From Streptomyces celluloflavus (GTDB lineage: Bacteria; Actinomycetota; Actinomycetes; Streptomycetales; Streptomycetaceae), in contig JOEL01000009.1 of NCBI GenBank assembly GCA_000720995.1, positions 124,001-188,000 of the forward strand: a stretch of 64,000 nt of DNA, in the 5' to 3' direction. Both the position numbers and the translations under genes were made by a program. Shown in pieces: positions 1 to 64,000 of the stretch (positions within the stretch are counted from its first letter, which is position 1; the number at the start of each line of letters is the position of its first letter). The notes under the pieces are model-generated. The model saw nothing but the letters and a program-made list of their open reading frames with translations, did no database searches and was not told the origin of the DNA.

Positions 1-831
1 CAGGTCGCGGATGGTGATCCGGCCCTTGCCCTCCACGTTGGGCGGCCGCGATTCCAGCCGGATGACATGGGTCTGCTGGAGCTGGAGTTCGGCGGCGTCC
101 TCGACGGTGATGATCCGCTCGCCATCGGGGATCAGTCCCGACAGGGCGTTGAGCAGCGTGGTCTTGCCCGCGCCGGTGGCGCCGGAGACGACGACGTTGA
201 ACTTGGCGCGCACCAGTCCGGCCAGCAGCACCAGCATCTGGTCGTCGAGGGTGCCCATACCGATGAGTTCGGCGAGGGTGTAGGCGCGCGGGAAGCGGCG
301 GATGGTGAGGGTGGCGCCGTTCAGGGCGAGCGGCGGGATGATGACGTTGACGCGTTCGCCGGACGGAAGCCGGGCGTCGACCATCGGATTCGACTCGTCC
401 ACCCGCCGGTTGACGGTGGAGACGATGCGCTCGATGGTCTGCATCAGCTGCTCGTGCGAGGCGAACCGGACGGGGACCAGCTCGACCCGGCCGGACCGCT
501 CGACATACACCTGGTCCGGGCCGTTGACCATGATCTCGGTGATGGAGGCGTCTTCGAGGAGGGGTTCCAGGACGCCCAGGCCGAGCGCCTCGTCCACCAC
601 CCGGCGGATCAGCTGGGCGCGCTCGGCGGTGGAGAGCACCGGGCCCTCGCGGCTGATGATGTGGCCCAGTACGCGCTCCAGCCGCGAGCGGCGTTCGGCG
701 GCGGCCAGCGCGGACATCTCGGCGAGGTCGATCTCTTCGAGCAGCTTGGCGCGGTAGACGGCGACCAGATGGCTGTCCTGGCGCGCCGCCGGGGGCACTT
801 CGGGTACGACGATCCGGGCTTTGAGGCTCAT
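1..831 (-). CDS. cpaF: CpaF/TadA-type secretion ATPase (partial)
   Basis: This is the N-terminal 277 residues of a type II/IV secretion ATPase that powers Tad/Flp pilus assembly at the inner face of the membrane. The gene runs off the left edge, so the C-terminus is missing. The visible part contains the typical N-terminal region with [17 protein letters not shown], then [16 protein letters not shown], and a Walker A motif GATGAGKTT followed by [12 protein letters not shown]. The ATG start overlaps the stop of the upstream TadE-like gene as ATGA, which implies translational coupling. It is the most downstream gene visible in a minus-strand cpaB-cpaE-tadE-tadE-cpaF operon; tadB and tadC would be expected beyond the edge. 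Confidence 0.93.
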
Positions 832-1385
832 CGCGGGGCCGCTCCTTCGTCGCCGGGCACGGTGTGTTCCTGGCCGCCGAGGGCGTGCGGGGCGGCCGGG
901 CGGGCCATGGTGGCGCTGCGGCTGGCGGTCCCGAAGTCGATGCCGGGGAGGACGGAGGGGATCCGTACGGTCGCCGTGGCGTGCACCGCGTCGCCCCCGC
1001 CGCCCACCGAGACCGTGGCGCCGTCGCCGAGCCAGCCGCTCACCGCGGCCCGGCCGGCGGCTTCACCGGCGGCCGACGGATCGCCGCCGACGTCGGTCGC
1101 GTCCATCGAGGCGGTACGGGCCGCGGCGCGCGCCGCCGTACCGGCCTGCTGGACGGCGTACGCGCCCAGGCCCAGTTGGATCACGGCCAGCGCGATGACG
1201 AGCAGGATCGGCAGGAAGCCGAGGAACTCGATGGCGACCTGGCCCCGGTCCCGGCCACGGCCGCGCAGCCGGGCGGGCAGCCGCGCCGGAAGGCCACCGC
1301 GCGCCCGGGTCACCGGCCGTCGGCCACGCGCCGCCCGTGCCGTCGCCATGACGGCCCTCCCCTCTCGCTCCGTCTCCGGCCTCAT
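828..1385 (-). CDS. TadE-like pseudopilin
   Basis: A 185-residue protein of the TadE/TadG-like family. After a basic N-terminus it carries the hallmark RGQVAIEFLGFLPILLVIA, where a Gly-Gln-Val-x-x-Glu-Phe prepilin-like motif leads into one transmembrane segment at about residues 52-72. The rest would be extracytoplasmic. Such minor pseudopilins belong to Tad/Flp pilus systems. The start is well supported: a GGGGGAGG ribosome site precedes the ATG, and that ATG overlaps the TGA of the preceding TadE-like gene. The gene ends overlapping the cpaF start. The alanine-rich C-terminal half has no domain I recognise. Confidence 0.85.
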   Translation of the reverse strand: MRPETEREGRAVMATARAARGRRPVTRARGGLPARLPARLRGRGRDRGQVAIEFLGFLPILLVIALAVIQLGLGAYAVQQAGTAARAAARTASMDATDVGGDPSAAGEAAGRAAVSGWLGDGATVSVGGGGDAVHATATVRIPSVLPGIDFGTASRSATMARPAAPHALGGQEHTVPGDEGAAPR

Positions 1386-1774
1386 CCCGCGCCTCCCCCG
1401 CCGTCCTCCCGCGCCGCGCCCGCCGTGCCGGTGACGTGCCAGGGGAAGCTCCCCACGCCGGGGAAGAGCACCGGGACCTCAAGCCCGACGACCGCCTTCC
1501 ACAGCCCGGCCTCGGGGTGGCAGTCGGTCGTGGCGCCGCCTCGCCAGGCGGCGGGCAGGTCCCGGACGGCGGACGCGTGGCAGGCGCCGGTGCCGCCCTC
1601 CGTGGCGGTGGCGGCCCGCGCGCCCCGGTCGGCCGCGTCGGCGGCCAGCGAGTAGGTGTAGCCGACCAGGACGAACTGCCAGAGCAGGGCGAGGACCAGC
1701 AGGATCAGCGGGAGCAGGCCGAGGAACTCGACGGAGACCTGGCCCCGGTCGCTGCCGCCCAGCGGGCGCCGCAC
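1382..1774 (-). CDS. TadE-like pseudopilin
   Basis: A 130-residue protein with the same prepilin-like signature as its neighbour, RGQVSVEFLGLLPLILLVLA near residues 11-30, followed by one hydrophobic segment and a short extracytoplasmic domain containing two cysteines (near residues 54 and 70) that could form a disulfide. It starts with GTG behind a GAGGAGGG ribosome site. It lies just downstream of cpaE with almost no gap and overlaps the next tadE-like start. Having two adjacent TadE-like genes is usual for actinobacterial Tad loci, where they are thought to be minor pilus subunits. Family assignment is firm; the precise role is inferred. Confidence 0.83.
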   Translation of the reverse strand: MRRPLGGSDRGQVSVEFLGLLPLILLVLALLWQFVLVGYTYSLAADAADRGARAATATEGGTGACHASAVRDLPAAWRGGATTDCHPEAGLWKAVVGLEVPVLFPGVGSFPWHVTGTAGAAREDGGGGAG

Positions 1775-1777
1775 CGC

Positions 1778-3169
1778 TCAGCCCTCCTCGTACGGACCGG
1801 CCGGATCGAACGGCCCCGCACTCCGGGCCGCCGGTCCGCCCCGCCCGCCGGAGTGCGGACCGGCGCCGGGCGCGGGCACCGGCCCGGGGACCGGCCCCGC
1901 CGTGAGGGCCCTGCGCTTGCGCCCGGTCAGTGCCGCCCGCGGGCGCCGGCCGCCCCGCCCCTGGTGCGCCACGGCGGACGGGCCGGCCAGGCCCAGTTCC
2001 CCGGCCAGCGCCCACAGCGCCTGGCGGACCGTCGACCGGTCGTCGAGGTCCTGCATCCGGCCCGCGTCGACGCACGGCTGGAGTTCCTTGTAGGCGGCCG
2101 GTACGGGGGTCCGGGCGACCTGGGTGCCGGTGGCCCTGGCGACCAGTGAGGGCTGGATCTCGGTGTGGCGGGTGAGGCGGTTGACGACCGTGGTGGTGTC
2201 CGCCGCCTTGCGGATCTGGAGCCGGTCCCAGAGCCGCACCTGCCGTTTGGCGGCCCGTACGGACACCACGTCGGGGGTGGTCACCAGCAGGGCCACATCG
2301 GCGAGTTCGACGGCGGCGGCGTTCGCGGACTGCATCTGCGAGCCGCAGTCGACGATCACCACGTCGTAGCGGGCGCGCAGCGCGGTGACGATCTGGCGGG
2401 CCGCCCGGTCGTCCACCTCCTCGCCGCGCTCGCCCTCCTCCGGCGCGAGCAGCAGGCCGAGGCCGGTGTGGTGGTCGTGCACGGCGTCCTGGAGGACCCG
2501 TGCGGAGATGTCCGAGATCCCCGCCAGGTCGACGATCGAGCGGCGGAACTGCACGTCCAGATAGGAGGCGACATCGCCGGACTGGAGGTCCAGGTCCACC
2601 AGCGCCACGCCGCGGCCCGCGGACCGCGCGGCCAGCGCCAGTTGGACGGCGGCGACGGTGGTGCCGACACCGCCCTTGGCGCCGGTGACGGTCACCAGCG
2701 TGCCGCTCGGCCCGGGGAGCGCGTCCGGGCTGCCCCCGAGGTGGACCCGGACCCCGGCCGACCACTGGGCGGCGGCCCGGACCCGGGCGGCCAGTTCGTC
2801 GTAGCCGAGCGGCAGTCCGACGACGCCGCGGGCGCCCGCGTCCATCGCGGCGGCGAAGAGGGCCGGGCCCGCGTCGGTGGTGATCAGGACGACGCCGACG
2901 GCGGGGAAGCGCAGCGCCACCTCGCGGATCAGCTCCAGCGCCGGGAGCGGGCCGATCCGCTCGTGGACGAGGACGACCTCCGGCAGCCCCTCGACGCCGG
3001 TGGACGGCGCGGCGCCGCCCGGGGCGGTGGCCGCGGCCAGGGCGTCGAGCAGGGCGGCGGAGTCGGCGACCGGGGGTGCGGGTTCGGCGTCCGGCAACTG
3101 GCTGAGCAGCGAGGACACGGCTCGCGCGGCGTCGGGGTCGCCGACCGCCGGGAGGATGCGGATGGTCAC
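1778..3169 (-). CDS. cpaE: CpaE/TadZ-like pilus assembly ATPase
   Basis: A 463-residue protein with an N-terminal receiver-like domain (about 1-140; the stretch VVLITTDAGPALFAAAMDAG resembles an atypical response-regulator fold) and a MinD/ParA-type ATPase domain. The deviant Walker A motif is TGAKGGVGTT at residues 162-171, followed by VALVDLDLQSGD. CpaE/TadZ proteins place Tad pili at defined sites in the cell. The start is a GTG with CGGAGG upstream. The C-terminal roughly 60 residues are Pro/Gly/Arg-rich and probably disordered. It lies between cpaB and the tadE-like genes in one operon. Confidence 0.88.
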   Translation of the reverse strand: MTIRILPAVGDPDAARAVSSLLSQLPDAEPAPPVADSAALLDALAAATAPGGAAPSTGVEGLPEVVLVHERIGPLPALELIREVALRFPAVGVVLITTDAGPALFAAAMDAGARGVVGLPLGYDELAARVRAAAQWSAGVRVHLGGSPDALPGPSGTLVTVTGAKGGVGTTVAAVQLALAARSAGRGVALVDLDLQSGDVASYLDVQFRRSIVDLAGISDISARVLQDAVHDHHTGLGLLLAPEEGERGEEVDDRAARQIVTALRARYDVVIVDCGSQMQSANAAAVELADVALLVTTPDVVSVRAAKRQVRLWDRLQIRKAADTTTVVNRLTRHTEIQPSLVARATGTQVARTPVPAAYKELQPCVDAGRMQDLDDRSTVRQALWALAGELGLAGPSAVAHQGRGGRRPRAALTGRKRRALTAGPVPGPVPAPGAGPHSGGRGGPAARSAGPFDPAGPYEEG

Positions 3170-3182
3170 CTGGGCCTCCGGG

Positions 3183-3899
3183 TCATTTGTCGCCGTCGAG
3201 GGTGTAGGTGCGCTGGCCGGGCGGGACGGGGGTCTCGCCGCCGGGTCCGAGGAGGGCGAGCCGTACGTGGGTGGCGAAGGACTCGGCGTACGCGACCCGT
3301 TGGGCGTCCTGGGTATCGAGGGCGAAGGTGATCGGGACGGCCTCGCCGGCCCGGCGCGTGGTGGTGGTGTCGCCGGGGTCCCTGGCCGCCAGCGGGGTCA
3401 GCCGGCCGACGTCGATGACCTCGGCCGCGGCGACGATGACCTTGGAGACCGGCTTGTCCTCGGGACGCTTGCCCTCGAAGGTGGCGTAGATGTTGACCCG
3501 GGCGCCGGGGGTGATCTTGCCGGCCACACCGGTGGCGGCGTCGATCATGATGGCGATCTCCTGCTGCCCGGCCTTCAGCGCGGGCCGCTCGACGATCATG
3601 TCGTCCTGGAGCAGCGATCCCTTGTGCAGCGGGGTGACCGCTATCTTGCCGCTGACCGTGCCGAGGTCGGTCACGGCGGTGGCCGGCAGCCACCGCTCCG
3701 GCATCGTCACCTTCTCGAACTGCCCCGGCTCCAGCGCCTTGTACGCGGGCACGTCCGCCTTCAGCCGGTATGCCGTCTTCTCCGGGCCGACCTTGGACTC
3801 GACGTTCCTGATCACCGACAGCACGCCGGCGAACGCGCCGAGCGCGCACAGGACCGACAGGAGCAGCAGGACCAGTCCGCGGCGCTGGCGTGAGTTCAT
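3183..3899 (-). CDS. cpaB: CpaB/RcpC-like pilus assembly protein, SAF domain
   Basis: A 238-residue membrane-anchored protein. One transmembrane helix (about residues 8-27) is followed by an extracytoplasmic SAF-type beta-clip domain (about 45-110, including VPAYKALEPGQFEKV and an AVTPLHKGSLLQDDMI stretch). CpaB/RcpC proteins are periplasmic or extracytoplasmic components of Tad/Flp secretion. It is the first gene of the visible Tad operon and ends about a dozen bases before the cpaE start. The ATG start fits a short positively charged N-terminus before the helix. Confidence 0.83.
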   Translation of the reverse strand: MNSRQRRGLVLLLLSVLCALGAFAGVLSVIRNVESKVGPEKTAYRLKADVPAYKALEPGQFEKVTMPERWLPATAVTDLGTVSGKIAVTPLHKGSLLQDDMIVERPALKAGQQEIAIMIDAATGVAGKITPGARVNIYATFEGKRPEDKPVSKVIVAAAEVIDVGRLTPLAARDPGDTTTTRRAGEAVPITFALDTQDAQRVAYAESFATHVRLALLGPGGETPVPPGQRTYTLDGDK

Positions 3900-3968
3900 G
3901 GGCGAGGGACCTCGATCGGGGTGGGACGGGGGCGGAACGGCGTGGGTGCGGAGCGGGGGCGGTCGGGG

Positions 3969-5075
3969 TCAGCGCACGCGGGCCACCGCCCGCGGACCGC
4001 CCGGGGAGCCGGGGGCATCGGGGCCGGCGTACCCGCCGTACCCGCCCGGTCCGCCGTACGCGCCCCGGACGCCCGGCGGCGCCACCGGTGACAGACCGCG
4101 CTGCCGCAGCGACGACGGCGGCGCGACGGCCGGTAACACCCCGGCGGCCGCCCCGGACGTACCGGCCGCCCCGGCGGAACCCGCCGCCCCGCCCGGCACC
4201 GCCGGTCTCCCTACCGGTCGCCGTGCCGCGCCGCCGGTGCCCGTCCCGGCCGTCGTCAGCGGTGCCGCGCAGAACGCGCAGCGGTCGCCGATGACGTCCT
4301 GCCCGCACCAGCGGCACTCCGCGCGCCGTACGGAGGCGACCAGTTGGTGGAGGACCGGCAGATCCGGTATGGCCGCCGCGAACTCGATCAGCTTCCCGGT
4401 GCCCCACCACCGGGCGGACTCGGCGGGCAGCGGCACCTCGTACACCCCCTGCACCTGCCAGGCCCGGGCGAGCACCTCGTCCACCCAGCCGTCGGTGAGC
4501 CGGCCGCGGGCGACGGCGAGCCGGGTGGCGAACGCGGGGCCCGGCAGTCCGGCCCCGGAGGCGTGCCGGGGCACATGGTGCAGTCGCGGCTCGGGGTGGG
4601 CGAGCACCGCGAGATGCGCGCCGGGCAGCCAGGACTTCAGATGGGCGCGCAGATCCACCTCGACCCGCTCCAGGCCGGTGACGCTGTCCAGCAGGGCGCC
4701 CGCGTGGACGTAATGCGCCAGCAGCCGCACCGCGCAGGCCAGCACCCCCGGGCTGAAGTCGCAGAGCGACAACTGCCGCAGTTGGCGGGCGAGTACGGCC
4801 ACCCCCAGCGGCGGCAGGGGCAACGGCAGGATGGCGATCCGGTCGCTCTCCAGCACGGCCCGCAGGGTGTGCAGCCGGCGTACGTGCTCCGGCGGGCAGG
4901 CGGCGGAGTAGAGGACGACGAGCCGGCCGTGCTGCTCCAGTACGGCCGCGGTCTGGGTCAACGCCTCGCCCAGCGGCTGGAGATGCGGCGCCGGGAGGAC
5001 GACGGCGGCCGGGGTCTGCCGGTCGGTGGCGGGCAGCGCGAGGTCCGGGCTGGTGACGGCAATCGCGGTCGGCAC
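3969..5075 (-). CDS. Hypothetical protein with C-terminal zinc ribbon
   Basis: A 368-residue cytoplasmic protein of unknown function. I chose the GTG start because GGGGGAG lies four bases before it, and because the sequence from MPTAIAVTSPDLALP onward looks like a natural folded domain while the longer in-frame extension does not. A compact zinc ribbon sits at residues 254-269 with CxxC-x8-CxxC (cysteines 254, 257, 266 and 269). The last 100 residues are a Gly/Ala/Pro-rich, probably disordered tail. It lies upstream of cpaB on the same strand, so it may belong to the Tad transcription unit. No enzyme motif is visible. Confidence 0.7.
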   Translation of the reverse strand: MPTAIAVTSPDLALPATDRQTPAAVVLPAPHLQPLGEALTQTAAVLEQHGRLVVLYSAACPPEHVRRLHTLRAVLESDRIAILPLPLPPLGVAVLARQLRQLSLCDFSPGVLACAVRLLAHYVHAGALLDSVTGLERVEVDLRAHLKSWLPGAHLAVLAHPEPRLHHVPRHASGAGLPGPAFATRLAVARGRLTDGWVDEVLARAWQVQGVYEVPLPAESARWWGTGKLIEFAAAIPDLPVLHQLVASVRRAECRWCGQDVIGDRCAFCAAPLTTAGTGTGGAARRPVGRPAVPGGAAGSAGAAGTSGAAAGVLPAVAPPSSLRQRGLSPVAPPGVRGAYGGPGGYGGYAGPDAPGSPGGPRAVARVR

Positions 5076-5318
5076 GTCGCTCCCCCACTCCCTTTGGCCA
5101 CCGGACGCTCCGGGACCGCGGATCGGCACAGCTCTGCGCCAACGGCGCCATACGCCCAGCACTTTAGCTACGAGACGCGTTCCGGAGAACACGTTCCGGG
5201 AACAGTTCGGGACCGCTCCCCACACCCCTACCCCGCGGGGAAATCGCACAGTCCTCCGGGGGAATCCACCACCACCGCCGGGTGACGAACACGCGAACGG
5301 CGGGTTCCGGCGGGAGCC

Positions 5319-5347
5319 TTGACAGGAGCAATGGTCTGGACCACTTT
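5319..5347 (+). promoter_or_regulatory. Chitinase promoter with DasR-type operator
   Basis: TTGACA at 5319-5324 looks like a -35 element about 95 bases before the chitinase start. Overlapping it downstream, 5331-5345 reads ATGGTCTGGACCACT, a near-palindrome matching the dre site (TGGTCTAGACCA core) that I know for DasR, the GlcNAc-responsive GntR repressor controlling Streptomyces chitinase genes. A repressor bound here would occlude the promoter. The -10 element is not clear. The site is read directly; the regulator is inferred from the consensus. Confidence 0.65.
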
Positions 5348-5418
5348 GGACGGGAAGCCCAGGGGCCCCTGAGCGCGCATCCGCACCACCCGTCCAACTC
5401 CCCCCCACGGAGGCAGTA

Positions 5419-6450
5419 GTGGTTCGCGCACGATCAGGAAGAGTGACGAGCAGGCTGGCGGCCGCACTGGCCGCCGCGGTGCTGGCGTCGGCCGGCATCC
5501 TCGCGGCGGGCACCGCCCCCGCGGCCGCGGCGCCCCCGGCCGCGCACACCCCCACCGCACACACGTCCGCCGTCCCCGGGCACGCCGTCACCGGCTACTG
5601 GCAGAACTTCGACAACGGCGCCACGGTGCAGAAGCTCAGGGACGTCAACGACGCGTACGACATCATCGCGGTCGCGTTCGCCGACGCGACCGACCGGCCC
5701 GGCGCCGTCACCTTCAACCTGGACCCGGCCGTCGGCTACGCCTCCGTCGACGATTTCAAGGCCGACATCAAGGCGAAGCAGGCGGCCGGCAAGTCCGTCG
5801 TCCTCTCGGTCGGCGGCGAGAAGGGCGCGGTGTCCGTCAACGACGGCGCCTCGGCCCAGAACTTCGCCGACTCCGTCAACGGCCTGATGGACGAGTACGG
5901 CTTCGACGGCGTCGACATCGACCTGGAGAACGGCCTCAGCGCCACCTATATGACCCAGGCGCTGCGGGCGGTGCACGCCGCGCACAGCGGGGTGGTGGTG
6001 ACCATGGCGCCGCAGACCATCGACATGCAGTCACCGCAGACCGAGTACTTCAAGACGGCGCTCGGCATCAAGGACTTCCTGACCGCCGTCAACATGCAGT
6101 ACTACAACAGCGGTTCGATGAACGGCTGCGACGGCAACGTCTACGCCCAGGGCACGGTCGACTTCCTGACCTCGCTCGCCTGTATCCAGCTGACGGGCGG
6201 CCTCGACCCGTCCCAGGTCGGCCTCGGCGTACCGGCCTCGCCCCGGGCGGCCGGCGGCGGCTATGTCGATCCGTCCGTCGTCAACGCGGCGCTGGACTGC
6301 CTGACCCGGGGTACGAGTTGCGGCTCGTTCACCCCGTCCACGACCTATCCGGGCCTGCGCGGCGCGATGACCTGGTCGACGAACTGGGACGCCGCGGGCG
6401 GCGACGCGTTCGCGAACCAGGTGGGCGCGCACGTCCACAGCCTCCCGTAG
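5419..6450 (+). CDS. Secreted GH18 chitinase
   Basis: A 343-residue glycoside hydrolase family 18 enzyme that would cleave chitin outside the cell. A long Ala-rich signal peptide covers about residues 1-38. The catalytic TIM barrel follows: SVGG at 130-133 and the family signature DGVDIDLE at 163-170, with Glu170 as the proton donor. MQYYN near residue 225 is another conserved GH18 strand. There is no carbohydrate-binding module, so this is the minimal catalytic type. The GTG start has GGAGG seven bases upstream. It stands alone between the Tad genes and the convergent protease, and ends before a shared hairpin. Regulation by GlcNAc through DasR is likely from the upstream site. Confidence 0.92.
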   Translation: MVRARSGRVTSRLAAALAAAVLASAGILAAGTAPAAAAPPAAHTPTAHTSAVPGHAVTGYWQNFDNGATVQKLRDVNDAYDIIAVAFADATDRPGAVTFNLDPAVGYASVDDFKADIKAKQAAGKSVVLSVGGEKGAVSVNDGASAQNFADSVNGLMDEYGFDGVDIDLENGLSATYMTQALRAVHAAHSGVVVTMAPQTIDMQSPQTEYFKTALGIKDFLTAVNMQYYNSGSMNGCDGNVYAQGTVDFLTSLACIQLTGGLDPSQVGLGVPASPRAAGGGYVDPSVVNAALDCLTRGTSCGSFTPSTTYPGLRGAMTWSTNWDAAGGDAFANQVGAHVHSLP

Positions 6451-6474
6451 CACCCGGCGCCGCCCCGCAACCGG

Positions 6475-6510
6475 CCAGGTCCCGTGCACGAGCCCGTGCA
6501 CGGGACCTGG
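6475..6510. terminator. Bidirectional hairpin terminator
   Basis: A perfect 15-bp inverted repeat (6475-6489 against 6496-6510) with a six-base loop sits between the convergent chitinase and protease genes. There is no U-tract, as is common for actinobacterial terminators. Confidence 0.8.
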
Positions 6511-6555
6511 TGTCCGCCCGGCGGCCGGATCTGCGCGGCGGCCGCCGGTCCGGGC

Positions 6556-7518
6556 TCAGCGGCGGAGCGCCCCCGACTTGGGCAGTTCACAGCCGGCCTG
6601 GCTCAGGTCCAGCTTGTTGCCGGCGACGAAGCACTGCGGGATGCCGTAGGTCTCCTCGGCGTAGTTGGTGCCCTGGTGCACGGTGACGTTGCCGCTCTCG
6701 TCCACCTCGCACGGGTTGTTGACGGTGCACTGCTCGCCGTCCTCGTTGCCCGTGTTGTTGATGGCCGCGACCTTGCCGGTGGCGTTGTCGATCACCGGCG
6801 AGCCGGAGGTGCCGCCGATGGTCTGGCACTCCGGGGTGTAGCGGACCGAGTCCTTCCAGGTCCAGTCACCCTCCTTGAGGTTGTGCACGAACCCGTCGAT
6901 GTTGCAGGAGTAGGTCTTCTTCCAGTAACCGGAGACGACCGTGATCGCGTTCCCCTGCACAGGGTGACTGGTGGCCAGCTCCAGCGGCTTGATGTTGAAC
7001 TTCTGCTGGATCTGGGCGTAGGTGGAGCTGGTCTGGTAGAGCGTGACGTCGGTGTCGGTCATCGTCGAGTACGCGACCTTGGTGGCCTTGATCGTGCCCA
7101 GCTGATTGGCCGACGCGCCGAGCACGGTGAAGCTGCGACTGGACGGCTGGTCGACGATGACCTCACCCGGTCCGGGCATCCCGGTCTCCAGGCAGTGACC
7201 GTTGGTCATCACCAGGGCCGGGTCGTTCGCCTGCGAGGTGGGCATCCGGACGATCGAGCCCGAGCAGTTGCTCAGCGCGACCGTACCGGCGAAGTTCACC
7301 GCCTTGGCTTTGCTCTTCGCCTTCGACTGGAGCTGTACCTCGGCGCCCGTACCGTGCGCCGCCGCGCCTCTCTGTGCCGACGGGGCCGCCGTTATGACGC
7401 GGTCCGGGTGCGCCGACTTCCCGGGAAGGGGGGCGGCGCCGGCGCTTCCGGCGGTGCCCACCAGGGCTGCGGCGCCCAGCACGGCCGTGGCCAGGGTGCC
7501 GACGAGAGGTCGATTCAT
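6556..7518 (-). CDS. Secreted trypsin-like serine protease
   Basis: A 320-residue exported S1/V8-fold peptidase. A signal peptide covers about residues 1-29, followed by a propeptide-like basic stretch (residues 65-75 rich in Lys). The catalytic triad is visible: His108 in TNGHC, an Asp in TMTDTDVTL (155 or 157), and Ser238 in GGTSGSP. Several cysteines (85, 109, 205, 231) suggest disulfides. The ATG start is supported by a classic signal sequence. It is convergent with the chitinase and probably helps secreted polymer degradation. The substrate is unknown. Confidence 0.88.
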   Translation of the reverse strand: MNRPLVGTLATAVLGAAALVGTAGSAGAAPLPGKSAHPDRVITAAPSAQRGAAAHGTGAEVQLQSKAKSKAKAVNFAGTVALSNCSGSIVRMPTSQANDPALVMTNGHCLETGMPGPGEVIVDQPSSRSFTVLGASANQLGTIKATKVAYSTMTDTDVTLYQTSSTYAQIQQKFNIKPLELATSHPVQGNAITVVSGYWKKTYSCNIDGFVHNLKEGDWTWKDSVRYTPECQTIGGTSGSPVIDNATGKVAAINNTGNEDGEQCTVNNPCEVDESGNVTVHQGTNYAEETYGIPQCFVAGNKLDLSQAGCELPKSGALRR

Positions 7519-7613
7519 GTGGGGGTCCTCTCACGCTTCCGTCACCGAAGATCCTTGATGTTCCTTCGGTTTTGTCGTGCGCATTGTTGGTGCCGGAGCG
7601 CCGCGAGGCAATG

Positions 7614-7638
7614 AAGTTACCCGAATCGGCAGTAACTT
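7614..7638. promoter_or_regulatory. Inverted repeat upstream of protease gene
   Basis: AAGTTAC (7614-7620) and GTAACTT (7632-7638) form a perfect 7-bp inverted repeat about 100 bases upstream of the protease start, in the unusually A/T-rich stretch that probably holds its promoter. It could be an operator. The gap 7519-7869 otherwise holds one hairpin and a weak 61-codon ORF (7648-7833) that I do not accept as a gene. Confidence 0.3.
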
Positions 7639-7812
7639 GACGGATTCATGACCATCGCCGATGACCCGTTCGGCGGCTTGCGGCCGATTCCGTACGGCTG
7701 TACGAGTGACGGTCTGGCCCCGGCACGCGGTCCACCCGCCGGTCCGCCCGCCGTACGGCAACGGGCACGGCGATGTCGTAGGCGCGTGCCGCGCGTCCTC
7801 CGGTTTCTCCAC

Positions 7813-7852
7813 GGCGATGCCCCGCCGTCCTGACGGATGACGGGGCATCGCC
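7813..7852. terminator. Hairpin terminator
   Basis: A 12-bp perfect inverted repeat (7813-7824 against 7841-7852) flanks a small inner hairpin. It lies just beyond the 3' end of the minus-strand DUF397 gene and is its likely terminator. Confidence 0.6.
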
Positions 7853-7869
7853 GATAAGCGGAAGCGGGG

Positions 7870-8082
7870 TCAGACGCCGGTGAACCCGTCACGCCGGACA
7901 GCCGAGACGAACGCGGCCCAGACACCGGGCCCGAAGCGGAGCGCGGGGCCGTCCGGGTGCTTCGAGTCACGGACGGGGACGGCGCCGGCAGTCGCCACTG
8001 AGGCGGGGGACCACTCGACGCAGTTGCCGCCGTCTTGGTTGATGCGCTTCTGCACAGGTGGGAGGCGATGGGAAGAGACCAT
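7870..8082 (-). CDS. DUF397 domain protein
   Basis: A small 70-residue protein that is essentially one DUF397 domain. The family hallmark is the segment VPVRDSKHPDGPALRFGPGV followed by WAAFV. I chose the internal ATG (MVSSHRLPPV) because it gives the usual family length; the longer frame upstream is not conserved-looking. DUF397 genes normally sit directly downstream of an XRE/DUF5753 helix-turn-helix gene (as in bldB-related, whiJ-type pairs), where they act as partner or antagonist. Here the partner is absent and the upstream side is gene debris, so it looks orphaned. Confidence 0.75.
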   Translation of the reverse strand: MVSSHRLPPVQKRINQDGGNCVEWSPASVATAGAVPVRDSKHPDGPALRFGPGVWAAFVSAVRRDGFTGV

Positions 8083-8206
8083 CGGGGACAGCCTGACAGC
8101 CAGGACAACAGACCGTGTGTAGCCCCGTTCGTGCTTCGTGAGGCAGACCGAACGGTAGCTACGGTCCGCGATGAACGATGTCTGGTTATGGCGAGAACTG
8201 ACGTCA

Positions 8207-8312
8207 GGCTTCGCGATTGTCGCGGCCTTTGACGGTGAGGGTGCCGCCGACGCGGACGGCACCGTACTGGTCGCTGTGGCAGTGCCCGGCGCAGATCACG
8301 AGGCGTCGAACG
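8207..8312 (-). pseudogene. Relic of 5'-nucleotidase-like phosphoesterase
   Basis: On the minus strand this stretch reads VICAGHCHSDQYGAVRV then GGTLTVKGR and soon a stop. It matches, at DNA and protein level, the GHCHSD region of the intact phosphoesterase gene at 12355-13587 (VIFAGHCHSDSFGPVHV there). Homology ends abruptly on both sides, leaving only about 35 codons. It is therefore a fragment of a second, deleted copy of that gene and not a functional ORF. Confidence 0.75.
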
Positions 8313-8391
8313 ACCTTTGCGCGAGGTTGAATACAACCCAAACTGCGAACCTCTCCGAGGTCAGCCAGGTGCCAGACTTTGGCGACGCCTG

Positions 8392-8740
8392 CTACTGCTC
8401 GTAGGTCCAGGCGCGGCCGGTCTGGCGGTACTGCTCGACGGGGATGGGGTCGGTTCCGGGCCGCATCCGCGCGGTGTAGAGCATGCCGTCGAGGTGGTCG
8501 ATCTCGTGGTGGACCAGGCGGGCGAGGCCGCGCTGGTAGGTGGTGGTCAGGGTTTGACCGTCCAGCGTGGTGGTCTCCACGGTGATCCGCAGCGGCCGGG
8601 GGACCATGCCACGGACGTCGAAGAGGGACAGTCAGCCCTCGAACTGTTCGTCCGCTTCATCCGAGCGCTCGGTGATGCGGGGGGTTGAGCAGAATGACCG
8701 GGGGAGCGGCGGCGTCGGCGGGCCGGACGACGGCAGCGGC
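8392..8740 (-). pseudogene. Peptide deformylase pseudogene
   Basis: The last 71 codons are clear peptide deformylase, with motif 3 (HHEIDHLDG, the zinc-binding HExxH) intact. Upstream the frame is broken twice. The codon that should be the metal-ligand Cys in EGCLS is TGA (EG-stop-LS, near 8632), and one extra C in a C6 run (near 8692) shifts the frame after VILLNP. The N-terminal motif 1 (GxGLAAPQ) is absent, and the sequence fuses at about 8740 to a DUF3644 fragment. Deformylase removes N-formyl groups from nascent proteins; a functional copy must lie elsewhere. Confidence 0.8.
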
Positions 8741-8936
8741 CCAGGTCCGGGTCGAAGACGCTAATACCCTTCTGCACGGGTGCGGCTTTCAGCAACATCT
8801 CGAAGGAGTGCTGAAGGTGCAGAAGTACCTTCGTCTCTCGCCAACGGTCGTGCGGCGAGTTGAATGCCTCGGCCGCCGCGACCGTCGAAGAGACGGCCTT
8901 CTCCTTGAGGACGCGAGCTTCTTGCCTCAGTCTCAC
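8741..8936 (-). pseudogene. DUF3644 N-terminal fragment
   Basis: Reading from the ATG at 8936, the first 65 codons resemble the N-terminus of DUF3644 proteins, with HDRWRETKVLLHLQHSFEML followed by LKAAPVQKGISVFD. That family is often about 350 residues and is found in accessory regions. Here it stops matching at VFDPDLG and runs into peptide deformylase relic sequence, so it is a 5' fragment left by a deletion. Family recognition is from memory of the WRETxVLLHLQHxFEM motif. Confidence 0.6.
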
Positions 8937-9026
8937 TCGCAGCCCCCACGTTCCAGAAGCACCAGACAGTTGATGTCGTGATATTCCCTTCCTGGGCGTC
9001 GAGCATCGGGCGTCCTTGATGGCCGC

Positions 9027-10070
9027 TCAGCTGTAAGCGAGCGCCCGGAAGGCGTTGCGCACTTCAGTCAGGGGCTGTCGGTCGCGGGTGAAGTAGAGCT
9101 TGTTGGTCAGCAGTACGGCCCACCGGCTTTGACGGGGTGAGATCCACATGCCGGTTCCAGTGAATCCGTAGTGGACCCATACATCGTCGGACTGGACGGT
9201 TCCGGGCGCGGTGTGCCAGAACAGGCCGCGCACAGGTGTCAAGTTGCCGGTTTGCACGGTCAGTGACGTTGCGGTCCAGCAGCGGCCGAAGCCGGGGGGC
9301 TCCGGTGCGGTACTCGTGTCCAGCATGTACCGCAGGAGGGCGGCGAGATCGTCGAGCACGGTGAAGGTTCCGGCGATACCGCAGATGCCGCCCAGCAGGC
9401 GTGCGGAGAAGTCGTGGGCGGTTCCCTTGAGGTGAGTGTCGGTATCTCGATCAAGTTCGGTCGGGGCACAGCGGGCCGCGATGCTGTCCGGTAGTGGGCC
9501 GAATCGAGTGGTGTGCATGCCCAGGGGCCGCCAGACGCGCACGGTGGCCAGATCGTCGAGGGTTCGGCCAGAGAGGTGTTCGGCAAGGTAGCCAAGAATA
9601 AGGGCGGCCCGGTCGGTGTACTCGACGGCCTCGGCTGGTGGCCGGTGGAGTTGCTCGTGCAGGACGCCTCGACGGATGTCCTCCTTGTTGGTGCCGTAAA
9701 GGTTCTTCAGCTGGGCCCTCAGGGGAAGGCCAGCTGTGTGCGTCAACAGCTGCCGGGCGGTAGCGGTGCCGATGGGGTGGCCGGAGACCTCCGGCCAGAA
9801 GCTGCCCAGTGGCTGGTCCAGGTCGAGGACACCGTCTTCCCACAGAGCGCCGATGGTTGACCAAACGGCGAGGATCTTGGTGAGGCTGGCGGCATCGAAG
9901 ACGGTGTCGGCGCGCATCGGCACGTCCGGCTCGTCGGGATCGAGGACACCAGTGGTGCCTTGGGCGCGGATGCCATTGGCGTCGCCGACGGCCCACACGG
10001 CGCCGGGGTACACCTTGTCGCGGACGCCCTCGTCGAGCAGGGCTTTGATGCGGTCGATGTCGTACGTCAT
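9027..10070 (-). CDS. Serine hydrolase, class C beta-lactamase fold
   Basis: A 347-residue beta-lactamase/D-Ala-D-Ala carboxypeptidase-like hydrolase. The nucleophile motif SxxK is seen as SLTK at residues 62-65, the second motif is YTD at 151-153 (Tyr base), and a HYGFTGTG stretch near residue 297 stands in for the KTG/HxG motif. There is no signal peptide, so it is probably cytoplasmic, as in many esterase-like members. It is the last gene of the minus-strand cluster, about 95 bases after the glycosyltransferase stop. It may act on a product of that cluster; a true beta-lactamase role is unlikely. Confidence 0.83.
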   Translation of the reverse strand: MTYDIDRIKALLDEGVRDKVYPGAVWAVGDANGIRAQGTTGVLDPDEPDVPMRADTVFDAASLTKILAVWSTIGALWEDGVLDLDQPLGSFWPEVSGHPIGTATARQLLTHTAGLPLRAQLKNLYGTNKEDIRRGVLHEQLHRPPAEAVEYTDRAALILGYLAEHLSGRTLDDLATVRVWRPLGMHTTRFGPLPDSIAARCAPTELDRDTDTHLKGTAHDFSARLLGGICGIAGTFTVLDDLAALLRYMLDTSTAPEPPGFGRCWTATSLTVQTGNLTPVRGLFWHTAPGTVQSDDVWVHYGFTGTGMWISPRQSRWAVLLTNKLYFTRDRQPLTEVRNAFRALAYS

Positions 10071-10164
10071 GGTCTCCTTCTTCGCCGGGGCGTCCCGCCG
10101 GCCAGCGTAGTGACGTTCACGGAGAGGGCCGGGAAGCGGCGTGGCGGACCGCTTGAAGGGCTGT

Positions 10165-11286
10165 TCAGGCGAGTTGGCGGCCGAGCTCGGTTAGAGACCG
10201 AGCGGTCGCCGAGAGCGGATAGCGCGCGGCGTTCGCGTAGCCCGCCTGCCGTAGGGCGGGCAACAAGCCGGGGAAGGTACGCAGCCGGTCGAGGTCACGG
10301 GCCAGGGCGGCAGAGTGGGTGAAGTCGGTGGCAACGCCAGAGGCGGCCAGGGCTTCGCTGAGGCCAGGAACGGGTTGGTAGAGGACGGGCAGCCCGCAGG
10401 CTTGGGCCTCCAGCGCGACCAGGCCCATGGCCTCCAGGGTGGTGGACGGCAGGGCCAGTACGTCGTGCTCGGTGAAGGCTCTCCACAGCTGTGGACGGCG
10501 GAGCCAGCCGAGATAGCGGGCCCGCACGCCGGCCCGCTGGAGCAGCGGGGGCAGGGCGCGGAACTGGTCTCTGGGGGCGGCGACGCTCAGCTCGACGCCC
10601 GGAATGGGCGCCAGGCCGGTGATGAGACGCTCGACCCCCTTCTCGGATGTCAGCCGTCCTGCGTACAGGACTCGCAGATGGCTGGTTGACGTGCGGGCGG
10701 GCCGGGCCGGTGGATCAGTGAGCAGATGGTCGGGGATGCCCCACGGGATGTGGATGACCTTGCGGCGATCTGTTTGCGGGGCGAGTTTGAGCAGGTGATC
10801 GGCCATGGCGCCGGTGGATACCACGATTGCGTCGGCGGCCCTCGCTGTCTCGCGCAGCACCTGGAGCTGGTCGCGGTGGGCTTCGGCAAACAGCAGGTCG
10901 GTACCGTGAACCATCGCGATCCTCGGGTGTGCCGGAAGTGCCCGGAGTAGCGCGGGGGTGGCGCCGAACGCGAGATGGTGCAAGTGCAGAACGCCGATCT
11001 GCGCCGGATCGATCGCTGTCACCAGGGCCCGGCGCAGGGTTGCCACGTAGCGACTGAAGCCGGCGCCTTCCAGGCACTTCCCGGACACGGCGAGCAGGTC
11101 GAGGCCCGATGGGAGGCGTGGTCTGGGGCCTGCGGGCGCCAGCATGAAGGCCCGCGCCGGGATGAGTGGATCGTCGCCGGTATAGAGATCGAGGAAGAGC
11201 TCGACGCTGCCGCCGGGGCTACCGGCCGGAAGGTCCAGGAAGGTAGCGGTCAGAGGGCCCGCAGTTGGGCGAACGACGGACTTCAC
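10165..11286 (-). CDS. Family 4-like glycosyltransferase
   Basis: A 373-residue GT-B fold glycosyltransferase. The C-terminal nucleotide-sugar domain contains VLYAGRLTSEKGVERLI and the EX7E motif in TLEAMGLVALEAQACGLPV, the retaining GT4 signature. The N-terminal acceptor domain includes VLHLHHLAFG and AMVHGTDLLF. The GTG start overlaps the stop of the upstream dCTP-deaminase-like gene by four bases, so translation is coupled. The sugar and acceptor are unknown. Its position suggests it decorates a small molecule made by the MurA-like and nucleotide-processing neighbours. Confidence 0.85.
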   Translation of the reverse strand: MKSVVRPTAGPLTATFLDLPAGSPGGSVELFLDLYTGDDPLIPARAFMLAPAGPRPRLPSGLDLLAVSGKCLEGAGFSRYVATLRRALVTAIDPAQIGVLHLHHLAFGATPALLRALPAHPRIAMVHGTDLLFAEAHRDQLQVLRETARAADAIVVSTGAMADHLLKLAPQTDRRKVIHIPWGIPDHLLTDPPARPARTSTSHLRVLYAGRLTSEKGVERLITGLAPIPGVELSVAAPRDQFRALPPLLQRAGVRARYLGWLRRPQLWRAFTEHDVLALPSTTLEAMGLVALEAQACGLPVLYQPVPGLSEALAASGVATDFTHSAALARDLDRLRTFPGLLPALRQAGYANAARYPLSATARSLTELGRQLA

Positions 11287-11819
11287 AAAGCTCCTTGGGG
11301 GATCTCTTCGTACAGGCGGGAGATGTCGATGCCGTTCGTCGCCGCGTACTTGGCGCGTTGTTCTTGGTAACTGGCCGGGCTGCCGGCAGTGGTGAGGAAG
11401 ACGAGCTTGCCGAAGGTCATCCCCGGATAGACACGGGCGGGCTTGGCGACACGAATCTCCAAGGTCCAGCGGATCGCGTGACCCTGGTGGCCGAGCGGGG
11501 CGGAGACGTGGACCCAGATGCCCAGCGCGCCGGTGGTGCGGTTCCCGTTGAGTAGCTGTGCGTACGTTTCCGAGCCGGTCTTCTCCAGAGTGATGCCGAG
11601 GTAGAGCACTCCGGGCTTCAGAACCAAGCCGGAACTGGGGATGGGGTGTTCGGTGAAGGCGGTGCGGGTGGCGGCGTCCAGGTCGCCGTCACAGATGCGG
11701 ATCGTGTCGCCCAGCCGCCAGTCGTAGGCGTTGGGTGAGATCCGCGCGGGCTCGTAGGGGGAGATGGTGATCTCTCCCGTGCTGACGGCAGCGACGATGG
11801 CTGGACCCGTGAGAATCAC
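11283..11819 (-). CDS. dCTP deaminase-fold protein (paralogue 2)
   Basis: A 178-residue protein of the dCTP deaminase/dUTPase fold, with NAYDWRLGDTIRI near the N-terminus and WVHVSAPLGHQGHAIRWTLE in the core. Compared by eye with E. coli Dcd, the catalytic Glu position (in VLEF) is kept as WTLEI, but the GRSS loop contributing the Ser/Arg ligands has become GNRTTGALG. The start overlaps the end of the neighbouring paralogue by four bases. It is therefore a diverged family member that may act only with its partner, or on a different nucleotide. Confidence 0.75.
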   Translation of the reverse strand: MILTGPAIVAAVSTGEITISPYEPARISPNAYDWRLGDTIRICDGDLDAATRTAFTEHPIPSSGLVLKPGVLYLGITLEKTGSETYAQLLNGNRTTGALGIWVHVSAPLGHQGHAIRWTLEIRVAKPARVYPGMTFGKLVFLTTAGSPASYQEQRAKYAATNGIDISRLYEEIPQGAL

Positions 11820-12355
11820 GAGGCCACTGCCTGGATGCGTGCAGCGTCCTGCCAGTAGCGGGAGGACTGGGGGCCATCGGCTCCCTGGTACTTGCCGCGA
11901 TACAGGTCGACGTCACCGGTGGAGACGAAGAACATGATCTGCCCGATCTTCATGCCCGCGTACACCCGTAGCGGGCGGATGGGCGAGAGCATCAAGGTCC
12001 ACTGACCGTGGAAGCCGATATCGCCGATCGGCGCGGTGATCTCGACGAACAGGCCGAGGCGTCCGACCGAGGAGCGGCCGAAGAGCAGGGGAACGAAGAT
12101 GTCCGAGCCGACCTCCTCCACGGTGTGGCCGAGGTACAGCTCGCCGGGCTGCAGGACGAATCCGTCCTCGCCGATCAGGATCGAGCGCGTGGGATTCGTC
12201 TGGTGGGCGTCGATCACCTTGGCGGCATACGTCAGCAAGGTCGGACCGAGGCGGACGTTGTAGCTGTTGGGGTTCGTCTGGTCCGGGGTGAAGGGAGTGA
12301 TCCGTAAGCGCCCGTTTGCCACGGCAGCCTTGATCTCAGGTCCGGTGAGGATCAT
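11816..12355 (-). CDS. dCTP deaminase-fold protein (paralogue 1)
   Basis: A 179-residue dCTP deaminase/dUTPase-fold protein. It starts MILTGPEIKAAV, like its paralogue, has NPNSYNVRLG near residue 28, and retains the canonical loop FGRSSVGRLGLFVEITAP. The position of the catalytic Glu, however, appears to be Met (HGQWTLML where Dcd has VLEF). Members of this family hydrolyse or deaminate pyrimidine deoxynucleotides as trimers with shared active sites. The ATG overlaps the stop of the phosphoesterase gene by one base and the gene overlaps paralogue 2 by four, so the two are co-translated. Confidence 0.77.
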   Translation of the reverse strand: MILTGPEIKAAVANGRLRITPFTPDQTNPNSYNVRLGPTLLTYAAKVIDAHQTNPTRSILIGEDGFVLQPGELYLGHTVEEVGSDIFVPLLFGRSSVGRLGLFVEITAPIGDIGFHGQWTLMLSPIRPLRVYAGMKIGQIMFFVSTGDVDLYRGKYQGADGPQSSRYWQDAARIQAVAS

Positions 12356-13587
12356 TACTGGCCTCCTTCTTGGGAGTCGGCGGAGCTGGGAAGCGAGGTG
12401 GTCAGGACATGGCTTACGGCTTGACGAAGGTGTACGCCTGCTTGATGAGTTCGCCCGCCGAGGTAGCTGTCGGCGAGGTAGTCGGTGGTCAGCACGGTTC
12501 GGATCGCCGGGGGAAGAGGCGCAGGGGCGACGACCAGGGGGCCGACGAGTTCGGTGAGATGGTCGAGCAGCTTGCCGTGGCCCTGGACGTGCTGCTCGGG
12601 GAGGAAGGCATGCACGAGCTGGTTGCCGAAGGGCTCGATGGCCAGCAGGTCGCCGAGGGTCAGCGTGGCGCCGAGTGACACGGGACGCAGGGCGGTCTCG
12701 TTGAGGATGACCGCGTCAGCGCCGAGGCCGGAGTGCAGTCGGCCGGCGATCTCTTCGAGAAGTCTGCGGCGATCCAAGGGCGCATCGCGGAGGCGCTCGT
12801 CCACAGCGCCGATGGGGCTTCTCAGCCGCAGTCCGATGGCTGAGATCTTCTCCATCAGCGAGGTGAGTTCGTGAGGAACGGAATGGGCATCGGGAAAGGA
12901 CCCGATGCGGGCGCCCCACCCACTGCCGACAGGCTCGGCGGCGGCGTATCCGACACCGAGTTCGCGGCCCTTGACCACGAGGGTGTCGCCGACGTGCACG
13001 GGGCCGAAGCTGTCGCTGTGGCAGTGCCCGGCGAAGATGACATCGGCGCGCGGGCAGGCTGCGGCCAGCTTCAGGTCCTCCTCGAAGCCGGAGTGGGACA
13101 GCACCATCCACGCGTCGGCGCGGTGGTGGTTCTCCTGCATCACTTCGTGCAGAGCCTGGGCCGGGTTGCTGATGCGGTGGTCGGCGCGCTGGTCGGCAGG
13201 GATGGCGTTGAACGCCTGCGGGCCCATCATCGCGGTGACAGCGACCCGCCGTCCGCCGACGTGCTGGATGCGTACGCGGTCGAAGAGTGGCGTGCCACTG
13301 TCATCGGTCGTGTTCGCGCACACCGTCATCCGGTGCAGCTGCGGCTCGAAGTAGTGCGGCCACCCGTGGTTTCCGGGCGCGAGCAGGTCGTACAGGGTGG
13401 TGAGGACTTCGCACTCGATGCGTCCCTCGCCGAGGTGGTAGTAGCCGCTCCCCTCGAAGAAGTCTCCGCAGTCCACGATCAGGCTGTCGGGCCTCGCAGC
13501 GTGGAGGTGGGCGAGCATCGGAGCGGCCGAGTCGAAGGCGGAGTGGACGTCGGTCGTCGCGATGATCTGCCGCAGTTGCCGGTTCAC
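12355..13587 (-). CDS. 5'-nucleotidase/cyclic phosphodiesterase family enzyme
   Basis: A 410-residue two-domain metallophosphoesterase of the UshA/5'-nucleotidase type. The metal-binding N-domain shows TTDVHSAFDS, CGDFFEGS, GNHGW, VLSHSGFEEDL and FAGHCHSD in order. The C-domain carries ADAVILNETALRPVSLGATL and IEPFGNQLV. No signal peptide is present, so unlike UshA it should be cytoplasmic. The GTG start overlaps the TGA of the MurA-like gene (GTGA), and this gene ends where the dCTP-deaminase-like gene begins. A role in dephosphorylating a nucleotide intermediate fits its neighbours. Confidence 0.87.
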   Translation of the reverse strand: MNRQLRQIIATTDVHSAFDSAAPMLAHLHAARPDSLIVDCGDFFEGSGYYHLGEGRIECEVLTTLYDLLAPGNHGWPHYFEPQLHRMTVCANTTDDSGTPLFDRVRIQHVGGRRVAVTAMMGPQAFNAIPADQRADHRISNPAQALHEVMQENHHRADAWMVLSHSGFEEDLKLAAACPRADVIFAGHCHSDSFGPVHVGDTLVVKGRELGVGYAAAEPVGSGWGARIGSFPDAHSVPHELTSLMEKISAIGLRLRSPIGAVDERLRDAPLDRRRLLEEIAGRLHSGLGADAVILNETALRPVSLGATLTLGDLLAIEPFGNQLVHAFLPEQHVQGHGKLLDHLTELVGPLVVAPAPLPPAIRTVLTTDYLADSYLGGRTHQAGVHLRQAVSHVLTTSLPSSADSQEGGQ

Positions 13588-14903
13588 GGGATCACCTCGC
13601 AGATGTCGGCTCCGAGGGCGTGCAGCTTGACGGGCAGGTCGGCGTGGCCGCGCCGGAGCTGTTCGAGGCCGCCGAGGGTGGTCACGCCGCGAGCGGTGAG
13701 GCCGGCGATGAGCAGGGCGGAACCCGTGCGGATGTCGGTGGCCTCCACTCCGGCACCGGTCAGCTGCTGCGGTCCGGCGAAGCGGCACTGTGTGGGCGAC
13801 AACTCGTCGATCGTGGCTCCGAGGCGGCCCAGCTGGGGCAGCAGGTTGCGGTGGCGACCGGGGTTGATGTCGTCGGCGAACAGGTGTGTGCCGGGCAAGG
13901 TGAGGGCCAGGGCCAGCAGCGCGGGCTCGAAGTCCGCGTCCAGGCCGCCGGGGGACAGAGAGGCAATGGCTCGCAGCGGTCGGCCGGTGGGCTGAGCGTC
14001 CTGGGCCTGCACGGTGAGGGTGCCGTCCTCGGCGTCGGCGGGAATGCCGAGCCGGCGCAGCGCGGTGATCAGGGGGGTGATGTCGTCGCGGTGTACGCCG
14101 AGGATGTGCGCGTTGCCGCCTGTTACCGCGACTGCGCAGGCCAGGGTGCCCGCTTCGATCTTGTCGCCAGGCACCCGCCACGCGATCTCCTCGCCGGAAT
14201 CGGATCGAGGCGGCTGAAGGGTAAGGACAGCCTCGCTGACCCGACACTCCCACCCGGAGTTCCTCAACGCCTCTACGACACTGAGCACTTCGGGCGACAG
14301 ATTCGGTTGGCCCAGTCGCAGCGGCCGTCGGGCGACGACCGTACGCAGGACAGCGGCGATGCTCGCTCCGCGAGACCGGAAGGGGAGCATGATCGATACC
14401 GTCCCGCGTCCGCCAGTGGCTGCTTCCACGAGGTAGCCGCGGTCGTCGACGGTCGAGCGGTCACCGAACCGCTCGTACACCTTGAAGTGCTGCTCCATCC
14501 CACGTTCCCCGATGGCGCAGCCGCCCGGCCACGGCAAACGGGCCCTTCCGTAGGCGCCGAGAAGTGCCGGGACCAGGTAGTACGAGGCCCTGATACGCGC
14601 AGCGACCTCGGGTTCGGGATCCGGCCGTTGCTTGTCGCTCGGCAGGATCACCGTGGTGTGTGGATCGCTGACCGGGCGGGCCGCGTGCCAGCCGGACTGC
14701 TGGAGGAGGGTGAGCATCGTTCCGACATCCGTGTTGGCCGGGACGTTGCTCAGGTGCACCGGGCGGTGCATGGCTGCGGCGGCGGCCAGCAGGGGCAGGG
14801 CCGCGTTCTTCGACCCGTCGACGGTCACGGCCCCGGCGAGCGGAACGCTCGGGCGCACGGCGACCACTTCTGCGGCGACTGGGGGAACTCGTACGGCTGG
14901 CAA
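13584..14903 (-). CDS. MurA-like enolpyruvyl transferase
   Basis: A 439-residue EPT-fold enzyme closely resembling UDP-GlcNAc 1-carboxyvinyltransferase. Key residues are present: Lys and Asn in DGSKNAALP near residue 31, the PEP-binding Cys in PGGCAIG near residue 126, the Asp of GGLDADFEP, and the Arg in ATDIRTGSALLIAG. Housekeeping MurA makes the first committed peptidoglycan precursor. Paralogues in nucleoside-antibiotic clusters (NikO, PolA) instead transfer enolpyruvate to UMP. The operon context of nucleotide enzymes favours a specialised substrate. It lies three bases after the ATPase gene and overlaps the phosphoesterase gene. Confidence 0.85.
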   Translation of the reverse strand: MPAVRVPPVAAEVVAVRPSVPLAGAVTVDGSKNAALPLLAAAAAMHRPVHLSNVPANTDVGTMLTLLQQSGWHAARPVSDPHTTVILPSDKQRPDPEPEVAARIRASYYLVPALLGAYGRARLPWPGGCAIGERGMEQHFKVYERFGDRSTVDDRGYLVEAATGGRGTVSIMLPFRSRGASIAAVLRTVVARRPLRLGQPNLSPEVLSVVEALRNSGWECRVSEAVLTLQPPRSDSGEEIAWRVPGDKIEAGTLACAVAVTGGNAHILGVHRDDITPLITALRRLGIPADAEDGTLTVQAQDAQPTGRPLRAIASLSPGGLDADFEPALLALALTLPGTHLFADDINPGRHRNLLPQLGRLGATIDELSPTQCRFAGPQQLTGAGVEATDIRTGSALLIAGLTARGVTTLGGLEQLRRGHADLPVKLHALGADICEVIP

Positions 14904-14906
14904 CAG

Positions 14907-15341
14907 TCAGCTCCTCATCTGGGGCATGTGTGTTGCGACGGTTGGAAGCGGAGCGCTGAGATCGAGCTCGGCCCAGCAGCGCTTACCGGAAGGCAGCGGG
15001 TCGAATCCGTGGCGGTCGGCGAGCGCGGCGACGAGAAACAGGCCGCGTCCGTTTTCCTCTTCCGCGTCCGGCAGGCCGACTTCCGGGATGTCGAAGCTGG
15101 TATCGATCACGGCGATCCGTAGCGCCTCGTCGCTGAGGTAGGCGCCGGCTGTGATCGGTCCTTTGTGTGCGTGCCGTACCGCGTTGGTGATCAGCTCCGA
15201 GGCCACCGACACAGCCGCATCCAGGAGTGCAGGTCCGAAAGCGGCACCCCATTCCCGTATCTCCTCGGCAATTTGCCGGCGCGCCGACGCGGCGCCGGCA
15301 GGCGTGCCGGGGACGGGAATCCGGATGTGGTGCGCTTCCAT
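14907..15341 (-). CDS. Anti-sigma-factor-type ATP-binding protein (HATPase)
   Basis: A 144-residue GHKL-fold ATPase of the RsbW-like class abundant in Streptomyces. The N-box is ELITNAVRHA, the G1 region is VIDTSFDIPE and the lid/G2 region is ENGRGLFLVAALAD. I chose the ATG at 15341 because AGGAGG lies six bases upstream and the longer frame is not conserved-looking. It is the first gene of the seven-gene minus-strand cluster and divergent from the XRE regulator. Such pairs of HATPase plus XRE are typical Streptomyces signalling partners; the interaction is inferred. Confidence 0.82.
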   Translation of the reverse strand: MEAHHIRIPVPGTPAGAASARRQIAEEIREWGAAFGPALLDAAVSVASELITNAVRHAHKGPITAGAYLSDEALRIAVIDTSFDIPEVGLPDAEEENGRGLFLVAALADRHGFDPLPSGKRCWAELDLSAPLPTVATHMPQMRS

Positions 15342-15416
15342 GAGCGGCCTCCTGATTGGTTCGGCCACTCCACGTAACCGCCGGACGGACCTCGCGAACC
15401 AGGGCGTGTGCGGGTG

Positions 15417-15442
15417 CTGCATCGTCTATGCAGGAGCTGCAT
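15417..15442. promoter_or_regulatory. Candidate operator for the divergent XRE/HATPase promoters
   Basis: Three half-sites alternate in orientation: CTGCAT (15417-15422), ATGCAG (15428-15433) and CTGCAT (15437-15442), with 5- and 3-base spacers. They form two overlapping palindromes in the intergenic region between the divergent HATPase and XRE genes. The obvious candidate ligand is the XRE protein itself; this is inference. Confidence 0.4.
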
Positions 15443-15508
15443 CACGGTGCACTGCCAGTCCCCTTACGCTCGGTTGGGAAGGCAGGATCGGCGACGGCGG
15501 GAGGAGCC

Positions 15509-16789
15509 GTGGCACAGATGGCCGAAGAGCACAGCGAAGCGAGACGGTTCGGTGAAGTGATCCGTCAGGCCCGCGTATTACAGCGACGTTCGCAGAGGGA
15601 AGTCGCCTCCGCCCTGGGCTATCACCAGTCCAAGGTGAGCCGCCTGGAAGGCGGCAGGGGCACGGACGACATCCGTATGCTGCGCGAGGTCTCGCGCGTG
15701 CTGGCGATTCCGCCCCACCGCCTCGGCCTCGCCGCCACCTCGGACATCAGCCACTCCGAACCCGAGACAGAGGACATGCACCGCCGTACCGTTCTCGCCG
15801 CCGGCATCGCCGCGCTCGCGGCACCGACCCTCCCCAGCAGCACCCATCAGGACCTGGTCCAGTCCCTGCTGCCTGGAACAGCCCGTGTGACCGCCGAACA
15901 GGTGCCGGATCTCCAGAGCATGCGAGACCAAGTCGCGGGTGTACGACGTCTCTTCTGCACCTGCGATTACACGAAGCTGGAAGGCACGCTGCCCGTCCTG
16001 ATCGGGCAGTTACGGCAGGCCATCAGCGACAGTCCCGGATCGAGCGACCTGTCCGGGCTCCTCGCCACGGCGTACCAGACCTCGGCGAGCCTGCTGCTCA
16101 AGCAGAGCGACCAGGGCAATGCCTGGCTCGCGGTCGGACGCGCCATGGCCGAGGCCGAACGCTCCGGCGATCCCGTCGTCCTCGCCTCCAGCGTCCGGGT
16201 TCACGCCCACGCCCTGGCACGTGACAGCCACACCGCTCAGGCCGTCGCCCTCGTCCGGCACACCGCCGACCAGCTCACGGGCTCGTACGACCAGCGCTCC
16301 CCGAAGTACCTAGCGGCACTCGGACTGCTGCTTCTGCGCGGGGTCACCGCCGCCAGCAGCGGCGGCGACCGCTCCGCCACCCGGGACTTCCTCACCGAGG
16401 CGAAGGAAGTCGCCCGCTACGTGGCACTCGACAGTCCCGACGCCTGGGCCAACTTCAGTCCGACCAACGTCGCCTTGCACGGACTCAGCGCGGCCGTCGT
16501 GTTCGGTGACGCGGGCGTCGCCCTGGACACCGCCCGGCCTCTCATGCGCCGCCACATCCCCGTCCCCGAGCGTCGTGCCGCCCTGTGGATCGAGGTCGGC
16601 CGCGCCTACAGCCAGCAGGGCCGCCTGGAGGACGGCTACCAAGCCCTTCGCATCGCAGAAAGCTGCGCGGCCCAGGATATCCGCCGACCGGCCGTCCGTG
16701 AGCTGGTGGCCGACATGGCCGCCCGCGACCGCCGACGTACGCTGCCTGAACTGCACCGCTTCAGCCGTCAACTGGGAGTCCCCGCGTGA
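15509..16789 (+). CDS. XRE-family regulator with TTA codons
   Basis: A 426-residue regulator. An N-terminal helix-turn-helix (about residues 14-70, with SQREVASALGYHQSKVSRLE) is followed by a twin-arginine-like stretch HRRTVLAAGIAALAA and a long TPR-like helical domain, the usual Streptomyces architecture. I chose the GTG at 15509 because GGAGG lies five bases upstream. Two leucines are encoded by TTA (15578-15580 and 16010-16012), the rare codon read by bldA tRNA, so translation may be restricted to late growth. It overlaps the flavoprotein gene by four bases and is divergent from the MurA-like operon, which it probably controls. Confidence 0.85.
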   Translation: MAQMAEEHSEARRFGEVIRQARVLQRRSQREVASALGYHQSKVSRLEGGRGTDDIRMLREVSRVLAIPPHRLGLAATSDISHSEPETEDMHRRTVLAAGIAALAAPTLPSSTHQDLVQSLLPGTARVTAEQVPDLQSMRDQVAGVRRLFCTCDYTKLEGTLPVLIGQLRQAISDSPGSSDLSGLLATAYQTSASLLLKQSDQGNAWLAVGRAMAEAERSGDPVVLASSVRVHAHALARDSHTAQAVALVRHTADQLTGSYDQRSPKYLAALGLLLLRGVTAASSGGDRSATRDFLTEAKEVARYVALDSPDAWANFSPTNVALHGLSAAVVFGDAGVALDTARPLMRRHIPVPERRAALWIEVGRAYSQQGRLEDGYQALRIAESCAAQDIRRPAVRELVADMAARDRRRTLPELHRFSRQLGVPA

Positions 16790-17343
16790 GTGATCAGCCG
16801 GTCCGGCAGACCAAGAAGCCCTTCCTCTACGTCGTCGTGTGCGCCTCCGGCATCGCCGGCGAAGTCGGCATCCTGATCACCGCGGCCCAGGAGGCGAACT
16901 GGGATGTGGGCGTCGTCGCCACCCCGCAGGCCCTCGGCTTCATAGACGCCGAGGCGGTCGAGGCACAGACCGGCTACCCGATCCGCTCGGGCTGGCGCTC
17001 GCCCGGCGACCCACGCCCGCTGCCGCCCGCCGACGCCATCGCGGTGGCCCCGGCCACCTTCAACACGATCAACAAATGGGCCGCCGGGATCTCGGACACT
17101 CTGGCGCTGGGCATCCTGTGCGAGGCGTACGGCTTCGGCATCCCTACCGCAGTCATGCCCTACCTGAACTCGGCACAGGCCGCCCACCCCGCATACAGCC
17201 AGAGCCTGGAGCGGCTGCGCGAGATGGGCGTCCTGATCGGTTCGTACGAGCTTCACAAGCCGAAGGCCGGCGGTGGGGCGGCCCAGTACCGCTGGGAAGA
17301 GGCGCTGGAGCTGCTTACTCCCAAGCTGTCCGCACCGGCCTGA
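16786..17343 (+). CDS. Flavoprotein (PPC decarboxylase-like)
   Basis: A 185-residue homo-oligomeric flavin-containing decarboxylase-fold protein. It has the N-terminal strand-loop YVVVCASGIAG, the ADAIAVAPATFNTINKWAAG segment (the PxxxNT-like substrate loop) and IPTAVMPYLNS. This family includes phosphopantothenoylcysteine decarboxylase and peptide-cysteine decarboxylases such as EpiD. The GTG start overlaps the XRE stop by four bases, so the two proteins are co-translated. In Streptomyces many such flavoprotein-XRE pairs exist; the substrate is not known. An active-site His equivalent is not obvious, so catalysis is unproven. Confidence 0.78.
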   Translation: MSDQPVRQTKKPFLYVVVCASGIAGEVGILITAAQEANWDVGVVATPQALGFIDAEAVEAQTGYPIRSGWRSPGDPRPLPPADAIAVAPATFNTINKWAAGISDTLALGILCEAYGFGIPTAVMPYLNSAQAAHPAYSQSLERLREMGVLIGSYELHKPKAGGGAAQYRWEEALELLTPKLSAPA

Positions 17344-17502
17344 TCAGCGTCGCCGTGCTGGCGGGGCCTGCGGCGGCGGAGGGGCTGCTGCTCGGTGGAT
17401 AGGGGCGGCACCACGTTGCGTGGTGCTGCGCGCCTTGGCCGTCTGAGCGCGGATGAGCCCGCCGTACCCGTACCGCCCCGCGGTCCGTCCGTACGCGCGA
17501 AG

Positions 17503-17532
17503 GTGCCCGGTCCAGGGGAGAGGACCGGGCAC
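17503..17532. terminator. Hairpin terminator
   Basis: An 11-bp perfect inverted repeat (17503-17513 against 17522-17532) with an 8-base loop lies between the convergent flavoprotein and GntP permease genes and can serve both. Confidence 0.7.
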
Positions 17533-17562
17533 CACCCGCTGCCCGAAAGGCCGGCCGTGCGG

Positions 17563-19035
17563 CTAGACGACCAGGCTCACCAGTGCCGCCACCGCGAACC
17601 CGGCGACCGAGAGGACCGACTCCAGTACGGTCCAGGACTTCAGGGTGTCGCGTTCCGAGATGCCGAAGTACTTCGACACCATCCAGAAGCCGCCGTCGTT
17701 CACGTGCGAGGCGAAGATCGAGCCGGCCGAGATCGCCATGATGATCAGCGCCAGATGGGGCTGGGACATGCCCTGGCCCTCGACGAGCGGCAGGACGATA
17801 CCGGCCGTGGTGACGATGGCGACGGTGGCCGAGCCCTGGGCGACGCGCAGGACGACGGAGAGCAGCCAGGCCAGGACGATGACCGGGAGGCCGACGTTGT
17901 GGAAGGTGTCGGAGAGGGCGCCGGCGACGCCGCTGCCCTTGAGGACCGCGCCGAAGATCCCGCCGGCGCCGACGACCAGGAGGATGTTGCCGACCGGCTT
18001 GAGCGAGGAGGTGGAGACCGTCTCCAGGGACTTGCGGGACCAGCCGCGGCGGATGCCCAGCAGGTAGTACGAGAGCAGCAGGGCGATCGTCAGGGCGACG
18101 AAGGGGTTGCCGAAGAACTCGACCACCGAGCGGAAGGTGGAGGGGTCCAGGGCGATGGAGGAGAACGTCGCCAGCAGGATGAGCACCAGCGGTGTGCCGA
18201 TGATGGCGAGGACGGTGCCCAGCGGGACCGGCTTCTCATGCGGCTTGACGCCGGCCGCGGCCTGTTCGGCGGCGACCGCGGCGCGGGCCTCCTCGGCGGC
18301 CTCGACCATGTCCTGCGGGACCTCGACGAAGATCCGCTTGCCGATCCAGGCGGCGTACCCCCAGGCCGCGAGGACGGCCGGGATACCGCAGATGATGCCC
18401 ATCAGGATGACCCAGCCGAGGTCCACCTTGAAGAGACCGGCGGCGGCGACCGGGCCGGGGTGCGGCGGCAGGAAGGCGTGGGTCATGGACAGACCCGCCA
18501 GCAGCGGCATGCAGTAGAGGATGATCGACTTGCCGGACCGCTTGGCCGCGGCGTAGACGATCGGCGCGAGGACGAAGATGCCGACGTCGAAGAAGACCGG
18601 GATACCGAAGATCAGGCCGGTCAGGCCCATCGCGAGCGGGGCGCGCTTCTCCCCGAAGAGGTTCAGGAGCCGGGCGGAGAGCACCTCCGCGCCGCCGGAG
18701 ACCTCCAGGATCGCGCCGAGCATGGTGCCCAGGCCGATGATGATCGCGACGTGTCCGAGGATGCCGCCCATCCCGGACTCGATCATCGAGACGACGTCGG
18801 ACTTCTGGACGGTGCCGAAGAGTTCGGTGACCGACAGCCCGGCGCCGAGGCCGACGACGATGGAGACGCCGAGCAGCGCCACGAAGGGCTGGAGCCTGAC
18901 CTTGATGATCAGGAAGAGCAGGAGGGCGATGCCCAGGGCGGCGACGGTGAGCAGTCCGGCCGTGCCCGGTATCAGGGCGAGCAGTCCGCCGGTGTGCGGT
19001 GGCGGGGCGGTGGGGGCCGCGGCAGCGAGGAACAC
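17563..19035 (-). CDS. GntP-family gluconate/sugar-acid permease
   Basis: A 490-residue integral membrane transporter of the GntP family, with about 12-14 hydrophobic helices. Family-typical stretches include GLIFGIPVFFDVGIFVLAPI, LSMTHAFLPPHPGPVAAA and SATVAIVTTAGIVLPL, and the C-terminal SHVNDGGFWMVSKYFG. Members import gluconate, D-serine or related hydroxy acids with protons. It follows the ridA-iclR-pfkB genes on the same strand but is separated from ridA by a hairpin. The neighbouring D-amino-acid enzymes raise the possibility that D-serine-like compounds are the substrate. Confidence 0.9.
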   Translation of the reverse strand: MFLAAAAPTAPPPHTGGLLALIPGTAGLLTVAALGIALLLFLIIKVRLQPFVALLGVSIVVGLGAGLSVTELFGTVQKSDVVSMIESGMGGILGHVAIIIGLGTMLGAILEVSGGAEVLSARLLNLFGEKRAPLAMGLTGLIFGIPVFFDVGIFVLAPIVYAAAKRSGKSIILYCMPLLAGLSMTHAFLPPHPGPVAAAGLFKVDLGWVILMGIICGIPAVLAAWGYAAWIGKRIFVEVPQDMVEAAEEARAAVAAEQAAAGVKPHEKPVPLGTVLAIIGTPLVLILLATFSSIALDPSTFRSVVEFFGNPFVALTIALLLSYYLLGIRRGWSRKSLETVSTSSLKPVGNILLVVGAGGIFGAVLKGSGVAGALSDTFHNVGLPVIVLAWLLSVVLRVAQGSATVAIVTTAGIVLPLVEGQGMSQPHLALIIMAISAGSIFASHVNDGGFWMVSKYFGISERDTLKSWTVLESVLSVAGFAVAALVSLVV

Positions 19036-19088
19036 GAGGTGACTCCGTTGTCAGTCAGAGAATTTCCAGGCAGGGGGGACCGCGGCAC

Positions 19089-19112
19089 GGCGCCCCGTCG
19101 GTACGGGGCGCC
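19089..19112. terminator. Hairpin terminator
   Basis: A 10-bp perfect inverted repeat (19089-19098 against 19103-19112) with a four-base loop lies just after the ridA-like gene and before gntP, so it probably attenuates or ends the pfkB-iclR-ridA transcript. Confidence 0.65.
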
Positions 19113-19178
19113 GCGCCGTGCGGCATTCGGTGCGCTTGCGGTGGCGCTAACGGCAGGCGGGGCAAGGGGGCCGGAGCC

Positions 19179-19589
19179 TCAGCTCAGGACCGCGAGGGCG
19201 TCGATCTCGATGAGCAGGCCCTTGGGCAGGCCGACGTAGACGGTCGTCCGGGCGGCGGGCGCCTCCTTGAGGCCCGCGGCCTCGAAGTAGGCGTTGTAGA
19301 TCTCGTTCATCTCGGCGAAGTGGTCGACGTCGGTGAGGTAGACGCGCATCATCATCACGTCGTCCCAGCTCGCGCCGCCCTCTTCGAGGATGGCCTGGAC
19401 GTTGGCGAAGGTCTGGAGGGTCTGCTCGCGCAGCGTGGGTCCGGCCGGGGTGGGGGCCTGGCCCTCGACGGCGGGGAGGAAGCCGACCTGCCCGGCGACC
19501 TGAAGGATGTTGCCCTTCTTGACGCCGTGCGAGAACTTCGCGGGCGGGGTGGTGTGGGTGGCCGGGGTGAGCGCGGTCTTCTCGGTCAT
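19179..19589 (-). CDS. RidA-family enamine/imine deaminase
   Basis: A 136-residue protein of the YjgF/YER057c/UK114 family. Conserved segments are ILQVAGQVGFLP, QTFANVQAILEEGGASWDDV, MMMRVYLTD and the C-terminal ARTTVYVGLPKGLLIEIDA with the catalytic Arg. RidA proteins hydrolyse reactive 2-aminoacrylate and related imines released by PLP-dependent dehydratases. That fits its place beside a D-serine-dehydratase-like gene. I start it at the ATG at 19589, four bases from the iclR stop, because the longer frame is unlike RidA. Confidence 0.9.
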   Translation of the reverse strand: MTEKTALTPATHTTPPAKFSHGVKKGNILQVAGQVGFLPAVEGQAPTPAGPTLREQTLQTFANVQAILEEGGASWDDVMMMRVYLTDVDHFAEMNEIYNAYFEAAGLKEAPAARTTVYVGLPKGLLIEIDALAVLS

Positions 19590-19593
19590 GGGT

Positions 19594-20373
19594 TCAGGCT
19601 TCCTGTGCGGGACCAGCGGAGGGCTGGGGGATGGCGGTACCGGAGTATTCCCGGCTGATGGTGTCGGCGGTGCGGCGTACCAGCGGGAGCAGGGTGAGGA
19701 GTTCATCGGCGGTGACCACGACGTTCGGTGCGGAGACCGACATGGCGGCGACCAGGCGTCCGTCCGCGCCCCGGATGGGGGCCCCGATGCAGTTGATGGA
19801 CTCCTCGTGGCCACCGAGGTCGGTGGCCCAGCCCTGTTCGCGGACCTTGGCGAGTTCGGCCAGGAAGGCCGCGGCGCTGGGGGTCGAACGGGGCGTGTAG
19901 AGGGGGTAGTCGAGCCTCTCCGCGAGGGCGCGGCGCTCGGGTTCCGACAGGTCGGCGAGGAGCAGCTTGGCGACCGCGGCGACCGTGATGGCGACGGGTT
20001 TGCCGATCCGGGAGTACATCCGGACGGGATAGCGGCTCTCCACCTTGTCGATGTAGAGGACCTCGTTCTCCTCGTAGACCGCGAGATGGACGGTGTGTCC
20101 GCACTTCTCGTTGAGGGCGACGAGGTGGGGGTGGGCGATCTCGCGGACGTCGAGGTTCTCGACGGCTTCCTGGGCGAGCGCGAACAGCCGGGCGCCGAGG
20201 CGGTAGCGCTGGTCGGGCTGGCGGTAGACGATGCCGTGCTCGTGCAGCGTGCGCAGCAGGCGCAGGGCGGTGGACTTGTGCACGCCGAGCCGGACCGAGA
20301 CCTGTTCGAGGTTGGCCGGTCCCTCCGCGAGCAGCGGCAGGATGCTCAGTGCCCGGTCGACTGTCTGGCTCAT
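19594..20373 (-). CDS. IclR-family transcriptional regulator
   Basis: A 259-residue regulator with an N-terminal winged helix (about residues 5-65, including ANLEQVSVRLGVHKSTALRL) and a C-terminal effector-binding domain (about 85-250, with SINCIGAPIRGADGRLVAAM). IclR proteins usually repress catabolic genes until a small acid is bound. It is transcribed with the RidA-like and PfkB-like genes and is likely to act at the divergent promoter region at about 21.54-21.79 kb, where a perfect palindrome occurs. Confidence 0.92.
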   Translation of the reverse strand: MSQTVDRALSILPLLAEGPANLEQVSVRLGVHKSTALRLLRTLHEHGIVYRQPDQRYRLGARLFALAQEAVENLDVREIAHPHLVALNEKCGHTVHLAVYEENEVLYIDKVESRYPVRMYSRIGKPVAITVAAVAKLLLADLSEPERRALAERLDYPLYTPRSTPSAAAFLAELAKVREQGWATDLGGHEESINCIGAPIRGADGRLVAAMSVSAPNVVVTADELLTLLPLVRRTADTISREYSGTAIPQPSAGPAQEA

Positions 20374-20446
20374 GACCGGACCTCGCCGTGCTCGGCCGGG
20401 CGCGCCGCGGCGGCGCGCCTGTTCCTGGTTCGTTCGCTTCGCTCGT

Positions 20447-21538
20447 TCACTGTGCCGGTACCTCCACCCGTGCGGTGCGCACCCCGTCGGTCGTCCAGCC
20501 GGGGCCGAGTCGCAGTGTGCCCCAGTCCGCGGAATCGAGGGCGGCCAGGCCGTCGGCCAGGGCGCGGGAGGGTGGGGTGCCGAGGTCGCCGGGGACGGTG
20601 AGGGAGGCGGCGGCCATCAGGTGGCCGTGCCGGATCCGGGCGAAGACGGGCAGCGCGCGGAGGGTGGCGGAGAGGAAGCCGGCGGCGAAGGCGTCACCGG
20701 CGCCGACCGGGGCGACGACCTCGACGGCCAGGGCGGGGGCGGTGGTGACGGTGTCGGTGCCGTCCTCCTGGCGGGCGTAGACGGTGGCGCCCTCGGCACC
20801 CTGCTTGATGACGAGGGTGGCCGGTTCGGGCAGCGCGGCGCGGACGGCGGCCGGGCCGTGCAGGTCCCAGGCGGCCGCGGCCTCGTCCTCGCCGACGAAG
20901 ACCAGATCGCAGCCGCGGGCGAGGTCCAGCAGGACGCCGGGGCCCTGGGCCGGGTCGCGCCAGAGGCTGACGCGGTAGTTGACGTCGAAGGAGACGAGGG
21001 GGCGGCCCGGGGTGCGCCGGGTGAGGGTGCGCAGGACGTCGAGGCAGCCGTCGGAGAGGGCCGCGGTGATGCCGGTGAGGTGCACGATGCGGGTGCCGCG
21101 CAGGGCGTCGGCGTCGAGCAGGCCGGGGGTCATGGCGGAGGCGGCGGATCCGGCGCGGTAGTAGACGACTTCGGCGCGGCCGGGCTCCTCGCCCGCGACA
21201 CCGGTGGCGCGCTCGCCCGCGGTGCGGAAGTAGATGCCGGTGGGGCGCCGGGGGTCGCGCTGGACGTGCGAGACATCGACGCCGTGGCCGGCGATGGTGG
21301 CCAGGAGGTGGTCGCCGAAGCCGTCGGTGCCGACGCGGGAGACCCAGCGGGCGGTGTGGCCGGTGCGGGCCAGCGCGCAGGCGACGTTGGACTCGGCGCC
21401 GCCGATGTCGCGATCGAAGGAGGGGACGTCCGCGAGGCGGCCGGGCCGGGAGGGCAGGAAGGTGACCATGGACTCGCCGAGACAGACGACGTCGACGTCC
21501 GGGCCGACGGTGTCGCTGACGTTCGAGGACCTGGTCAC
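20447..21538 (-). CDS. PfkB-family sugar kinase (2-keto-3-deoxygluconate kinase-like)
   Basis: A 363-residue ribokinase-fold kinase. The N-terminal signature FDRDIGGAESNVACALARTG and the C-terminal PfkB signature VVAPVGAGDAFAAGFL (with the catalytic Asp and anion hole) are intact. The first residues VVCLGESMVTF resemble KDG kinases. It would phosphorylate a sugar acid imported by the neighbouring GntP permease. The GTG start at 21538 has AAAGGAG upstream with a long spacer. It is the first gene of the minus-strand catabolic operon and divergent from the D-amino-acid genes. Confidence 0.86.
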   Translation of the reverse strand: MTRSSNVSDTVGPDVDVVCLGESMVTFLPSRPGRLADVPSFDRDIGGAESNVACALARTGHTARWVSRVGTDGFGDHLLATIAGHGVDVSHVQRDPRRPTGIYFRTAGERATGVAGEEPGRAEVVYYRAGSAASAMTPGLLDADALRGTRIVHLTGITAALSDGCLDVLRTLTRRTPGRPLVSFDVNYRVSLWRDPAQGPGVLLDLARGCDLVFVGEDEAAAAWDLHGPAAVRAALPEPATLVIKQGAEGATVYARQEDGTDTVTTAPALAVEVVAPVGAGDAFAAGFLSATLRALPVFARIRHGHLMAAASLTVPGDLGTPPSRALADGLAALDSADWGTLRLGPGWTTDGVRTARVEVPAQ

Positions 21539-21750
21539 GATCTGTTGCGCTCCTTTGCTGTGCCGCCGTTGTACCGGCGGGCGGGTTCGCACGATGCTTG
21601 CCGCGGGGTGCCGCGCCCGGCCCGTCGCCGGGTCCGGGCCGGTTTCCACGATGTTCGTCCGATGTTCGGCGCCTGGTCCGACGGTTTTCTCACCATTGAC
21701 CCGGTGCTGGCTCGGATGTTAGACAGCTATAAGCGATATACGCAATGGGC

Positions 21751-21767
21751 GTTGCACAGAATGCAAC
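21751..21767. promoter_or_regulatory. Candidate IclR operator
   Basis: GTTGCACAGAATGCAAC is a perfect 6-bp inverted repeat with a 5-base spacer, 22 bases upstream of the D-serine-dehydratase-like gene and within the divergent promoter region. The likely binder is the IclR protein encoded at 19594-20373; this is inferred from position. Confidence 0.5.
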
Positions 21768-21788
21768 AAGATCTTTGAGGAGGCCCCC

Positions 21789-23069
21789 ATGGCCGTCGAG
21801 CGGCTCGCGGACGGACTCGCCAGCGAACGGGTCGATCACCGCTTCAAGGCCCTCCCCCCGGACGCCGAGGGCCGGACCGTCGGCGAACTGGCCGCCGAGC
21901 GCCGCAACCTCTTCCGGGACGGGTTCACCACCCCCGTCCTGGCCCTCTCCGCCGAGTCGGTCGAGCACAACCTCGCCCTCATGGAGAGCTACTCGGCCCA
22001 CCACCGCCTGGCCTTCGCCCCGCACGGCAAGACCTCCATGGCACCACAGCTCTTCGACCGCCAGCTGGCGCACGGCGCCTGGGGCATCACCGCCGCCGTC
22101 CCCACCCACGTCCGCGTCTACCGCGCCTACGGCATCCAGCGGATCTTCCTGGCCAACGAGGTGGTGGACGCCGCCGCGCTGCGCTGGCTCGCCGCCGAAC
22201 TCGACGCCGACCCGGACTTCCGCTTCATCTGCTACGTCGACTCGCTGCGCGGTATCGAGCTGATGGACGCGGCCCTGCGCGCGGCCGGGGCCCGCCGCCC
22301 GGTGGACGTCGTGATCGAACTGGGCGCGGGCGACGGCGCCCGCACCGGCGCCCGTACCGAGGCCGAATGCCGCGCACTCGCCGACGCCCTCGCGGAGACG
22401 GACACCCTGCGGCTGGTCGGCGTCGCCGGCTACGAGGGCGAAGTGCCCGACGCCACACCCGAGCGGGTGCTGGCCTGGCTGCGCCGACTGCTCGCGCTGG
22501 CCGTGGAGTTCGACGGCGCGGGCCGGTTCGCCGGGATCGACGAGATCGTGCTCAGCGCCGGCGGCAGCGCCTGGTTCGACGCGGTCGCCGACGTCTTCGC
22601 CGAGGTTCCGGAGCTGTCCACGCCGGTTCTCAAGCTGCTGCGCTCGGGCGCGTACATCTCGCACGACGACGGCCACTACCGCCACCTCACCCCCTTCAAC
22701 CGGGTACCGGAGGAGGGCGCCCTCCAGCCCGCCTTCCGCCTCTGGGCGCAGGTCGTCTCCCGGCCCTCCCCCGGGCAGGCGTTCCTCAACGCGGGCAAGC
22801 GCGACGCGGCGTACGACCTCGATCTGCCCACCGCCCAGGTCGTCCGCTCCGGCCGGGACGGCACCGTGCGCCCCGCGGCCGGTATCACCGTCACCGGCCT
22901 GTCCGACCAGCACACCTGGATCGCGACCGAGGCCGCCGGGGATCTGGAGGTCGGCGACTGGGTCGGCATGGGCCTGTCGCACCCCTGCACGTCCTTCGAC
23001 AAATGGCAGCTGATCCCGCTGGTCGAGGCCGACGGCACGGTCACGGACTACCTCCGCACGTTCTTCTAG
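21789..23069 (+). CDS. D-serine dehydratase-like / amino acid deaminase, PLP enzyme
   Basis: A 426-residue fold type III PLP enzyme (alanine racemase-like barrel). The PLP lysine lies in APHGKTSM at about residue 78, and the C-terminal LSHPCTSFDKW carries the His-x-Cys zinc site of the D-threonine aldolase/D-serine dehydratase family. It probably deaminates D-serine or D-threonine to a keto acid plus ammonia. A GAGGAGG ribosome site precedes the ATG. The next gene encodes D-aminoacylase, so N-acyl-D-amino acids would be deacylated and then deaminated, with RidA detoxifying the imine. Confidence 0.87.
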   Translation: MAVERLADGLASERVDHRFKALPPDAEGRTVGELAAERRNLFRDGFTTPVLALSAESVEHNLALMESYSAHHRLAFAPHGKTSMAPQLFDRQLAHGAWGITAAVPTHVRVYRAYGIQRIFLANEVVDAAALRWLAAELDADPDFRFICYVDSLRGIELMDAALRAAGARRPVDVVIELGAGDGARTGARTEAECRALADALAETDTLRLVGVAGYEGEVPDATPERVLAWLRRLLALAVEFDGAGRFAGIDEIVLSAGGSAWFDAVADVFAEVPELSTPVLKLLRSGAYISHDDGHYRHLTPFNRVPEEGALQPAFRLWAQVVSRPSPGQAFLNAGKRDAAYDLDLPTAQVVRSGRDGTVRPAAGITVTGLSDQHTWIATEAAGDLEVGDWVGMGLSHPCTSFDKWQLIPLVEADGTVTDYLRTFF

Positions 23070-23177
23070 GCGCACGGGCGTCCCGGGGCGGGGGCCCCGT
23101 CCCGGGACGCCGGACGCCCCGCCCCGCCGCGTGCGCGCGGCCACCCCGCACCGGCCCCACGAAAGGCAGCCCCAGCC

Positions 23178-24812
23178 ATGGACACCGTGTTCCGCGACGT
23201 ACGCGTCATCGACGGATCCGGCGGTCCGTCCTACCGCGCCGATGTCGCACTCGCCGACGGCCGGATAGCCGAGATCCACCGCGAGACGGACGGCGGCCCG
23301 CGCCCGAGCGCCGCCCGCGTGGTGGCGGCGGACGGCCTCGCCCTCTCCCCCGGCTTCATCGATATGCACGCGCACAGCGATCTCGCGCTGCTCCGCGACC
23401 CGTCGCACGAGGCGAAGGCCGCCCAGGGCGTCACCCTCGAAGTCATCGGCCAGGACGGCCTGTCGTACGCGCCCGTCGACGACACCACCCTCGCCGAGGT
23501 CCGCGCGCAGATCACCGGCTGGAACGGCAGCGGACCCGGCAGCACCGACATCGACTTCGACTGGCGCACCGTCGGCGAGTACCTGGACCGCCTCGACCAC
23601 GGCTTCGACGGCGACGGCATCGCCGTCAACGCCGCCTACCTCATCCCGCAGGGCACCGTCCGGATGCTCACCGTGGGCTGGGACGACCGCCCCGCCACCG
23701 CCGACGAGATCGCCCGGATGCGGCGGCTCGTCGCCGAGGGCCTGGAGCAGGGCGCCGTCGGCCTCTCCTCCGGCCTGACCTACACCCCCGGCATGTACGC
23801 CTCCGACGCCGAACTGACCGAACTCTGCCGGGAAGTGGCCCGCTACGACGGCTACTACTGCCCGCACCACCGCTCCTACGGGGCCGGCGCCCTCCAGGCG
23901 TACGAAGAGATGGTCGCCCTCACCCGCGAGGCCGGCTGCGCCCTGCACCTCGCGCACGCCACCATGAACTTCGGCGTCAACAAGGGCCGCGCGCCCGAAC
24001 TGCTCGCGCTGCTGGACCGGGCACTGGACACCGGCGCCGACATCTCCCTCGACACCTACCCGTACACCCCCGGCTGTACGACCCTGGTCGCCATGCTGCC
24101 GAGCTGGGCGAGCGAGGGCGGCCCGGAGGCGATCCTGGCGCGGCTCAAGGACGACGCGACGGCGGAACGCATCCGGCACGTCATGGAGGTCGAGGGCGCC
24201 GACGGCTGCCACGGCGTGCCGATCGAATGGGACACCATCGAGATCTCCGGCGTCAGCGACCCGGGTCTGGCGGGCTGCGTCGGCAAGACGATCGCGCGCA
24301 GCGCCGCCGAGCGCGGCGAGCGGCCGTGGGTCACCGCCCGGCGGCTGCTCGTCAACGACCGGCTGGGCTCGACGATCCTCCAGCACGTCGGCCACGAGGA
24401 GAACGTCCGGGAGATCATGCGCCACCGGGTGCACACCGGCGGCAGCGACGGCATCCTCCAGGGCTACAAACCGCACCCCCGCGCGTACGGCACCTTCCCC
24501 CAGTACCTCGGGAAGTACGTCCGCGAGCTGGGCGTCCTCACCCTTGAGGACTGCGTCGCGCACCTCACCTCCCGCCCGGCGGCCCGCCTGCGCCTGCCCG
24601 ACCGCGGCCTGGTCCGCGAGGGCTACCGCGCCGACCTGGTCCTCTTCGACCCGGCGACGGTCACCGCGGAGTCGACCTTCGACGCCCCGCGCACCCTGCC
24701 GTCCGGCATCCCGCACGTCCTGATCGACGGCCGCTTCGTGATCGAGGACGGGCGCCGCACGGCGGTGCTCGCCGGCCGGTCGGTGCGCCGGACGCCGGCG
24801 CGGCGGGGCTGA
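23178..24812 (+). CDS. N-acyl-D-amino acid deacylase (D-aminoacylase)
   Basis: A 544-residue amidohydrolase of the D-aminoacylase family. The N-terminal metal motif is FIDMHAHSD, followed by the Cys/Glu-bearing VTLEVIGQDG, ALHLAHATMN, and TGGSDGILQGYKPHPRAYGT near residue 430, which includes the catalytic Asp. A C-terminal beta domain ends in HVLIDGRFVIEDG, as in other amidohydrolases. It hydrolyses N-acyl-D-amino acids. It follows the D-serine-dehydratase-like gene after about 108 bases, so both probably share the IclR-controlled promoter. It is convergent with the KAP NTPase gene. Confidence 0.9.
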   Translation: MDTVFRDVRVIDGSGGPSYRADVALADGRIAEIHRETDGGPRPSAARVVAADGLALSPGFIDMHAHSDLALLRDPSHEAKAAQGVTLEVIGQDGLSYAPVDDTTLAEVRAQITGWNGSGPGSTDIDFDWRTVGEYLDRLDHGFDGDGIAVNAAYLIPQGTVRMLTVGWDDRPATADEIARMRRLVAEGLEQGAVGLSSGLTYTPGMYASDAELTELCREVARYDGYYCPHHRSYGAGALQAYEEMVALTREAGCALHLAHATMNFGVNKGRAPELLALLDRALDTGADISLDTYPYTPGCTTLVAMLPSWASEGGPEAILARLKDDATAERIRHVMEVEGADGCHGVPIEWDTIEISGVSDPGLAGCVGKTIARSAAERGERPWVTARRLLVNDRLGSTILQHVGHEENVREIMRHRVHTGGSDGILQGYKPHPRAYGTFPQYLGKYVRELGVLTLEDCVAHLTSRPAARLRLPDRGLVREGYRADLVLFDPATVTAESTFDAPRTLPSGIPHVLIDGRFVIEDGRRTAVLAGRSVRRTPARRG

Positions 24813-24837
24813 GTCCCGGCGGCACCGGGCGGGGCGG

Positions 24838-27039
24838 TCAGTCCGCGGGCGGCGGGGCCGGCGGCGCGCCTCCGGCCCGCGGCGGCCGGGCGCGCAGCAC
24901 CAGCTCGCGCAGCTGCCGGGCGTCGTTGGTCAGCGCGGCCCCCAGCTCGGCGGCCCGCTCCTCGCGTTCGGGACTCCGGCGGAAGGTGTAGAAGATCACC
25001 GGCCCGTCGTAGAGCCCTTCCGCCGCGAGCTCCGCCACCATGGTGAACCCCGCGGTGTGGTCCCGGCCCCGGCTGATGTCGGAGATCAGCAGATCGGGAG
25101 CGCGGCCGCGGAGCGCGGTCCGCGCGGCAGCGGTCTTGGACACCTGCCGCACCCGCGCGCCGAGCTCCGCCAGCATCTCCCGCTCCATGGCGTTGTTCTC
25201 CGGCCGGTCGTCCACCCACAGGATTTCCAACGTGCGCTGCGTGTACGGCAGTTGCGGGACGGACCCGGTCTGCGGCGACTGCTGTCCGTACAGGGCGGCC
25301 TGCGACTGCTGCTGTCCGTACGGCCCGGCCTGCCCGTACTGCGCAGCCTGCGGCGAGCCGCCCGGCAGGGGGTACCCGGCGGGCGGCGCCGAAGGCTCGT
25401 ACTCCGGGAGCGGGAGGTCCGCCGGCCCCGGCGTCCGGGGCCGGTCCGGGGCCGGCGGTGGCGCGTACCAGGGCGCCGGGAGTTCCGGCACCTGCCACGG
25501 CCCCGGCTGCTGCGGCACGTCCGGGGGCAGGGCCGGTGACGGCCGGTACTCCCCGGGCGGCCGGGCGCCCGGCCAGGCCAGCGGCGGTCCGAACCCGGCG
25601 CCGAGGCCGTAGCCGTCCACCACCGGCGCCGGCAGCTCGCGCCAGAGCGGCTCCCACTCCGGTGACATCCGGGTCGGCGCGGCCGCGGAGCCCCGCGGGC
25701 CCTCGCGCAGCCGCAGCAGCAACTGGCCCGCGTCCGGGCGGGCGACCAGTTCGTCGACCAGCGAGGTGAACGCCGGATTGACCACCAGGTCCGGGAACTC
25801 GCGGGGTAACTGGCGCTCCAGTGCGGCCAGCACCGCGTCACCGGCCGGTCCGGGCGGCCCCGGCGGCAGCAGGTCGTAGCGCGCGAGGAAGCCCCGCACC
25901 ACCTCCAGCTCCTCGGCCGGGACGCCGCCCGGCGCCGCGAGCAGCGTCCGGCGGACGGCGCGGTAGATACGGAACTCGGCCACCACATCGCCGTCCACCG
26001 TGCCGGACGGGCCGGTCATCATCCGGTAGAAGTCGGGATAGAAGTACTGGAGCAGCAGCGTGCGGATCACCGCGCCGGGTCCGAAGTCGCGCCAGACCGG
26101 GTTCAGCGTCGCCTCCAGCACGAAGCCGTTCATGAGGCGCTTGATACGCCGCGGGTTGCGCGCCGAACGCGCCACCAGCAGCTCCACCAGCGCGTCGTCC
26201 AGCAGCGGCGCCACCCCGGCGGTCCGCGCGCACCACCGGATGTAGTCCTTGACCCCCTGGCCGTCCGGCGCCGGGATCCGGTAACTGGTCTGGAAGATCT
26301 TCTCCATGAACGCCGAACCGGCCGGCGACAGGTCCCGCAGCAGCCCGTTCGGTCCCATCGCCGACCGGTCGCAGCCGATGACGAACGCCAGCCCCGGCAC
26401 GTCCAGATAGACCTTCACCGCCTCGCAGACCGCCAGCACCGTCTCCTCCGAACAGCGGTCCAGGTCGTCGATGAAGACCACCAGCAGCCGGCCCGGCCGG
26501 AAGTCGTCGGTCTGCGCCCATTCCTGGACGAGGTCGCCGAGCGCGCCGCGCATCTCGTTGCGGGCCTGGGAGTCGACGGACATGCTCTTCCACAGTTCGT
26601 CGACCAGGCTCGCCACGCCCAGCGGCCCGGCGGCGACCGTGGTCAGCGCGCGGACGGCCCGCAGCAGGGCGCGCCGCTCGGTGACCCGCCGCAGACCGCG
26701 CCGGAGCACCCGCCGGTCGAAGCGCATCAGGACGGACTTGATCAGCCCCTCCAGCGCGTCGGCGCCGGTGGAGGTCCAGGCGTTGTACCAGACGGTGTGC
26801 ACCGCGGGCGCCTGCCTCAGCTCCGCGTCGACCAGCCGCATCAGGCTGCTCTTGCCCATGCCCCAGCCGGCGTCGACGGCGAGGGTGAAGGGGGTGGAGG
26901 GGCGGGAGGCGGCCAGCAGCCCGGCGAGCTGGCGGGCGGCCCGGCCCGCGCCGAGCAGATCCGCCCCGGTCTCGGCCACCGGCTCGTCGTTGAGCAGGGC
27001 GAACGGCCCGTGCGGCGCGTGGCCCGCGGAAGAAGTCAC
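24838..27039 (-). CDS. KAP-family P-loop NTPase fused to receiver-like domain
   Basis: A 733-residue protein with an unusual architecture. The N-terminal KAP NTPase (about 20-460) has Walker A GWGMGKSS at 58-65, Walker B LLVVFIDDLDRC and the sensor ARNPRRIKRLMNGF. A Pro/Gln/Tyr-rich linker (about 500-610) follows. The last 120 residues form a response-regulator receiver-like domain: WVDDRPENN with the acidic pair, LLISDISRG with the Asp, and VIFYTF with the Thr; the usual final Lys is not evident. No membrane insert is obvious. The GTG at 27039 was chosen on a GGGGGG site. KAP proteins are linked to membrane signalling and phage defence. Confidence 0.78.
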   Translation of the reverse strand: MTSSAGHAPHGPFALLNDEPVAETGADLLGAGRAARQLAGLLAASRPSTPFTLAVDAGWGMGKSSLMRLVDAELRQAPAVHTVWYNAWTSTGADALEGLIKSVLMRFDRRVLRRGLRRVTERRALLRAVRALTTVAAGPLGVASLVDELWKSMSVDSQARNEMRGALGDLVQEWAQTDDFRPGRLLVVFIDDLDRCSEETVLAVCEAVKVYLDVPGLAFVIGCDRSAMGPNGLLRDLSPAGSAFMEKIFQTSYRIPAPDGQGVKDYIRWCARTAGVAPLLDDALVELLVARSARNPRRIKRLMNGFVLEATLNPVWRDFGPGAVIRTLLLQYFYPDFYRMMTGPSGTVDGDVVAEFRIYRAVRRTLLAAPGGVPAEELEVVRGFLARYDLLPPGPPGPAGDAVLAALERQLPREFPDLVVNPAFTSLVDELVARPDAGQLLLRLREGPRGSAAAPTRMSPEWEPLWRELPAPVVDGYGLGAGFGPPLAWPGARPPGEYRPSPALPPDVPQQPGPWQVPELPAPWYAPPPAPDRPRTPGPADLPLPEYEPSAPPAGYPLPGGSPQAAQYGQAGPYGQQQSQAALYGQQSPQTGSVPQLPYTQRTLEILWVDDRPENNAMEREMLAELGARVRQVSKTAAARTALRGRAPDLLISDISRGRDHTAGFTMVAELAAEGLYDGPVIFYTFRRSPEREERAAELGAALTNDARQLRELVLRARPPRAGGAPPAPPPAD

Positions 27040-27303
27040 TGTGTCGGCCCCCCGGTGCCGGATCGTGGGCACAAGCCGGTCGCGGCGCCCCGGCCGCCCG
27101 GAGCGTACCGCCGGAGCGGCCGGGCCCGAAGGGACTTGGGCCGACCCGCTGCGGGCCCCCGGACGCCTGGCGCGCCCACCACCCGCCCGTCCCGCCACTC
27201 ACCCACCGGCCATCACACCCCGTGACGCACCACACACCATCTGCGGTCCGACGTGGGGAAGAACACCGGGCGGGTGCCGATATGCGCCCGTAAAGTGGCG
27301 GAC

Positions 27304-28515
27304 ATGCAGGTGATCCAGTCAACCAAGCTCGCCAATGTCTGTTACGAGATCCGTGGCCCGGTGCTGGAGGAGGCCATGCGGCTGGAGGCGGCGGGTCACC
27401 GCATCCTCAAGCTCAACACGGGCAACCCGGCGGCCTTCGGCTTCGACTGCCCGCCCGAGATCCTGGAGGACATCCTCCGCTCGGTCGCCACGGCCCACGG
27501 TTACGGCGATGCGAAGGGCCTGCTGTCCGCCCGCCGCGCGGTGATGCAGCACTACCAGACCAAGGGCATCGATCTCTCGGTCGACGACATCTACCTCGGC
27601 AACGGCGTCTCCGAGCTGATCCAGATGTCGATGCAGGCGCTGCTGGACAACGGCGACGAGGTGCTCGTCCCGGCCCCGGACTACCCGCTGTGGACGGCCT
27701 CGGTCTCGCTCTCCGGCGGTACGGCCGTGCACTACCGCTGCGACGAGCAGGCCGACTGGATGCCCGATCTCGCCGACATCGAGAGCAAGGTCACCGACCG
27801 CACCAAGGCCATCGTCGTCATCAACCCCAACAACCCCACGGGTGCCGTCTACGACGACGAACTGCTGCGCGGCATCGCGGAGATCGCCCGCCGCCACCAG
27901 CTGATCGTCTGCGCCGACGAGATCTACGACAAGATCCTCTACGACGGCGCCACCCACACCCCGTTCGCCTCACTCGCCCCCGATCTGCTGACGCTGACCT
28001 TCAACGGGCTGTCGAAGGCGTACCGGGTGGCGGGCTACCGCAGCGGCTGGCTGGCGGTCTGCGGCCCGAAGGCGCACGCCACCTCGTACATCGAGGGCCT
28101 GACGATCCTCGCCAATATGCGGCTGTGCGCCAACATGCCGGCCCAGCACGCCGTCGCCACCGCCCTCGGCGGCCGTCAGTCGATCAACGATCTGGTGCTC
28201 CCCGGCGGCCGGCTGCTCCAGCAGCGCGATACGGCGTACGAGCTGCTCACCCAGATCCCGGGCGTCAGCTGCGTCAAGCCGAAGGGCGCGCTGTACGCCT
28301 TCCCGCGGCTCGACCCGAAGGTCTACAAGATCAAGGACGACCGGCAGATGGTGCTGGACCTGCTGCGCGCCGAGAAGATCATGATCGTGCACGGCACCGG
28401 CTTCAACTGGCCCGAGCCCGACCACTTCCGCCTGGTCACCCTCCCCAGCAAGGACGATCTGACCGAGGCCGTCACCCGCATCGGCACCTTCCTCGACGGC
28501 TACGGCCAGCACTGA
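27304..28515 (+). CDS. Class I aminotransferase (alanine/AlaA-like)
   Basis: A 403-residue fold type I PLP aminotransferase. VVINPNNPTGAVYDDEL is the classic substrate-binding block, CADEIYDKILYDG carries the PLP-ring Asp and Tyr, and GLSKAYRVAGYRSGW holds the PLP lysine. KLNTGNPAAFGF and GSTGYGDAKG-like spacing (HGYGDAKGLLSAR) match AlaA-type glutamate-pyruvate aminotransferases. The ATG start is at 27304 just after a short leader. It is monocistronic, divergent from the KAP gene. The substrate assignment is from family resemblance only. Confidence 0.87.
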   Translation: MQVIQSTKLANVCYEIRGPVLEEAMRLEAAGHRILKLNTGNPAAFGFDCPPEILEDILRSVATAHGYGDAKGLLSARRAVMQHYQTKGIDLSVDDIYLGNGVSELIQMSMQALLDNGDEVLVPAPDYPLWTASVSLSGGTAVHYRCDEQADWMPDLADIESKVTDRTKAIVVINPNNPTGAVYDDELLRGIAEIARRHQLIVCADEIYDKILYDGATHTPFASLAPDLLTLTFNGLSKAYRVAGYRSGWLAVCGPKAHATSYIEGLTILANMRLCANMPAQHAVATALGGRQSINDLVLPGGRLLQQRDTAYELLTQIPGVSCVKPKGALYAFPRLDPKVYKIKDDRQMVLDLLRAEKIMIVHGTGFNWPEPDHFRLVTLPSKDDLTEAVTRIGTFLDGYGQH

Positions 28516-28592
28516 CCGGCCGGCAACGGCGGTCCGGGACGGCCCCGGCCGGACGACACCGGCCCGGAAAGAGTTCTACACCCAACACAACT

Positions 28593-28607
28593 TTAGACAG
28601 TGTCTAA
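28593..28607. promoter_or_regulatory. Perfect palindromic operator-like site
   Basis: TTAGACAGTGTCTAA is a 15-base perfect palindrome with a single central base, 40 bases before the small hypothetical gene, in an A/T-rich promoter zone. It resembles a TetR-type operator. No adjacent regulator gene is present; the nearest TetR gene is at 32.5 kb. Confidence 0.5.
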
Positions 28608-28646
28608 GCTAGGATGGCTTCCTAGACGTTTTCAGGAGGCCGTCCC

Positions 28647-29063
28647 ATGTACGAACCGATCCGCACCAAGTCGGTCCACACCATGGCCGCCGCCCCGGAG
28701 ATCCCGCACCGCTCCCGCGAGGAGGAGCTGGACATCCGGCTCGCCGGCCACCTCACCGCACTGCTGACCGTCACCGACGAACTGCGCGCCCTGACGCCTC
28801 ACGCCGGTGCCGAGCTGACCGCTGCCGCCGACCGCATCGCCGGGCAGGTCGCGCGGCTGTCCGGCGGCCGCTCCCCGCTGCGCGCCGAACCGACCGCCGG
28901 CGGCGACCCGTCCCGCATCCCGGCCCTGCACCACCGCGCCCGCACCCTCGCCGGAAACGCCCTGGTGGTCGCCACGTCCCGGGGGAACACGGCGGCGATG
29001 ACCCTGGCGGCCGAGCGCCTGGAGGCGCACAGCGCGAACCAGCCGGATCTCGCCTCGGCCTGA
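28647..29063 (+). CDS. Hypothetical helical protein
   Basis: A 138-residue soluble protein of unknown function. An excellent AGGAGG ribosome site lies six bases before the ATG. Sequence is Ala/Leu/Arg-rich and predicted mostly alpha-helical, with a heptad-like stretch LAGHLTALLTVTDELRAL at about residues 32-49. No motif suggests an enzyme. The strong palindrome upstream shows it is regulated on its own. It ends before the long hairpin shared with the convergent PEPCK gene. Confidence 0.7.
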   Translation: MYEPIRTKSVHTMAAAPEIPHRSREEELDIRLAGHLTALLTVTDELRALTPHAGAELTAAADRIAGQVARLSGGRSPLRAEPTAGGDPSRIPALHHRARTLAGNALVVATSRGNTAAMTLAAERLEAHSANQPDLASA

Positions 29064-29123
29064 GGCACGGCGCCCGGCCCCTCGCTTCCGCCCCGGACGC
29101 CGACGCCGCACGGTCGGGACATA

Positions 29124-29160
29124 CGTCCGGGGCCCCGCACTCGGTGCGGGGCCCCGGACG
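29124..29160. terminator. Strong bidirectional hairpin terminator
   Basis: A 17-bp perfect inverted repeat (29124-29140 against 29144-29160) with a three-base loop lies between the convergent hypothetical and PEPCK genes. Confidence 0.85.
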
Positions 29161-29203
29161 CAGGGTGCGCGGTGGCCGCCGGGCGGCAGCCACCGTCCAC
29201 CGG

Positions 29204-31075
29204 TCAGCCGAGCCGCTGGACCAGCGTGCGGTACTCGTCCCACAGCTCCTTCGGCGTGTGGTCACCGAAGGTGTTGAGGTGCTCGGGGATCAGCGCCGCC
29301 TCGTCGCGCCAGATGTCCTTGTCCACGGAGAGCAGGAAGTCGAGGTCCGCGTCGGCCAGGTCGAGGCCCTCGGTGTCCAGCGAGCCCTTCGCGGGCAGGA
29401 CGCCGATGGGGGTCTCGACGCCCTCGGCCGTACCCTCCAGCCGCCCGACGATCCACTTGAGCACCCGGCTGTTCTCGCCGAAGCCCGGCCATACGAAGCG
29501 GCCCGAGTCGTCCTTGCGGAACCAGTTGACGTAGTAGATCTTCGGCAGCTTGGCCTCGTCGCCCCGGGCCGCGGCGGTCTTGCCGACGTTGATCCAGTGG
29601 CCCATGTAGTCGCCCATGTTGTAGCCGCAGAACGGCAGCATGGCGAACGGGTCGCGGCGCAGCTCGCCGACCTTGCCCTCGGCCGCCGCGGTCTTCTCGC
29701 TGGCGACGTTGGCGCCGAGGAAGACGCCGTGCTGCCAGTCCCGCGACTCGGTCACCAGCGGTACGGCGCTGGCGCGGCGCCCGCCGAAGAGGATCGCCGA
29801 GATCGGCACGCCCTTGGGGTCCTCCCACTCGGGCGCGATGATCGGGCACTGGCCGGCCGGGACGGTGAAGCGGGCGTTGGGGTGCGCCGCCGGGGTCTCG
29901 GACGCGGGGGTCCAGTCGTTGCCCTTCCAGTCCGTGAGGTGGGCGGGCAGTTCCTCGGTCATGCCCTCCCACCACACGTCGCCGTCGTCGGTGAGCGCGA
30001 CGTTGGTGAAGACGGAGTTGCCCCACATCGTCTTCATGGCGTTGGCGTTGGTGTGCTCGCCGGTGCCGGGCGCGACACCGAAGAAACCGGCCTCGGGGTT
30101 GATCGCGTAGAGGCGGCCGTCCTCGCCGAAGCGCATCCAGGCGATGTCGTCGCCGATCGTCTCGACCGTCCAGCCGGAGATCGTGGGCTCCAGCATCGCG
30201 AGGTTGGTCTTGCCGCAGGCGCTGGGGAACGCGGCGGCGACGTACTTGGACTCACCCTGCGGCGGGGTGAGCTTGAGGATCAGCATGTGCTCGGCGAGCC
30301 AGCCCTCGTCGCGCGCCATCACGGAGGCGATGCGCAGCGCGTAGCACTTCTTGCCCAGCAGGGCATTGCCGCCGTAGCCGGAGCCGTAGGACCAGATCTC
30401 GCGGTCCTCGGGGAAGTGCGAGATGTACTTGGTGGTGTTGCAGGGCCACGGCACATCGGCCTGGCCGTCCGCCAGGGGGGCGCCGAGGGTGTGCACCGCC
30501 TTGACGAAGAAGCCGTCGTCGCCCAGCTCGTCGAGGACCGCCTGGCCCATCCGCGTCATGGTGCGCATCGAGACGGCGACATAGGCCGAGTCGGTGATCT
30601 CCACGCCGATGGCGGAGAGCGGGGAGCCCAGCGGGCCCATACAGAACGGGACGACGTACATCGTCCGGCCGCGCATCGCGCCGCGGAAGATGCCGTCCGA
30701 GCCGGCGAAGATCTCCCGCATCTCGGCGGGGGCCTTCCAGTGGTTGGTCGGGCCCGCGTCCTCCTCCTTCTGCGAGCAGATGAAGGTACGGTCCTCCACT
30801 CGCGCGACGTCCTGGGGGTCGGAGGCGGCGTAGTACGAGTTGGGACGCTTGATGGGGTCGAGCTTCTTGAAGGTGCCCTTGTCGACGAGCTCTTCGCACA
30901 GTCGCTCGTACTCCGCCTCCGAGCCGTCACACCAGACGACCCGGTCGGGCTGGGTGATCGCCGCGATCTCATCGACCCAGGAGAGGAGGTCCTGGTGACG
31001 GGTCGGGACGGGGTTGCCCCCGGCACGGAGCCCGTCTGAGTGCTGAGGGGAGGGAGCCGCGTTGTCGCGCGCCAC
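29204..31075 (-). CDS. pckG: Phosphoenolpyruvate carboxykinase (GTP)
   Basis: A 623-residue GTP-dependent PEPCK, full length for the family. It shows the nucleotide/PEP site [13 protein letters not shown] near residue 285, the metal-binding region [16 protein letters not shown], and the C-terminal guanine-binding [20 protein letters not shown]. It converts oxaloacetate to PEP and CO2 with GTP, the first step of gluconeogenesis in actinobacteria. The GTG start has AGGAG five bases upstream; the longer in-frame extension is not PEPCK-like. It is monocistronic. Confidence 0.97.
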
Positions 31076-31315
31076 GATCGCTCCTAGATGAGGGTGTGGA
31101 CGGATCCATGCCCGCTTTACCGGGAAAAATCCGCTTCTTTTGGACGTCGACCCCTTGGGGGCTGCGACCCGGATGCTTCGTGACCGCTCATCCGGTGCCG
31201 ACCGCACTCATTTGATCATCCGACTGTGGCCGTCTTCTGTCCAGGGGGTGTTCTCGTGACCGTCACCACTTCCCGGTGAATCCGTAACTTACGGTGGCGT
31301 AGGTAACATTGCGCC

Positions 31316-32041
31316 ATGACTTCCGCGTCCGACGCCGCCGAGAGCCACCTTCCCCCCGCGCCTCCCGCGGCCGGCACAGTCTCCGCGGTCGCCGCGGCGG
31401 CCGCGCCGCTCAAGCCGAAACTGCGGGGGTGGCTGCACGCCGGGATGTTCCCCGCCGTCCTCTTCTCCGGCGTCATACTGACCGCGCTCGCGGACAGCAC
31501 CCGCGGCCGCGTGGCCTGCGGCATCTACACGCTCACCGCCTGCCTGCTCTTCGGGGTCAGCGCGCTCTACCACCGCGGGAACTGGGGGCCGCGGGCCGAC
31601 GGCATCCTGCGCCGGCTCGACCACGCCAACATCTTCCTGATCATCGCGGGCACCTATACGCCGCTGACGATGCTGCTCGTGCCCGGCTCCCGCGGCCAGA
31701 CGCTGCTCTGGGCCGTCTGGGCGGCCGCACTGGCCGGAATCGTCTTCCGCGTCTTCTGGGTCGGCGCGCCACGCTGGCTCTACACCCCCTGCTACATCGC
31801 CATGGGCTGGGCCGCCGTCTTCTTCCTCCCCGACTTCCTGCGCGCAGGCGGTATCGCCGTACTGGTGCTGGTGATCGTCGGCGGACTGCTCTACAGCGCG
31901 GGCGGCGTGATCTACGGGATCAAGCGCCCCAACCCGTCACCGCGGTGGTTCGGCTTCCACGAGGTCTTCCACTCCCTCACGCTGGCGGCCTTCGTGGTGC
32001 ACTACGTCGGCATCTCACTGGTGGCGTATTCGCACGCCTGA
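31316..32041 (+). CDS. PAQR/hemolysin III family membrane protein
   Basis: A 241-residue polytopic protein with about seven hydrophobic helices after a 38-residue Ala/Pro-rich N-terminal tail. Family marks are SALYHRGNW, RRLDHANIFLIIAGTYTPL and the C-terminal HEVFHSLTLAAFVVHYVG, which together hold the conserved His/Asp residues thought to bind a metal in this lipid-amidase-like fold. The bacterial role is not well established. It stands alone, and a small minus-strand gene overlaps its 3' end. Confidence 0.9.
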   Translation: MTSASDAAESHLPPAPPAAGTVSAVAAAAAPLKPKLRGWLHAGMFPAVLFSGVILTALADSTRGRVACGIYTLTACLLFGVSALYHRGNWGPRADGILRRLDHANIFLIIAGTYTPLTMLLVPGSRGQTLLWAVWAAALAGIVFRVFWVGAPRWLYTPCYIAMGWAAVFFLPDFLRAGGIAVLVLVIVGGLLYSAGGVIYGIKRPNPSPRWFGFHEVFHSLTLAAFVVHYVGISLVAYSHA

Positions 32042-32239
32042 GGCGGCCCGCCGCCGCGCCGGCACGCCCGGTCTTCCGCGCCATCGTGGCCGCGGCCGCG
32101 AGGCCGCGGCCACTCGCCATGTCAGGACCGCCACCCCGGCCGGCACCAGGGCGAAGACCAGCGCGCTGCCCCCCAGGAGAAAACCGCCGACACAGAGCGC
32201 GGCCGCGAGCGCGGCGTACAGATGAATTGCGGGTCGCAT
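32015..32239 (-). CDS. Small membrane protein
   Basis: A 74-residue protein starting MRPAIHLYAALAAAL with two hydrophobic segments (about 6-24 and 26-44) and a very Arg-rich tail. A GAGGGGG site is about eight bases before the ATG. It overlaps the end of the PAQR gene on the opposite strand by 27 bases. The overlap and the low complexity of its tail make the call tentative. No family recognised. Confidence 0.4.
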   Translation of the reverse strand: MRPAIHLYAALAAALCVGGFLLGGSALVFALVPAGVAVLTWRVAAASRPRPRWRGRPGVPARRRAASGVRIRHQ

Positions 32240-32496
32240 CCCCAGCACCCCCTCGATCGTCACTGACAGTAACCATTCCCCGGCCGGAGCGTGACACACA
32301 CCATCGGCAGCCAGGGTTTCATTAATATTTGACAGTCAGCGTCTTTTGAGAGTCACTCCCCGTTCAAGCCAACTCCCGGCGGCGCACCGGACGTCACGAC
32401 TCCTCGTGACGGTGCGGCACCCACCTCCGGCCGGGGTGGCGGGAACGGATCCGCGCACGGCACGACCGTGGCCACTGGGACACCTGGTACCCGACA

Positions 32497-33132
32497 ATGA
32501 CCTTCATGGTCACCGCACGTACCTCCACCGCCACCCCGCCCAAGGCGCCGAAGACCGGGCTGCGCGAGCGGAAGAAGATGCAGACCCGGCAGGCCATCCG
32601 CCGGGCCGCCTACCGGCTCTTCGAGAAGCAGGGCTACGACGCGACCCCCGTCGACCAGATCGCCGAGGCCGCGGACGTCTCACCCAGCACCGTCTTCCGC
32701 TACTTCCCCACCAAGGAGGACATCGTGCTGACGGACGAGTACGACACCGTGCTGGAGGCCGCCATCCGCGACCGGCCCGCGACCGAGCCGGTGGTCGAAT
32801 CGCTGCGGCGGATCGCCGTCGAGACACTGGGCCGGAGCAACGCCCGGGACCGCGCCGAACTCGTCCAGCGCACCCGGCTGGTACGCGACGTACCCGCCCT
32901 CCGGGGCCGGGCCGCGGAGCACACCGCACGGGACGCCCGGATGATCAGCGCCGTGGTGGCCGAACGCTCCGGACGCCCGACGGGCGACCTGGCCGTGCGG
33001 GTCATCAGCGCGGCCGTCCTGGCGGCCCTTCAGGAGGCGCTGCTGCGCTGGGCCGAGGACGGCCACTCCGACGACCTGGAGACGCTGATCAACGAGACCT
33101 TCGACGTCCTCACCCACGGACTCACCCTCTGA
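32497..33132 (+). CDS. TetR-family transcriptional regulator
   Basis: A 211-residue TetR protein. The DNA-binding domain at about 22-75 includes RERKKMQTRQAIRRAAYRLF and VSPSTVFRYFPTKEDIV. The C-terminal helical ligand domain is divergent. The start may be the ATG at 32497 or the one at 32506. It is convergent with the amidase gene and not paired with an exporter, so the target is unclear. Confidence 0.92.
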   Translation: MTFMVTARTSTATPPKAPKTGLRERKKMQTRQAIRRAAYRLFEKQGYDATPVDQIAEAADVSPSTVFRYFPTKEDIVLTDEYDTVLEAAIRDRPATEPVVESLRRIAVETLGRSNARDRAELVQRTRLVRDVPALRGRAAEHTARDARMISAVVAERSGRPTGDLAVRVISAAVLAALQEALLRWAEDGHSDDLETLINETFDVLTHGLTL

Positions 33133-33147
33133 CGGCGGGCGCGCCCC

Positions 33148-34500
33148 CTACCGCCCGCCCTCGCGCAGCGCGCCTTCGATCCCCGCCGCGGCGTCCAGCA
33201 GCGCCTCGTCCGCACCGGCGCCGCCGACGAGCTGGAGTCCGAGCGGCAGACCGCTCGAAGCCCGGCCGGCGGGCAGGCTGACGGACGGCAGCCCGGCGTT
33301 GCTCCACGGCAGGCACATGACCGACGCTCCCGTGGTGGTGAGGTCGGCGGGCGCGGGCCCGGTGGCCGACGGGGAGATCCACAGGTCGATACCGGCCGCT
33401 TCGGCGTCCGCCGCGAGTCGCGCGCGGAACGCGGCGCGCCGGATCCGGGCCGCCTCGTAGCCGGCGTCCCCGATCGGCTGACCCTCGCGGACGGCCGCGG
33501 CCGTCTCCGGCCGGTAGCGGTCGCCGAAGCGCGCGAACCACTCGGCGTGGGCGCGCGCGACCTCGTAGCGGTTCATCGTGAACAGCTGCTCGACGATCTC
33601 CGCGAAGTCGTCCATCACGGGCACCTCGCGCACGGCGTACCCGGCCGCGCGCAACAGTTCCCGCTGCTCCGCGAAGGCGCGCAGGGCGACGGCGTCGGCG
33701 CGCTCCAGATAGGGACCCACCGGCACGCCCAGCACCGGGCGGCCCGCCGCACCCGGGGCCGCGCCCTCACCCGCGTCCGCCCCGGTGCCCGCCGCCGCGC
33801 CCCGCCATCCGTCGCACAGCACCGAAGCGGCGAGGGCGACACCGGCGACGTCCGTGGCATAGCACCCGAGGGTGTCGAAACTGACGGCATTGGGGATCAC
33901 CCCGTCGATGGGGATCCGCCCGTACGTCGGTTTGAAACCGACCACACCGCAGTACGCGGCGGGGCGGATCACCGAGCCGATGGTCTGCGTCCCGATGGCC
34001 AGCGGCACCATACCGGCGGCGACCGCGGCCGCCGAGCCGCTGCTCGAACCGCCGGGGGTATGCGCCAGGTTGTGCGGATTGCGGGTCGGTCCGGGCGCCG
34101 TGACGGCGAACTCCGCGGTCACGGTCTTGCCCGCGATCAGCGCCCCGGCGGCGCGCAGCCGGTCCACCACGGTGGCCTGCGCACCGCCGAGCACCTCGGG
34201 CGGCAGCGTGGCGCCCGCACGGGTGGGCAGCCCGTCGACGTGCACGATGTCCTTGACGCCGACGGGGATGCCGTACAGGGCGGGCCGACCGGCCACGTCC
34301 CGCGGGCCAGCCGCCAACTCCCGCGCCGCCGCCAGCAGTCGGGCGCGCCGCTCCGGTTCCGGCACGAAGGCGCGCACCCGGGAGTCGATGGCGTCGATAC
34401 GGTCGCAGCAGCGGCGCACCGCGTCGGCGGGGCCGGCCGTGCCGTCCCGTAGCGAGGCGGCTTCCTGGACGAGGGACAGGTGCCCGAGCAAAGTCTGCAT
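33148..34500 (-). CDS. Amidase signature family hydrolase
   Basis: A 450-residue amidase. The Ser-cisSer-Lys triad is visible: Lys in YGIPVGVKDIV near residue 82, the cis-Ser in GGSSSGSAAAVAAG near residue 150, and the nucleophile Ser in GTQTIGSVIRPA near residue 177. Family members hydrolyse carboxamides, including small amides and aryl amides; the substrate is unknown. The C-terminus contains MCLPWSNAGLPSVSLPAG, as in other members. It lies immediately 5' to 3' before the frameshifted oxidoreductase on the same strand side, with no overlap. Confidence 0.9.
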   Translation of the reverse strand: MQTLLGHLSLVQEAASLRDGTAGPADAVRRCCDRIDAIDSRVRAFVPEPERRARLLAAARELAAGPRDVAGRPALYGIPVGVKDIVHVDGLPTRAGATLPPEVLGGAQATVVDRLRAAGALIAGKTVTAEFAVTAPGPTRNPHNLAHTPGGSSSGSAAAVAAGMVPLAIGTQTIGSVIRPAAYCGVVGFKPTYGRIPIDGVIPNAVSFDTLGCYATDVAGVALAASVLCDGWRGAAAGTGADAGEGAAPGAAGRPVLGVPVGPYLERADAVALRAFAEQRELLRAAGYAVREVPVMDDFAEIVEQLFTMNRYEVARAHAEWFARFGDRYRPETAAAVREGQPIGDAGYEAARIRRAAFRARLAADAEAAGIDLWISPSATGPAPADLTTTGASVMCLPWSNAGLPSVSLPAGRASSGLPLGLQLVGGAGADEALLDAAAGIEGALREGGR

Positions 34501-34541
34501 CCTGGCACGCTACAACCGCGGCCCGCCGGTGCCCCGCCCGC

Positions 34542-35545
34542 TCACAACTCGACGAGTACCGCGCCCAGATGGCGCCCGCCGATCAGCTCACGCAGTGCGC
34601 GCGGCGCCTGGTCGATGCCCCGCAGACGGGTGTGCGGGAAGGTGAGTGTGCCGTCACGCAGGCCCCGTCCGAACTGCGTGAGCCACTCCGGGATCAGATC
34701 CCGGTGGTCGTACAGCGCGACGCCGCGCAACGTGATGCCACGGGAGATCACCGCTAGCGTGTCGATCTCGGTGGTGCGCGGACCGGCACCGGCGAGCTGG
34801 CCGGCCAGCGCGCCGACGAGCGCGAAGCGGGCGCCCCGTACGGCGACCGCGATGGCGGCCTGCAGCTGCTCGCCGCCGACGTTGTCGAAGAGCGCGTCGA
34901 TGCCCTCCGGGGCGGCCGCGCGCAGCTGCTCCTCGACGGGACCGGCGCCGCGGATCACCACGGCGTCGTAGCCCAGTTCCGCGCGGAGCCGGTCGGCCTT
35001 CTCCGGTGAGCCCGTGCTGCCGATGATCCGGGTCGCGCCCCGCAGCCGGGCGATCTGGCCGGCGAGCGAGCCCACGCCGCCGCCGCCCCGGTGACGAACA
35101 CCGTGTCCCCGGGGCGCACTTCGGCGCCCCGCACCACGCCCATCCAGGCGGTGGGGCCCTGCGAGAGATAACCCGCCGGGTCGGGCAGCAGGCCGGGGTC
35201 GAGCCGCTGCGCCGCGGCGGCGTCCAGCACGGCGTACTCACGCCAGCCGGAGTTGTGCTGCACCAGGTCACCGGGGACGAGGCCGGTCCCGTTGGCGGTG
35301 ACCACCTCGCCGACGGCCGGCCCGTACAGCGGCTCGCCGAGCCCGAAACCGGGCACCGGCACCTCGCTGATCTCGTCCATCTGGGTGCGCATCACGGCGG
35401 CGACGCCCATGAGCGTGTTGCGTACGAGCACCTGACCGGGCCCCGGTTCCGGGACCGGCACCGTCACGATCTCGAAGAGGTCATCGGTGACCGGCCCCTG
35501 CGGGCGGGCGGCCAGGCGGACTTCACGATGCGTACGATTCGTCAT
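34542..35545 (-). pseudogene. Zinc-free alcohol dehydrogenase/enoyl reductase, frameshifted
   Basis: Two frames together encode a complete NADP-dependent MDR oxidoreductase of the leukotriene B4 dehydrogenase type (about 334 residues). The first frame, from 35545, runs through DTVFVTGAAA near codon 155, then a one-base deletion in a GC run (about 35077-35085) shifts the frame. The rest (VGSLAGQIARLRGATRIIGST and onward, to 34542) continues in the next frame, with the Rossmann motif GAAxGxVGS split by the shift. It is either a real pseudogene or a sequencing error in a GC-rich run. Confidence 0.8.
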
Positions 35546-35557
35546 CGCCCGAGGCTA

Positions 35558-35712
35558 GGGCCTGTCGTCACCTTCCGGTCTGCCTCGCTACGCCGGGCAC
35601 GCACTCTCGCCGCACCGAGCGAAAGCCCCGGTACTCCGGTACAAGGACTTCCGCCCGGCACACCGAGAGCACGCACCGGACGCCGCGGGGCCGTCCTACG
35701 GGCGACGACGGG
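35558..35712. repeat. MITE-like intergenic repeat
   Basis: This 155-base gap filler begins CCTGTCGTCACC and ends GGCGACGACGG, imperfect terminal inverted repeats, and contains a stretch around GGTACTCCGGTACAAGGA. I recall similar non-coding, transposon-derived repeats between genes in several Streptomyces genomes. No coding function is evident. A search of the whole genome for copies would settle it. Confidence 0.4.
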
Positions 35713-35782
35713 AAGATGCCGACCGGCCGTGGATTGCGACACGCACACCCACCATGGGTTTTCGGAGCTCTCCCGCCCGTCC

Positions 35783-37842
35783 TCACCCCCGCAGCCGCTC
35801 CGCCAGCTCCTCCGGGTCCGTCGTCGGCCGGTCGCAGGTGAAGTTACGGCAGACGTACGCGGCCGGCCGTCCGTCGACCAGCGGGCGGTCCTGGAGCAGC
35901 ACCACCTCGCGGGCGTCGTCGGACCCCGGCGCGCCGAGCGCGACGACCGCCCCCGGGGCGGTGCCGAGCAGCGCGGCGCGGTGCAGGGCCCGGGTGGCCG
36001 GGTCGTCCGGGGGGCCGACGACCGCGACCTCGCGCGGCCCGTCGAGTGCGGCCTCGGCGACCGCGAGCCCCCATCCGATGAAGCGCGGGGCCCGCCCGCC
36101 GAGCGCCGTGACGACCCCCAGGGCGCGTTCCGCGGCGTCCCGGTGGAGGGCGCTGCCGGTCAGCGCCGCGTACGAGAGCAGCGCCCCGGCGGCGGCCGTC
36201 CAGCCGGAGGGCGTGGCGTTGTCGGTCGGGTCCTGGGGGCGGCGGATCAGCGGCTCCGCGTCGGCGGCGGTGTCGTAGAGCGAACCGTCCTCGGCGCTGA
36301 ACTGGACCAGCACGGTGTCCAGGAAGAAGCCCGCGAACTCCGCCCAGACCCCCTCCCCCGTGACCGAGCCCAGCGTCAGGAGGCCCTCGGCGACGTTCGC
36401 GTAATCCTCCAGGACACCGGAGTTGGCCCCGGCCACGCCGTCGCGCGAGGTGCGGTGCAACCGGGCCTGCCAGTCCATGTGGACGCGGATCAGGAGGTCG
36501 GCGGCGTCGGTGGCGGCCTGGATCAGGTCGGGGCGGTCGAAGTACGCACCGGTCTCGGCGAGCGCGGCGACGGCCAGCCCGTTCCAGGAGGCGACGATCT
36601 TGTCGTCCCGTGCGGGACGCGGCCGCCGCGCACGGGCCGCGAGCAGCCGCCGCGTGACGGAGACGACCCGCTCGGCGTCCACCAGACCCTCCGTGTCCGG
36701 GAGCTGGAGGACCGAGGCGCCCTCCTCGAACGTGCCCTCGGGGGTCACCCCGAAGTACCCCGCGGCGAACTCGGCATCCTCCGCACCGAGCACCGCCCGC
36801 AGCTGCTCGGGCGTCCACACGTAGTACGCGCCCTCGGTGTGCGCGCCCGTACCGTCGTCGCTGTCCGCATCGAGCGCAGAGGCGAAGCCGCCCTGTTCCG
36901 TACGGAGCTCGCGCACCATGAAGTCGGCGGTCTCGACGGCGATCCGGCGGGCCAGATCCGAGCCGGTGGCCCGCCACAGGTGCGCGTAGGTCCGGCAGAG
37001 GAGAGCGTTGTCGTAGAGCATTTTCTCGAAGTGGGGCACGGTCCAGGTGGCGTCCACCGCATAGCGCGCGAAACCGCCGCCGAGCTGGTCGTAGATACCG
37101 CCGCGGGCCATCGCCGCACAGGTCGCCTGCACCATCTCCAGCGCCGCCGCCGAACCGGTGCGCGCGTGGTGGCGGAGCAGGAACTCCAGCACCATGGACG
37201 GCGGGAACTTGGGCGCACCGCCGAATCCGCCGTGCACCGCGTCGAACTCCCGGGTCAGGCCCATCAGCGCCGTATGCAGCTCCTCCGGGCCCGGCGGCCG
37301 CCGGTCCGGTGACAACGCCCCGGACATCGAGCGCCCCGCCAGATCGGCGGCGATCCGCCCGGCGACCTCACCGACCTCCTCGCGGCGGTCGGCCCAGGCA
37401 CTCCGCACACCCTCCAGAACCTGCGGGAAGGACGGCATGCCATGACGCGGCGCGGGCGGGAAGTACGTGCCGAAGTAGAAGGGCTCGGCGTCGGGCGTGA
37501 GAAAAACCGTCATGGGCCAGCCGCCCTGCCCGGTGGCGGCCTGGACGGCCTCCATATAGACGGCGTCGACATCCGGCCGCTCCTCCCGGTCGACCTTCAC
37601 GGCCACGAAGTGGTCGTTGAGCAGCGCGGCGGTGCCGGGGTCCTCGAAACTTTCGTGGGCCATGACGTGGCACCAGTGGTCAGCGGACCTAAGTGGCACG
37701 ACGAATATCCCACCGAGAGAAGGATGGGTACGTCGCGCCGCTTGGCCTCTTGCATCGCCTCCTCTCCCCATGGCCACCAGTCCACAGGATTGGAGGCGTG
37801 CTGGAGGAGATAGGGCGACTGGGATTTTGCCAGTCGGTTCAT
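35783..37842 (-). pseudogene. DUF255 thioredoxin-domain protein gene, interrupted at CxxC
   Basis: A gene for a roughly 680-residue DUF255/YyaL-type protein: an N-terminal thioredoxin-like domain followed by a long alpha/alpha-barrel (VDREERPDVDAVYMEAVQAA, YDNALLCRTYAHLW, NATPSGWTAAAGALLSYA). It starts [16 protein letters not shown] at 37842. A 17-base insertion at 37680-37696 falls between the two Cys codons of SSCHWCH, flanked by AGTGG repeats, and shifts the frame, so the N-terminal 49 codons and the rest are in different frames. The N-terminal part differs in style from the native relic at 51.5 kb, suggesting it was imported. Confidence 0.85.
37680..37696. repeat. 17-base insertion/footprint in DUF255 CxxC codons
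   Basis: Removing these 17 bases restores an intact [14 protein letters not shown] reading frame. The insertion is bounded by a 5-base direct repeat AGTGG, leaving 12 extra bases. This looks like a transposon excision footprint or a recombination scar. Confidence 0.7.
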
Positions 37843-37866
37843 ACCTCCATCGTTGCACGACGAGGA

Positions 37867-37894
37867 TCGTGCACGCGTGATCACGCGTGCACGA
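37867..37894. repeat. 28-base perfect palindrome
   Basis: Two perfect 14-base arms with no spacer (37867-37880 and 37881-37894), centred on TGATCA and rich in GTGCAC, lie 25 bases upstream of the DUF255 start at the left boundary of the island. It could be an operator, a terminator or a recombinase-binding site. The region 37895-38344 beyond it has no credible gene. Confidence 0.7.
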
Positions 37895-38344
37895 AGCACG
37901 GCCGCCACAGACCGCCCTGCGGGCGGGCCGCCTCACTTCGGTGATTGTGACCTGGTTGACGCGAGGTCAGTGGGCCCCGCCGGAGCCGCTACACCGGCTC
38001 TCAAGCGCTCTCGGCGCCCTCGCACGTCCCAGCAGCTGGCTGGCTCGCTGATGCCGGAAGGCGCTCTCCCTCCTCCTGCGCAACGACCGCAGGATGGCGG
38101 ATCGCATCGAACCATCCCGGTACGTCGGAACTCCTGTCCTTGTCTCCGCACTCACTGTCGTCGAAGCAGCACAGGGGAATGACGGACCTGGCACGATTAC
38201 GATGGGCCCTCTCCCGACTGCGGGTGGAATCGGTCAGCCCGGAGGACTCGATGGTCCGGGTTCCGGCCCCGTGGTCGTCCTGATCTCCGACCGCGACGAC
38301 TGGTCGAAGCTCTGCGGAAGCCATGTGATCATCGCAGGGCGGGT

Positions 38345-38451
38345 AGCGCGCCGCTCCGCCTCGCCGAACGCCACCTGTTTCCAAGGCTGACAGTCAACCC
38401 GGTTGTCGGCGTGCTGAAGTAGACAGGGCGAGGTCACACCAGCCGACTCAT
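38345..38451 (-). pseudogene. DUF255 5'-end relic (second copy)
   Basis: From an ATG at 38451 the sequence reads MSRL, then after a frameshift TSPCLLQHADNRVDCQPW and VAFGEAERRA, a decayed version of the DUF255 N-terminus ([18 protein letters not shown]). Similarity ends near codon 40, short of the CxxC. It lies just before the STAND NTPase gene and has no downstream coding part. Confidence 0.75.
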
Positions 38452-38536
38452 GCGCCCCGGACTCTCACAGCGCCCGATCCGTTCGAGGAAGCCCGCATAG
38501 GCTCCGTCGAAGCAAGCGCCCCGAGACGACCGAGCC

Positions 38537-41500
38537 TCAGGGCTCTCCCCCCTCAAGTCGACGTGCCTCCATCAGCGGATGCTTCCGTAGGACGGTCATG
38601 TCCCTCGCCATGGCGCCCAGATACCCCAGCGCCCCAGGGGCGAGTGAGGGGAGCAGCGGGATCGTGCGAGTCCACGCGTCGGATCGCAAGAGCTCCAGCA
38701 CGATGTCCCGGGCCGTCTCCTCAGCGGGAGGACTGCCGTGGTCGGCGGCTCGGGCCAGTGCCAGGCAGGTCCGGATCACCCGGTCGTGGGCACCGCTGTC
38801 TGCGGCCGGCGCCACCTGGGTGCCCGCCAGGTGCGTGGCGGCGGTACCAAGCGCCGTCGCCCGGCCGTCCGGCGTCCGCGCCGCGTCGGCGTGCCGCAAC
38901 ACAGCGGCGGTGTCGCCGTTCACCGCTGCCAGGAGTGCCAGTTCCGCAGGGGGCTGCGGTCCCGAGTGACGGGCGCGCCGCCATCTGCCGACCGAACTTT
39001 CGACGGCGCTCACGGCTTCGTCCGGAAGGCAACGGAGCCGTTCCAGCAGGGCAAGGACGGCCATCGACCATGCCGGCGCCGCCATGGAGGGCGCAGCCAC
39101 GCGGTGCGCAGCCCGGCCAAGCACGTCGCTCAGCCGGGGGGCTGGGTTCCGGACATCCGGGAAGGCAAGAAGCAGCGCCGCCAGCTCGGGGAGAGGAACA
39201 TGTGGGCTACCCGTCCCCATCCGCCGTGCGAGGACCTCCACCAGCGGCTCGGCGACGCGTGCCGCCGCCTCCGGGCAGTGTCGTACGAGCCCGGCGGCGA
39301 CGGCCGTCAGCGCCTGCAGCCGTTGCGCGGTATCTCCCGTTGCCATCGCCGTGGCCGCGGCCTCGTCCCCGGCATGGGCGAGAGCCTGGGCCACGGCGTT
39401 AGCCAGATCGGGGGCGGTTCCGGCGAGTACCAGCCTGGCCGCCGCTCGGGCGTAGCGGGTGCCCGGATCATCGTGTCCGGCGAGGGAACAACCGAGGGAG
39501 AAAGCCGCCAGGTGCCGCGCGCGGGCATGTGTGTCAGGCAGGTGCTGCACGAGTGCTTCGGCCTCGTCCGATGCGCCTGCCGCGCCCATGGCCTGGCAGA
39601 GTTCTACAGTCCAGCCTTCGGGGAGATACGAGGAGCTTGCGGGCTGTGCTGCAGGGCGGCTTCGCAGGGCCGCCTCCAGAAGTTCCCGGGCGCGGAGGAG
39701 ATGACCCGCGCTCACCTGGTCGTCCGCCTCTAGAAGCAGGGGAAGAAGAGGCTGCTCCGGGCGATCGGGGTACGGGCCGTCGCCGGGGCGCAGCAGGCCG
39801 GTCGATCGCCGGTGCGGGTTAGGGCGGCGGGGCGGGGAGGAAGACCGTGTGTCCTCGGGTTCTGTCTGTGTGGGCTGTGGCGTCTGGGTGACTTGTGCAC
39901 TGTGGGCCATCCGCGCCTTTCTCAACACCGCCCGTTCGGCATCATCTTTCCTGCGCTTTGCCTTGCGCTCCATCTCGCTCTTCTCGGCAGCCGCCTGCGC
40001 TGTCTTGTCGGCCCGTCGCGCCCTCTCGATCTCAGCTGCATCAAGGATCGATTGCGCCCGTTCCAGCAGGGGGTCACCGAGCATCCCGACGCGATGGTCT
40101 TCCGGTACTGCCTCCATCTGATGCCTGATGCCGTCAGGGTCGCCCATCGCCTCCATGGCCACTGTGGCCATGGCCAGGCGCTCCAGTGTCCCAGCGAGTT
40201 CGCGTCGCAGGTGGGCGCGATCAGCTTCGGACAAGGCATCGGACGGGGAATCGGAGTCCCTCAGCGCCTCGATCGCCTGATGCATCCGGGCTCGGGCCTT
40301 CCGCAGCTGTTCGGCGGCCCGGCGGTGTCGCTTGGCGGGCAGAGCGACGAGCACAGACGCCGCGGTGGCCAGGACGTCGACCGATCTCAGTCCTTCCGTG
40401 TCGCCGAGCTCCTCGCAGACGGCCTCGATGCGATTACCGGCGTAGCGGCCGAGGTAGGGCGCTACCTGCGCCAACGCGCCGTAGAGTTCCACTGCCGCGG
40501 TCCGGGCGCGCAGGTCACCCGCGCTGAGCGTCTCCGCCCGGGAGTACAGCGTCATGACGGCATCCAGTTTCCCCGCCGCCTCGGTGATCGCTGCTGTCCC
40601 AGCCGCTGGGCCCTGGAGCACTGCGCGGAATATGGGCCGGGCGGCGCCGGGACCGTTCAGACGGGCGAGCGTCCCGGCGGCGCAGAGGAGTCGTACGTAC
40701 GGCTCGGGGTCTCGGAAGGCACCGGTATAACCCTGATGCGCACGGTCCCGGGCCAGCCACTCCGCTGTCTCCCGCACGAGGGCATCGGCATTCAGGTTGG
40801 CCCGTCCCACGGAGGGCTGTCCCGCGTACGCCAGTTCCACCGCCATGTCCGCCAGGTGTACGGCCCTGTCGACGGCCGTGGGCGCGGAGCGGGCCAAGCC
40901 ACGTGCGCGCTCGGCATCCCCGAGCCTGACGTAAAGAGCCGGGGCTCCGTCGGGCACGTACGTGTCGTGCGCCCGGCGCAGCAGGGACCGCGCACCGTAT
41001 AGGGAGGTGAGTGTCGCCAGACGGTCGGCGTCGGATGTGATGTCCGCCGTCGCACTGATCTCCCTCTCGAAGGAGTCCAGCTGGGCGAGCGGGATGTCCG
41101 GCCCGACTGTGCGGGCGAGCTGACGCAGACGGAGCAAGTCGAGGATGTACGCCGCGCGTTCGGCGGTACCGGTCAGCAGGCGGAGCTGATGTCTCAAAGG
41201 GTACGGAGGAGTGTCGTCCGGCCATCCGGCCGCGTGCCACCTCCGCGACCAGATCAGCAGTTCCTCGGTGTACCGCAGGACCGTGGCCTCTCCCAAGTCC
41301 TCGCGCACCGCGCGCACGAGGTGAGAGTCCGCCAAGGCATACGTCCCGAGCAGTGGATCCTCGGTCACGAGGGCGCGCCCCGCCGGGCCCTGCACCAAGC
41401 GGTCAAGATGGTCTGCGGAGAGCCCGGTCAGCTCCGCCAGATCCGTGGTCCGTAGGCCGCCGTCCGCCACAGCCAGCAGCGCCGCGACCGGTTCGCCCAG

Positions 41501-42571
41501 CGCAGCGGCGTCGGGTGGTGGCTGCCGGCGCTTCGGTACCCCGACGATGGGCAGGAGCGTTCGCAGATGACGGCTCTGACGCAGCGGATGCCGCTTCTCG
41601 GAAACGTCGCGGGGAAGGGGGGCACAGCGCCGGAGAGAGACGATGACGCGCATATTGGGCGGGGGGAGGGAGGGCAGAAGCGCGGCGATGCTCTTGCTCG
41701 CTGGTCTCCGTACGACTCGGGCCGGGCTCTCGGGTTTGCCCCCGAAGTGGGCCCTGGGCTTCGGAGTCCCGCCCTTGCCTGCCAGGCCCGGCCCGGACAC
41801 GTGGCCCGACCAGGCCACATCGTCGTCAAGTCCGTCGACCACGAGCAGAAGGTTCCGTCCGCACCTCGCGCTCTTGGCGGCCGCTTCGGCGAAGAGGGCG
41901 TTCCACGCCCGGGCACCCTTTGGGACCGGGCTCCCTGACCTGCCGAGAAAACGGTCGATCTGGCCGGCGATCTCGTTCTCGAACTCGGCTCGCGTGTCCG
42001 TGCCATGGGCCGCTGAGACGAAGAAGGTCAGGATGTCGCTACCGATGGGGGGTTTCTGACGGACGTAACCGGCGAGCAGCGTCGTCTTGCCCACGGGGCC
42101 GTCGGCGTGCCAGCACAGGTAGGACGGTGCCCCGGGACGGGATTCCTGGACAAACACCTTCATCTCCGTACGTTCGTTCGCCCGCGCGCGGATCTCGGTC
42201 ACGGAAACCTCGGGGGCCGAACCGTGCAACCCGATGAAGCGAAGGCCGGGGTCCGCCTGCCGCCGGTTCACAGAGATCTGCTCGTGCTGCGCGCCTCTTG
42301 CCTCCTCCTTCGCGGCCCGCAAGGTGGCTTCCCACTCGGCGTCCGAGTACGTCGGGGTGCTGTGCGCGCTCTGCGACCTGGCCACTACGGCCAAGAAGTC
42401 ACGCACTCGATCCGGCGAGGGGACCGTCTTCCCCCCGATCCAGCTCTGCAGCGTCGAGCGAGGGACATCCAACTCCTTGGCCACGCCGTCATAAGTGAGC
42501 CTCTCGGAGTTCCACGTCTCCTGCAGCATTCTGTGCAGCTTGTTCCTCGCACGTCTGGCTGAACCCTTCAC
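38537..42571 (-). CDS. Large STAND-type NTPase with N-terminal HTH
   Basis: A 1344-residue protein. Residues about 12-60 form a helix-turn-helix (LTYDGVAKELDVPRSTLQSW). The NTPase core has Walker A GPVGKTTLL at 158-166 and Walker B LLLVVDGLDDD at 241-251, then an Arg-rich sensor-like region and a winged-helix-like segment. Residues about 420-1330 are Ala/Leu-rich helical repeats, broken by a charged coiled coil at about 845-885. This is the STAND layout: sensor repeats that switch an NTPase. The GTG at 42571 has GGGAG upstream. It is divergent from the Cascade genes. No known effector domain is visible. Confidence 0.8.
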   Translation of the reverse strand: MKGSARRARNKLHRMLQETWNSERLTYDGVAKELDVPRSTLQSWIGGKTVPSPDRVRDFLAVVARSQSAHSTPTYSDAEWEATLRAAKEEARGAQHEQISVNRRQADPGLRFIGLHGSAPEVSVTEIRARANERTEMKVFVQESRPGAPSYLCWHADGPVGKTTLLAGYVRQKPPIGSDILTFFVSAAHGTDTRAEFENEIAGQIDRFLGRSGSPVPKGARAWNALFAEAAAKSARCGRNLLLVVDGLDDDVAWSGHVSGPGLAGKGGTPKPRAHFGGKPESPARVVRRPASKSIAALLPSLPPPNMRVIVSLRRCAPLPRDVSEKRHPLRQSRHLRTLLPIVGVPKRRQPPPDAAALGEPVAALLAVADGGLRTTDLAELTGLSADHLDRLVQGPAGRALVTEDPLLGTYALADSHLVRAVREDLGEATVLRYTEELLIWSRRWHAAGWPDDTPPYPLRHQLRLLTGTAERAAYILDLLRLRQLARTVGPDIPLAQLDSFEREISATADITSDADRLATLTSLYGARSLLRRAHDTYVPDGAPALYVRLGDAERARGLARSAPTAVDRAVHLADMAVELAYAGQPSVGRANLNADALVRETAEWLARDRAHQGYTGAFRDPEPYVRLLCAAGTLARLNGPGAARPIFRAVLQGPAAGTAAITEAAGKLDAVMTLYSRAETLSAGDLRARTAAVELYGALAQVAPYLGRYAGNRIEAVCEELGDTEGLRSVDVLATAASVLVALPAKRHRRAAEQLRKARARMHQAIEALRDSDSPSDALSEADRAHLRRELAGTLERLAMATVAMEAMGDPDGIRHQMEAVPEDHRVGMLGDPLLERAQSILDAAEIERARRADKTAQAAAEKSEMERKAKRRKDDAERAVLRKARMAHSAQVTQTPQPTQTEPEDTRSSSPPRRPNPHRRSTGLLRPGDGPYPDRPEQPLLPLLLEADDQVSAGHLLRARELLEAALRSRPAAQPASSSYLPEGWTVELCQAMGAAGASDEAEALVQHLPDTHARARHLAAFSLGCSLAGHDDPGTRYARAAARLVLAGTAPDLANAVAQALAHAGDEAAATAMATGDTAQRLQALTAVAAGLVRHCPEAAARVAEPLVEVLARRMGTGSPHVPLPELAALLLAFPDVRNPAPRLSDVLGRAAHRVAAPSMAAPAWSMAVLALLERLRCLPDEAVSAVESSVGRWRRARHSGPQPPAELALLAAVNGDTAAVLRHADAARTPDGRATALGTAATHLAGTQVAPAADSGAHDRVIRTCLALARAADHGSPPAEETARDIVLELLRSDAWTRTIPLLPSLAPGALGYLGAMARDMTVLRKHPLMEARRLEGGEP

Positions 42572-42753
42572 CAGCCCGCTCCCGTCCGTGTTCGCTGCGC
42601 GGAAAACTCGGCCTCCGTTGTACGACCTCAGGCGCTTGACCTGCGGAAACCGTGGCGCAATGGTCGGCGCAACTTCACGGCACAAGGCCGCCGCCGTCAG
42701 TCTGGAGCCCTCACCACAGCAGCCGAAACCAGCTCCCGCCAGAAGGATGGCCC

Positions 42754-42930
42754 ATGTCCCAGCTCCCCCAACTTCTGCCTTACACCCTGCTGTTGAGTGG
42801 GATTGCCGGCCTACTCTATGCGGTCGCCCTGCTCACCGTTGCCCTCGTATCCGTCCTCGCCTCCGCACAGGATCGCCGCAAGGACGCGCGGACGACGCTC
42901 AGCATCCTTGTGCGTCGACGACCGCGTTGA
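42754..42930 (+). CDS. Small single-pass membrane protein
   Basis: A 58-residue ORF, MSQLPQLLPYTLLLSGIAGL then LYAVALLTVALVSVLA, with one or two hydrophobic helices (about 8-38) and a basic Arg/Lys-rich C-terminus ending RRRPR. AGAAGGA precedes the ATG by a few bases. It is divergent from the STAND gene and in the same direction as the Cascade genes. I recall similar small proteins in Streptomyces, but not their function. It might be the membrane-active partner of the STAND protein; that is speculation. Confidence 0.55.
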   Translation: MSQLPQLLPYTLLLSGIAGLLYAVALLTVALVSVLASAQDRRKDARTTLSILVRRRPR

Positions 42931-43161
42931 GCGCGGGGAAGGCATCCGATGCCGCACGCACCGACCGCACCGGCGCTTGTCGCGGGCCTTGATCAAGCGA
43001 ATCGAGTGCACGGCCTTGCACTGGAACTCGGGGGCCTGTAGTGCGCTTGATGGGTGTGTGACATTCGCTACCGAAGCATCGATGTCTTGAAATCTGCCCT
43101 CAAGAGCGGGCGTTGCTGTAGAACATTCCTGTGTTGCCACCCGCTCAAGCCGCAGCGTTGC

Positions 43162-43189
43162 CTGCAGCTCTGCGGTCGCAGAGCTGCAG
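43162..43189. promoter_or_regulatory. 13-bp inverted repeat before a small ORF
   Basis: Two perfect 13-base arms (43162-43174 and 43177-43189) with a two-base spacer lie 22 bases upstream of the 37-codon ORF, close to its ribosome site. It may be an operator or an attenuating hairpin. Confidence 0.45.
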
Positions 43190-43211
43190 ACCCCGAAGCG
43201 GAAGGAGTGGC

Positions 43212-43325
43212 ATGGGAAAAGCAGCACGTAAGTGGCTGGGGCGCCGCAGGGAGGAGCTGTTCCTCATCCTGGTGGCCGGAGTGGTCAGCGCAGTAATGGC
43301 CAAGGTGGTCGACTACCTCTGGTAA
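43212..43325 (+). CDS. 37-residue membrane peptide
   Basis: A tiny ORF, MGKAARKWLGRRREELFLIL followed by VAGVVSAVMAKVVDYLW. A basic N-terminus is followed by one membrane helix (about 16-33). GGAAGGAG, a near-perfect ribosome site, lies five bases upstream, which is the main reason to believe it. A hairpin follows directly. Size and shape resemble type I toxin-like or membrane-depolarising peptides, but no family is recognised. It lies between the STAND gene and the Cascade operon. Confidence 0.5.
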   Translation: MGKAARKWLGRRREELFLILVAGVVSAVMAKVVDYLW

Positions 43326-43329
43326 ATGA

Positions 43330-43362
43330 CCGTTCTCGACGCAACCTAGGCGTCGAGAACGG
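43330..43362. terminator. Hairpin terminator
   Basis: A 13-bp perfect inverted repeat (43330-43342 against 43350-43362) with a 7-base loop starts five bases after the stop of the 37-codon ORF. Confidence 0.7.
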
Positions 43363-43378
43363 CCGACCCCAGCAGTGA

Positions 43379-43414
43379 GTGGTTCCCGTTCCGCGCTCAC
43401 GGGACGGGAACCAC
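43379..43414. repeat. Second hairpin upstream of Cascade genes
   Basis: An 11-bp inverted repeat (43379-43389 against 43404-43414) follows the terminator by 16 bases. It may act as a second terminator insulating the Cascade operon. The gap 43415-43755 holds the operon leader and two repeat-like hairpins described separately. Confidence 0.5.
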
Positions 43415-43554
43415 GCGCATCCCGCCGGTCTCCCGGTGGGGTACTGCCAGGGGTGCCGAGACATCGGCAATCCCTGATTTTAGACCTTTACGTAGGTGCC
43501 ATCGGGCCGAGTGATCGAGTACTTGAACCAACAAGGACCATCAAGGCCGGCGAA

Positions 43555-43640
43555 GCGCTTCCCGCTCACTGCGGGAGTGGCCCGTCGGGAGCCTGCAGAG
43601 CCCTGGAATGGGCTCTTCCCCGCGTGGGCGGGGGCGTCCC
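43555..43640 (+). repeat. Two CRISPR-repeat-like hairpins upstream of cas8e
   Basis: Two 29-base stretches, 43555-43583 and 43612-43640, share the pattern CTTCCC(C)GC, short loop, GCGGG(G), then CCC. This is the stem arrangement of type I-E repeats (TTCCCCGC...GCGGGGAT). They are 28 bases apart, slightly short of the usual 32-33-base spacer, and they differ from each other. They may be decayed CRISPR repeats or coincidental GC hairpins. Confidence 0.25.
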
Positions 43641-43755
43641 GCACTTCCGGTCTCCACGGACCGACCGGAGTACGACTCGATGCGGGGACACCGCCCTCGT
43701 CGGAGCCACCACCTGTTGGTTTTCAGGCGATTGAACAGAAGGAGGTGGCACGGAC

Positions 43756-45380
43756 TTGCCCGAGGCCCGACCGCCGATTCCCGCCGGACAGCGCGCCAGC
43801 TGGGATCCTCGCTTCCAGCCGTGTATCCCCGCCGTCGACCTCGACGGTGCGACCGCGCACCACTCCCTGAGCTCGCTTCTCACCCGGGCCGACGAACTGG
43901 CCGCCCTCGACTGCACCTCGCCGGGCGAGACCGTCGCCATCATCGAGTACTTGCTGGCCATCTGCTTCGCCTCCGGCACCTGTCCGTCCTCCGACGAGGA
44001 CTGGAACGCCTGGATCCTTGGCCAAAGGCCCCTCGCGCCGGCCGCCGAGTGGCTGTTGAAGCAACCGGCGGGCTCCTGGGACTTGTTCCATCCCACGAAT
44101 CCCCTGGCACAGAATTCCGACCTGTCGGAGGATCTCCGCAAGAGCGGCACCGGAACCGCTCAGCTGATCATCGAGCACTCCGGTGACTACAACCAGCACT
44201 TCGACCACCATCATCTCGAACGCGACAACCCTCTCCCGGCAGCGGACGCTTTCCGCGCCACCCTCACACAACACGTCTACGGCCCTTATGGACGGGCACG
44301 CATGTCCGGGGGCGAGCTCGGCGCCAGGGTCACCAATCTCGCGGCGGGCCGTCTGACGGGTCGGATCCGGGTCGTCGCCCTGGGAGGAACGCTCGGCGAG
44401 ACGCTGCGCCTGAACCTCTATCCGCCCGACGGGCCGGGGAAGCCACTCAACACCTCCTGGACCACGTCCGTCTTCGAGCAGCGCAGGTTCGAAGAGAAAC
44501 GGAAGCCCCGGGCACCACGGAGCTCGGCGGATCTGCACAGCGCCCTGGGACGTTCCGTACTGCTGCGTCCAGTACGCGGTCCACACGGGCAGCTTATGGT
44601 CGACCGGGTTCTGATCGGAGCCGGTGAGGTACTGGATCTCGACCCGGCGCGTCATCTTCAGGACGCCGTGTACAGCACGACGACAAACGGTGTGTCCAAG
44701 CCCCTGTGGCCCTCGCCCAGCCGAGCCCTCTGGCAACAGGCCCATGCTCTGTACGGCGCCGTCAACGAGGGCCAGGGCGGGATGTACGCGCGGCTGCGGT
44801 CCCTTCTCCCGTACCGGCGACCAGAGCCGGAGGGGCCGGGCCCGGAAACGCAGCAGGGTGCCCCGTACCATCTCTGGGCTGTCGGCCTTCTGACCAACAA
44901 GACGCTCCCCGTCATCTGGACCCACGGCGCCTACCCCTACGCCCCGGGCATGGCCGCACATCTCTACCGCGCGTCCCACCGCGGCTCGGACATTGCCGAA
45001 TACATAGCGCGGACTCTCAAGAACGCGGCGATCGTAGCCGCGGAGACCGCGTTCCCCGCCATGAAGACCGCGGACGAGGCCGGTCAGGTGGCACGTCTCG
45101 ATGCCCGGTACGACTTCTGGCCCGCAGCCGAGGACCCGTTTCACAAACTGCTGGACGAGGTGATCGACCGGGGGCTCGAGGACGACGACCCGGTGTCCGC
45201 TCCCTTGGTCGCCTACGCACTGAAGTTGATGATCACGGCTCGCACCCGGTTGCTCCAGCTCCTCGACACCCTGCCGCCCGGCGACCGCTATAACCGAGCG
45301 CGGACTCGGGCCGTGCGACTTTTCGAGGAGGCCGTGTCCGGCGACCGAGCCCCGGCCGAACTCCGAGGGGGAGACAGCAC

Positions 45381-45384
<4 letters not shown>
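43756..45384 (+). CDS. cas8e: Cas8e (Cse1), type I-E Cascade large subunit
   Basis: A 542-residue Cse1 protein. WDPRFQPCIPAVDLDG and the following SLSSLLTRADELAAL match the conserved N-terminus, and WDLFHPTNPLAQNSDL is the family block near residue 115. The helical C-terminal bundle ends with PLVAYALKLMITARTRLLQLL. Cas8e recognises the PAM and normally recruits Cas3. The TTG start is supported by GAAGGAGGT about ten bases upstream. It overlaps cse2 by four bases. There is no cas3 next to it, which is unusual because cas3 normally precedes cas8e. Confidence 0.85.
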
Positions 45385-48979
<3,595 letters not shown>

Positions 48980-49098
48980 ACCGCTCAACAGCCGACCAGA
49001 GACGAACTCTCTCGCGGATGCCGCCGCCAGCGTTCGGCGCCGACGGCAGGGCTCTCCACATACGAGCGGTCTGGACGCAGTACTCGGGAAAAGCCACC

Positions 49099-49129
49099 GC
49101 GTGCCTGTCTCCCCGCCGTCCAGGCACGC
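49099..49129. terminator. Hairpin after Cascade operon
   Basis: A 9-bp inverted repeat (49099-49107 against 49121-49129) with a 13-base loop lies 120 bases after cas6e and may end the Cascade transcript. It is next to the third DUF255 relic. Confidence 0.45.
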
Positions 49130-49139
49130 TTTGCGTCCC

Positions 49140-49289
49140 GAGCAGCACCGGCACGCCCCGCTCCCGCGCCTCGGTGAACGCCTCCGGGCTCCAGGACCAC
49201 CAGTCGACGGGGTTGTCGGCGTGCTGCTGGAGGCAAGGCGAGGCCGCGTCGGCGTCGCAGCCCTTGCACCCGTGCCCGGCCAGGGACAC
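49140..49289 (-). pseudogene. DUF255 5'-end relic (third copy)
   Basis: The minus strand reads SPCLQQHADNPVDWWSWSPE then AFTEARERGVPVLL, a clear DUF255 N-terminus, with the preceding residues altered (MSLAGHGCKGCDADA). Similarity ends abruptly after VPVLLG, just before where the VGYSSCHWC codons should be. There is no 3' part. It separates the Cascade operon from the DUF2075 gene. Confidence 0.85.
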
Positions 49290-49326
49290 GTGGATTGAAT
49301 GAAAAAACGATTCTGCTAGGTTCCAG

Positions 49327-51312
49327 ATGAATCGGCTCGGGAGAGCTTCATTCGCTGGGGGGGTAGACGGGATGGCGGTCGGGAGCGGTTGGAAGCCGCT
49401 GGAGGCGTTCTGGTCCGTGCAGCGTCTGGTACGGGACCGCCATCAGTTGGTCCGGCAGATCAGCGAGTGCTACACCGCCGCGCACCCGAAGGACAAGAAG
49501 CCGAGTCCCTCCGAGGTCAGGGCCTGGCGTGAAAGCGTCTACGAGCTGGCGACCACACTGGACAACCTCGGGCTCGGCCAGGTGCGGATGTTCATCGAGT
49601 ACCTCGCCGACGGCCAGATGAACCACATCGACGTGGTACTCGCCGGCCGGCATCCATCGGGACGGCTCAGCTACGCGGTCATCGAGCTCAAGCAGTGGGG
49701 CAGTATCGAGCGTCCGACCGTGTCGAAGACGGCCGGGCTCTGTGCCTCCTGCAGGACGGCGGGAAACAGCACGCTCTGCCAGCGCTGTGCCAGGGATCTG
49801 GTCTATGCGCCGTTCTCTGAATATGAGAGGCACGTCAAGCATCCTGCGGTCCAAGTCGGCAACAACATGGACGACCTGCGCAGGCACCACAGCATGTTCG
49901 ACGACCGCTACGTCAACGTCGTGGGCGCGGCCTACCTGCACAACCTGATGGATCCGGAGCAGCAGTGGATCAGCCAGGTGTCCCCTCGCCCCGGGATCCC
50001 CACGTTCACCGCGCGGCAGCCAGGGGACCTGGAGAAGTTCCTGACCGCGAACTTCAGCTCGGACTCCGGCGCGGAGGCCGCACAGGAGTTGCTCGGGCGT
50101 CGACGCTCGAGCAACCTTCTGACCGACGAGACCGGGGCGATCGTCAACGGGCACACCCGGTTCAGTCTCGTCGAACACCAACTGCGGGCGGTCCGGGCGA
50201 TCGCCGACGCCACCGCAGCCGTCGGGTCGCCGGGAGTGAAGAAGGTATTCGTCATCGAGGGACGTGCGGGCAGCGGCAAGTCGCTCGTCGCACTCACCGC
50301 TCTGGGAGACGCGCTGCAAGCCGGGCGTTCTGCTGCCTTCGTTTCCGGCGGCGTCGCCTCCCGTGACACCTTCAAGCGGGCCGCCAAGGGGCACCAGAAG
50401 GTCTTCAGGCCGCTGGTGCAGGTCGCCGACAAGTTCGGTCCCGACGAACTGGACCTGATCGTCTGCGACGAAGCCCACCGCCTCAGCGAGCGACCTATGA
50501 CCGGCTCCTTCAGCATGCGGTCGACGGGACCGAGCTCGGTGGAGGTGGTCGTCACCCGCGCTCGCGTGCCGGTCTTCTTCATGGACGGCGATCAACGTCT
50601 CTTCGCGGAGGAGGTCTGGTCTCCGATGAGGCTCAAGAGCGAGCTCTGGAGCCTCGGCGTGGAGATCGTGCCGATCACCCTGGACCGGGTACTCCGAACC
50701 GTCGGCAGCTCGACCTACGACACCTGGGTCAGTCGGCTCATGGCCGGGGACCCCATCGCGTGGCGCCCGGACGGCGCCACCGATCCCGAACCATTCGAGC
50801 TCTACTACGCTGACAGTGCCGCCGAGATGGAGTCCTTCCTCCAGAGCAGGGACCCGGCGGGCGTGAGCGCCCGGATGAGCGCCGGAATGTGTTGGGGCTG
50901 GACCGACGACACCGGCACCTTCCCCGACGTCAGCCCCGATCCCGAGTGGGCACGCCCCTGGAACGCCGGCGACAGCCACAGCACCCAGGGAATACCCAAA
51001 CGGAAGTTCTGGGCGACCGACCCCGGAGGCTTCGGGCAGATCGGGTGCGTGCACACGGCCCAGGGGCTCGAGTACGAGTGGGGCGGTGTGATCATGGGCC
51101 CCGACCTCACGTGGGAGGACGGCGCCTGGGTCACCCACCGCGAGCACGTGAAGAGCAAGGCCTCACGCATTGAGGACGACACCGAACTCACCCGGGCGTT
51201 GTGCAGGGCCTACGGCGTGCTCATGACCCGTTCCATCCGCTGCCTGGTGCTCTACTCAGTCGACGCTGCCGCCAGGAAGCTCTTCGCCGACCTCGGGGTG
51301 CGGAAACTCTGA
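49327..51312 (+). CDS. Nuclease - zinc ribbon - DUF2075 helicase
   Basis: A 661-residue protein. An N-terminal PD-(D/E)xK-like nuclease core shows Asp102 (MNHIDVVL), Glu120 and Lys122 (AVIELKQW). A zinc ribbon follows with cysteines 139, 142, 151 and 154. A DUF2075/Schlafen-like SF1 helicase occupies about 275-660: Walker A GRAGSGKS at 312-319, Walker B CDEAHRL at 380-386, and a late [16 protein letters not shown] motif. An ATG at 49372 with a G-rich site upstream is an alternative start. Its architecture is typical of anti-phage nuclease-helicases. It lies between two DUF255 relics. Confidence 0.85.
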
Positions 51313-51313
51313 T

Positions 51314-51339
51314 CCGCCCGTCCCCTACTTGCCGGGCGG
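51314..51339. terminator. Hairpin terminator
   Basis: A 7-bp inverted repeat (51314-51320 against 51333-51339) with a 12-base loop overlaps the end of the DUF2075 gene region, immediately after its stop. Confidence 0.55.
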
Positions 51340-51428
51340 GTGGCTCGCCATGGGTCCTCGGCTCGGGCCGGGTGGTGCCGGCAATGTCCCGCCGGACCCA
51401 CCACTCTGTTGACGAGTTCACTGCCCCC

Positions 51429-51581
51429 CCTGCAAGCCCTGCACCCCCCGCTGAACAGCACCGGTACGCCGCCTCGCCGGGCTTCTTCGAATGCCGCGGT
51501 GGACCACGGCCACCATTCGACCGGGTTGTCGGCGTGCTGGAGCAGATACGGGGAAGTCTCATGAGCCAGGTGGTTCGGCAT
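51429..51581 (-). pseudogene. DUF255 5'-end relic, probably the native end
   Basis: From the ATG at 51581 it reads [20 protein letters not shown] then [16 protein letters not shown] and GVPVLFS, a near-perfect Streptomyces DUF255 N-terminus. After VLFS the sequence becomes GGCRACRGG, a degraded echo of VGYSSCHWC, and similarity ends. The rest of the gene is 14 kb away at 35.8-37.7 kb. The frame then continues without meaning to about 51252. It is divergent from the STAND-TPR gene, probably the original gene order. Confidence 0.88.
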
Positions 51582-51834
51582 GGGGCCGTCCTCTCCCGGC
51601 GGACGGCGGGGAGTGAAGGGGAGTTATCCACAGCCCTGCCGGAATTCGCGCGGACGCGGAACACTGTCGTACGGCGGCGATCACCGCCGGAGCGGGCGCG
51701 GGAGCGCGACGGTGCGGGCCCGAGCGTGTCGGCCCGCACCGTGCGCACCACCGCCCCGTACCGCCGGCGCCGCCGGATGCACCGGACCTACTGGAGCTAC
51801 TGGACTTACTGGACTGTTGGACCTGCCGAACCTG

Positions 51835-51948
51835 CTGCACCTGCTGCACCCACCGACCGACAAGACCCACTGGATCTACCGAACGTGCTGGACCTGCCAA
51901 CCATGCTGGATCTACGGAATGTGCTGGATGTGCTGGAACTGCTGAAGG
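51835..51948 (+). repeat. Short tandem repeats (about 18 bases) before STAND-TPR gene
   Basis: Three 18-base units of the form CTGGATCTACCGAACGTG, CTGGACCTGCCAACCATG and CTGGATCTACGGAATGTG follow each other, preceded by shorter CTACTGGA/CTGCACC repeats from about 51786. They lie in the leader of the STAND-TPR gene. The gap 51582-51957 otherwise contains only the divergent promoters. Confidence 0.6.
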
Positions 51949-51957
51949 GGGATACGC

Positions 51958-54900
51958 ATGCCGGGCTCACTGGCTGAGCTGCGCGACAGTCACCGGACCG
52001 AAGCGGAAGGGCTGTTGACGCGGGCCGTCGAGGAAGAGGTGCGGCGTTCGGACGGCCGGCTCGACCGGGGCACGCTGCTCGGCAGAGCGCGGGCGGCGCT
52101 GCCGGACCTGGCGGGCACGGCGGCCGAGGAGTACACCGCGTATGTCCGGGCGCTGGACGAGGCGGCCGCCGGGCAGCGCCCGCTGACCGAGCGGCTGTCC
52201 CGCAAGGAGCTGGGCACCCCGGCGGTGGCGACGGCCGTGGCGGCGGTGGCGGCCTTCGGCACGAACCTCGCGAACGGCGCGGGCGGGGGCCCGGCGCTGG
52301 CCGTGGGGGTCGCCGCGGCGGTGGCGGGCGGCGCGGCCACGGTCGTGAAGCTGACCGCCGGTCACTGGCCCGCGGCCCACCGGCAGGCGGGGATGCGGGG
52401 CCAGCCGGGCGGCCCGGAGCAGCTGCGCCTGCAGTGGCTGACGGCGCTGGAGGTACGCGGCATCCGGCCGTTCCTGGACCAGCAGCGGATGCTGGCGGCG
52501 GCGACCCGCCGTAGCGGTACTCCGGCCAAACCGGCCGCCTCGAAGAGCGGCCGGGGACCGCAGTTGCGCGGTACGGACCGTAGCGCGGCGGCCCGGCAGC
52601 GGTCCCTGCTGGATCACTCGTTCTCCCATCTGCCGCGCGCGGACGGGCCGTTCGCGGGCCGGCGGGCGCAGCTGACGCAGATCGCCCAGTGGGTGCAGGC
52701 GGCCCGCGCGAGCACGGAGACGAAGCCCACGGTGGTGGTGCTGCACGGCGCGCCGGGCTCGGGGCGCACCACGCTCGCGGTGCGGGCGACGCACCAGCTG
52801 CGTGATCAGTTCCGCGGTGCGTGTGTGGTGGATCTGCACGGTGACACCCCCGGCGAGGTGCCGCTGCCCACCCGGGAGGCGCTGCTGCATCTGCTCAACC
52901 GGCTGGGCGCGCCGCGCGAGCAACTGCTGTTCCGTGAGCGGCCTTCCCATGAGCAGCACGTCAAACGGCTGTCGGAGCTGTATCAGCAGCATCTGACGGG
53001 CCTCGCGGTGACGGTCCTGCTGGACGACGCCTCGGATCCCGAGCAGGTGCGTGCGCTGGTCCCGGACCGTTCCGACAGCCTGGTGCTGGTCACCTCGCGC
53101 GAACCGCTGGAGCTGCCCGCGGACCTCCAGGCGTGGGTGCATCAGCTGCCGGTCGGCGCGCTGGACGCGGCGGGCACCGAGGAGTTGCTGCGGGCGACGG
53201 CCGCGGCGGACGAGTCGGCGGGCGCATCGGGTCCGTACGATTCCCGGGCCGTCGACGAGATCTCCGAGCTGTGTGCCGGGCTGCCGCTGGCGCTGCGGGT
53301 GGCCGGTTCCTCGCTGGGGTCGCGCTCGCCCGCCGTGCTCGCCACCGATCTGGCCGCGTACGGCCCGGTGGCGCCGGTGGAGCGGGCCCTGTGGCTGCGC
53401 TACTCCGACCAGTCGGAGACGGCCCGGCGGCTGTTGCGCCGGCTGGCGCTGGTGGGCCGGGCCAGCCTGGGGGCGGCGGCCGCGGCGGCGCTGCTGGGCG
53501 TCCCGGACCAGGAGGCGGAGCGGCAGCTGACGACGCTGACCGCGGCAGGGCTGGTCGAGAACGTCCGCGGCGAGCGGTACCGCCTGCATGCCCTGGTGCA
53601 CCGTTTCGCGCATGCCCGGCTGATGGACGAGGAGGAGCCGGCGGAGCGCGGCGCGGCCCAGGAGCGGCTGATCCGCGGTTACGCGGAGCTCGCCGACTCG
53701 GTGATCCGCCTGGTCGACGGGCGTACCTCCACCCGCGCCGACCGTTTCGGTTCGCACGGCTTCACCTCGCTGGACGCGGCCCTTCAGTGGCTGGACGACG
53801 AGACCAGTTTCATCACGGCCGCGCTGCGCCACGCCGATCAGGGCGTCGACCAGGAGGCGGTCTCGCATCTGCTGGGCGCACTGGCCGACTACTGCCTGCT
53901 GCGCGGCGATCTCTACCGGCTGGGCGAGCTGAACGAGCTGACCCGGGCCGTCGGCCAGGGGATGCTGGTCCGCTCGGTGCAGTGGCGTACGGGTGTCGCC
54001 GCCCGCCAGCTCGGCGAGCTGGACACGGCGCGTACGACGCTGTCGTCGGTGGTCGATCTGTATTTCGAGGCGCAGCATCCGGTGGGCGCCGCCCGCGCGC
54101 TGCGCGATCTGGGCATCACGCTCCAGCAGCAGGGCCATCTGACGGAGGCGGCGGCGAAGCTGCGTGAGGCGCTGGACATGCAGACCGCGCCCGAGGTGCA
54201 CGGCGACCGGGCCTGGACGCTGCACGCGCTGGCCGCCGTGGAGCGGGACCGGGCGGGCCTCGCCGAGGCGCTGGAGCTGCTGCGCGAGTCGCTGGAGCTG
54301 CATGAGGAGAGCGAGAGTGTGCACGGCCAGGCGTGGGCGCACTTCCAGCTCGGCCAGGTGTATCTGCGGATGGGCGATGTGTCCCGGGCGCAGGACGCGC
54401 TCCAGTCGGCGCTGGAGCTCTACGGCCGGACGCACGACGAGCGCGGCGAAGCCTGGGCGATGACGCAGCTGGCGCGCGCCCGCCTGGTGGACGGCGATCC
54501 GGGGCCCGCCGTCGACCAGTTGCGGCAGGCGCTGCCGCTGCACCACCAGCACGAGGACGCCCGCGGTGAGGCGTGGACGATGTACTACCTCGGCCAGGCG
54601 CTGGAGGAGCGTGGTGAGCACGATGCGGCGCTGCGCCAGCTGGAGCGGTCGCGGACGATGTTCAGCCGGATGCAGGACGGCTACGGTCTGGCGTGCGCCC
54701 GGCACCATTCGGGACGCGTGACCCGTGATCTGCGGGCGGCGCAGACCGGTTCGCTGCGCAACAGCGGCTTCGCCCGGCAGCTGCTCCAGGACGCCCGCAA
54801 GGACTTCCAGCGGATCAAGGTGGCGCACGGCGAGGCGTGGTCGTGCCTGGAGTTGGTGATCATCGACGCGGGCAACGGCCGGGCGGCGCAGGCGCTGGAG

Positions 54901-55236
54901 CTGGCCGACGAGGCGGCGCGGCTGTTCGCCGGCTACGGCGACCGGCGCGGCGAGGACTGGGCGCGTTTCCTGCGCTGCACGCTGCTGCCGTTCGCCTCAC
55001 CCGGCGGTTCGGTGGTGGGTACGGCCGTCGCGCAGGAGGAGCTGGCCCAGCTGGTCCGGGACGGTCATCCCACTCGCGATGCGAAGCTGGAGGACTGCGC
55101 GGAGACGTTCGCGCTGCTCCTGGACCGCGGTGTCGAACCGGAGACCGGCTGGCAGGCGTGGCAGCTCGGCATGGTTCCGAACCGGCACTCGCGTGAGGTG
55201 ATGGGGGTACCGGTGGCGCCCACCGGGGCCGGGTGA
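51958..55236 (+). CDS. STAND NTPase with TPR repeats
   Basis: A 1092-residue signal-transduction NTPase. The N-terminal 130 residues include an Ala/Gly-rich hydrophobic stretch (about 85-125) that could insert in the membrane. The NB-ARC-like NTPase has a Walker A variant GAPGSGRTT at about 263-271, with Arg where Lys is usual, Walker B VTVLLDDASD and the GLPL motif AGLPLALRVAG. The C-terminal half is TPR-like, with repeated GEAWAMxxLARARL-type helices. AAGGGGGA precedes the ATG. It stands next to, but outside, the DUF255-bounded island. Confidence 0.86.
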   Translation: MPGSLAELRDSHRTEAEGLLTRAVEEEVRRSDGRLDRGTLLGRARAALPDLAGTAAEEYTAYVRALDEAAAGQRPLTERLSRKELGTPAVATAVAAVAAFGTNLANGAGGGPALAVGVAAAVAGGAATVVKLTAGHWPAAHRQAGMRGQPGGPEQLRLQWLTALEVRGIRPFLDQQRMLAAATRRSGTPAKPAASKSGRGPQLRGTDRSAAARQRSLLDHSFSHLPRADGPFAGRRAQLTQIAQWVQAARASTETKPTVVVLHGAPGSGRTTLAVRATHQLRDQFRGACVVDLHGDTPGEVPLPTREALLHLLNRLGAPREQLLFRERPSHEQHVKRLSELYQQHLTGLAVTVLLDDASDPEQVRALVPDRSDSLVLVTSREPLELPADLQAWVHQLPVGALDAAGTEELLRATAAADESAGASGPYDSRAVDEISELCAGLPLALRVAGSSLGSRSPAVLATDLAAYGPVAPVERALWLRYSDQSETARRLLRRLALVGRASLGAAAAAALLGVPDQEAERQLTTLTAAGLVENVRGERYRLHALVHRFAHARLMDEEEPAERGAAQERLIRGYAELADSVIRLVDGRTSTRADRFGSHGFTSLDAALQWLDDETSFITAALRHADQGVDQEAVSHLLGALADYCLLRGDLYRLGELNELTRAVGQGMLVRSVQWRTGVAARQLGELDTARTTLSSVVDLYFEAQHPVGAARALRDLGITLQQQGHLTEAAAKLREALDMQTAPEVHGDRAWTLHALAAVERDRAGLAEALELLRESLELHEESESVHGQAWAHFQLGQVYLRMGDVSRAQDALQSALELYGRTHDERGEAWAMTQLARARLVDGDPGPAVDQLRQALPLHHQHEDARGEAWTMYYLGQALEERGEHDAALRQLERSRTMFSRMQDGYGLACARHHSGRVTRDLRAAQTGSLRNSGFARQLLQDARKDFQRIKVAHGEAWSCLELVIIDAGNGRAAQALELADEAARLFAGYGDRRGEDWARFLRCTLLPFASPGGSVVGTAVAQEELAQLVRDGHPTRDAKLEDCAETFALLLDRGVEPETGWQAWQLGMVPNRHSREVMGVPVAPTGAG

Positions 55237-55289
55237 CGGGTAGCGGACAGGGCGGCTCGGCGTTGCGTCGAGCCGCTCTCCGCGCGGGA

Positions 55290-55317
55290 GCGCGAGGCCG
55301 CCGGAGCGGCCTCGCGC
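55290..55317. terminator. Bidirectional hairpin terminator
   Basis: A 12-bp perfect inverted repeat (55290-55301 against 55306-55317) with a four-base loop lies between the convergent STAND-TPR and small membrane protein genes. Confidence 0.75.
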
Positions 55318-55340
55318 GTTCCCGTCGGTCGCCGCCGGCC

Positions 55341-55598
55341 TCAGCTGGTCTTCGGCTCCGGGGCCTTCGAGGTCCTGGGGGCGGTGGCGGCGGTGCCCGC
55401 CTCACCGTCCTCGGGCGTCTCCTCGAAGTCCACGCTCCGCATGTGCTTGTTCATGGACTTCATCAGCAGCCACACGGCGCCGCCGATGACCGCGAAAACG
55501 ATGAAGCCGAGGACGCCGGGTGTCACTTTGTCCTTGTCGAAGGTGTCGGCAAGGGTGACGAAGTGCGTCATGGCGAGGGTGCTGGTCGCGCTCATCAT
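55341..55598 (-). CDS. Small single-pass membrane protein
   Basis: An 85-residue protein with one transmembrane helix (about 31-46, LGFIVFAVIGGAVWLL), preceded by a conserved-looking LADTFDKDKVTPG and followed by an acidic/Ala tail. Similar proteins are found beside mca in streptomycetes; function is unknown. The start could be the first Met or MTHFVTLADT ten codons later. It ends the mca transcription unit. Confidence 0.75.
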   Translation of the reverse strand: MMSATSTLAMTHFVTLADTFDKDKVTPGVLGFIVFAVIGGAVWLLMKSMNKHMRSVDFEETPEDGEAGTAATAPRTSKAPEPKTS

Positions 55599-55602
55599 GG
55601 AC

Positions 55603-56475
55603 TCAATTGTTGCGGATGCCCGCGAAGAGGTCGTCCTCGGGGAGGGATGTGTCCACGAGCGACTTCGCCAGCTCGTACTCCTCGGTCGGCCAGACCTCCC
55701 GCTGGAGGTCCATCGGCACCCGGAACCACCCGCCGTCGGGGTCGATCTGGGTGGCGTGCGCGATCAGGGCCTTGTCGCGGATCTCGAAGAAGTCGGCGCA
55801 CGGAACAAAGGTGGTCAGGGTGCGCTCGCGCGGCTCGAAATCCTTCCAGCGCGCCAGCCACTCGCCGTACGGCGAGTCCAGGCCGCGCGCCAGCAGCGCC
55901 TCGTGCAGCGCGAGGGTGCGCGCGCGGTTGAAGCCCTGGTTGTAGTAGAGCTTCTGGGGCTGCCAGGGCTCGCCGGCCTCCGGGTACCGCGCCGGGTCGC
56001 CGGCCGCCTCGAAGGCCACCATCGTGATCTTGTGGGTCATGATGTGGTCGGGGTGCGGGTAACCGCCGTTCTCGTCGTAGGTCGTGATGACCTGCGGCTT
56101 GAACTCCCGGATCAGCTTCACCAACGGGGCGGCGGCTTCCTCGACGGACTGCAACGCGAAGCAGCCCTCGGGCAGCGGCGGCAGCGGATCGCCCTCGGGC
56201 AGTCCGGAGTCGACGAAGCCCAGCCACTCCTGCTTGACGCCCAGAATGTCCCGGGCCTCGTCCATCTCCCGCTTCCGTACCTCGTGGATGTTCTCCTCGA
56301 TGTACGGGTCGCCCTGGAGTTTGGGGTTGAGGATGGAACCTCGCTCACCGCCAGTGCAGGTGGCTACCAGCACGTCCACCCCCTCGGACACGTACTTGGC
56401 CATGGTGGCCGCACCCTTGCTCGACTCGTCGTCGGGGTGGGCGTGGACCGCCATCAATCGCAGCTGCTCAGTCAA
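55603..56475 (-). CDS. mca: Mycothiol S-conjugate amidase
   Basis: A 290-residue zinc amidase of the LmbE-like family. The metal site is HAHPDDE at residues 10-16 with the later HPDH in NGGYPHPDHIMTHK. It cleaves mycothiol S-conjugates, releasing mercapturates for export, a hallmark of actinobacteria. I chose the TTG at 56475 because the sequence from TEQLRLMAVHAHPDDE on is the typical family start and length, while the extension upstream is not. It is divergent from the DUF4307 gene. Confidence 0.92.
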   Translation of the reverse strand: MTEQLRLMAVHAHPDDESSKGAATMAKYVSEGVDVLVATCTGGERGSILNPKLQGDPYIEENIHEVRKREMDEARDILGVKQEWLGFVDSGLPEGDPLPPLPEGCFALQSVEEAAAPLVKLIREFKPQVITTYDENGGYPHPDHIMTHKITMVAFEAAGDPARYPEAGEPWQPQKLYYNQGFNRARTLALHEALLARGLDSPYGEWLARWKDFEPRERTLTTFVPCADFFEIRDKALIAHATQIDPDGGWFRVPMDLQREVWPTEEYELAKSLVDTSLPEDDLFAGIRNN

Positions 56476-56599
56476 GACTCGATCCTCAGTGAATGGCTGG
56501 AGAAGATGCCTCCTATAGTGACCGAAGCGGGGGGCGCTGTATTCCCTGGGGAGCGGACCCCTCACGACCGGTGCGGTCCCGCTCCCCGTACCAGGAGGA

Positions 56600-57016
56600 A
56601 TGACCATGACCGCGGTGCGCGAAGGGCTCCCGGACGGACGTTACGGCCGCTCCGCCGATGAGCGCGCGGACCGCAAGCTCAAGATCATCGGTTCGGTGCT
56701 CGGTGTCGCGCTGCTCGGCGTGGTCGGCTGGGCCGGCGCCTCGTACATCGCCAAGCAGGAGCTCAGCGGCCGGGTGATCACCTGGGAGGCGGTCTCCGAC
56801 AGCGCCGTCACGGTGCACCTTGAAGTGATCAAGGGCAAGGACGACCGCGGCGTCTGCACGCTCCGCTCGCAGGCCAGGGACGGCTCCGAGGTGGGCCGCA
56901 AGGACGTCACCATCGGCCAGCGCACGGACCAGGTGGACACCGAGACCACCATCCGGACGACGAAGCGGGCGACCAACGCCGTCCTGGTCGGCTGTTCGTC
57001 CGCCGGCGGCAACTGA
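56600..57016 (+). CDS. DUF4307 membrane protein
   Basis: A 138-residue protein with one membrane helix at about 28-47 and an extracytoplasmic beta-rich domain (ITWEAVSDSAVTVHLEV to VGCSS). It matches my memory of DUF4307 proteins, which sit next to mca in many actinobacteria. AGGAGGA lies six bases before the ATG. Function is unknown. Confidence 0.82.
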   Translation: MTMTAVREGLPDGRYGRSADERADRKLKIIGSVLGVALLGVVGWAGASYIAKQELSGRVITWEAVSDSAVTVHLEVIKGKDDRGVCTLRSQARDGSEVGRKDVTIGQRTDQVDTETTIRTTKRATNAVLVGCSSAGGN

Positions 57017-57256
57017 CCGGCCCGCGCACCCGCACCGCGGCCGCGGCCGCCACCGGCTGGCCCGGCGGACGGGGACCGGCGGCTCGCGCGGTGGCCGTCG
57101 CTGAGCTGCGACGATGCTCTTCTGTGCGTTCCCTGTGAAATACCTCTTCCCCGTTTTGTGCCGGAATTGTTAGGCTCGTGGTTTCGCCCACCTGTGAAGG
57201 CGCAGCCTTTCCGGGTAGGGCGTTTGATGTATTCCCAGCACCGACGAGGAGCACCT

Positions 57257-57754
57257 GTGACCCAGACCAGCGACAACGTCACCTGGCTGACCCAGGAGGC
57301 GTACGACCAGCTCAAGGCCGAGCTGGAGTACCTGTCTGGTCCCGCACGCGCCGAGATCACCGAAAAGATCGCGGCGGCCCGCGAGGAAGGTGACCTGAAG
57401 GAGAACGCCGGGTACCACGCGGCCAAGGAGGAGCAGGGCAAGCAGGAGCTTCGCGTGCGTCAGCTCACCCAGCTGCTGCAGAGCGCGAAGGTCGGCGAGG
57501 CCCCTGCCGCCACCGGTGTCGTGGCCCCCGGCATGGTCGTCACCATCGCGTTCGACGGAGACCCGGACGACACCCTGTCCTTCCTGCTGGCTTCGCGGGA
57601 GTACGCGAGCTCGGACATCGAGACCTACTCCCCGCAGTCCCCCCTGGGCACGGGCGTGAACGGCAAGAAGATCGGCGCCCACGCGGAGTACGAGCTCCCG
57701 AACGGCAAGAAGGCCACCGTGCAGGTCCTCGACGCCCAGCCGTACGTGGCCTGA
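57257..57754 (+). CDS. greA: Transcription elongation factor GreA
   Basis: A 165-residue GreA. The N-terminal coiled coil (about 5-80) includes REEGDLKENAGYHAAKEEQG, whose Asp-Leu-x-Glu-Asn tip stimulates transcript cleavage by RNA polymerase. The C-terminal FKBP-like domain follows (SPQSPLGTGVNGKKIGA). The GTG start is preceded by GAGGAG. It is monocistronic and ends before a hairpin. Confidence 0.96.
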   Translation: MTQTSDNVTWLTQEAYDQLKAELEYLSGPARAEITEKIAAAREEGDLKENAGYHAAKEEQGKQELRVRQLTQLLQSAKVGEAPAATGVVAPGMVVTIAFDGDPDDTLSFLLASREYASSDIETYSPQSPLGTGVNGKKIGAHAEYELPNGKKATVQVLDAQPYVA

Positions 57755-57781
57755 GGCCCTCGCGTCACCCAGCCGTCGTGG

Positions 57782-57808
57782 CGGCCCGGAGCCCGGCGCT
57801 CCGGGCCG
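57782..57808. terminator. Bidirectional hairpin terminator
   Basis: A 10-bp perfect inverted repeat (57782-57791 against 57799-57808) with a 7-base loop lies between convergent greA and the ABC permease gene. Confidence 0.75.
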
Positions 57809-57845
57809 TCGCGCGTTTACGGGCCGCCGCTCCGCGGTGCCGTGC

Positions 57846-58715
57846 TCAGGCCGTGGCCGAGCGGTATCTGCGTACCGCCAGGGTCCGGAAGACCGCGATG
57901 ATCAGCACGGACCAGAGCGCCGAGGCCAGCACCGGGTGCTCCATCGGCCAGGCGCCGGTCACCGATGCCGGCACCCCCTCAAGGGTGTTGCCGAACAGCT
58001 GCCTGGCGGCCTGCACCGTCGCGCTGAAAGGGTTCCACTCCGCGATGTGCTGGAGGAACGACGGCATACCGGTGACCGGCACGAAGGCGTTCGAGACGAA
58101 AGTCATCGGGAAGAGCCAGAGCAGTCCGCCCGACGTGGCCGCCTCGGGCGTGCGGACGGAGAGGCCGATCAGCGCGCCGATCCAGGAGAAGGCGTAGCCG
58201 AGCAGAAGCAGCAGGCCGAAGCCGCCGAGCATCTTGCCGATGCTCTCGTGGCCGCGCCAGCCGATGAGCAGGGCGACGGCGGCCAGCACGACCATGGTCA
58301 GGGCGGTCTGCACCAGGTCGGCGAGGGTGCGTCCGGTGAGCACCGCGCCACGGGACATGGGCAGTGACCGGAACCGGTCGATCAGACCCCGGTGCATATC
58401 GTCGGCGATACCGGCGCCTGCACCGGCCGTGGCAAAGGTGACGGTCTGCGCGAAGACCCCGGCCATCAGGAATTCGCGGTACGGCTGGACGCCACCGGCC
58501 GGGGCACCGGGGAGGGCGATGGAGCCGCCGAAGACGTAGGTGAACAGCACCACGAACATAATCGGCTGGACCAGCGCGAAAATCGCCATTTCCGGGATGC
58601 GCTTCATCCGGATCAGATTGCGCTGGGCGACGACCAGGGAGTCGCGTACGGACCGGCCCGGCCCGCCGCCCGGCTGTGCCGCGCGGACCTGGGCCGTATC
58701 GCTCACCGTGGTCAC
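57846..58715 (-). CDS. ABC-2 type transporter permease (DrrB-like)
   Basis: A 289-residue permease with six predicted helices, including IFALVQPIMFVVLFTYVFGG and the ABC-2 signature around FVSNAFVPVTGMPSFLQHIA then EWNPFSATVQAAR. DrrB-like proteins export drugs or lipids with a DrrA-like ATPase. The GTG start overlaps the ATPase stop (GTGA) and has a GGAGG site inside that gene. Confidence 0.9.
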   Translation of the reverse strand: MTTVSDTAQVRAAQPGGGPGRSVRDSLVVAQRNLIRMKRIPEMAIFALVQPIMFVVLFTYVFGGSIALPGAPAGGVQPYREFLMAGVFAQTVTFATAGAGAGIADDMHRGLIDRFRSLPMSRGAVLTGRTLADLVQTALTMVVLAAVALLIGWRGHESIGKMLGGFGLLLLLGYAFSWIGALIGLSVRTPEAATSGGLLWLFPMTFVSNAFVPVTGMPSFLQHIAEWNPFSATVQAARQLFGNTLEGVPASVTGAWPMEHPVLASALWSVLIIAVFRTLAVRRYRSATA

Positions 58716-59785
58716 TGCGCGCCCTCCTTCTCGGTCGCCGCGGCCACCCGGGCCGCTCCGGTGAGTTCGGCGGCCTCGGCCGGCGCGCCGTCCCTCCGCC
58801 TGCCCCTCTTCCGTCCGGTGGCCGCGGCGCCGCCCTCGCCGCCGGCCTCGGCGGCGTGGCCGGTCAGCGAGATGAACACATCGTCCAGGGTGGGGCGGCG
58901 CAGGCCGATGTCGTCTATCTCCACGCCGCCGGCGTCCAGTTCGCGGATGATCTCGGCCAGCAGTCTGGCGCCCCCGGTCACCGGGACGGTGAGCTTGCGC
59001 AGCAGCGGCTCGACGGCGCTCTCGCCCGCGCCGAAGCGGCGCAGGGTCTCGTCGGCGGCGGCGAGCTGCTCGGGGGTGTGCACCACGACCTCGACGCGCT
59101 CGCCGCCGGTGCGGGCCTTGAGCTGGTCGGAGGTGCCGCGGGCGATGACCCGGCCGTGGTCGACCACGCAGATGTCGTGGGCGAGGCGGTCGGCCTCTTC
59201 CAGGTACTGGGTGGTGAGCAGCAGGGTCGTACCGCCCGCGACGAGTTCCTGGATGACGTCCCACAGCTGCTGGCGGTTGCGCGGGTCCAGGCCCGTGGTC
59301 GGCTCGTCCATGAACATCACGGGCGGGCTGACGACCAGGGCGGCCGCGAGGTCGAGGCGGCGGCGCATCCCGCCGGAGTAGGTCTTGGCGGGGCGGTCGG
59401 CGGCGTCGGCGAGGTGGAAGCGCGCGAGCAGGTCGTCGGCCCGCCGCTTCGCGTCGCGGCCGCTCATCTGGTAGAGCCGGCCGACCATCCGGAGGTTCTC
59501 GCGGCCGGTCAAGTACTCGTCCACGGCGGCGAATTGGCCGGAGAGGCCGATCGACCGGCGTACCGCATCGGGGTCCTTGAGGACGTCGATACCGGCCACC
59601 AGGGCCGTACCGCGGTCGGGCTGGAGGAGGGTCGTCAGGACGCGTACGGCGGTGGTTTTGCCGGCACCGTTGGGGCCGAGCATTCCGAGGACGGTTCCTT
59701 CGGGAACGTCGAGATCGACACCGTCCAGTGCCCGCACATCACCGAAGGTCTTCACCAGACCTTCGGCGTAAATGGCACCTGGCAT
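58712..59785 (-). CDS. ABC transporter ATP-binding protein (DrrA-like)
   Basis: A 357-residue ATPase. Walker A GPNGAGKTT at about 37-45, signature YSGGM, Walker B VMFMDEPTTGLD, and a switch His replaced in TTLLLTTQYLEEAD. The C-terminal DrrA-specific domain ends in GLRRPTLDDVFISLTGHAAE, followed by an Ala/Arg/Gly tail. It powers the DrrB-like permease downstream. It likely gives resistance to, or exports, a hydrophobic compound. Confidence 0.93.
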   Translation of the reverse strand: MPGAIYAEGLVKTFGDVRALDGVDLDVPEGTVLGMLGPNGAGKTTAVRVLTTLLQPDRGTALVAGIDVLKDPDAVRRSIGLSGQFAAVDEYLTGRENLRMVGRLYQMSGRDAKRRADDLLARFHLADAADRPAKTYSGGMRRRLDLAAALVVSPPVMFMDEPTTGLDPRNRQQLWDVIQELVAGGTTLLLTTQYLEEADRLAHDICVVDHGRVIARGTSDQLKARTGGERVEVVVHTPEQLAAADETLRRFGAGESAVEPLLRKLTVPVTGGARLLAEIIRELDAGGVEIDDIGLRRPTLDDVFISLTGHAAEAGGEGGAAATGRKRGRRRDGAPAEAAELTGAARVAAATEKEGAQ

Positions 59786-59929
59786 AGGGGTACTCCCATG
59801 GCTTGGGTGAGCTCAAGGTCGAATATTACGTTTGCCGGACAAAGTGCGCTTTACGGGCATTCGTCCGCAACGGAACGCCATGGCGCGGCGGCGGTCCGGA
59901 GGGGTGGCCGAAGAGGATGCTACGCCAAA

Positions 59930-59943
59930 CGCGATACATCGCG
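59930..59943. promoter_or_regulatory. Palindromic site upstream of ABC exporter
   Basis: CGCGAT-AC-ATCGCG is a perfect 6-bp inverted repeat about 145 bases upstream of the ABC operon start, in the gap before ilvA. It resembles a TetR/PadR-type operator. No regulator gene is adjacent. Confidence 0.35.
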
Positions 59944-60031
59944 ATACAGGTCGCGTCATGATTTTCCGCGTACACGTCATCGCGGACCGGTGCGCGACGC
60001 AGGCGCGGGCCGAGGCGGCACCCGGCCCGCC

Positions 60032-61333
60032 TCACCCGATGACGGTGTACCCCGCCGCACGGAGCGCCGATTCCACCTCGGCGCAGTGCCGGGGCCCCTC
60101 GGTCTCCAGGTGCAGCTCCACCTCGACCTCGGTCAGTCCGAGCCGCGGATCGGTACGGACATGGCTGATGTCGAGGACGTTCGCCTCGGTCCCCGACAGC
60201 ACGCCCAGCAGCGTCGCCAGCGCCCCCGGCCGGTCCGTCAGGCGCAGCCGCAGCGAGAGATAGCGCCCCGCGACGGCCATACCGTGCCGCTGGATCCGCT
60301 GCATCAGCAGCGGATCCACATTGCCGCCGGAGAGCACCGCGACCACCGGCCCCTCGAAGGCCCCCGGGTCGGCGAGCAGCGCCGCCACCGGGCTCGCCCC
60401 GGCCGGTTCCACCACCATCTTGGCCCGCTCCAGGCACAGCAGCAGCGCACTGGAGAGCGCGTCCTCGGAGACCGTACGGACCTCGTCCACCAGCGCGTCG
60501 ACGATCCGGAACGGCACCTCGCCGGGCCGCCCGACCTTGATGCCGTCCGCCATCGTGGCCGGCTCCTCGATCGCCACCGGCCGGCCGGCCGCCAGCGACG
60601 GCGGATAGCAGGCCGCCCCGGCCGCCTGCACCCCGACGATCCGTACGTCCGGCCGGAGCGACTTGACCGCCAGCGCGATGCCCGCCGCGAGCCCGCCGCC
60701 GCCCATCCCGACGACGATGGTGCGCACCTCCGGGCACTGTTCGAGGATCTCCAGGCCGACGGTGCCCTGGCCCGCCACGATGTCCGGGTGGTCGAAGGGG
60801 TGGATGAGGACCGCGCCGGTCTCCCGCGCGTACTCCTGGGCCGCCGTCAGCGCCTCGTCCACCACCTGGCCGCACAGCCGCACCTCGGCGCCGTAGTCGC
60901 GGGTCGCGGCGATCTTGGGCAACGGGGCGTCGACCGGCATGAAGACCGTCGAGCGCACCCCGAGCAGGGTCGCCGCCAGCGCCACGCCCTGCGCGTGGTT
61001 GCCCGCGCTCGCGGCCACCACACCGGCCGCCCGCTGCCGCGCCGACAGCCCGGCGATCCGCACATAGGCGCCCCGGATCTTGAAGGAGCCGGTGCGCTGG
61101 AGGTTCTCGCACTTGAGGTGCACGGGGGCGCCGACCAGCCGGGACAGATAGCGGCTGCCCTCCATCGCGGTGGACCGGGAGACGCCGGAGAGCAACTTGT
61201 GCGCCGCCCGGATGTCGTCAACCGTGAGTCCGGCGGCCGGGCCGTCAGCCGGGCGGCCGCCGCCCGGCCCGTCCTCGGCCGGCTGCGCGGCCGCGGGGGA
61301 CGCGTGCGGGGTGCGCGGCGGATGCTCGGCCAT
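60032..61333 (-). CDS. ilvA: Threonine dehydratase, catabolic/biosynthetic with ACT domain
   Basis: A 433-residue PLP enzyme deaminating threonine (or serine) to the 2-keto acid. The PLP lysine is in TGSFKIRGAY near residue 77, SAGNHAQGVA is the phosphate/Asn loop and GMGGGGLAAG the Gly-rich loop. A C-terminal ACT domain (about 345-430, LRLRLTDRPGALATLLGVL) suggests allosteric control. The Ala/Pro-rich first 35 residues are not conserved, so the ATG at 61333 is the likely start but a downstream one is possible. It is divergent from the marR gene. Confidence 0.92.
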   Translation of the reverse strand: MAEHPPRTPHASPAAAQPAEDGPGGGRPADGPAAGLTVDDIRAAHKLLSGVSRSTAMEGSRYLSRLVGAPVHLKCENLQRTGSFKIRGAYVRIAGLSARQRAAGVVAASAGNHAQGVALAATLLGVRSTVFMPVDAPLPKIAATRDYGAEVRLCGQVVDEALTAAQEYARETGAVLIHPFDHPDIVAGQGTVGLEILEQCPEVRTIVVGMGGGGLAAGIALAVKSLRPDVRIVGVQAAGAACYPPSLAAGRPVAIEEPATMADGIKVGRPGEVPFRIVDALVDEVRTVSEDALSSALLLCLERAKMVVEPAGASPVAALLADPGAFEGPVVAVLSGGNVDPLLMQRIQRHGMAVAGRYLSLRLRLTDRPGALATLLGVLSGTEANVLDISHVRTDPRLGLTEVEVELHLETEGPRHCAEVESALRAAGYTVIG

Positions 61334-61611
61334 GCCGCCAGTCTCGCAGTTCACCCGCGGCGGGGCCGCCCGGCGGACGGGCCGCGGAACGGATGGCGGA
61401 CGGGCGGCGGGACGGAGCGAGGCGGGGACGGCCGCGAGGCGGGTGCCGGGCCGGACTCCCGGACGGGTACCGGACCGTACGGGGCGATCACCGGACCGGA
61501 CCCCGGGGTCGTACCGGTCGGTATCGGATGCGTCACCGCCGGTACGGTACCCGCCGCAGCCGCGTACGCTGTCCCCCATCCCTTTTACCCCCATGAAGTG
61601 AGCTCCCGGCC

Positions 61612-62112
61612 ATGCCCACCTCTTCGGACATGACGACCCACACCGACCCCGCGGTTCTCGACGCACTCCAGCATCAAGTGGCCGTCTTCGCCCGCCGCGC
61701 TGAACAGAGCCGGCTCGGCGGCGTCGGACAGGTCCGCAACTCCATGGACCGCGCCGCGTATCTGCTGCTCAACCGCCTTGACCAGGAAGGCCCGATGGGC
61801 GTCAAGGCCCTGGCCGCCGGAATGGGCATCGACTCCTCGACCGTCACCCGGCAGGTCGCGCCGCTGGTGGACGCCGGGCTGGTCAGCCGCGCCACGCACC
61901 CCGAGGACGGACGGGCGGTGGTGCTCCAGTTGTCCGAGCGCGGTCACGCCCGCCTGGACGAGGTGCGGGCCTCGCGCCGCGCGCTGATGGCCCTGGTGAC
62001 GCAGGAGTGGTCCGACGGAGAGCGGGACGCGTTCTGCACGCTCCTGACGCGCTTCAATTCCTCCCTCGCCACACTCACCACATCCCTGACACCGGCGAAC
62101 CCGGCCTCCTGA
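61612..62112 (+). CDS. MarR-family transcriptional regulator
   Basis: A 166-residue winged-helix regulator. The HTH and wing run from about 60 to 110 (MGVKALAAGMGIDSSTVTRQ then VAPLVDAGLVSR and PEDGRAVVLQLS). Its divergent position to ilvA suggests it may regulate that gene or a nearby one. The ATG at 61612 is used; MTTHTDPAV six codons later is an alternative. Confidence 0.92.
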   Translation: MPTSSDMTTHTDPAVLDALQHQVAVFARRAEQSRLGGVGQVRNSMDRAAYLLLNRLDQEGPMGVKALAAGMGIDSSTVTRQVAPLVDAGLVSRATHPEDGRAVVLQLSERGHARLDEVRASRRALMALVTQEWSDGERDAFCTLLTRFNSSLATLTTSLTPANPAS

Positions 62113-62209
62113 CGCGCGCCGCCCGTACGGGTAGTCCGTACGGGTCGTGCGGGCGGTACGGGCAGCGGCCGGACGGCGTTCCGTACGGGCGGGCCGCCGC
62201 CACCGGCCC

Positions 62210-62236
62210 CACCACCCCTCCACCGGAGGGGTGGTG
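62210..62236. terminator. Bidirectional hairpin terminator
   Basis: A 12-bp perfect inverted repeat (62210-62221 against 62225-62236) with a three-base loop lies between the convergent marR and metB genes. Confidence 0.75.
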
Positions 62237-62282
62237 AACCAGGACCCGGCCCCTAACCCGTCAGCCGAGTTCCCGGGACCCG

Positions 62283-63443
62283 TCAGCCAAGTGCCCGGGT
62301 GAGGTCGGCCAGCAGGTCGTCGACGGACTCGATGCCGACCGAGAGGCGTACGAGGTCGCCGGGGACCTCCAGCGCGGAACCGGCCGCCGAGGCGTGCGTC
62401 ATCCGCCCCGGGTGCTCGATCAGCGACTCGACGCCGCCCAGCGACTCACCGAGGGTGAACAGCTCCGTCCGGTTGCAGATGTCCACGGCCGCCTGCTCGC
62501 CGCCGGCGACCTGGAAGGACACCATGCCGCCGAACGAGCGCATCTGCTTGGCGGCGATCTCGTGGCCGGGGTGCTCGGGCAGCCCCGGGTAGAGCACGCG
62601 GGTCACCTTCGGGTGCGCGACCAGCAGCTCCGCGACGCGGGCCGCGTTGGCGCAGTGCCGGTCCATCCGTACGGCCAGCGTCTTGATGCCGCGCATCACC
62701 AGCCAGGCGTCGAACGGGCCGGCGATGGCGCCCATCGCGTTCTGGTGGAAGGCGAGTTCGTCGCCGAGGGTGTCGTCGTTGACGACGAGGGCACCGCCGA
62801 CCACGTCCGAGTGGCCGCCCATGTACTTGGTCGTGGAGTAGACCACCACGTCCGCGCCGAGGGCCAGCGGCTGCTGGAGGTAGGGGCTGGCGAAGGTGTT
62901 GTCGACGACGAGGCGGGCCCCGGCCTCGTGGGCGATACCGGCCAGCACGGCGATATCGCTGATGCCGAGCAGCGGGTTGCTGGGGGTCTCGACCCAGATC
63001 GCCTTCGTCCGGGGCCGCAGCGCGGCGCGCACGGCCTGCGGGTCGGAGGTGTCGGCCACCGACCATTCCACGCCCCACCGCTCGACGACCTTCGCGAAGA
63101 GGCGGAACGTTCCACCGTAGGCGTCATCGGGGATGACGACATGGTCGCCGGGGGTCAGCAGCGTCCGCAGCAGGCAGTCCTCGGCGGCGAGGCCGGAGGC
63201 GAAGGCGAGGCCGCGGGAGCCGCCGTCCAGGGCGGCGAGGTTCTCCTCCAGGGCGGTACGGGTCGGGTTGGCGCTGCGGCTGTACTCGTATCCGCCGCGC
63301 AGCCCGCCGACGCCGTCCTGCTTGTACGTGGACACCTGGTAGATGGGTACCGCCACCGCGCCCGTGGTCTGGTCGGGCTCCTGACCTGCGTGGATGGCGA
63401 GAGTTTCGAAGTGTTGGGGGCGCTCTTCGCGCTGATCGCTCAT
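62283..63443 (-). CDS. metB: Cystathionine gamma-synthase
   Basis: A 386-residue Cys/Met metabolism PLP enzyme. The PLP lysine is in VYSTTKYMGGHSDV near residue 205, with YQVSTYKQDGVG and YEYSRSANPTR at the N-terminus binding PLP and substrate across the dimer. The C-terminal SLGGVESLIEHP is typical. It joins O-succinyl/O-acetyl-homoserine with cysteine in methionine synthesis; cystathionine gamma-lyase is a possible alternative. The ATG at 63443 gives the family-length protein; the longer frame upstream is not conserved. Confidence 0.93.
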   Translation of the reverse strand: MSDQREERPQHFETLAIHAGQEPDQTTGAVAVPIYQVSTYKQDGVGGLRGGYEYSRSANPTRTALEENLAALDGGSRGLAFASGLAAEDCLLRTLLTPGDHVVIPDDAYGGTFRLFAKVVERWGVEWSVADTSDPQAVRAALRPRTKAIWVETPSNPLLGISDIAVLAGIAHEAGARLVVDNTFASPYLQQPLALGADVVVYSTTKYMGGHSDVVGGALVVNDDTLGDELAFHQNAMGAIAGPFDAWLVMRGIKTLAVRMDRHCANAARVAELLVAHPKVTRVLYPGLPEHPGHEIAAKQMRSFGGMVSFQVAGGEQAAVDICNRTELFTLGESLGGVESLIEHPGRMTHASAAGSALEVPGDLVRLSVGIESVDDLLADLTRALG

Positions 63444-63623
63444 GCCTGCCGAGGGTAGTCGGCCGCCGCGCCGAGATTCTCGGAACTTTCTGGTTGGCTG
63501 GATAGTGGATATATGCGAGAGGTCGTACGTGGGTTCCCTCCTCCCACCCTCGTCTTCTCGCCGCACCTCCGCCCCCACTCGCCCCGCTAGCCCCCTCCAC
63601 ACCCTCCGACCGGGACACACCAC

Positions 63624-64000
63624 ATGGACGCTCTGCTGGTTCTCTTCGCCGCGATCGCTATCGGCGGTGTCGTCTTCCTGCCCTGGACGCGGCGCCGGCG
63701 GGCCGCCCAGCAGGCCCGGCAGGGCCTGACGGCGGCCACCGACCCGATGGCGGGCTACGGCTTCGTACCCGTCGAAGAGCTCGACGTACGCCTGCCGGGA
63801 CCCGACCAGGCGCTGGAGGACGCGCTGGCGGAGCTGCGCCGCACGCACGACTGGCGGCCGGCGGCCGAGCTGCTGAAGGCCACCGGCGACGACTGGGAGC
63901 GCCGCTGGCAGCGGGTCCAGACGCTGGCCGGGGCCGCCGCGTTCGAGCTGGCCCAGGAGGAGGCGGCGGAGCGGCACGGCGGCGCCCCGGCGGCGGGCGC
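63624..64000 (+). CDS. Hypothetical membrane-anchored protein (partial)
   Basis: The first 125 codons of a gene that runs off the right edge. It starts MDALLVLFAAIAIGGVVFLP, a signal anchor, followed by a basic RRRR stop-transfer and a soluble helical domain (ALEDALAELRRTHDWRPAAE). It is divergent from metB. No family recognised with confidence. Confidence 0.7.
   Translation, partial: MDALLVLFAAIAIGGVVFLPWTRRRRAAQQARQGLTAATDPMAGYGFVPVEELDVRLPGPDQALEDALAELRRTHDWRPAAELLKATGDDWERRWQRVQTLAGAAAFELAQEEAAERHGGAPAAG

Follow-up and report, generated by a model that had tools for sequence, protein, structure and literature searches.

Stacked cassettes at a DUF255 gene of Streptomyces and its probable use as an attachment site for serine integrases

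How does a gene come to be represented at its own locus by four copies of its 5' end and only one 3' part? This is the state of a DUF255 gene in the window, by which we mean the whole stretch of 64,000 nucleotides from Streptomyces celluloflavus that was analysed here. The initial annotation had placed four DUF255 5' copies and a single 3' part on the minus strand, and both the sequence and a search of the own genome bore this out: the search returned seven places, of which five belong to the locus and the remaining two are weak matches in other parts of the genome (E 0.05 and 0.4), and the measured homology (37842–37693, 38443–38348, 49253–49140 and 51575–51432) lies close to the coordinates first given for the copies. 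The further claim that all four break between VPVLL and the CxxC codons held in part, as breakpoints mostly coincide in other genomes but the copies in the window lack a single one; homology extends into the CxxC codons in copies 1 and 4 (to codons 50 and 49), but is lost at codon 42 in copy 3 and at codon 36 in copy 2, which lacks at that point some 80 nt found in relatives.

The outermost copy 4 (51432..51581, minus strand) is of native-like type, with a DNA identity of 0.78 to the native reference, 0.69 to the mobile M type and 0.64 to the phage type, in keeping with its earlier description as native-looking. It forms the left half-site (B) of an attL-type junction whose other side is an attP-like right half-site (P'; 51401..51423, minus strand; CAGTGAACTCGTCAACAGAGTGG), with a counterpart in Streptacidiphilus jeojiense (L143; CAGTGAACTCGTCAACCGAGTAG). 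Next comes the cargo of the outer cassette, a 661-aa protein in which a domain search recognised an SLFN-group-3 helicase domain (49327..51312, plus strand), and then the decayed copy 3 (49140..49262, minus strand) of the 'SPEAFxEARERGVPVLL' type, with DNA identities of 86% (112 nt) to the G062 fragment, 85% to L139 and 83% to the G107 gene. The Cascade block reported between the relics was recognised by domain search (43756..48979, plus strand) as cse1 (43756–45384), cse2 (45381–45941), a cas7-type gene (45925–47337), cas5 (47334–48233) and a cas6e-type gene (48071–48979). The STAND label given to the adjoining 1382-aa ORF (38537..42685, minus strand) was not confirmed, the sole domain match being a sub-threshold one to HTH_23. 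The decayed copy 2 (38348..38443, minus strand; AGVTSPCLLQHADN) has lost the core and is marginally nearest the M type (DNA identity 0.73 to M, 0.70 to N and 0.67 to P). Directly after it lies a decayed PIN-domain (VapC-like) gene (38058..38333, plus strand), the left end of family A cassettes, which matches L069:4110-4517 with 46% identity over 119 aligned positions (E 6e-26).

Copy 1 (37693..37842, minus strand) is of the phage (P) type and is joined to the 3' part (35783..37675, minus strand; Pfam Thioredox_DsbH profile positions 51–162) through a frameshifting insert of 17 nt. The insert is, judged by its sequence, the attP half-site of a phage-type junction and belongs to an attP-like left half-site (37673..37695, minus strand; CACTTAGGTCCGCTGACCACTGG), next to which the presumed crossover dinucleotide TG (37671..37672, minus strand) lies between codons W51 and C52. 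This copy had been called foreign, and its 5' end is indeed phage-type; it is an attR-type scar with an attP-left arm, and not the end of a cassette.

The explanation we favour, with a probability of roughly 0.78, is that the CHWC codons of DUF255 serve as attB for serine integrases, and that a phage scar and stacked cassettes supplying their own DUF255 5' ends make up the locus. The attB of an actinophage large-serine-integrase family would be these codons, with crossover at CACTGG/TG/CC. At the left junction, phage integration would place the attP right arm next to the resident 5' end; at the right junction it would leave a phage-borne DUF255 5' end, the attP left arm and the native 3' part with the frame broken, which is what copy 1 with its 17-nt insert would represent. 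Small cassettes lacking a recombinase would enter the same site, with an attP-like right arm at one end, often beside a PIN gene or small ORF, and their own DUF255 5' end at the other (in one family this end follows a divergent Uma2 gene). A circular form bearing such a hybrid junction would recombine at the core, so that the old 5' end is left upstream as a fragment and the gene gains a new one; gene and attB would thus be whole again and the next element could follow. Copies 4, 3, 2 and 1 would then be successive layers.

Use of the site is not confined to the window. A DUF255 N-terminus was matched in 293 of 295 Streptomyces genomes, and events at the site were found in 31 of the 295, with one or more 5' fragments upstream of the gene on the same strand in 27 and a scarred gene only in the other four (a weak match in G036 was left out of the fragment count, and an extra fragment in G268, 1.4 Mb from the gene and ending at codon 45, was not counted as a layer). 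The initial annotation had asked about equal abundance at unrelated loci, and the control gene pckG had no second copy in any of the 121 genomes checked. This bears on the reading that the DUF255 5' end was simply duplicated in tandem and then decayed, with no mobile element involved. Such a history would account for the location of the fragments in cis and their uniform orientation in 27 genomes, but we regard it as barely credible, as nothing of the kind is seen for pckG, fragment and gene are often of different type, and the recurrence of element ends and of one whole cassette across genera contradicts it.

The element ends are evident in 22 of the 33 Streptomyces fragments, which by eye run from the CHWC codons into a recurring end, C(A/G)GT(G/A)..., while the other 11, copies 2 and 3 among them, have no readable arm. 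A junction pattern with 19 specified bases gave 15 matches in 84,980 species genomes, 14 of them in Streptomycetaceae (some apparently the same strains as in our Streptomyces set) and all 14 on a DUF255 5' fragment; the fifteenth, in a Bacteroidaceae MAG, is not on such a fragment.

The initial annotation saw no integrase and left the mechanism blank. This can now be amended, because a phage serine integrase and its attP appear to use this DUF255 site. The phage contig L055 unites a DUF255 5' end, attP arm, core and serine integrase, and a Streptomyces prophage (G035) has its integrase (573 aa, with phage-like ORFs nearby) beside a junction of the same 5' type and arm; in both, the integrase adjoining attP has Resolvase and Recombinase domains. 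The attR-type junction of the prophage is clear, and its left junction, 57 kb off, may belong to another layer. An integrase relic also lies beside the scar in G310. The phage left arms mirror the cassette right arms, with a mean identity, for arms chosen by eye, of 0.337 outside the shared hexamer against 0.257 ± 0.027 when shuffled (a value reached in 1 of 2000 column shuffles; the best pair is 71% identical), and the two arms of L055 itself agree by eye at 14 of 27 positions. The CHWC codons (CACTGG/TG/CC) are thus probably a large-serine-integrase attachment site, with the core dinucleotide placed by inference.

A helper integrase for the cassettes looks rare, since integrases at least 60% identical to that of the prophage were found only in G035 itself and as the G310 relic among the three best candidates from each of 392 genomes. 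Between fragment and gene, PF07508 occurred only in the G035 prophage among 26 genomes scanned. In viral contigs, a scan with the G035 integrase found nothing, a two-sequence integrase profile found only the already known phage contig, and the junction pattern gave 13 stretches, none with a DUF255 fragment. MT839133.1 resembled an excised circle because its DUF255 match stops at the record end, and was rejected as its remaining genes look, by eye, ordinary chromosomal; L057 has an intact DUF255 gene, and the second matches in G030 and G158 (32–35% identity) are unrelated. A match on a Nocardia plasmid is a decayed DUF255 fragment ending at CHWCHVM. A second serine-integrase site lies within the DUF255 gene in three genomes, with the integrase on board and the gene whole. 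An integrase group of 501 aa in G025 and G158 lies 19–30 kb from DUF255 and not at the site.

That incoming elements bring replacement 5' ends, as was first proposed for this locus, is supported by three observations. In seven genomes a gene with the mobile M-type 5' end stands downstream of a fragment of another type; the contrast holds throughout the three blocks in G062, G202, G249 and G315, and one block is mixed in G104, G224 and G290. The M-type 5' end is common to different species up to about codon 51, and nine M-type genes from different species have 770–820 nt in common upstream of it. With type labels taken from codons 5–7, within-minus-between type identity in 52 intact genes was 0.071 (codons 9–29) and 0.081 (codons 30–50), and fell to 0.010, 0.004, 0.005 and 0.016 in four blocks from codon 52 to 200, where the weak structure is not nil (15, 68, 32 and 75 of 2000 label shuffles were as high). 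Some observations speak against it: in G070, G209 and G311 the M type lies outside, in G280, G029 and G025b the 5' ends of fragment and gene are nearly identical, and the drop in GC3 was −0.107 ± 0.150 in genomes with fragments (n = 27) and −0.084 ± 0.066 in those without (n = 24), with no clear difference.

These data also bear on homologous recombination alone, by which circles or linear DNA with a truncated DUF255 5' end would recombine with the resident 5' end, so that one truncated and one intact copy result, and phage would have seeded the first junctions only. The rarity of the integrase, the mixed blocks in G104, G224 and G290, and fragment and gene 5' ends that are 97–100% alike in G280, G029 and G025b all agree with it, yet crossovers within a 150-nt repeat should give mosaics, whereas types stay separate to codon 50 in G062, G202, G249 and G315, and identity between native and M 5' ends is only about 75%. 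It would also have to explain G159, in which a P.P' junction (phage left arm, core and right arm) is followed by a whole M-type gene, an arrangement that needs exchange at the core. We consider this alternative unlikely.

The G159 arrangement is what one would expect from recombination at the core between a B.P' circle and a P.B' scar. Under the integrase explanation, phage scars of the P.B' kind would be the better partners, because the reaction then equals attL × attR and gives a repaired gene. We put somewhat short of even odds on the specific proposal that recombinase-less 'gene-repair' cassettes with a hybrid site (target 5' half and attP arm) are moved in trans by a phage serine integrase, heal the gene and recreate the landing site, with P.B' scars being repaired. 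The sequences themselves show the kinds of junction, the break at codon 51/52, the foreign 5' ends, the phage unit of attP and integrase, and whole cassettes that recur. From these we infer that a phage-type integrase acts on the cassettes in trans, that there is a circular intermediate, and that defence cargo is of benefit. The cassette pairing, B.P' × B.B', is not a canonical serine-integrase reaction, and PMC3783163 reports no serine-integrase recombination between other site pairings.

Across the cassettes the ends recur and the cargo varies. The window helicase unit recurs, DUF255 fragment included, in Streptacidiphilus jeojiense at 90% identity over 2286 bp, and a 57% identical homologue of the helicase is the sole cargo of a DUF255 cassette in G043; in S. 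corallincola (L137) Cascade genes (43–61% identity) also lie behind a DUF255 junction. The view of the cargo as immune modules was right in that defence genes are present, but toxin–antitoxin and unknown genes occur as well. Uma2 (PF05685) was found in nine of 81 cargo proteins scanned and adjoins the DUF255 5' end, which could point to homing, with the Uma2 nuclease at the right end of M-type cassettes cutting the native site, repair from the cassette donor, and a recoded M 5' end that resists cutting (across codons 2–50 there are 36 differences between the M and native consensus). We think this quite improbable, as domain scans of the cargo show many cassettes without Uma2, the window's included, and homing leaves the symmetry with the phage arms and G159 unexplained; nor is Uma2 known to have a homing function.

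Gene fragments of 150 nt that end at a known break could act as a searchable marker for the start of a cassette, so that defence and toxin–antitoxin cassettes of actinomycetes could be bounded within a few bases. The locus also provides a serine integrase whose site lies in a widely conserved gene, a natural example of an incoming element that repairs its target, and a potential route by which phage integrases could contribute directly to the growth of defence islands. Were the gene-repair proposal true, a single event would give bacteria both new cargo, in many cases defence genes, and a repair of phage damage.

Several known systems share features with this one. The integrases of dusA islands are tyrosine recombinases. 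PMC4482086 describes islands and prophages that insert in the 5' end of dusA, bring a new 5' end and leave a remnant. DUF255 cassettes likewise supply a new 5' end and leave a remnant, with the exception of G280, G029 and G025b, but the target is PF03190, the integrases are serine-type, the site is at codon 51, several layers occur and cassettes without recombinase are seen, whereas dusA islands carry their integrase on board. Phage large serine integrases, of which phiC31 is an example, are comparable in their conserved-gene target, hybrid junctions and Resolvase and Recombinase domains. Target sites inside conserved protein genes are described for them in PMC10083194, whose main text uses neither 'thioredoxin' nor 'DUF255'; titles and abstract openings in the open-licence literature searched gave no description of DUF255 as such a site. 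A difference is that the DUF255 phage attP bears a 150-nt copy of the 5' end of its target. CIMEs are recombinase-less units that lie between att junctions and can accumulate in layers at a single site by accretion, and DUF255 cassettes are similarly recombinase-less, att-bounded and stackable, but where CIMEs are flanked by attL and attR these have B.P' on the left and a whole B.B' gene (attB) on the right. Staphylococcal SCC composites at rlmH also stack at a serine recombinase site in a conserved gene, with some cassettes lacking a recombinase, as in the DUF255 system; here, however, the target gene is DUF255 instead of rlmH, the recombinase is not of the ccr kind, cassette intervals in the 26 genomes lack PF07508 except for the G035 prophage, and to our knowledge SCC composites include no foreign gene half of this kind. 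Islands that replace a 5' end are already known from dusA, but at DUF255 the cassettes are stacked, lack a visible recombinase and would restore the gene at a serine-integrase site, which looks like a new form of that theme.

The window carries on its minus strand four copies of the DUF255 5' end (copies 1–4 at 37693..37842, 38348..38443, 49140..49262 and 51432..51581) and a single 3' part (35783..37675; Pfam Thioredox_DsbH/DUF255, profile positions 51–162), as the initial annotation had it, and a search of the strain's own genome found no further true DUF255 copy. The claim that all four copies break before the CxxC codons needs amending, as copies 1 and 4 reach these codons and copies 2 and 3, both decayed, end before them, with about 80 nt that relatives possess absent from copy 2. 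Copy 1 is separated from the 3' part by a 17-nt insert (...TCGTGCCAC TTAGGTCCGCTGACCAC TGGTGCCACGTC).

We surveyed 61 relatives and then searched 295 Streptomyces genomes with the DUF255 N-terminus, obtaining at least two matches in 37, each placed individually. The locus shows 5' fragments (leftover DUF255 5' ends) upstream of the gene on the same strand in 27 of the 295, those of G171, G194, G282, G311 and G313 being decayed or lacking a readable arm. Four more have just a gene split at codon 50–53 (G019, G170, G296 and G310), three a longer 5' copy that stems from a different site (G022, G233 and G293), and one (G268) a fragment 1.4 Mb distant; the second matches in G030 and G158 are weak and unrelated. 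Equal abundance of such fragments at unrelated loci was not seen with the one control gene used, as none of 121 genomes had a second match to the pckG N-terminus, whereas DUF255 had one in 13 of these genomes, 11 of these cases being at this site. Of 14 genomes from family f3, in the same order, seven (G038, G039, G042, G043, G046, G049 and G051) have this break followed by a different element end, and a decayed example is present in G052, which belongs to the same class. Streptacidiphilus jeojiense (G416) has DUF255 5' matches on contigs C3 (twice), C51 and C62 and an intact gene on C16, as if an island had moved or been broken through rearrangement.

Leaving eight rows out of a list of 41 (six scar copies, one duplicate G242 row and a weak G036 match) gave 33 Streptomyces fragments, and the expected coincidence of breakpoints holds for 22 of these, in which the CHWC codons run, by eye, into one sequence family (e.g. 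CACTGGTGCCAG|TGAACTCGCGAACCCAGTAGTC), and not for the other 11. A search of 84,980 genomes for this junction pattern gave 15 occurrences, 14 of them in Streptomycetaceae, all 14 on a DUF255 5' fragment and some apparently from strains already in our comparison and hence not independent; the fifteenth, in a member of the Bacteroidaceae, is without a DUF255 fragment.

On viral contig L055 a DUF255 5' end (last residues ...GYASCHL) is followed by CACTTATGACTTCTATCAATCCACTGG, TG and CCATGTCAAG..., and a 613-aa serine integrase is divergent from it, with phage-like ORFs (by eye) to either side; in a second viral contig, L056, an arm of this kind is fused to a host DUF255 3' part. In G035 the arm and the same 5' type are joined to a native 3' part, with a 573-aa integrase directly behind and then phage-like ORFs (also by eye), and G310 retains an integrase relic in this position. 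The L055 and G035 integrases both match Pfam Resolvase and Recombinase and are 36% identical to each other. As the phage 5' type and arm recur in window copy 1 and in G019, G170, G296, G313 and G159, the 17–21-nt inserts probably represent attP-left half-sites, and copy 1 would be a junction of attR type; the foreign style attributed to this copy is thus reread as a phage scar. The G296 scar adjoins an mca-like gene with no element present, as if it remained after prophage loss. Phage left arms mirror cassette right arms: across 10 left and 24 right arms, positions beyond the shared hexamer have a mean identity of 0.337 (0.257 ± 0.027 in 2000 column shuffles, one as high), the best pair, G019/G280, reaching 71%; identity between arms and attB right halves is 0.197. 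A 501-aa serine integrase group also lies 19–30 kb from DUF255 in G025 (C1:2627263) and G158 (C1:2902400), where there is perhaps another attachment site.

Exchange at the core (CACTGG|TG|CC at the CHWC codons, TG being the presumed crossover dinucleotide) would join a left half, be it native, mobile M, other or a phage arm, to a right half, either the gene 3' part or an element arm, and judged from sequence this would explain the readable junctions. A circle with a B.P' junction (left attB half, right attP arm) inserted here would turn the old 5' end into a fragment flanked by a complete gene; a cassette circle with native attB is a non-canonical pairing. G159, with a phage-type fragment bearing a full P.P' junction and an M-type gene, is what would be expected if such a circle recombined with a phage scar, a pairing formally equal to attL × attR.

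The 5' GC3 of 30 native-like genes is 0.86–0.98, and that of M-type genes (NRLAGVTS...GYSACHW and variants) is 0.63–0.78 in 18/22 (all except G010, G171, G190 and G211), with 0.80–1.00 in the rest of the gene. The plain GC3 contrast between genomes with and without fragments is not clear, partly because M genes also occur where no fragment was found (G002, G005, G010 and G014). Among 52 intact genes (22 M and 30 others, labelled from codons 5–7), within-minus-between identity is 0.071 for codons 9–29 and 0.081 for codons 30–50 (0/2000 label shuffles as high), and 0.010, 0.004, 0.005 and 0.016 for codons 52–71, 72–101, 102–150 and 151–200 (15, 68, 32 and 75 of 2000 as high); the small structure after codon 52 may reflect kinship. 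Upstream, nine M genes (G025, G062, G099, G159, G202, G224, G249, G290 and G315) have in common some 770–820 nt or more (83–96%), including a divergent Uma2 gene, and the other M genes only about 65–130 nt.

Serial integration with replacement 5' ends, as first proposed, is favoured by seven genomes in which an M-type gene stands with a non-M fragment, this being native-like in G202, G249 and G315, 'SPEAF..RER' in G062, and NRLAQATS-like in G104, G224 and G290. At 36 diagnostic sites the first four are clean across three blocks and the last three are mixed in one. Against it, fragment and gene are 97–100% alike in G280, G029 and G025b and the order is reversed in G070, G209 and G311; homologous recombination or homing could lie behind part of the cases.

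Insertion at the core would also account for cassettes, small elements at this site. The earlier statement that no integrase is visible holds for these: a search with the serine-recombinase family PF07508 found no match in the fragment-gene intervals of 26 genomes except the G035 prophage. It does not hold for L055, where a serine integrase accompanies attP, or for G035, where one lies beside the junction; such a putative helper is rare among the genomes searched. The 37 fragment-to-next-copy intervals examined, the window's three included and long ones (57 kb in G035, 65 kb in G104, the outer one in G209, and those in G282 and G313) plus G171 and G194 excluded, measure 1.1–10.7 kb, except that one of the window's is a 0.5-kb relic. 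In family A the left end holds a PIN gene, often with a 96-aa ORF, and the right end, in several genomes, Uma2, with variable genes between. We scanned 81 of 107 called ORFs (the others being chiefly near-duplicates, with some short ORFs), and the first 25 families listed out of 326 in one set and out of 56 in another include SAVED/SMODS, type I restriction subunits, AbiJ_NTD3, Cascade genes, RHS, DUF4143, and at least two SLFN-group-3 helicases, nine Uma2, four PIN and one IS4-type transposase; a separate scan added Fic. Fragments do lie beside defence genes elsewhere, in cargo that also includes toxin-antitoxin and unknown genes. In one cassette family a small ORF of about 45–50 aa (..IEAWVAxQxAxSPxWTPEKW..; L044 ~19300, L039 ~12100, L143 3633–3767) follows the element end, has no Pfam or NCBIfam match above cut-off, and could be a directionality factor or antitoxin.

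The window island may be read as a stack of four layers. Copy 4, native-like as first described, adjoins an element end (51401–51423) and a 2.1-kb helicase unit that recurs, DUF255 fragment included, in S. jeojiense (L143; 90% over 2286 bp), with a 57% homologue of the helicase alone in a G043 cassette. Copy 3, of 'SPEAF..RER' type, is followed by the Cascade block; S. corallincola (L137) has Cascade genes behind a DUF255 junction (43–61% identity), and no cas3, cas1 or cas2 was found among ORFs called and scanned within 43756–48979. After copy 2, which is M-like, comes a decayed PIN gene corresponding to the left end of family A; copy 1 with its arm is the phage-type scar, which frameshifts the DUF255 gene. 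A TPR/NB-ARC gene (51958–55236) separates mca from copy 4 and may itself be an additional insertion, since G296 has an mca-like gene <1 kb from DUF255 and G104 one equally close to its fragment.

A second site is found in G022 (L054), G233 (L151/L152) and G293 (L153), where VPHFEK (codon ~268) marks the cut in the outer gene copy, a 553-aa serine integrase starts about 45 nt past the cut, and regulator-like genes and a whole DUF255 follow. The sequence before VPHFEK in this inner gene is unlike that of the outer copy (..LTPRAGGPL.. in G022), so this ~5-kb element with its own integrase appears to bring a new 5' part, as proposed for cassettes. In G022 its 5' type is that of the NRLAQATS-like fragments (G104's is 91% identical to it), and the three nearest integrases of the 553-aa clade (94–100%) are all at DUF255.

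In the open-licence papers searched by title and abstract start, we found no description of DUF255 as such an integration site. Serine integrases targeting protein genes are known (PMC10083194), as is an island replacing the 5' end of its target gene for dusA (PMC4482086). What we regard as new, on sequence comparison, is a serine-integrase site where cassettes without a recombinase are stacked and would repair the gene they enter. Compared with the dusA islands, 5'-end replacement is alike, and DUF255 differs in being a serine-integrase site with stacked cassettes lacking a recombinase.
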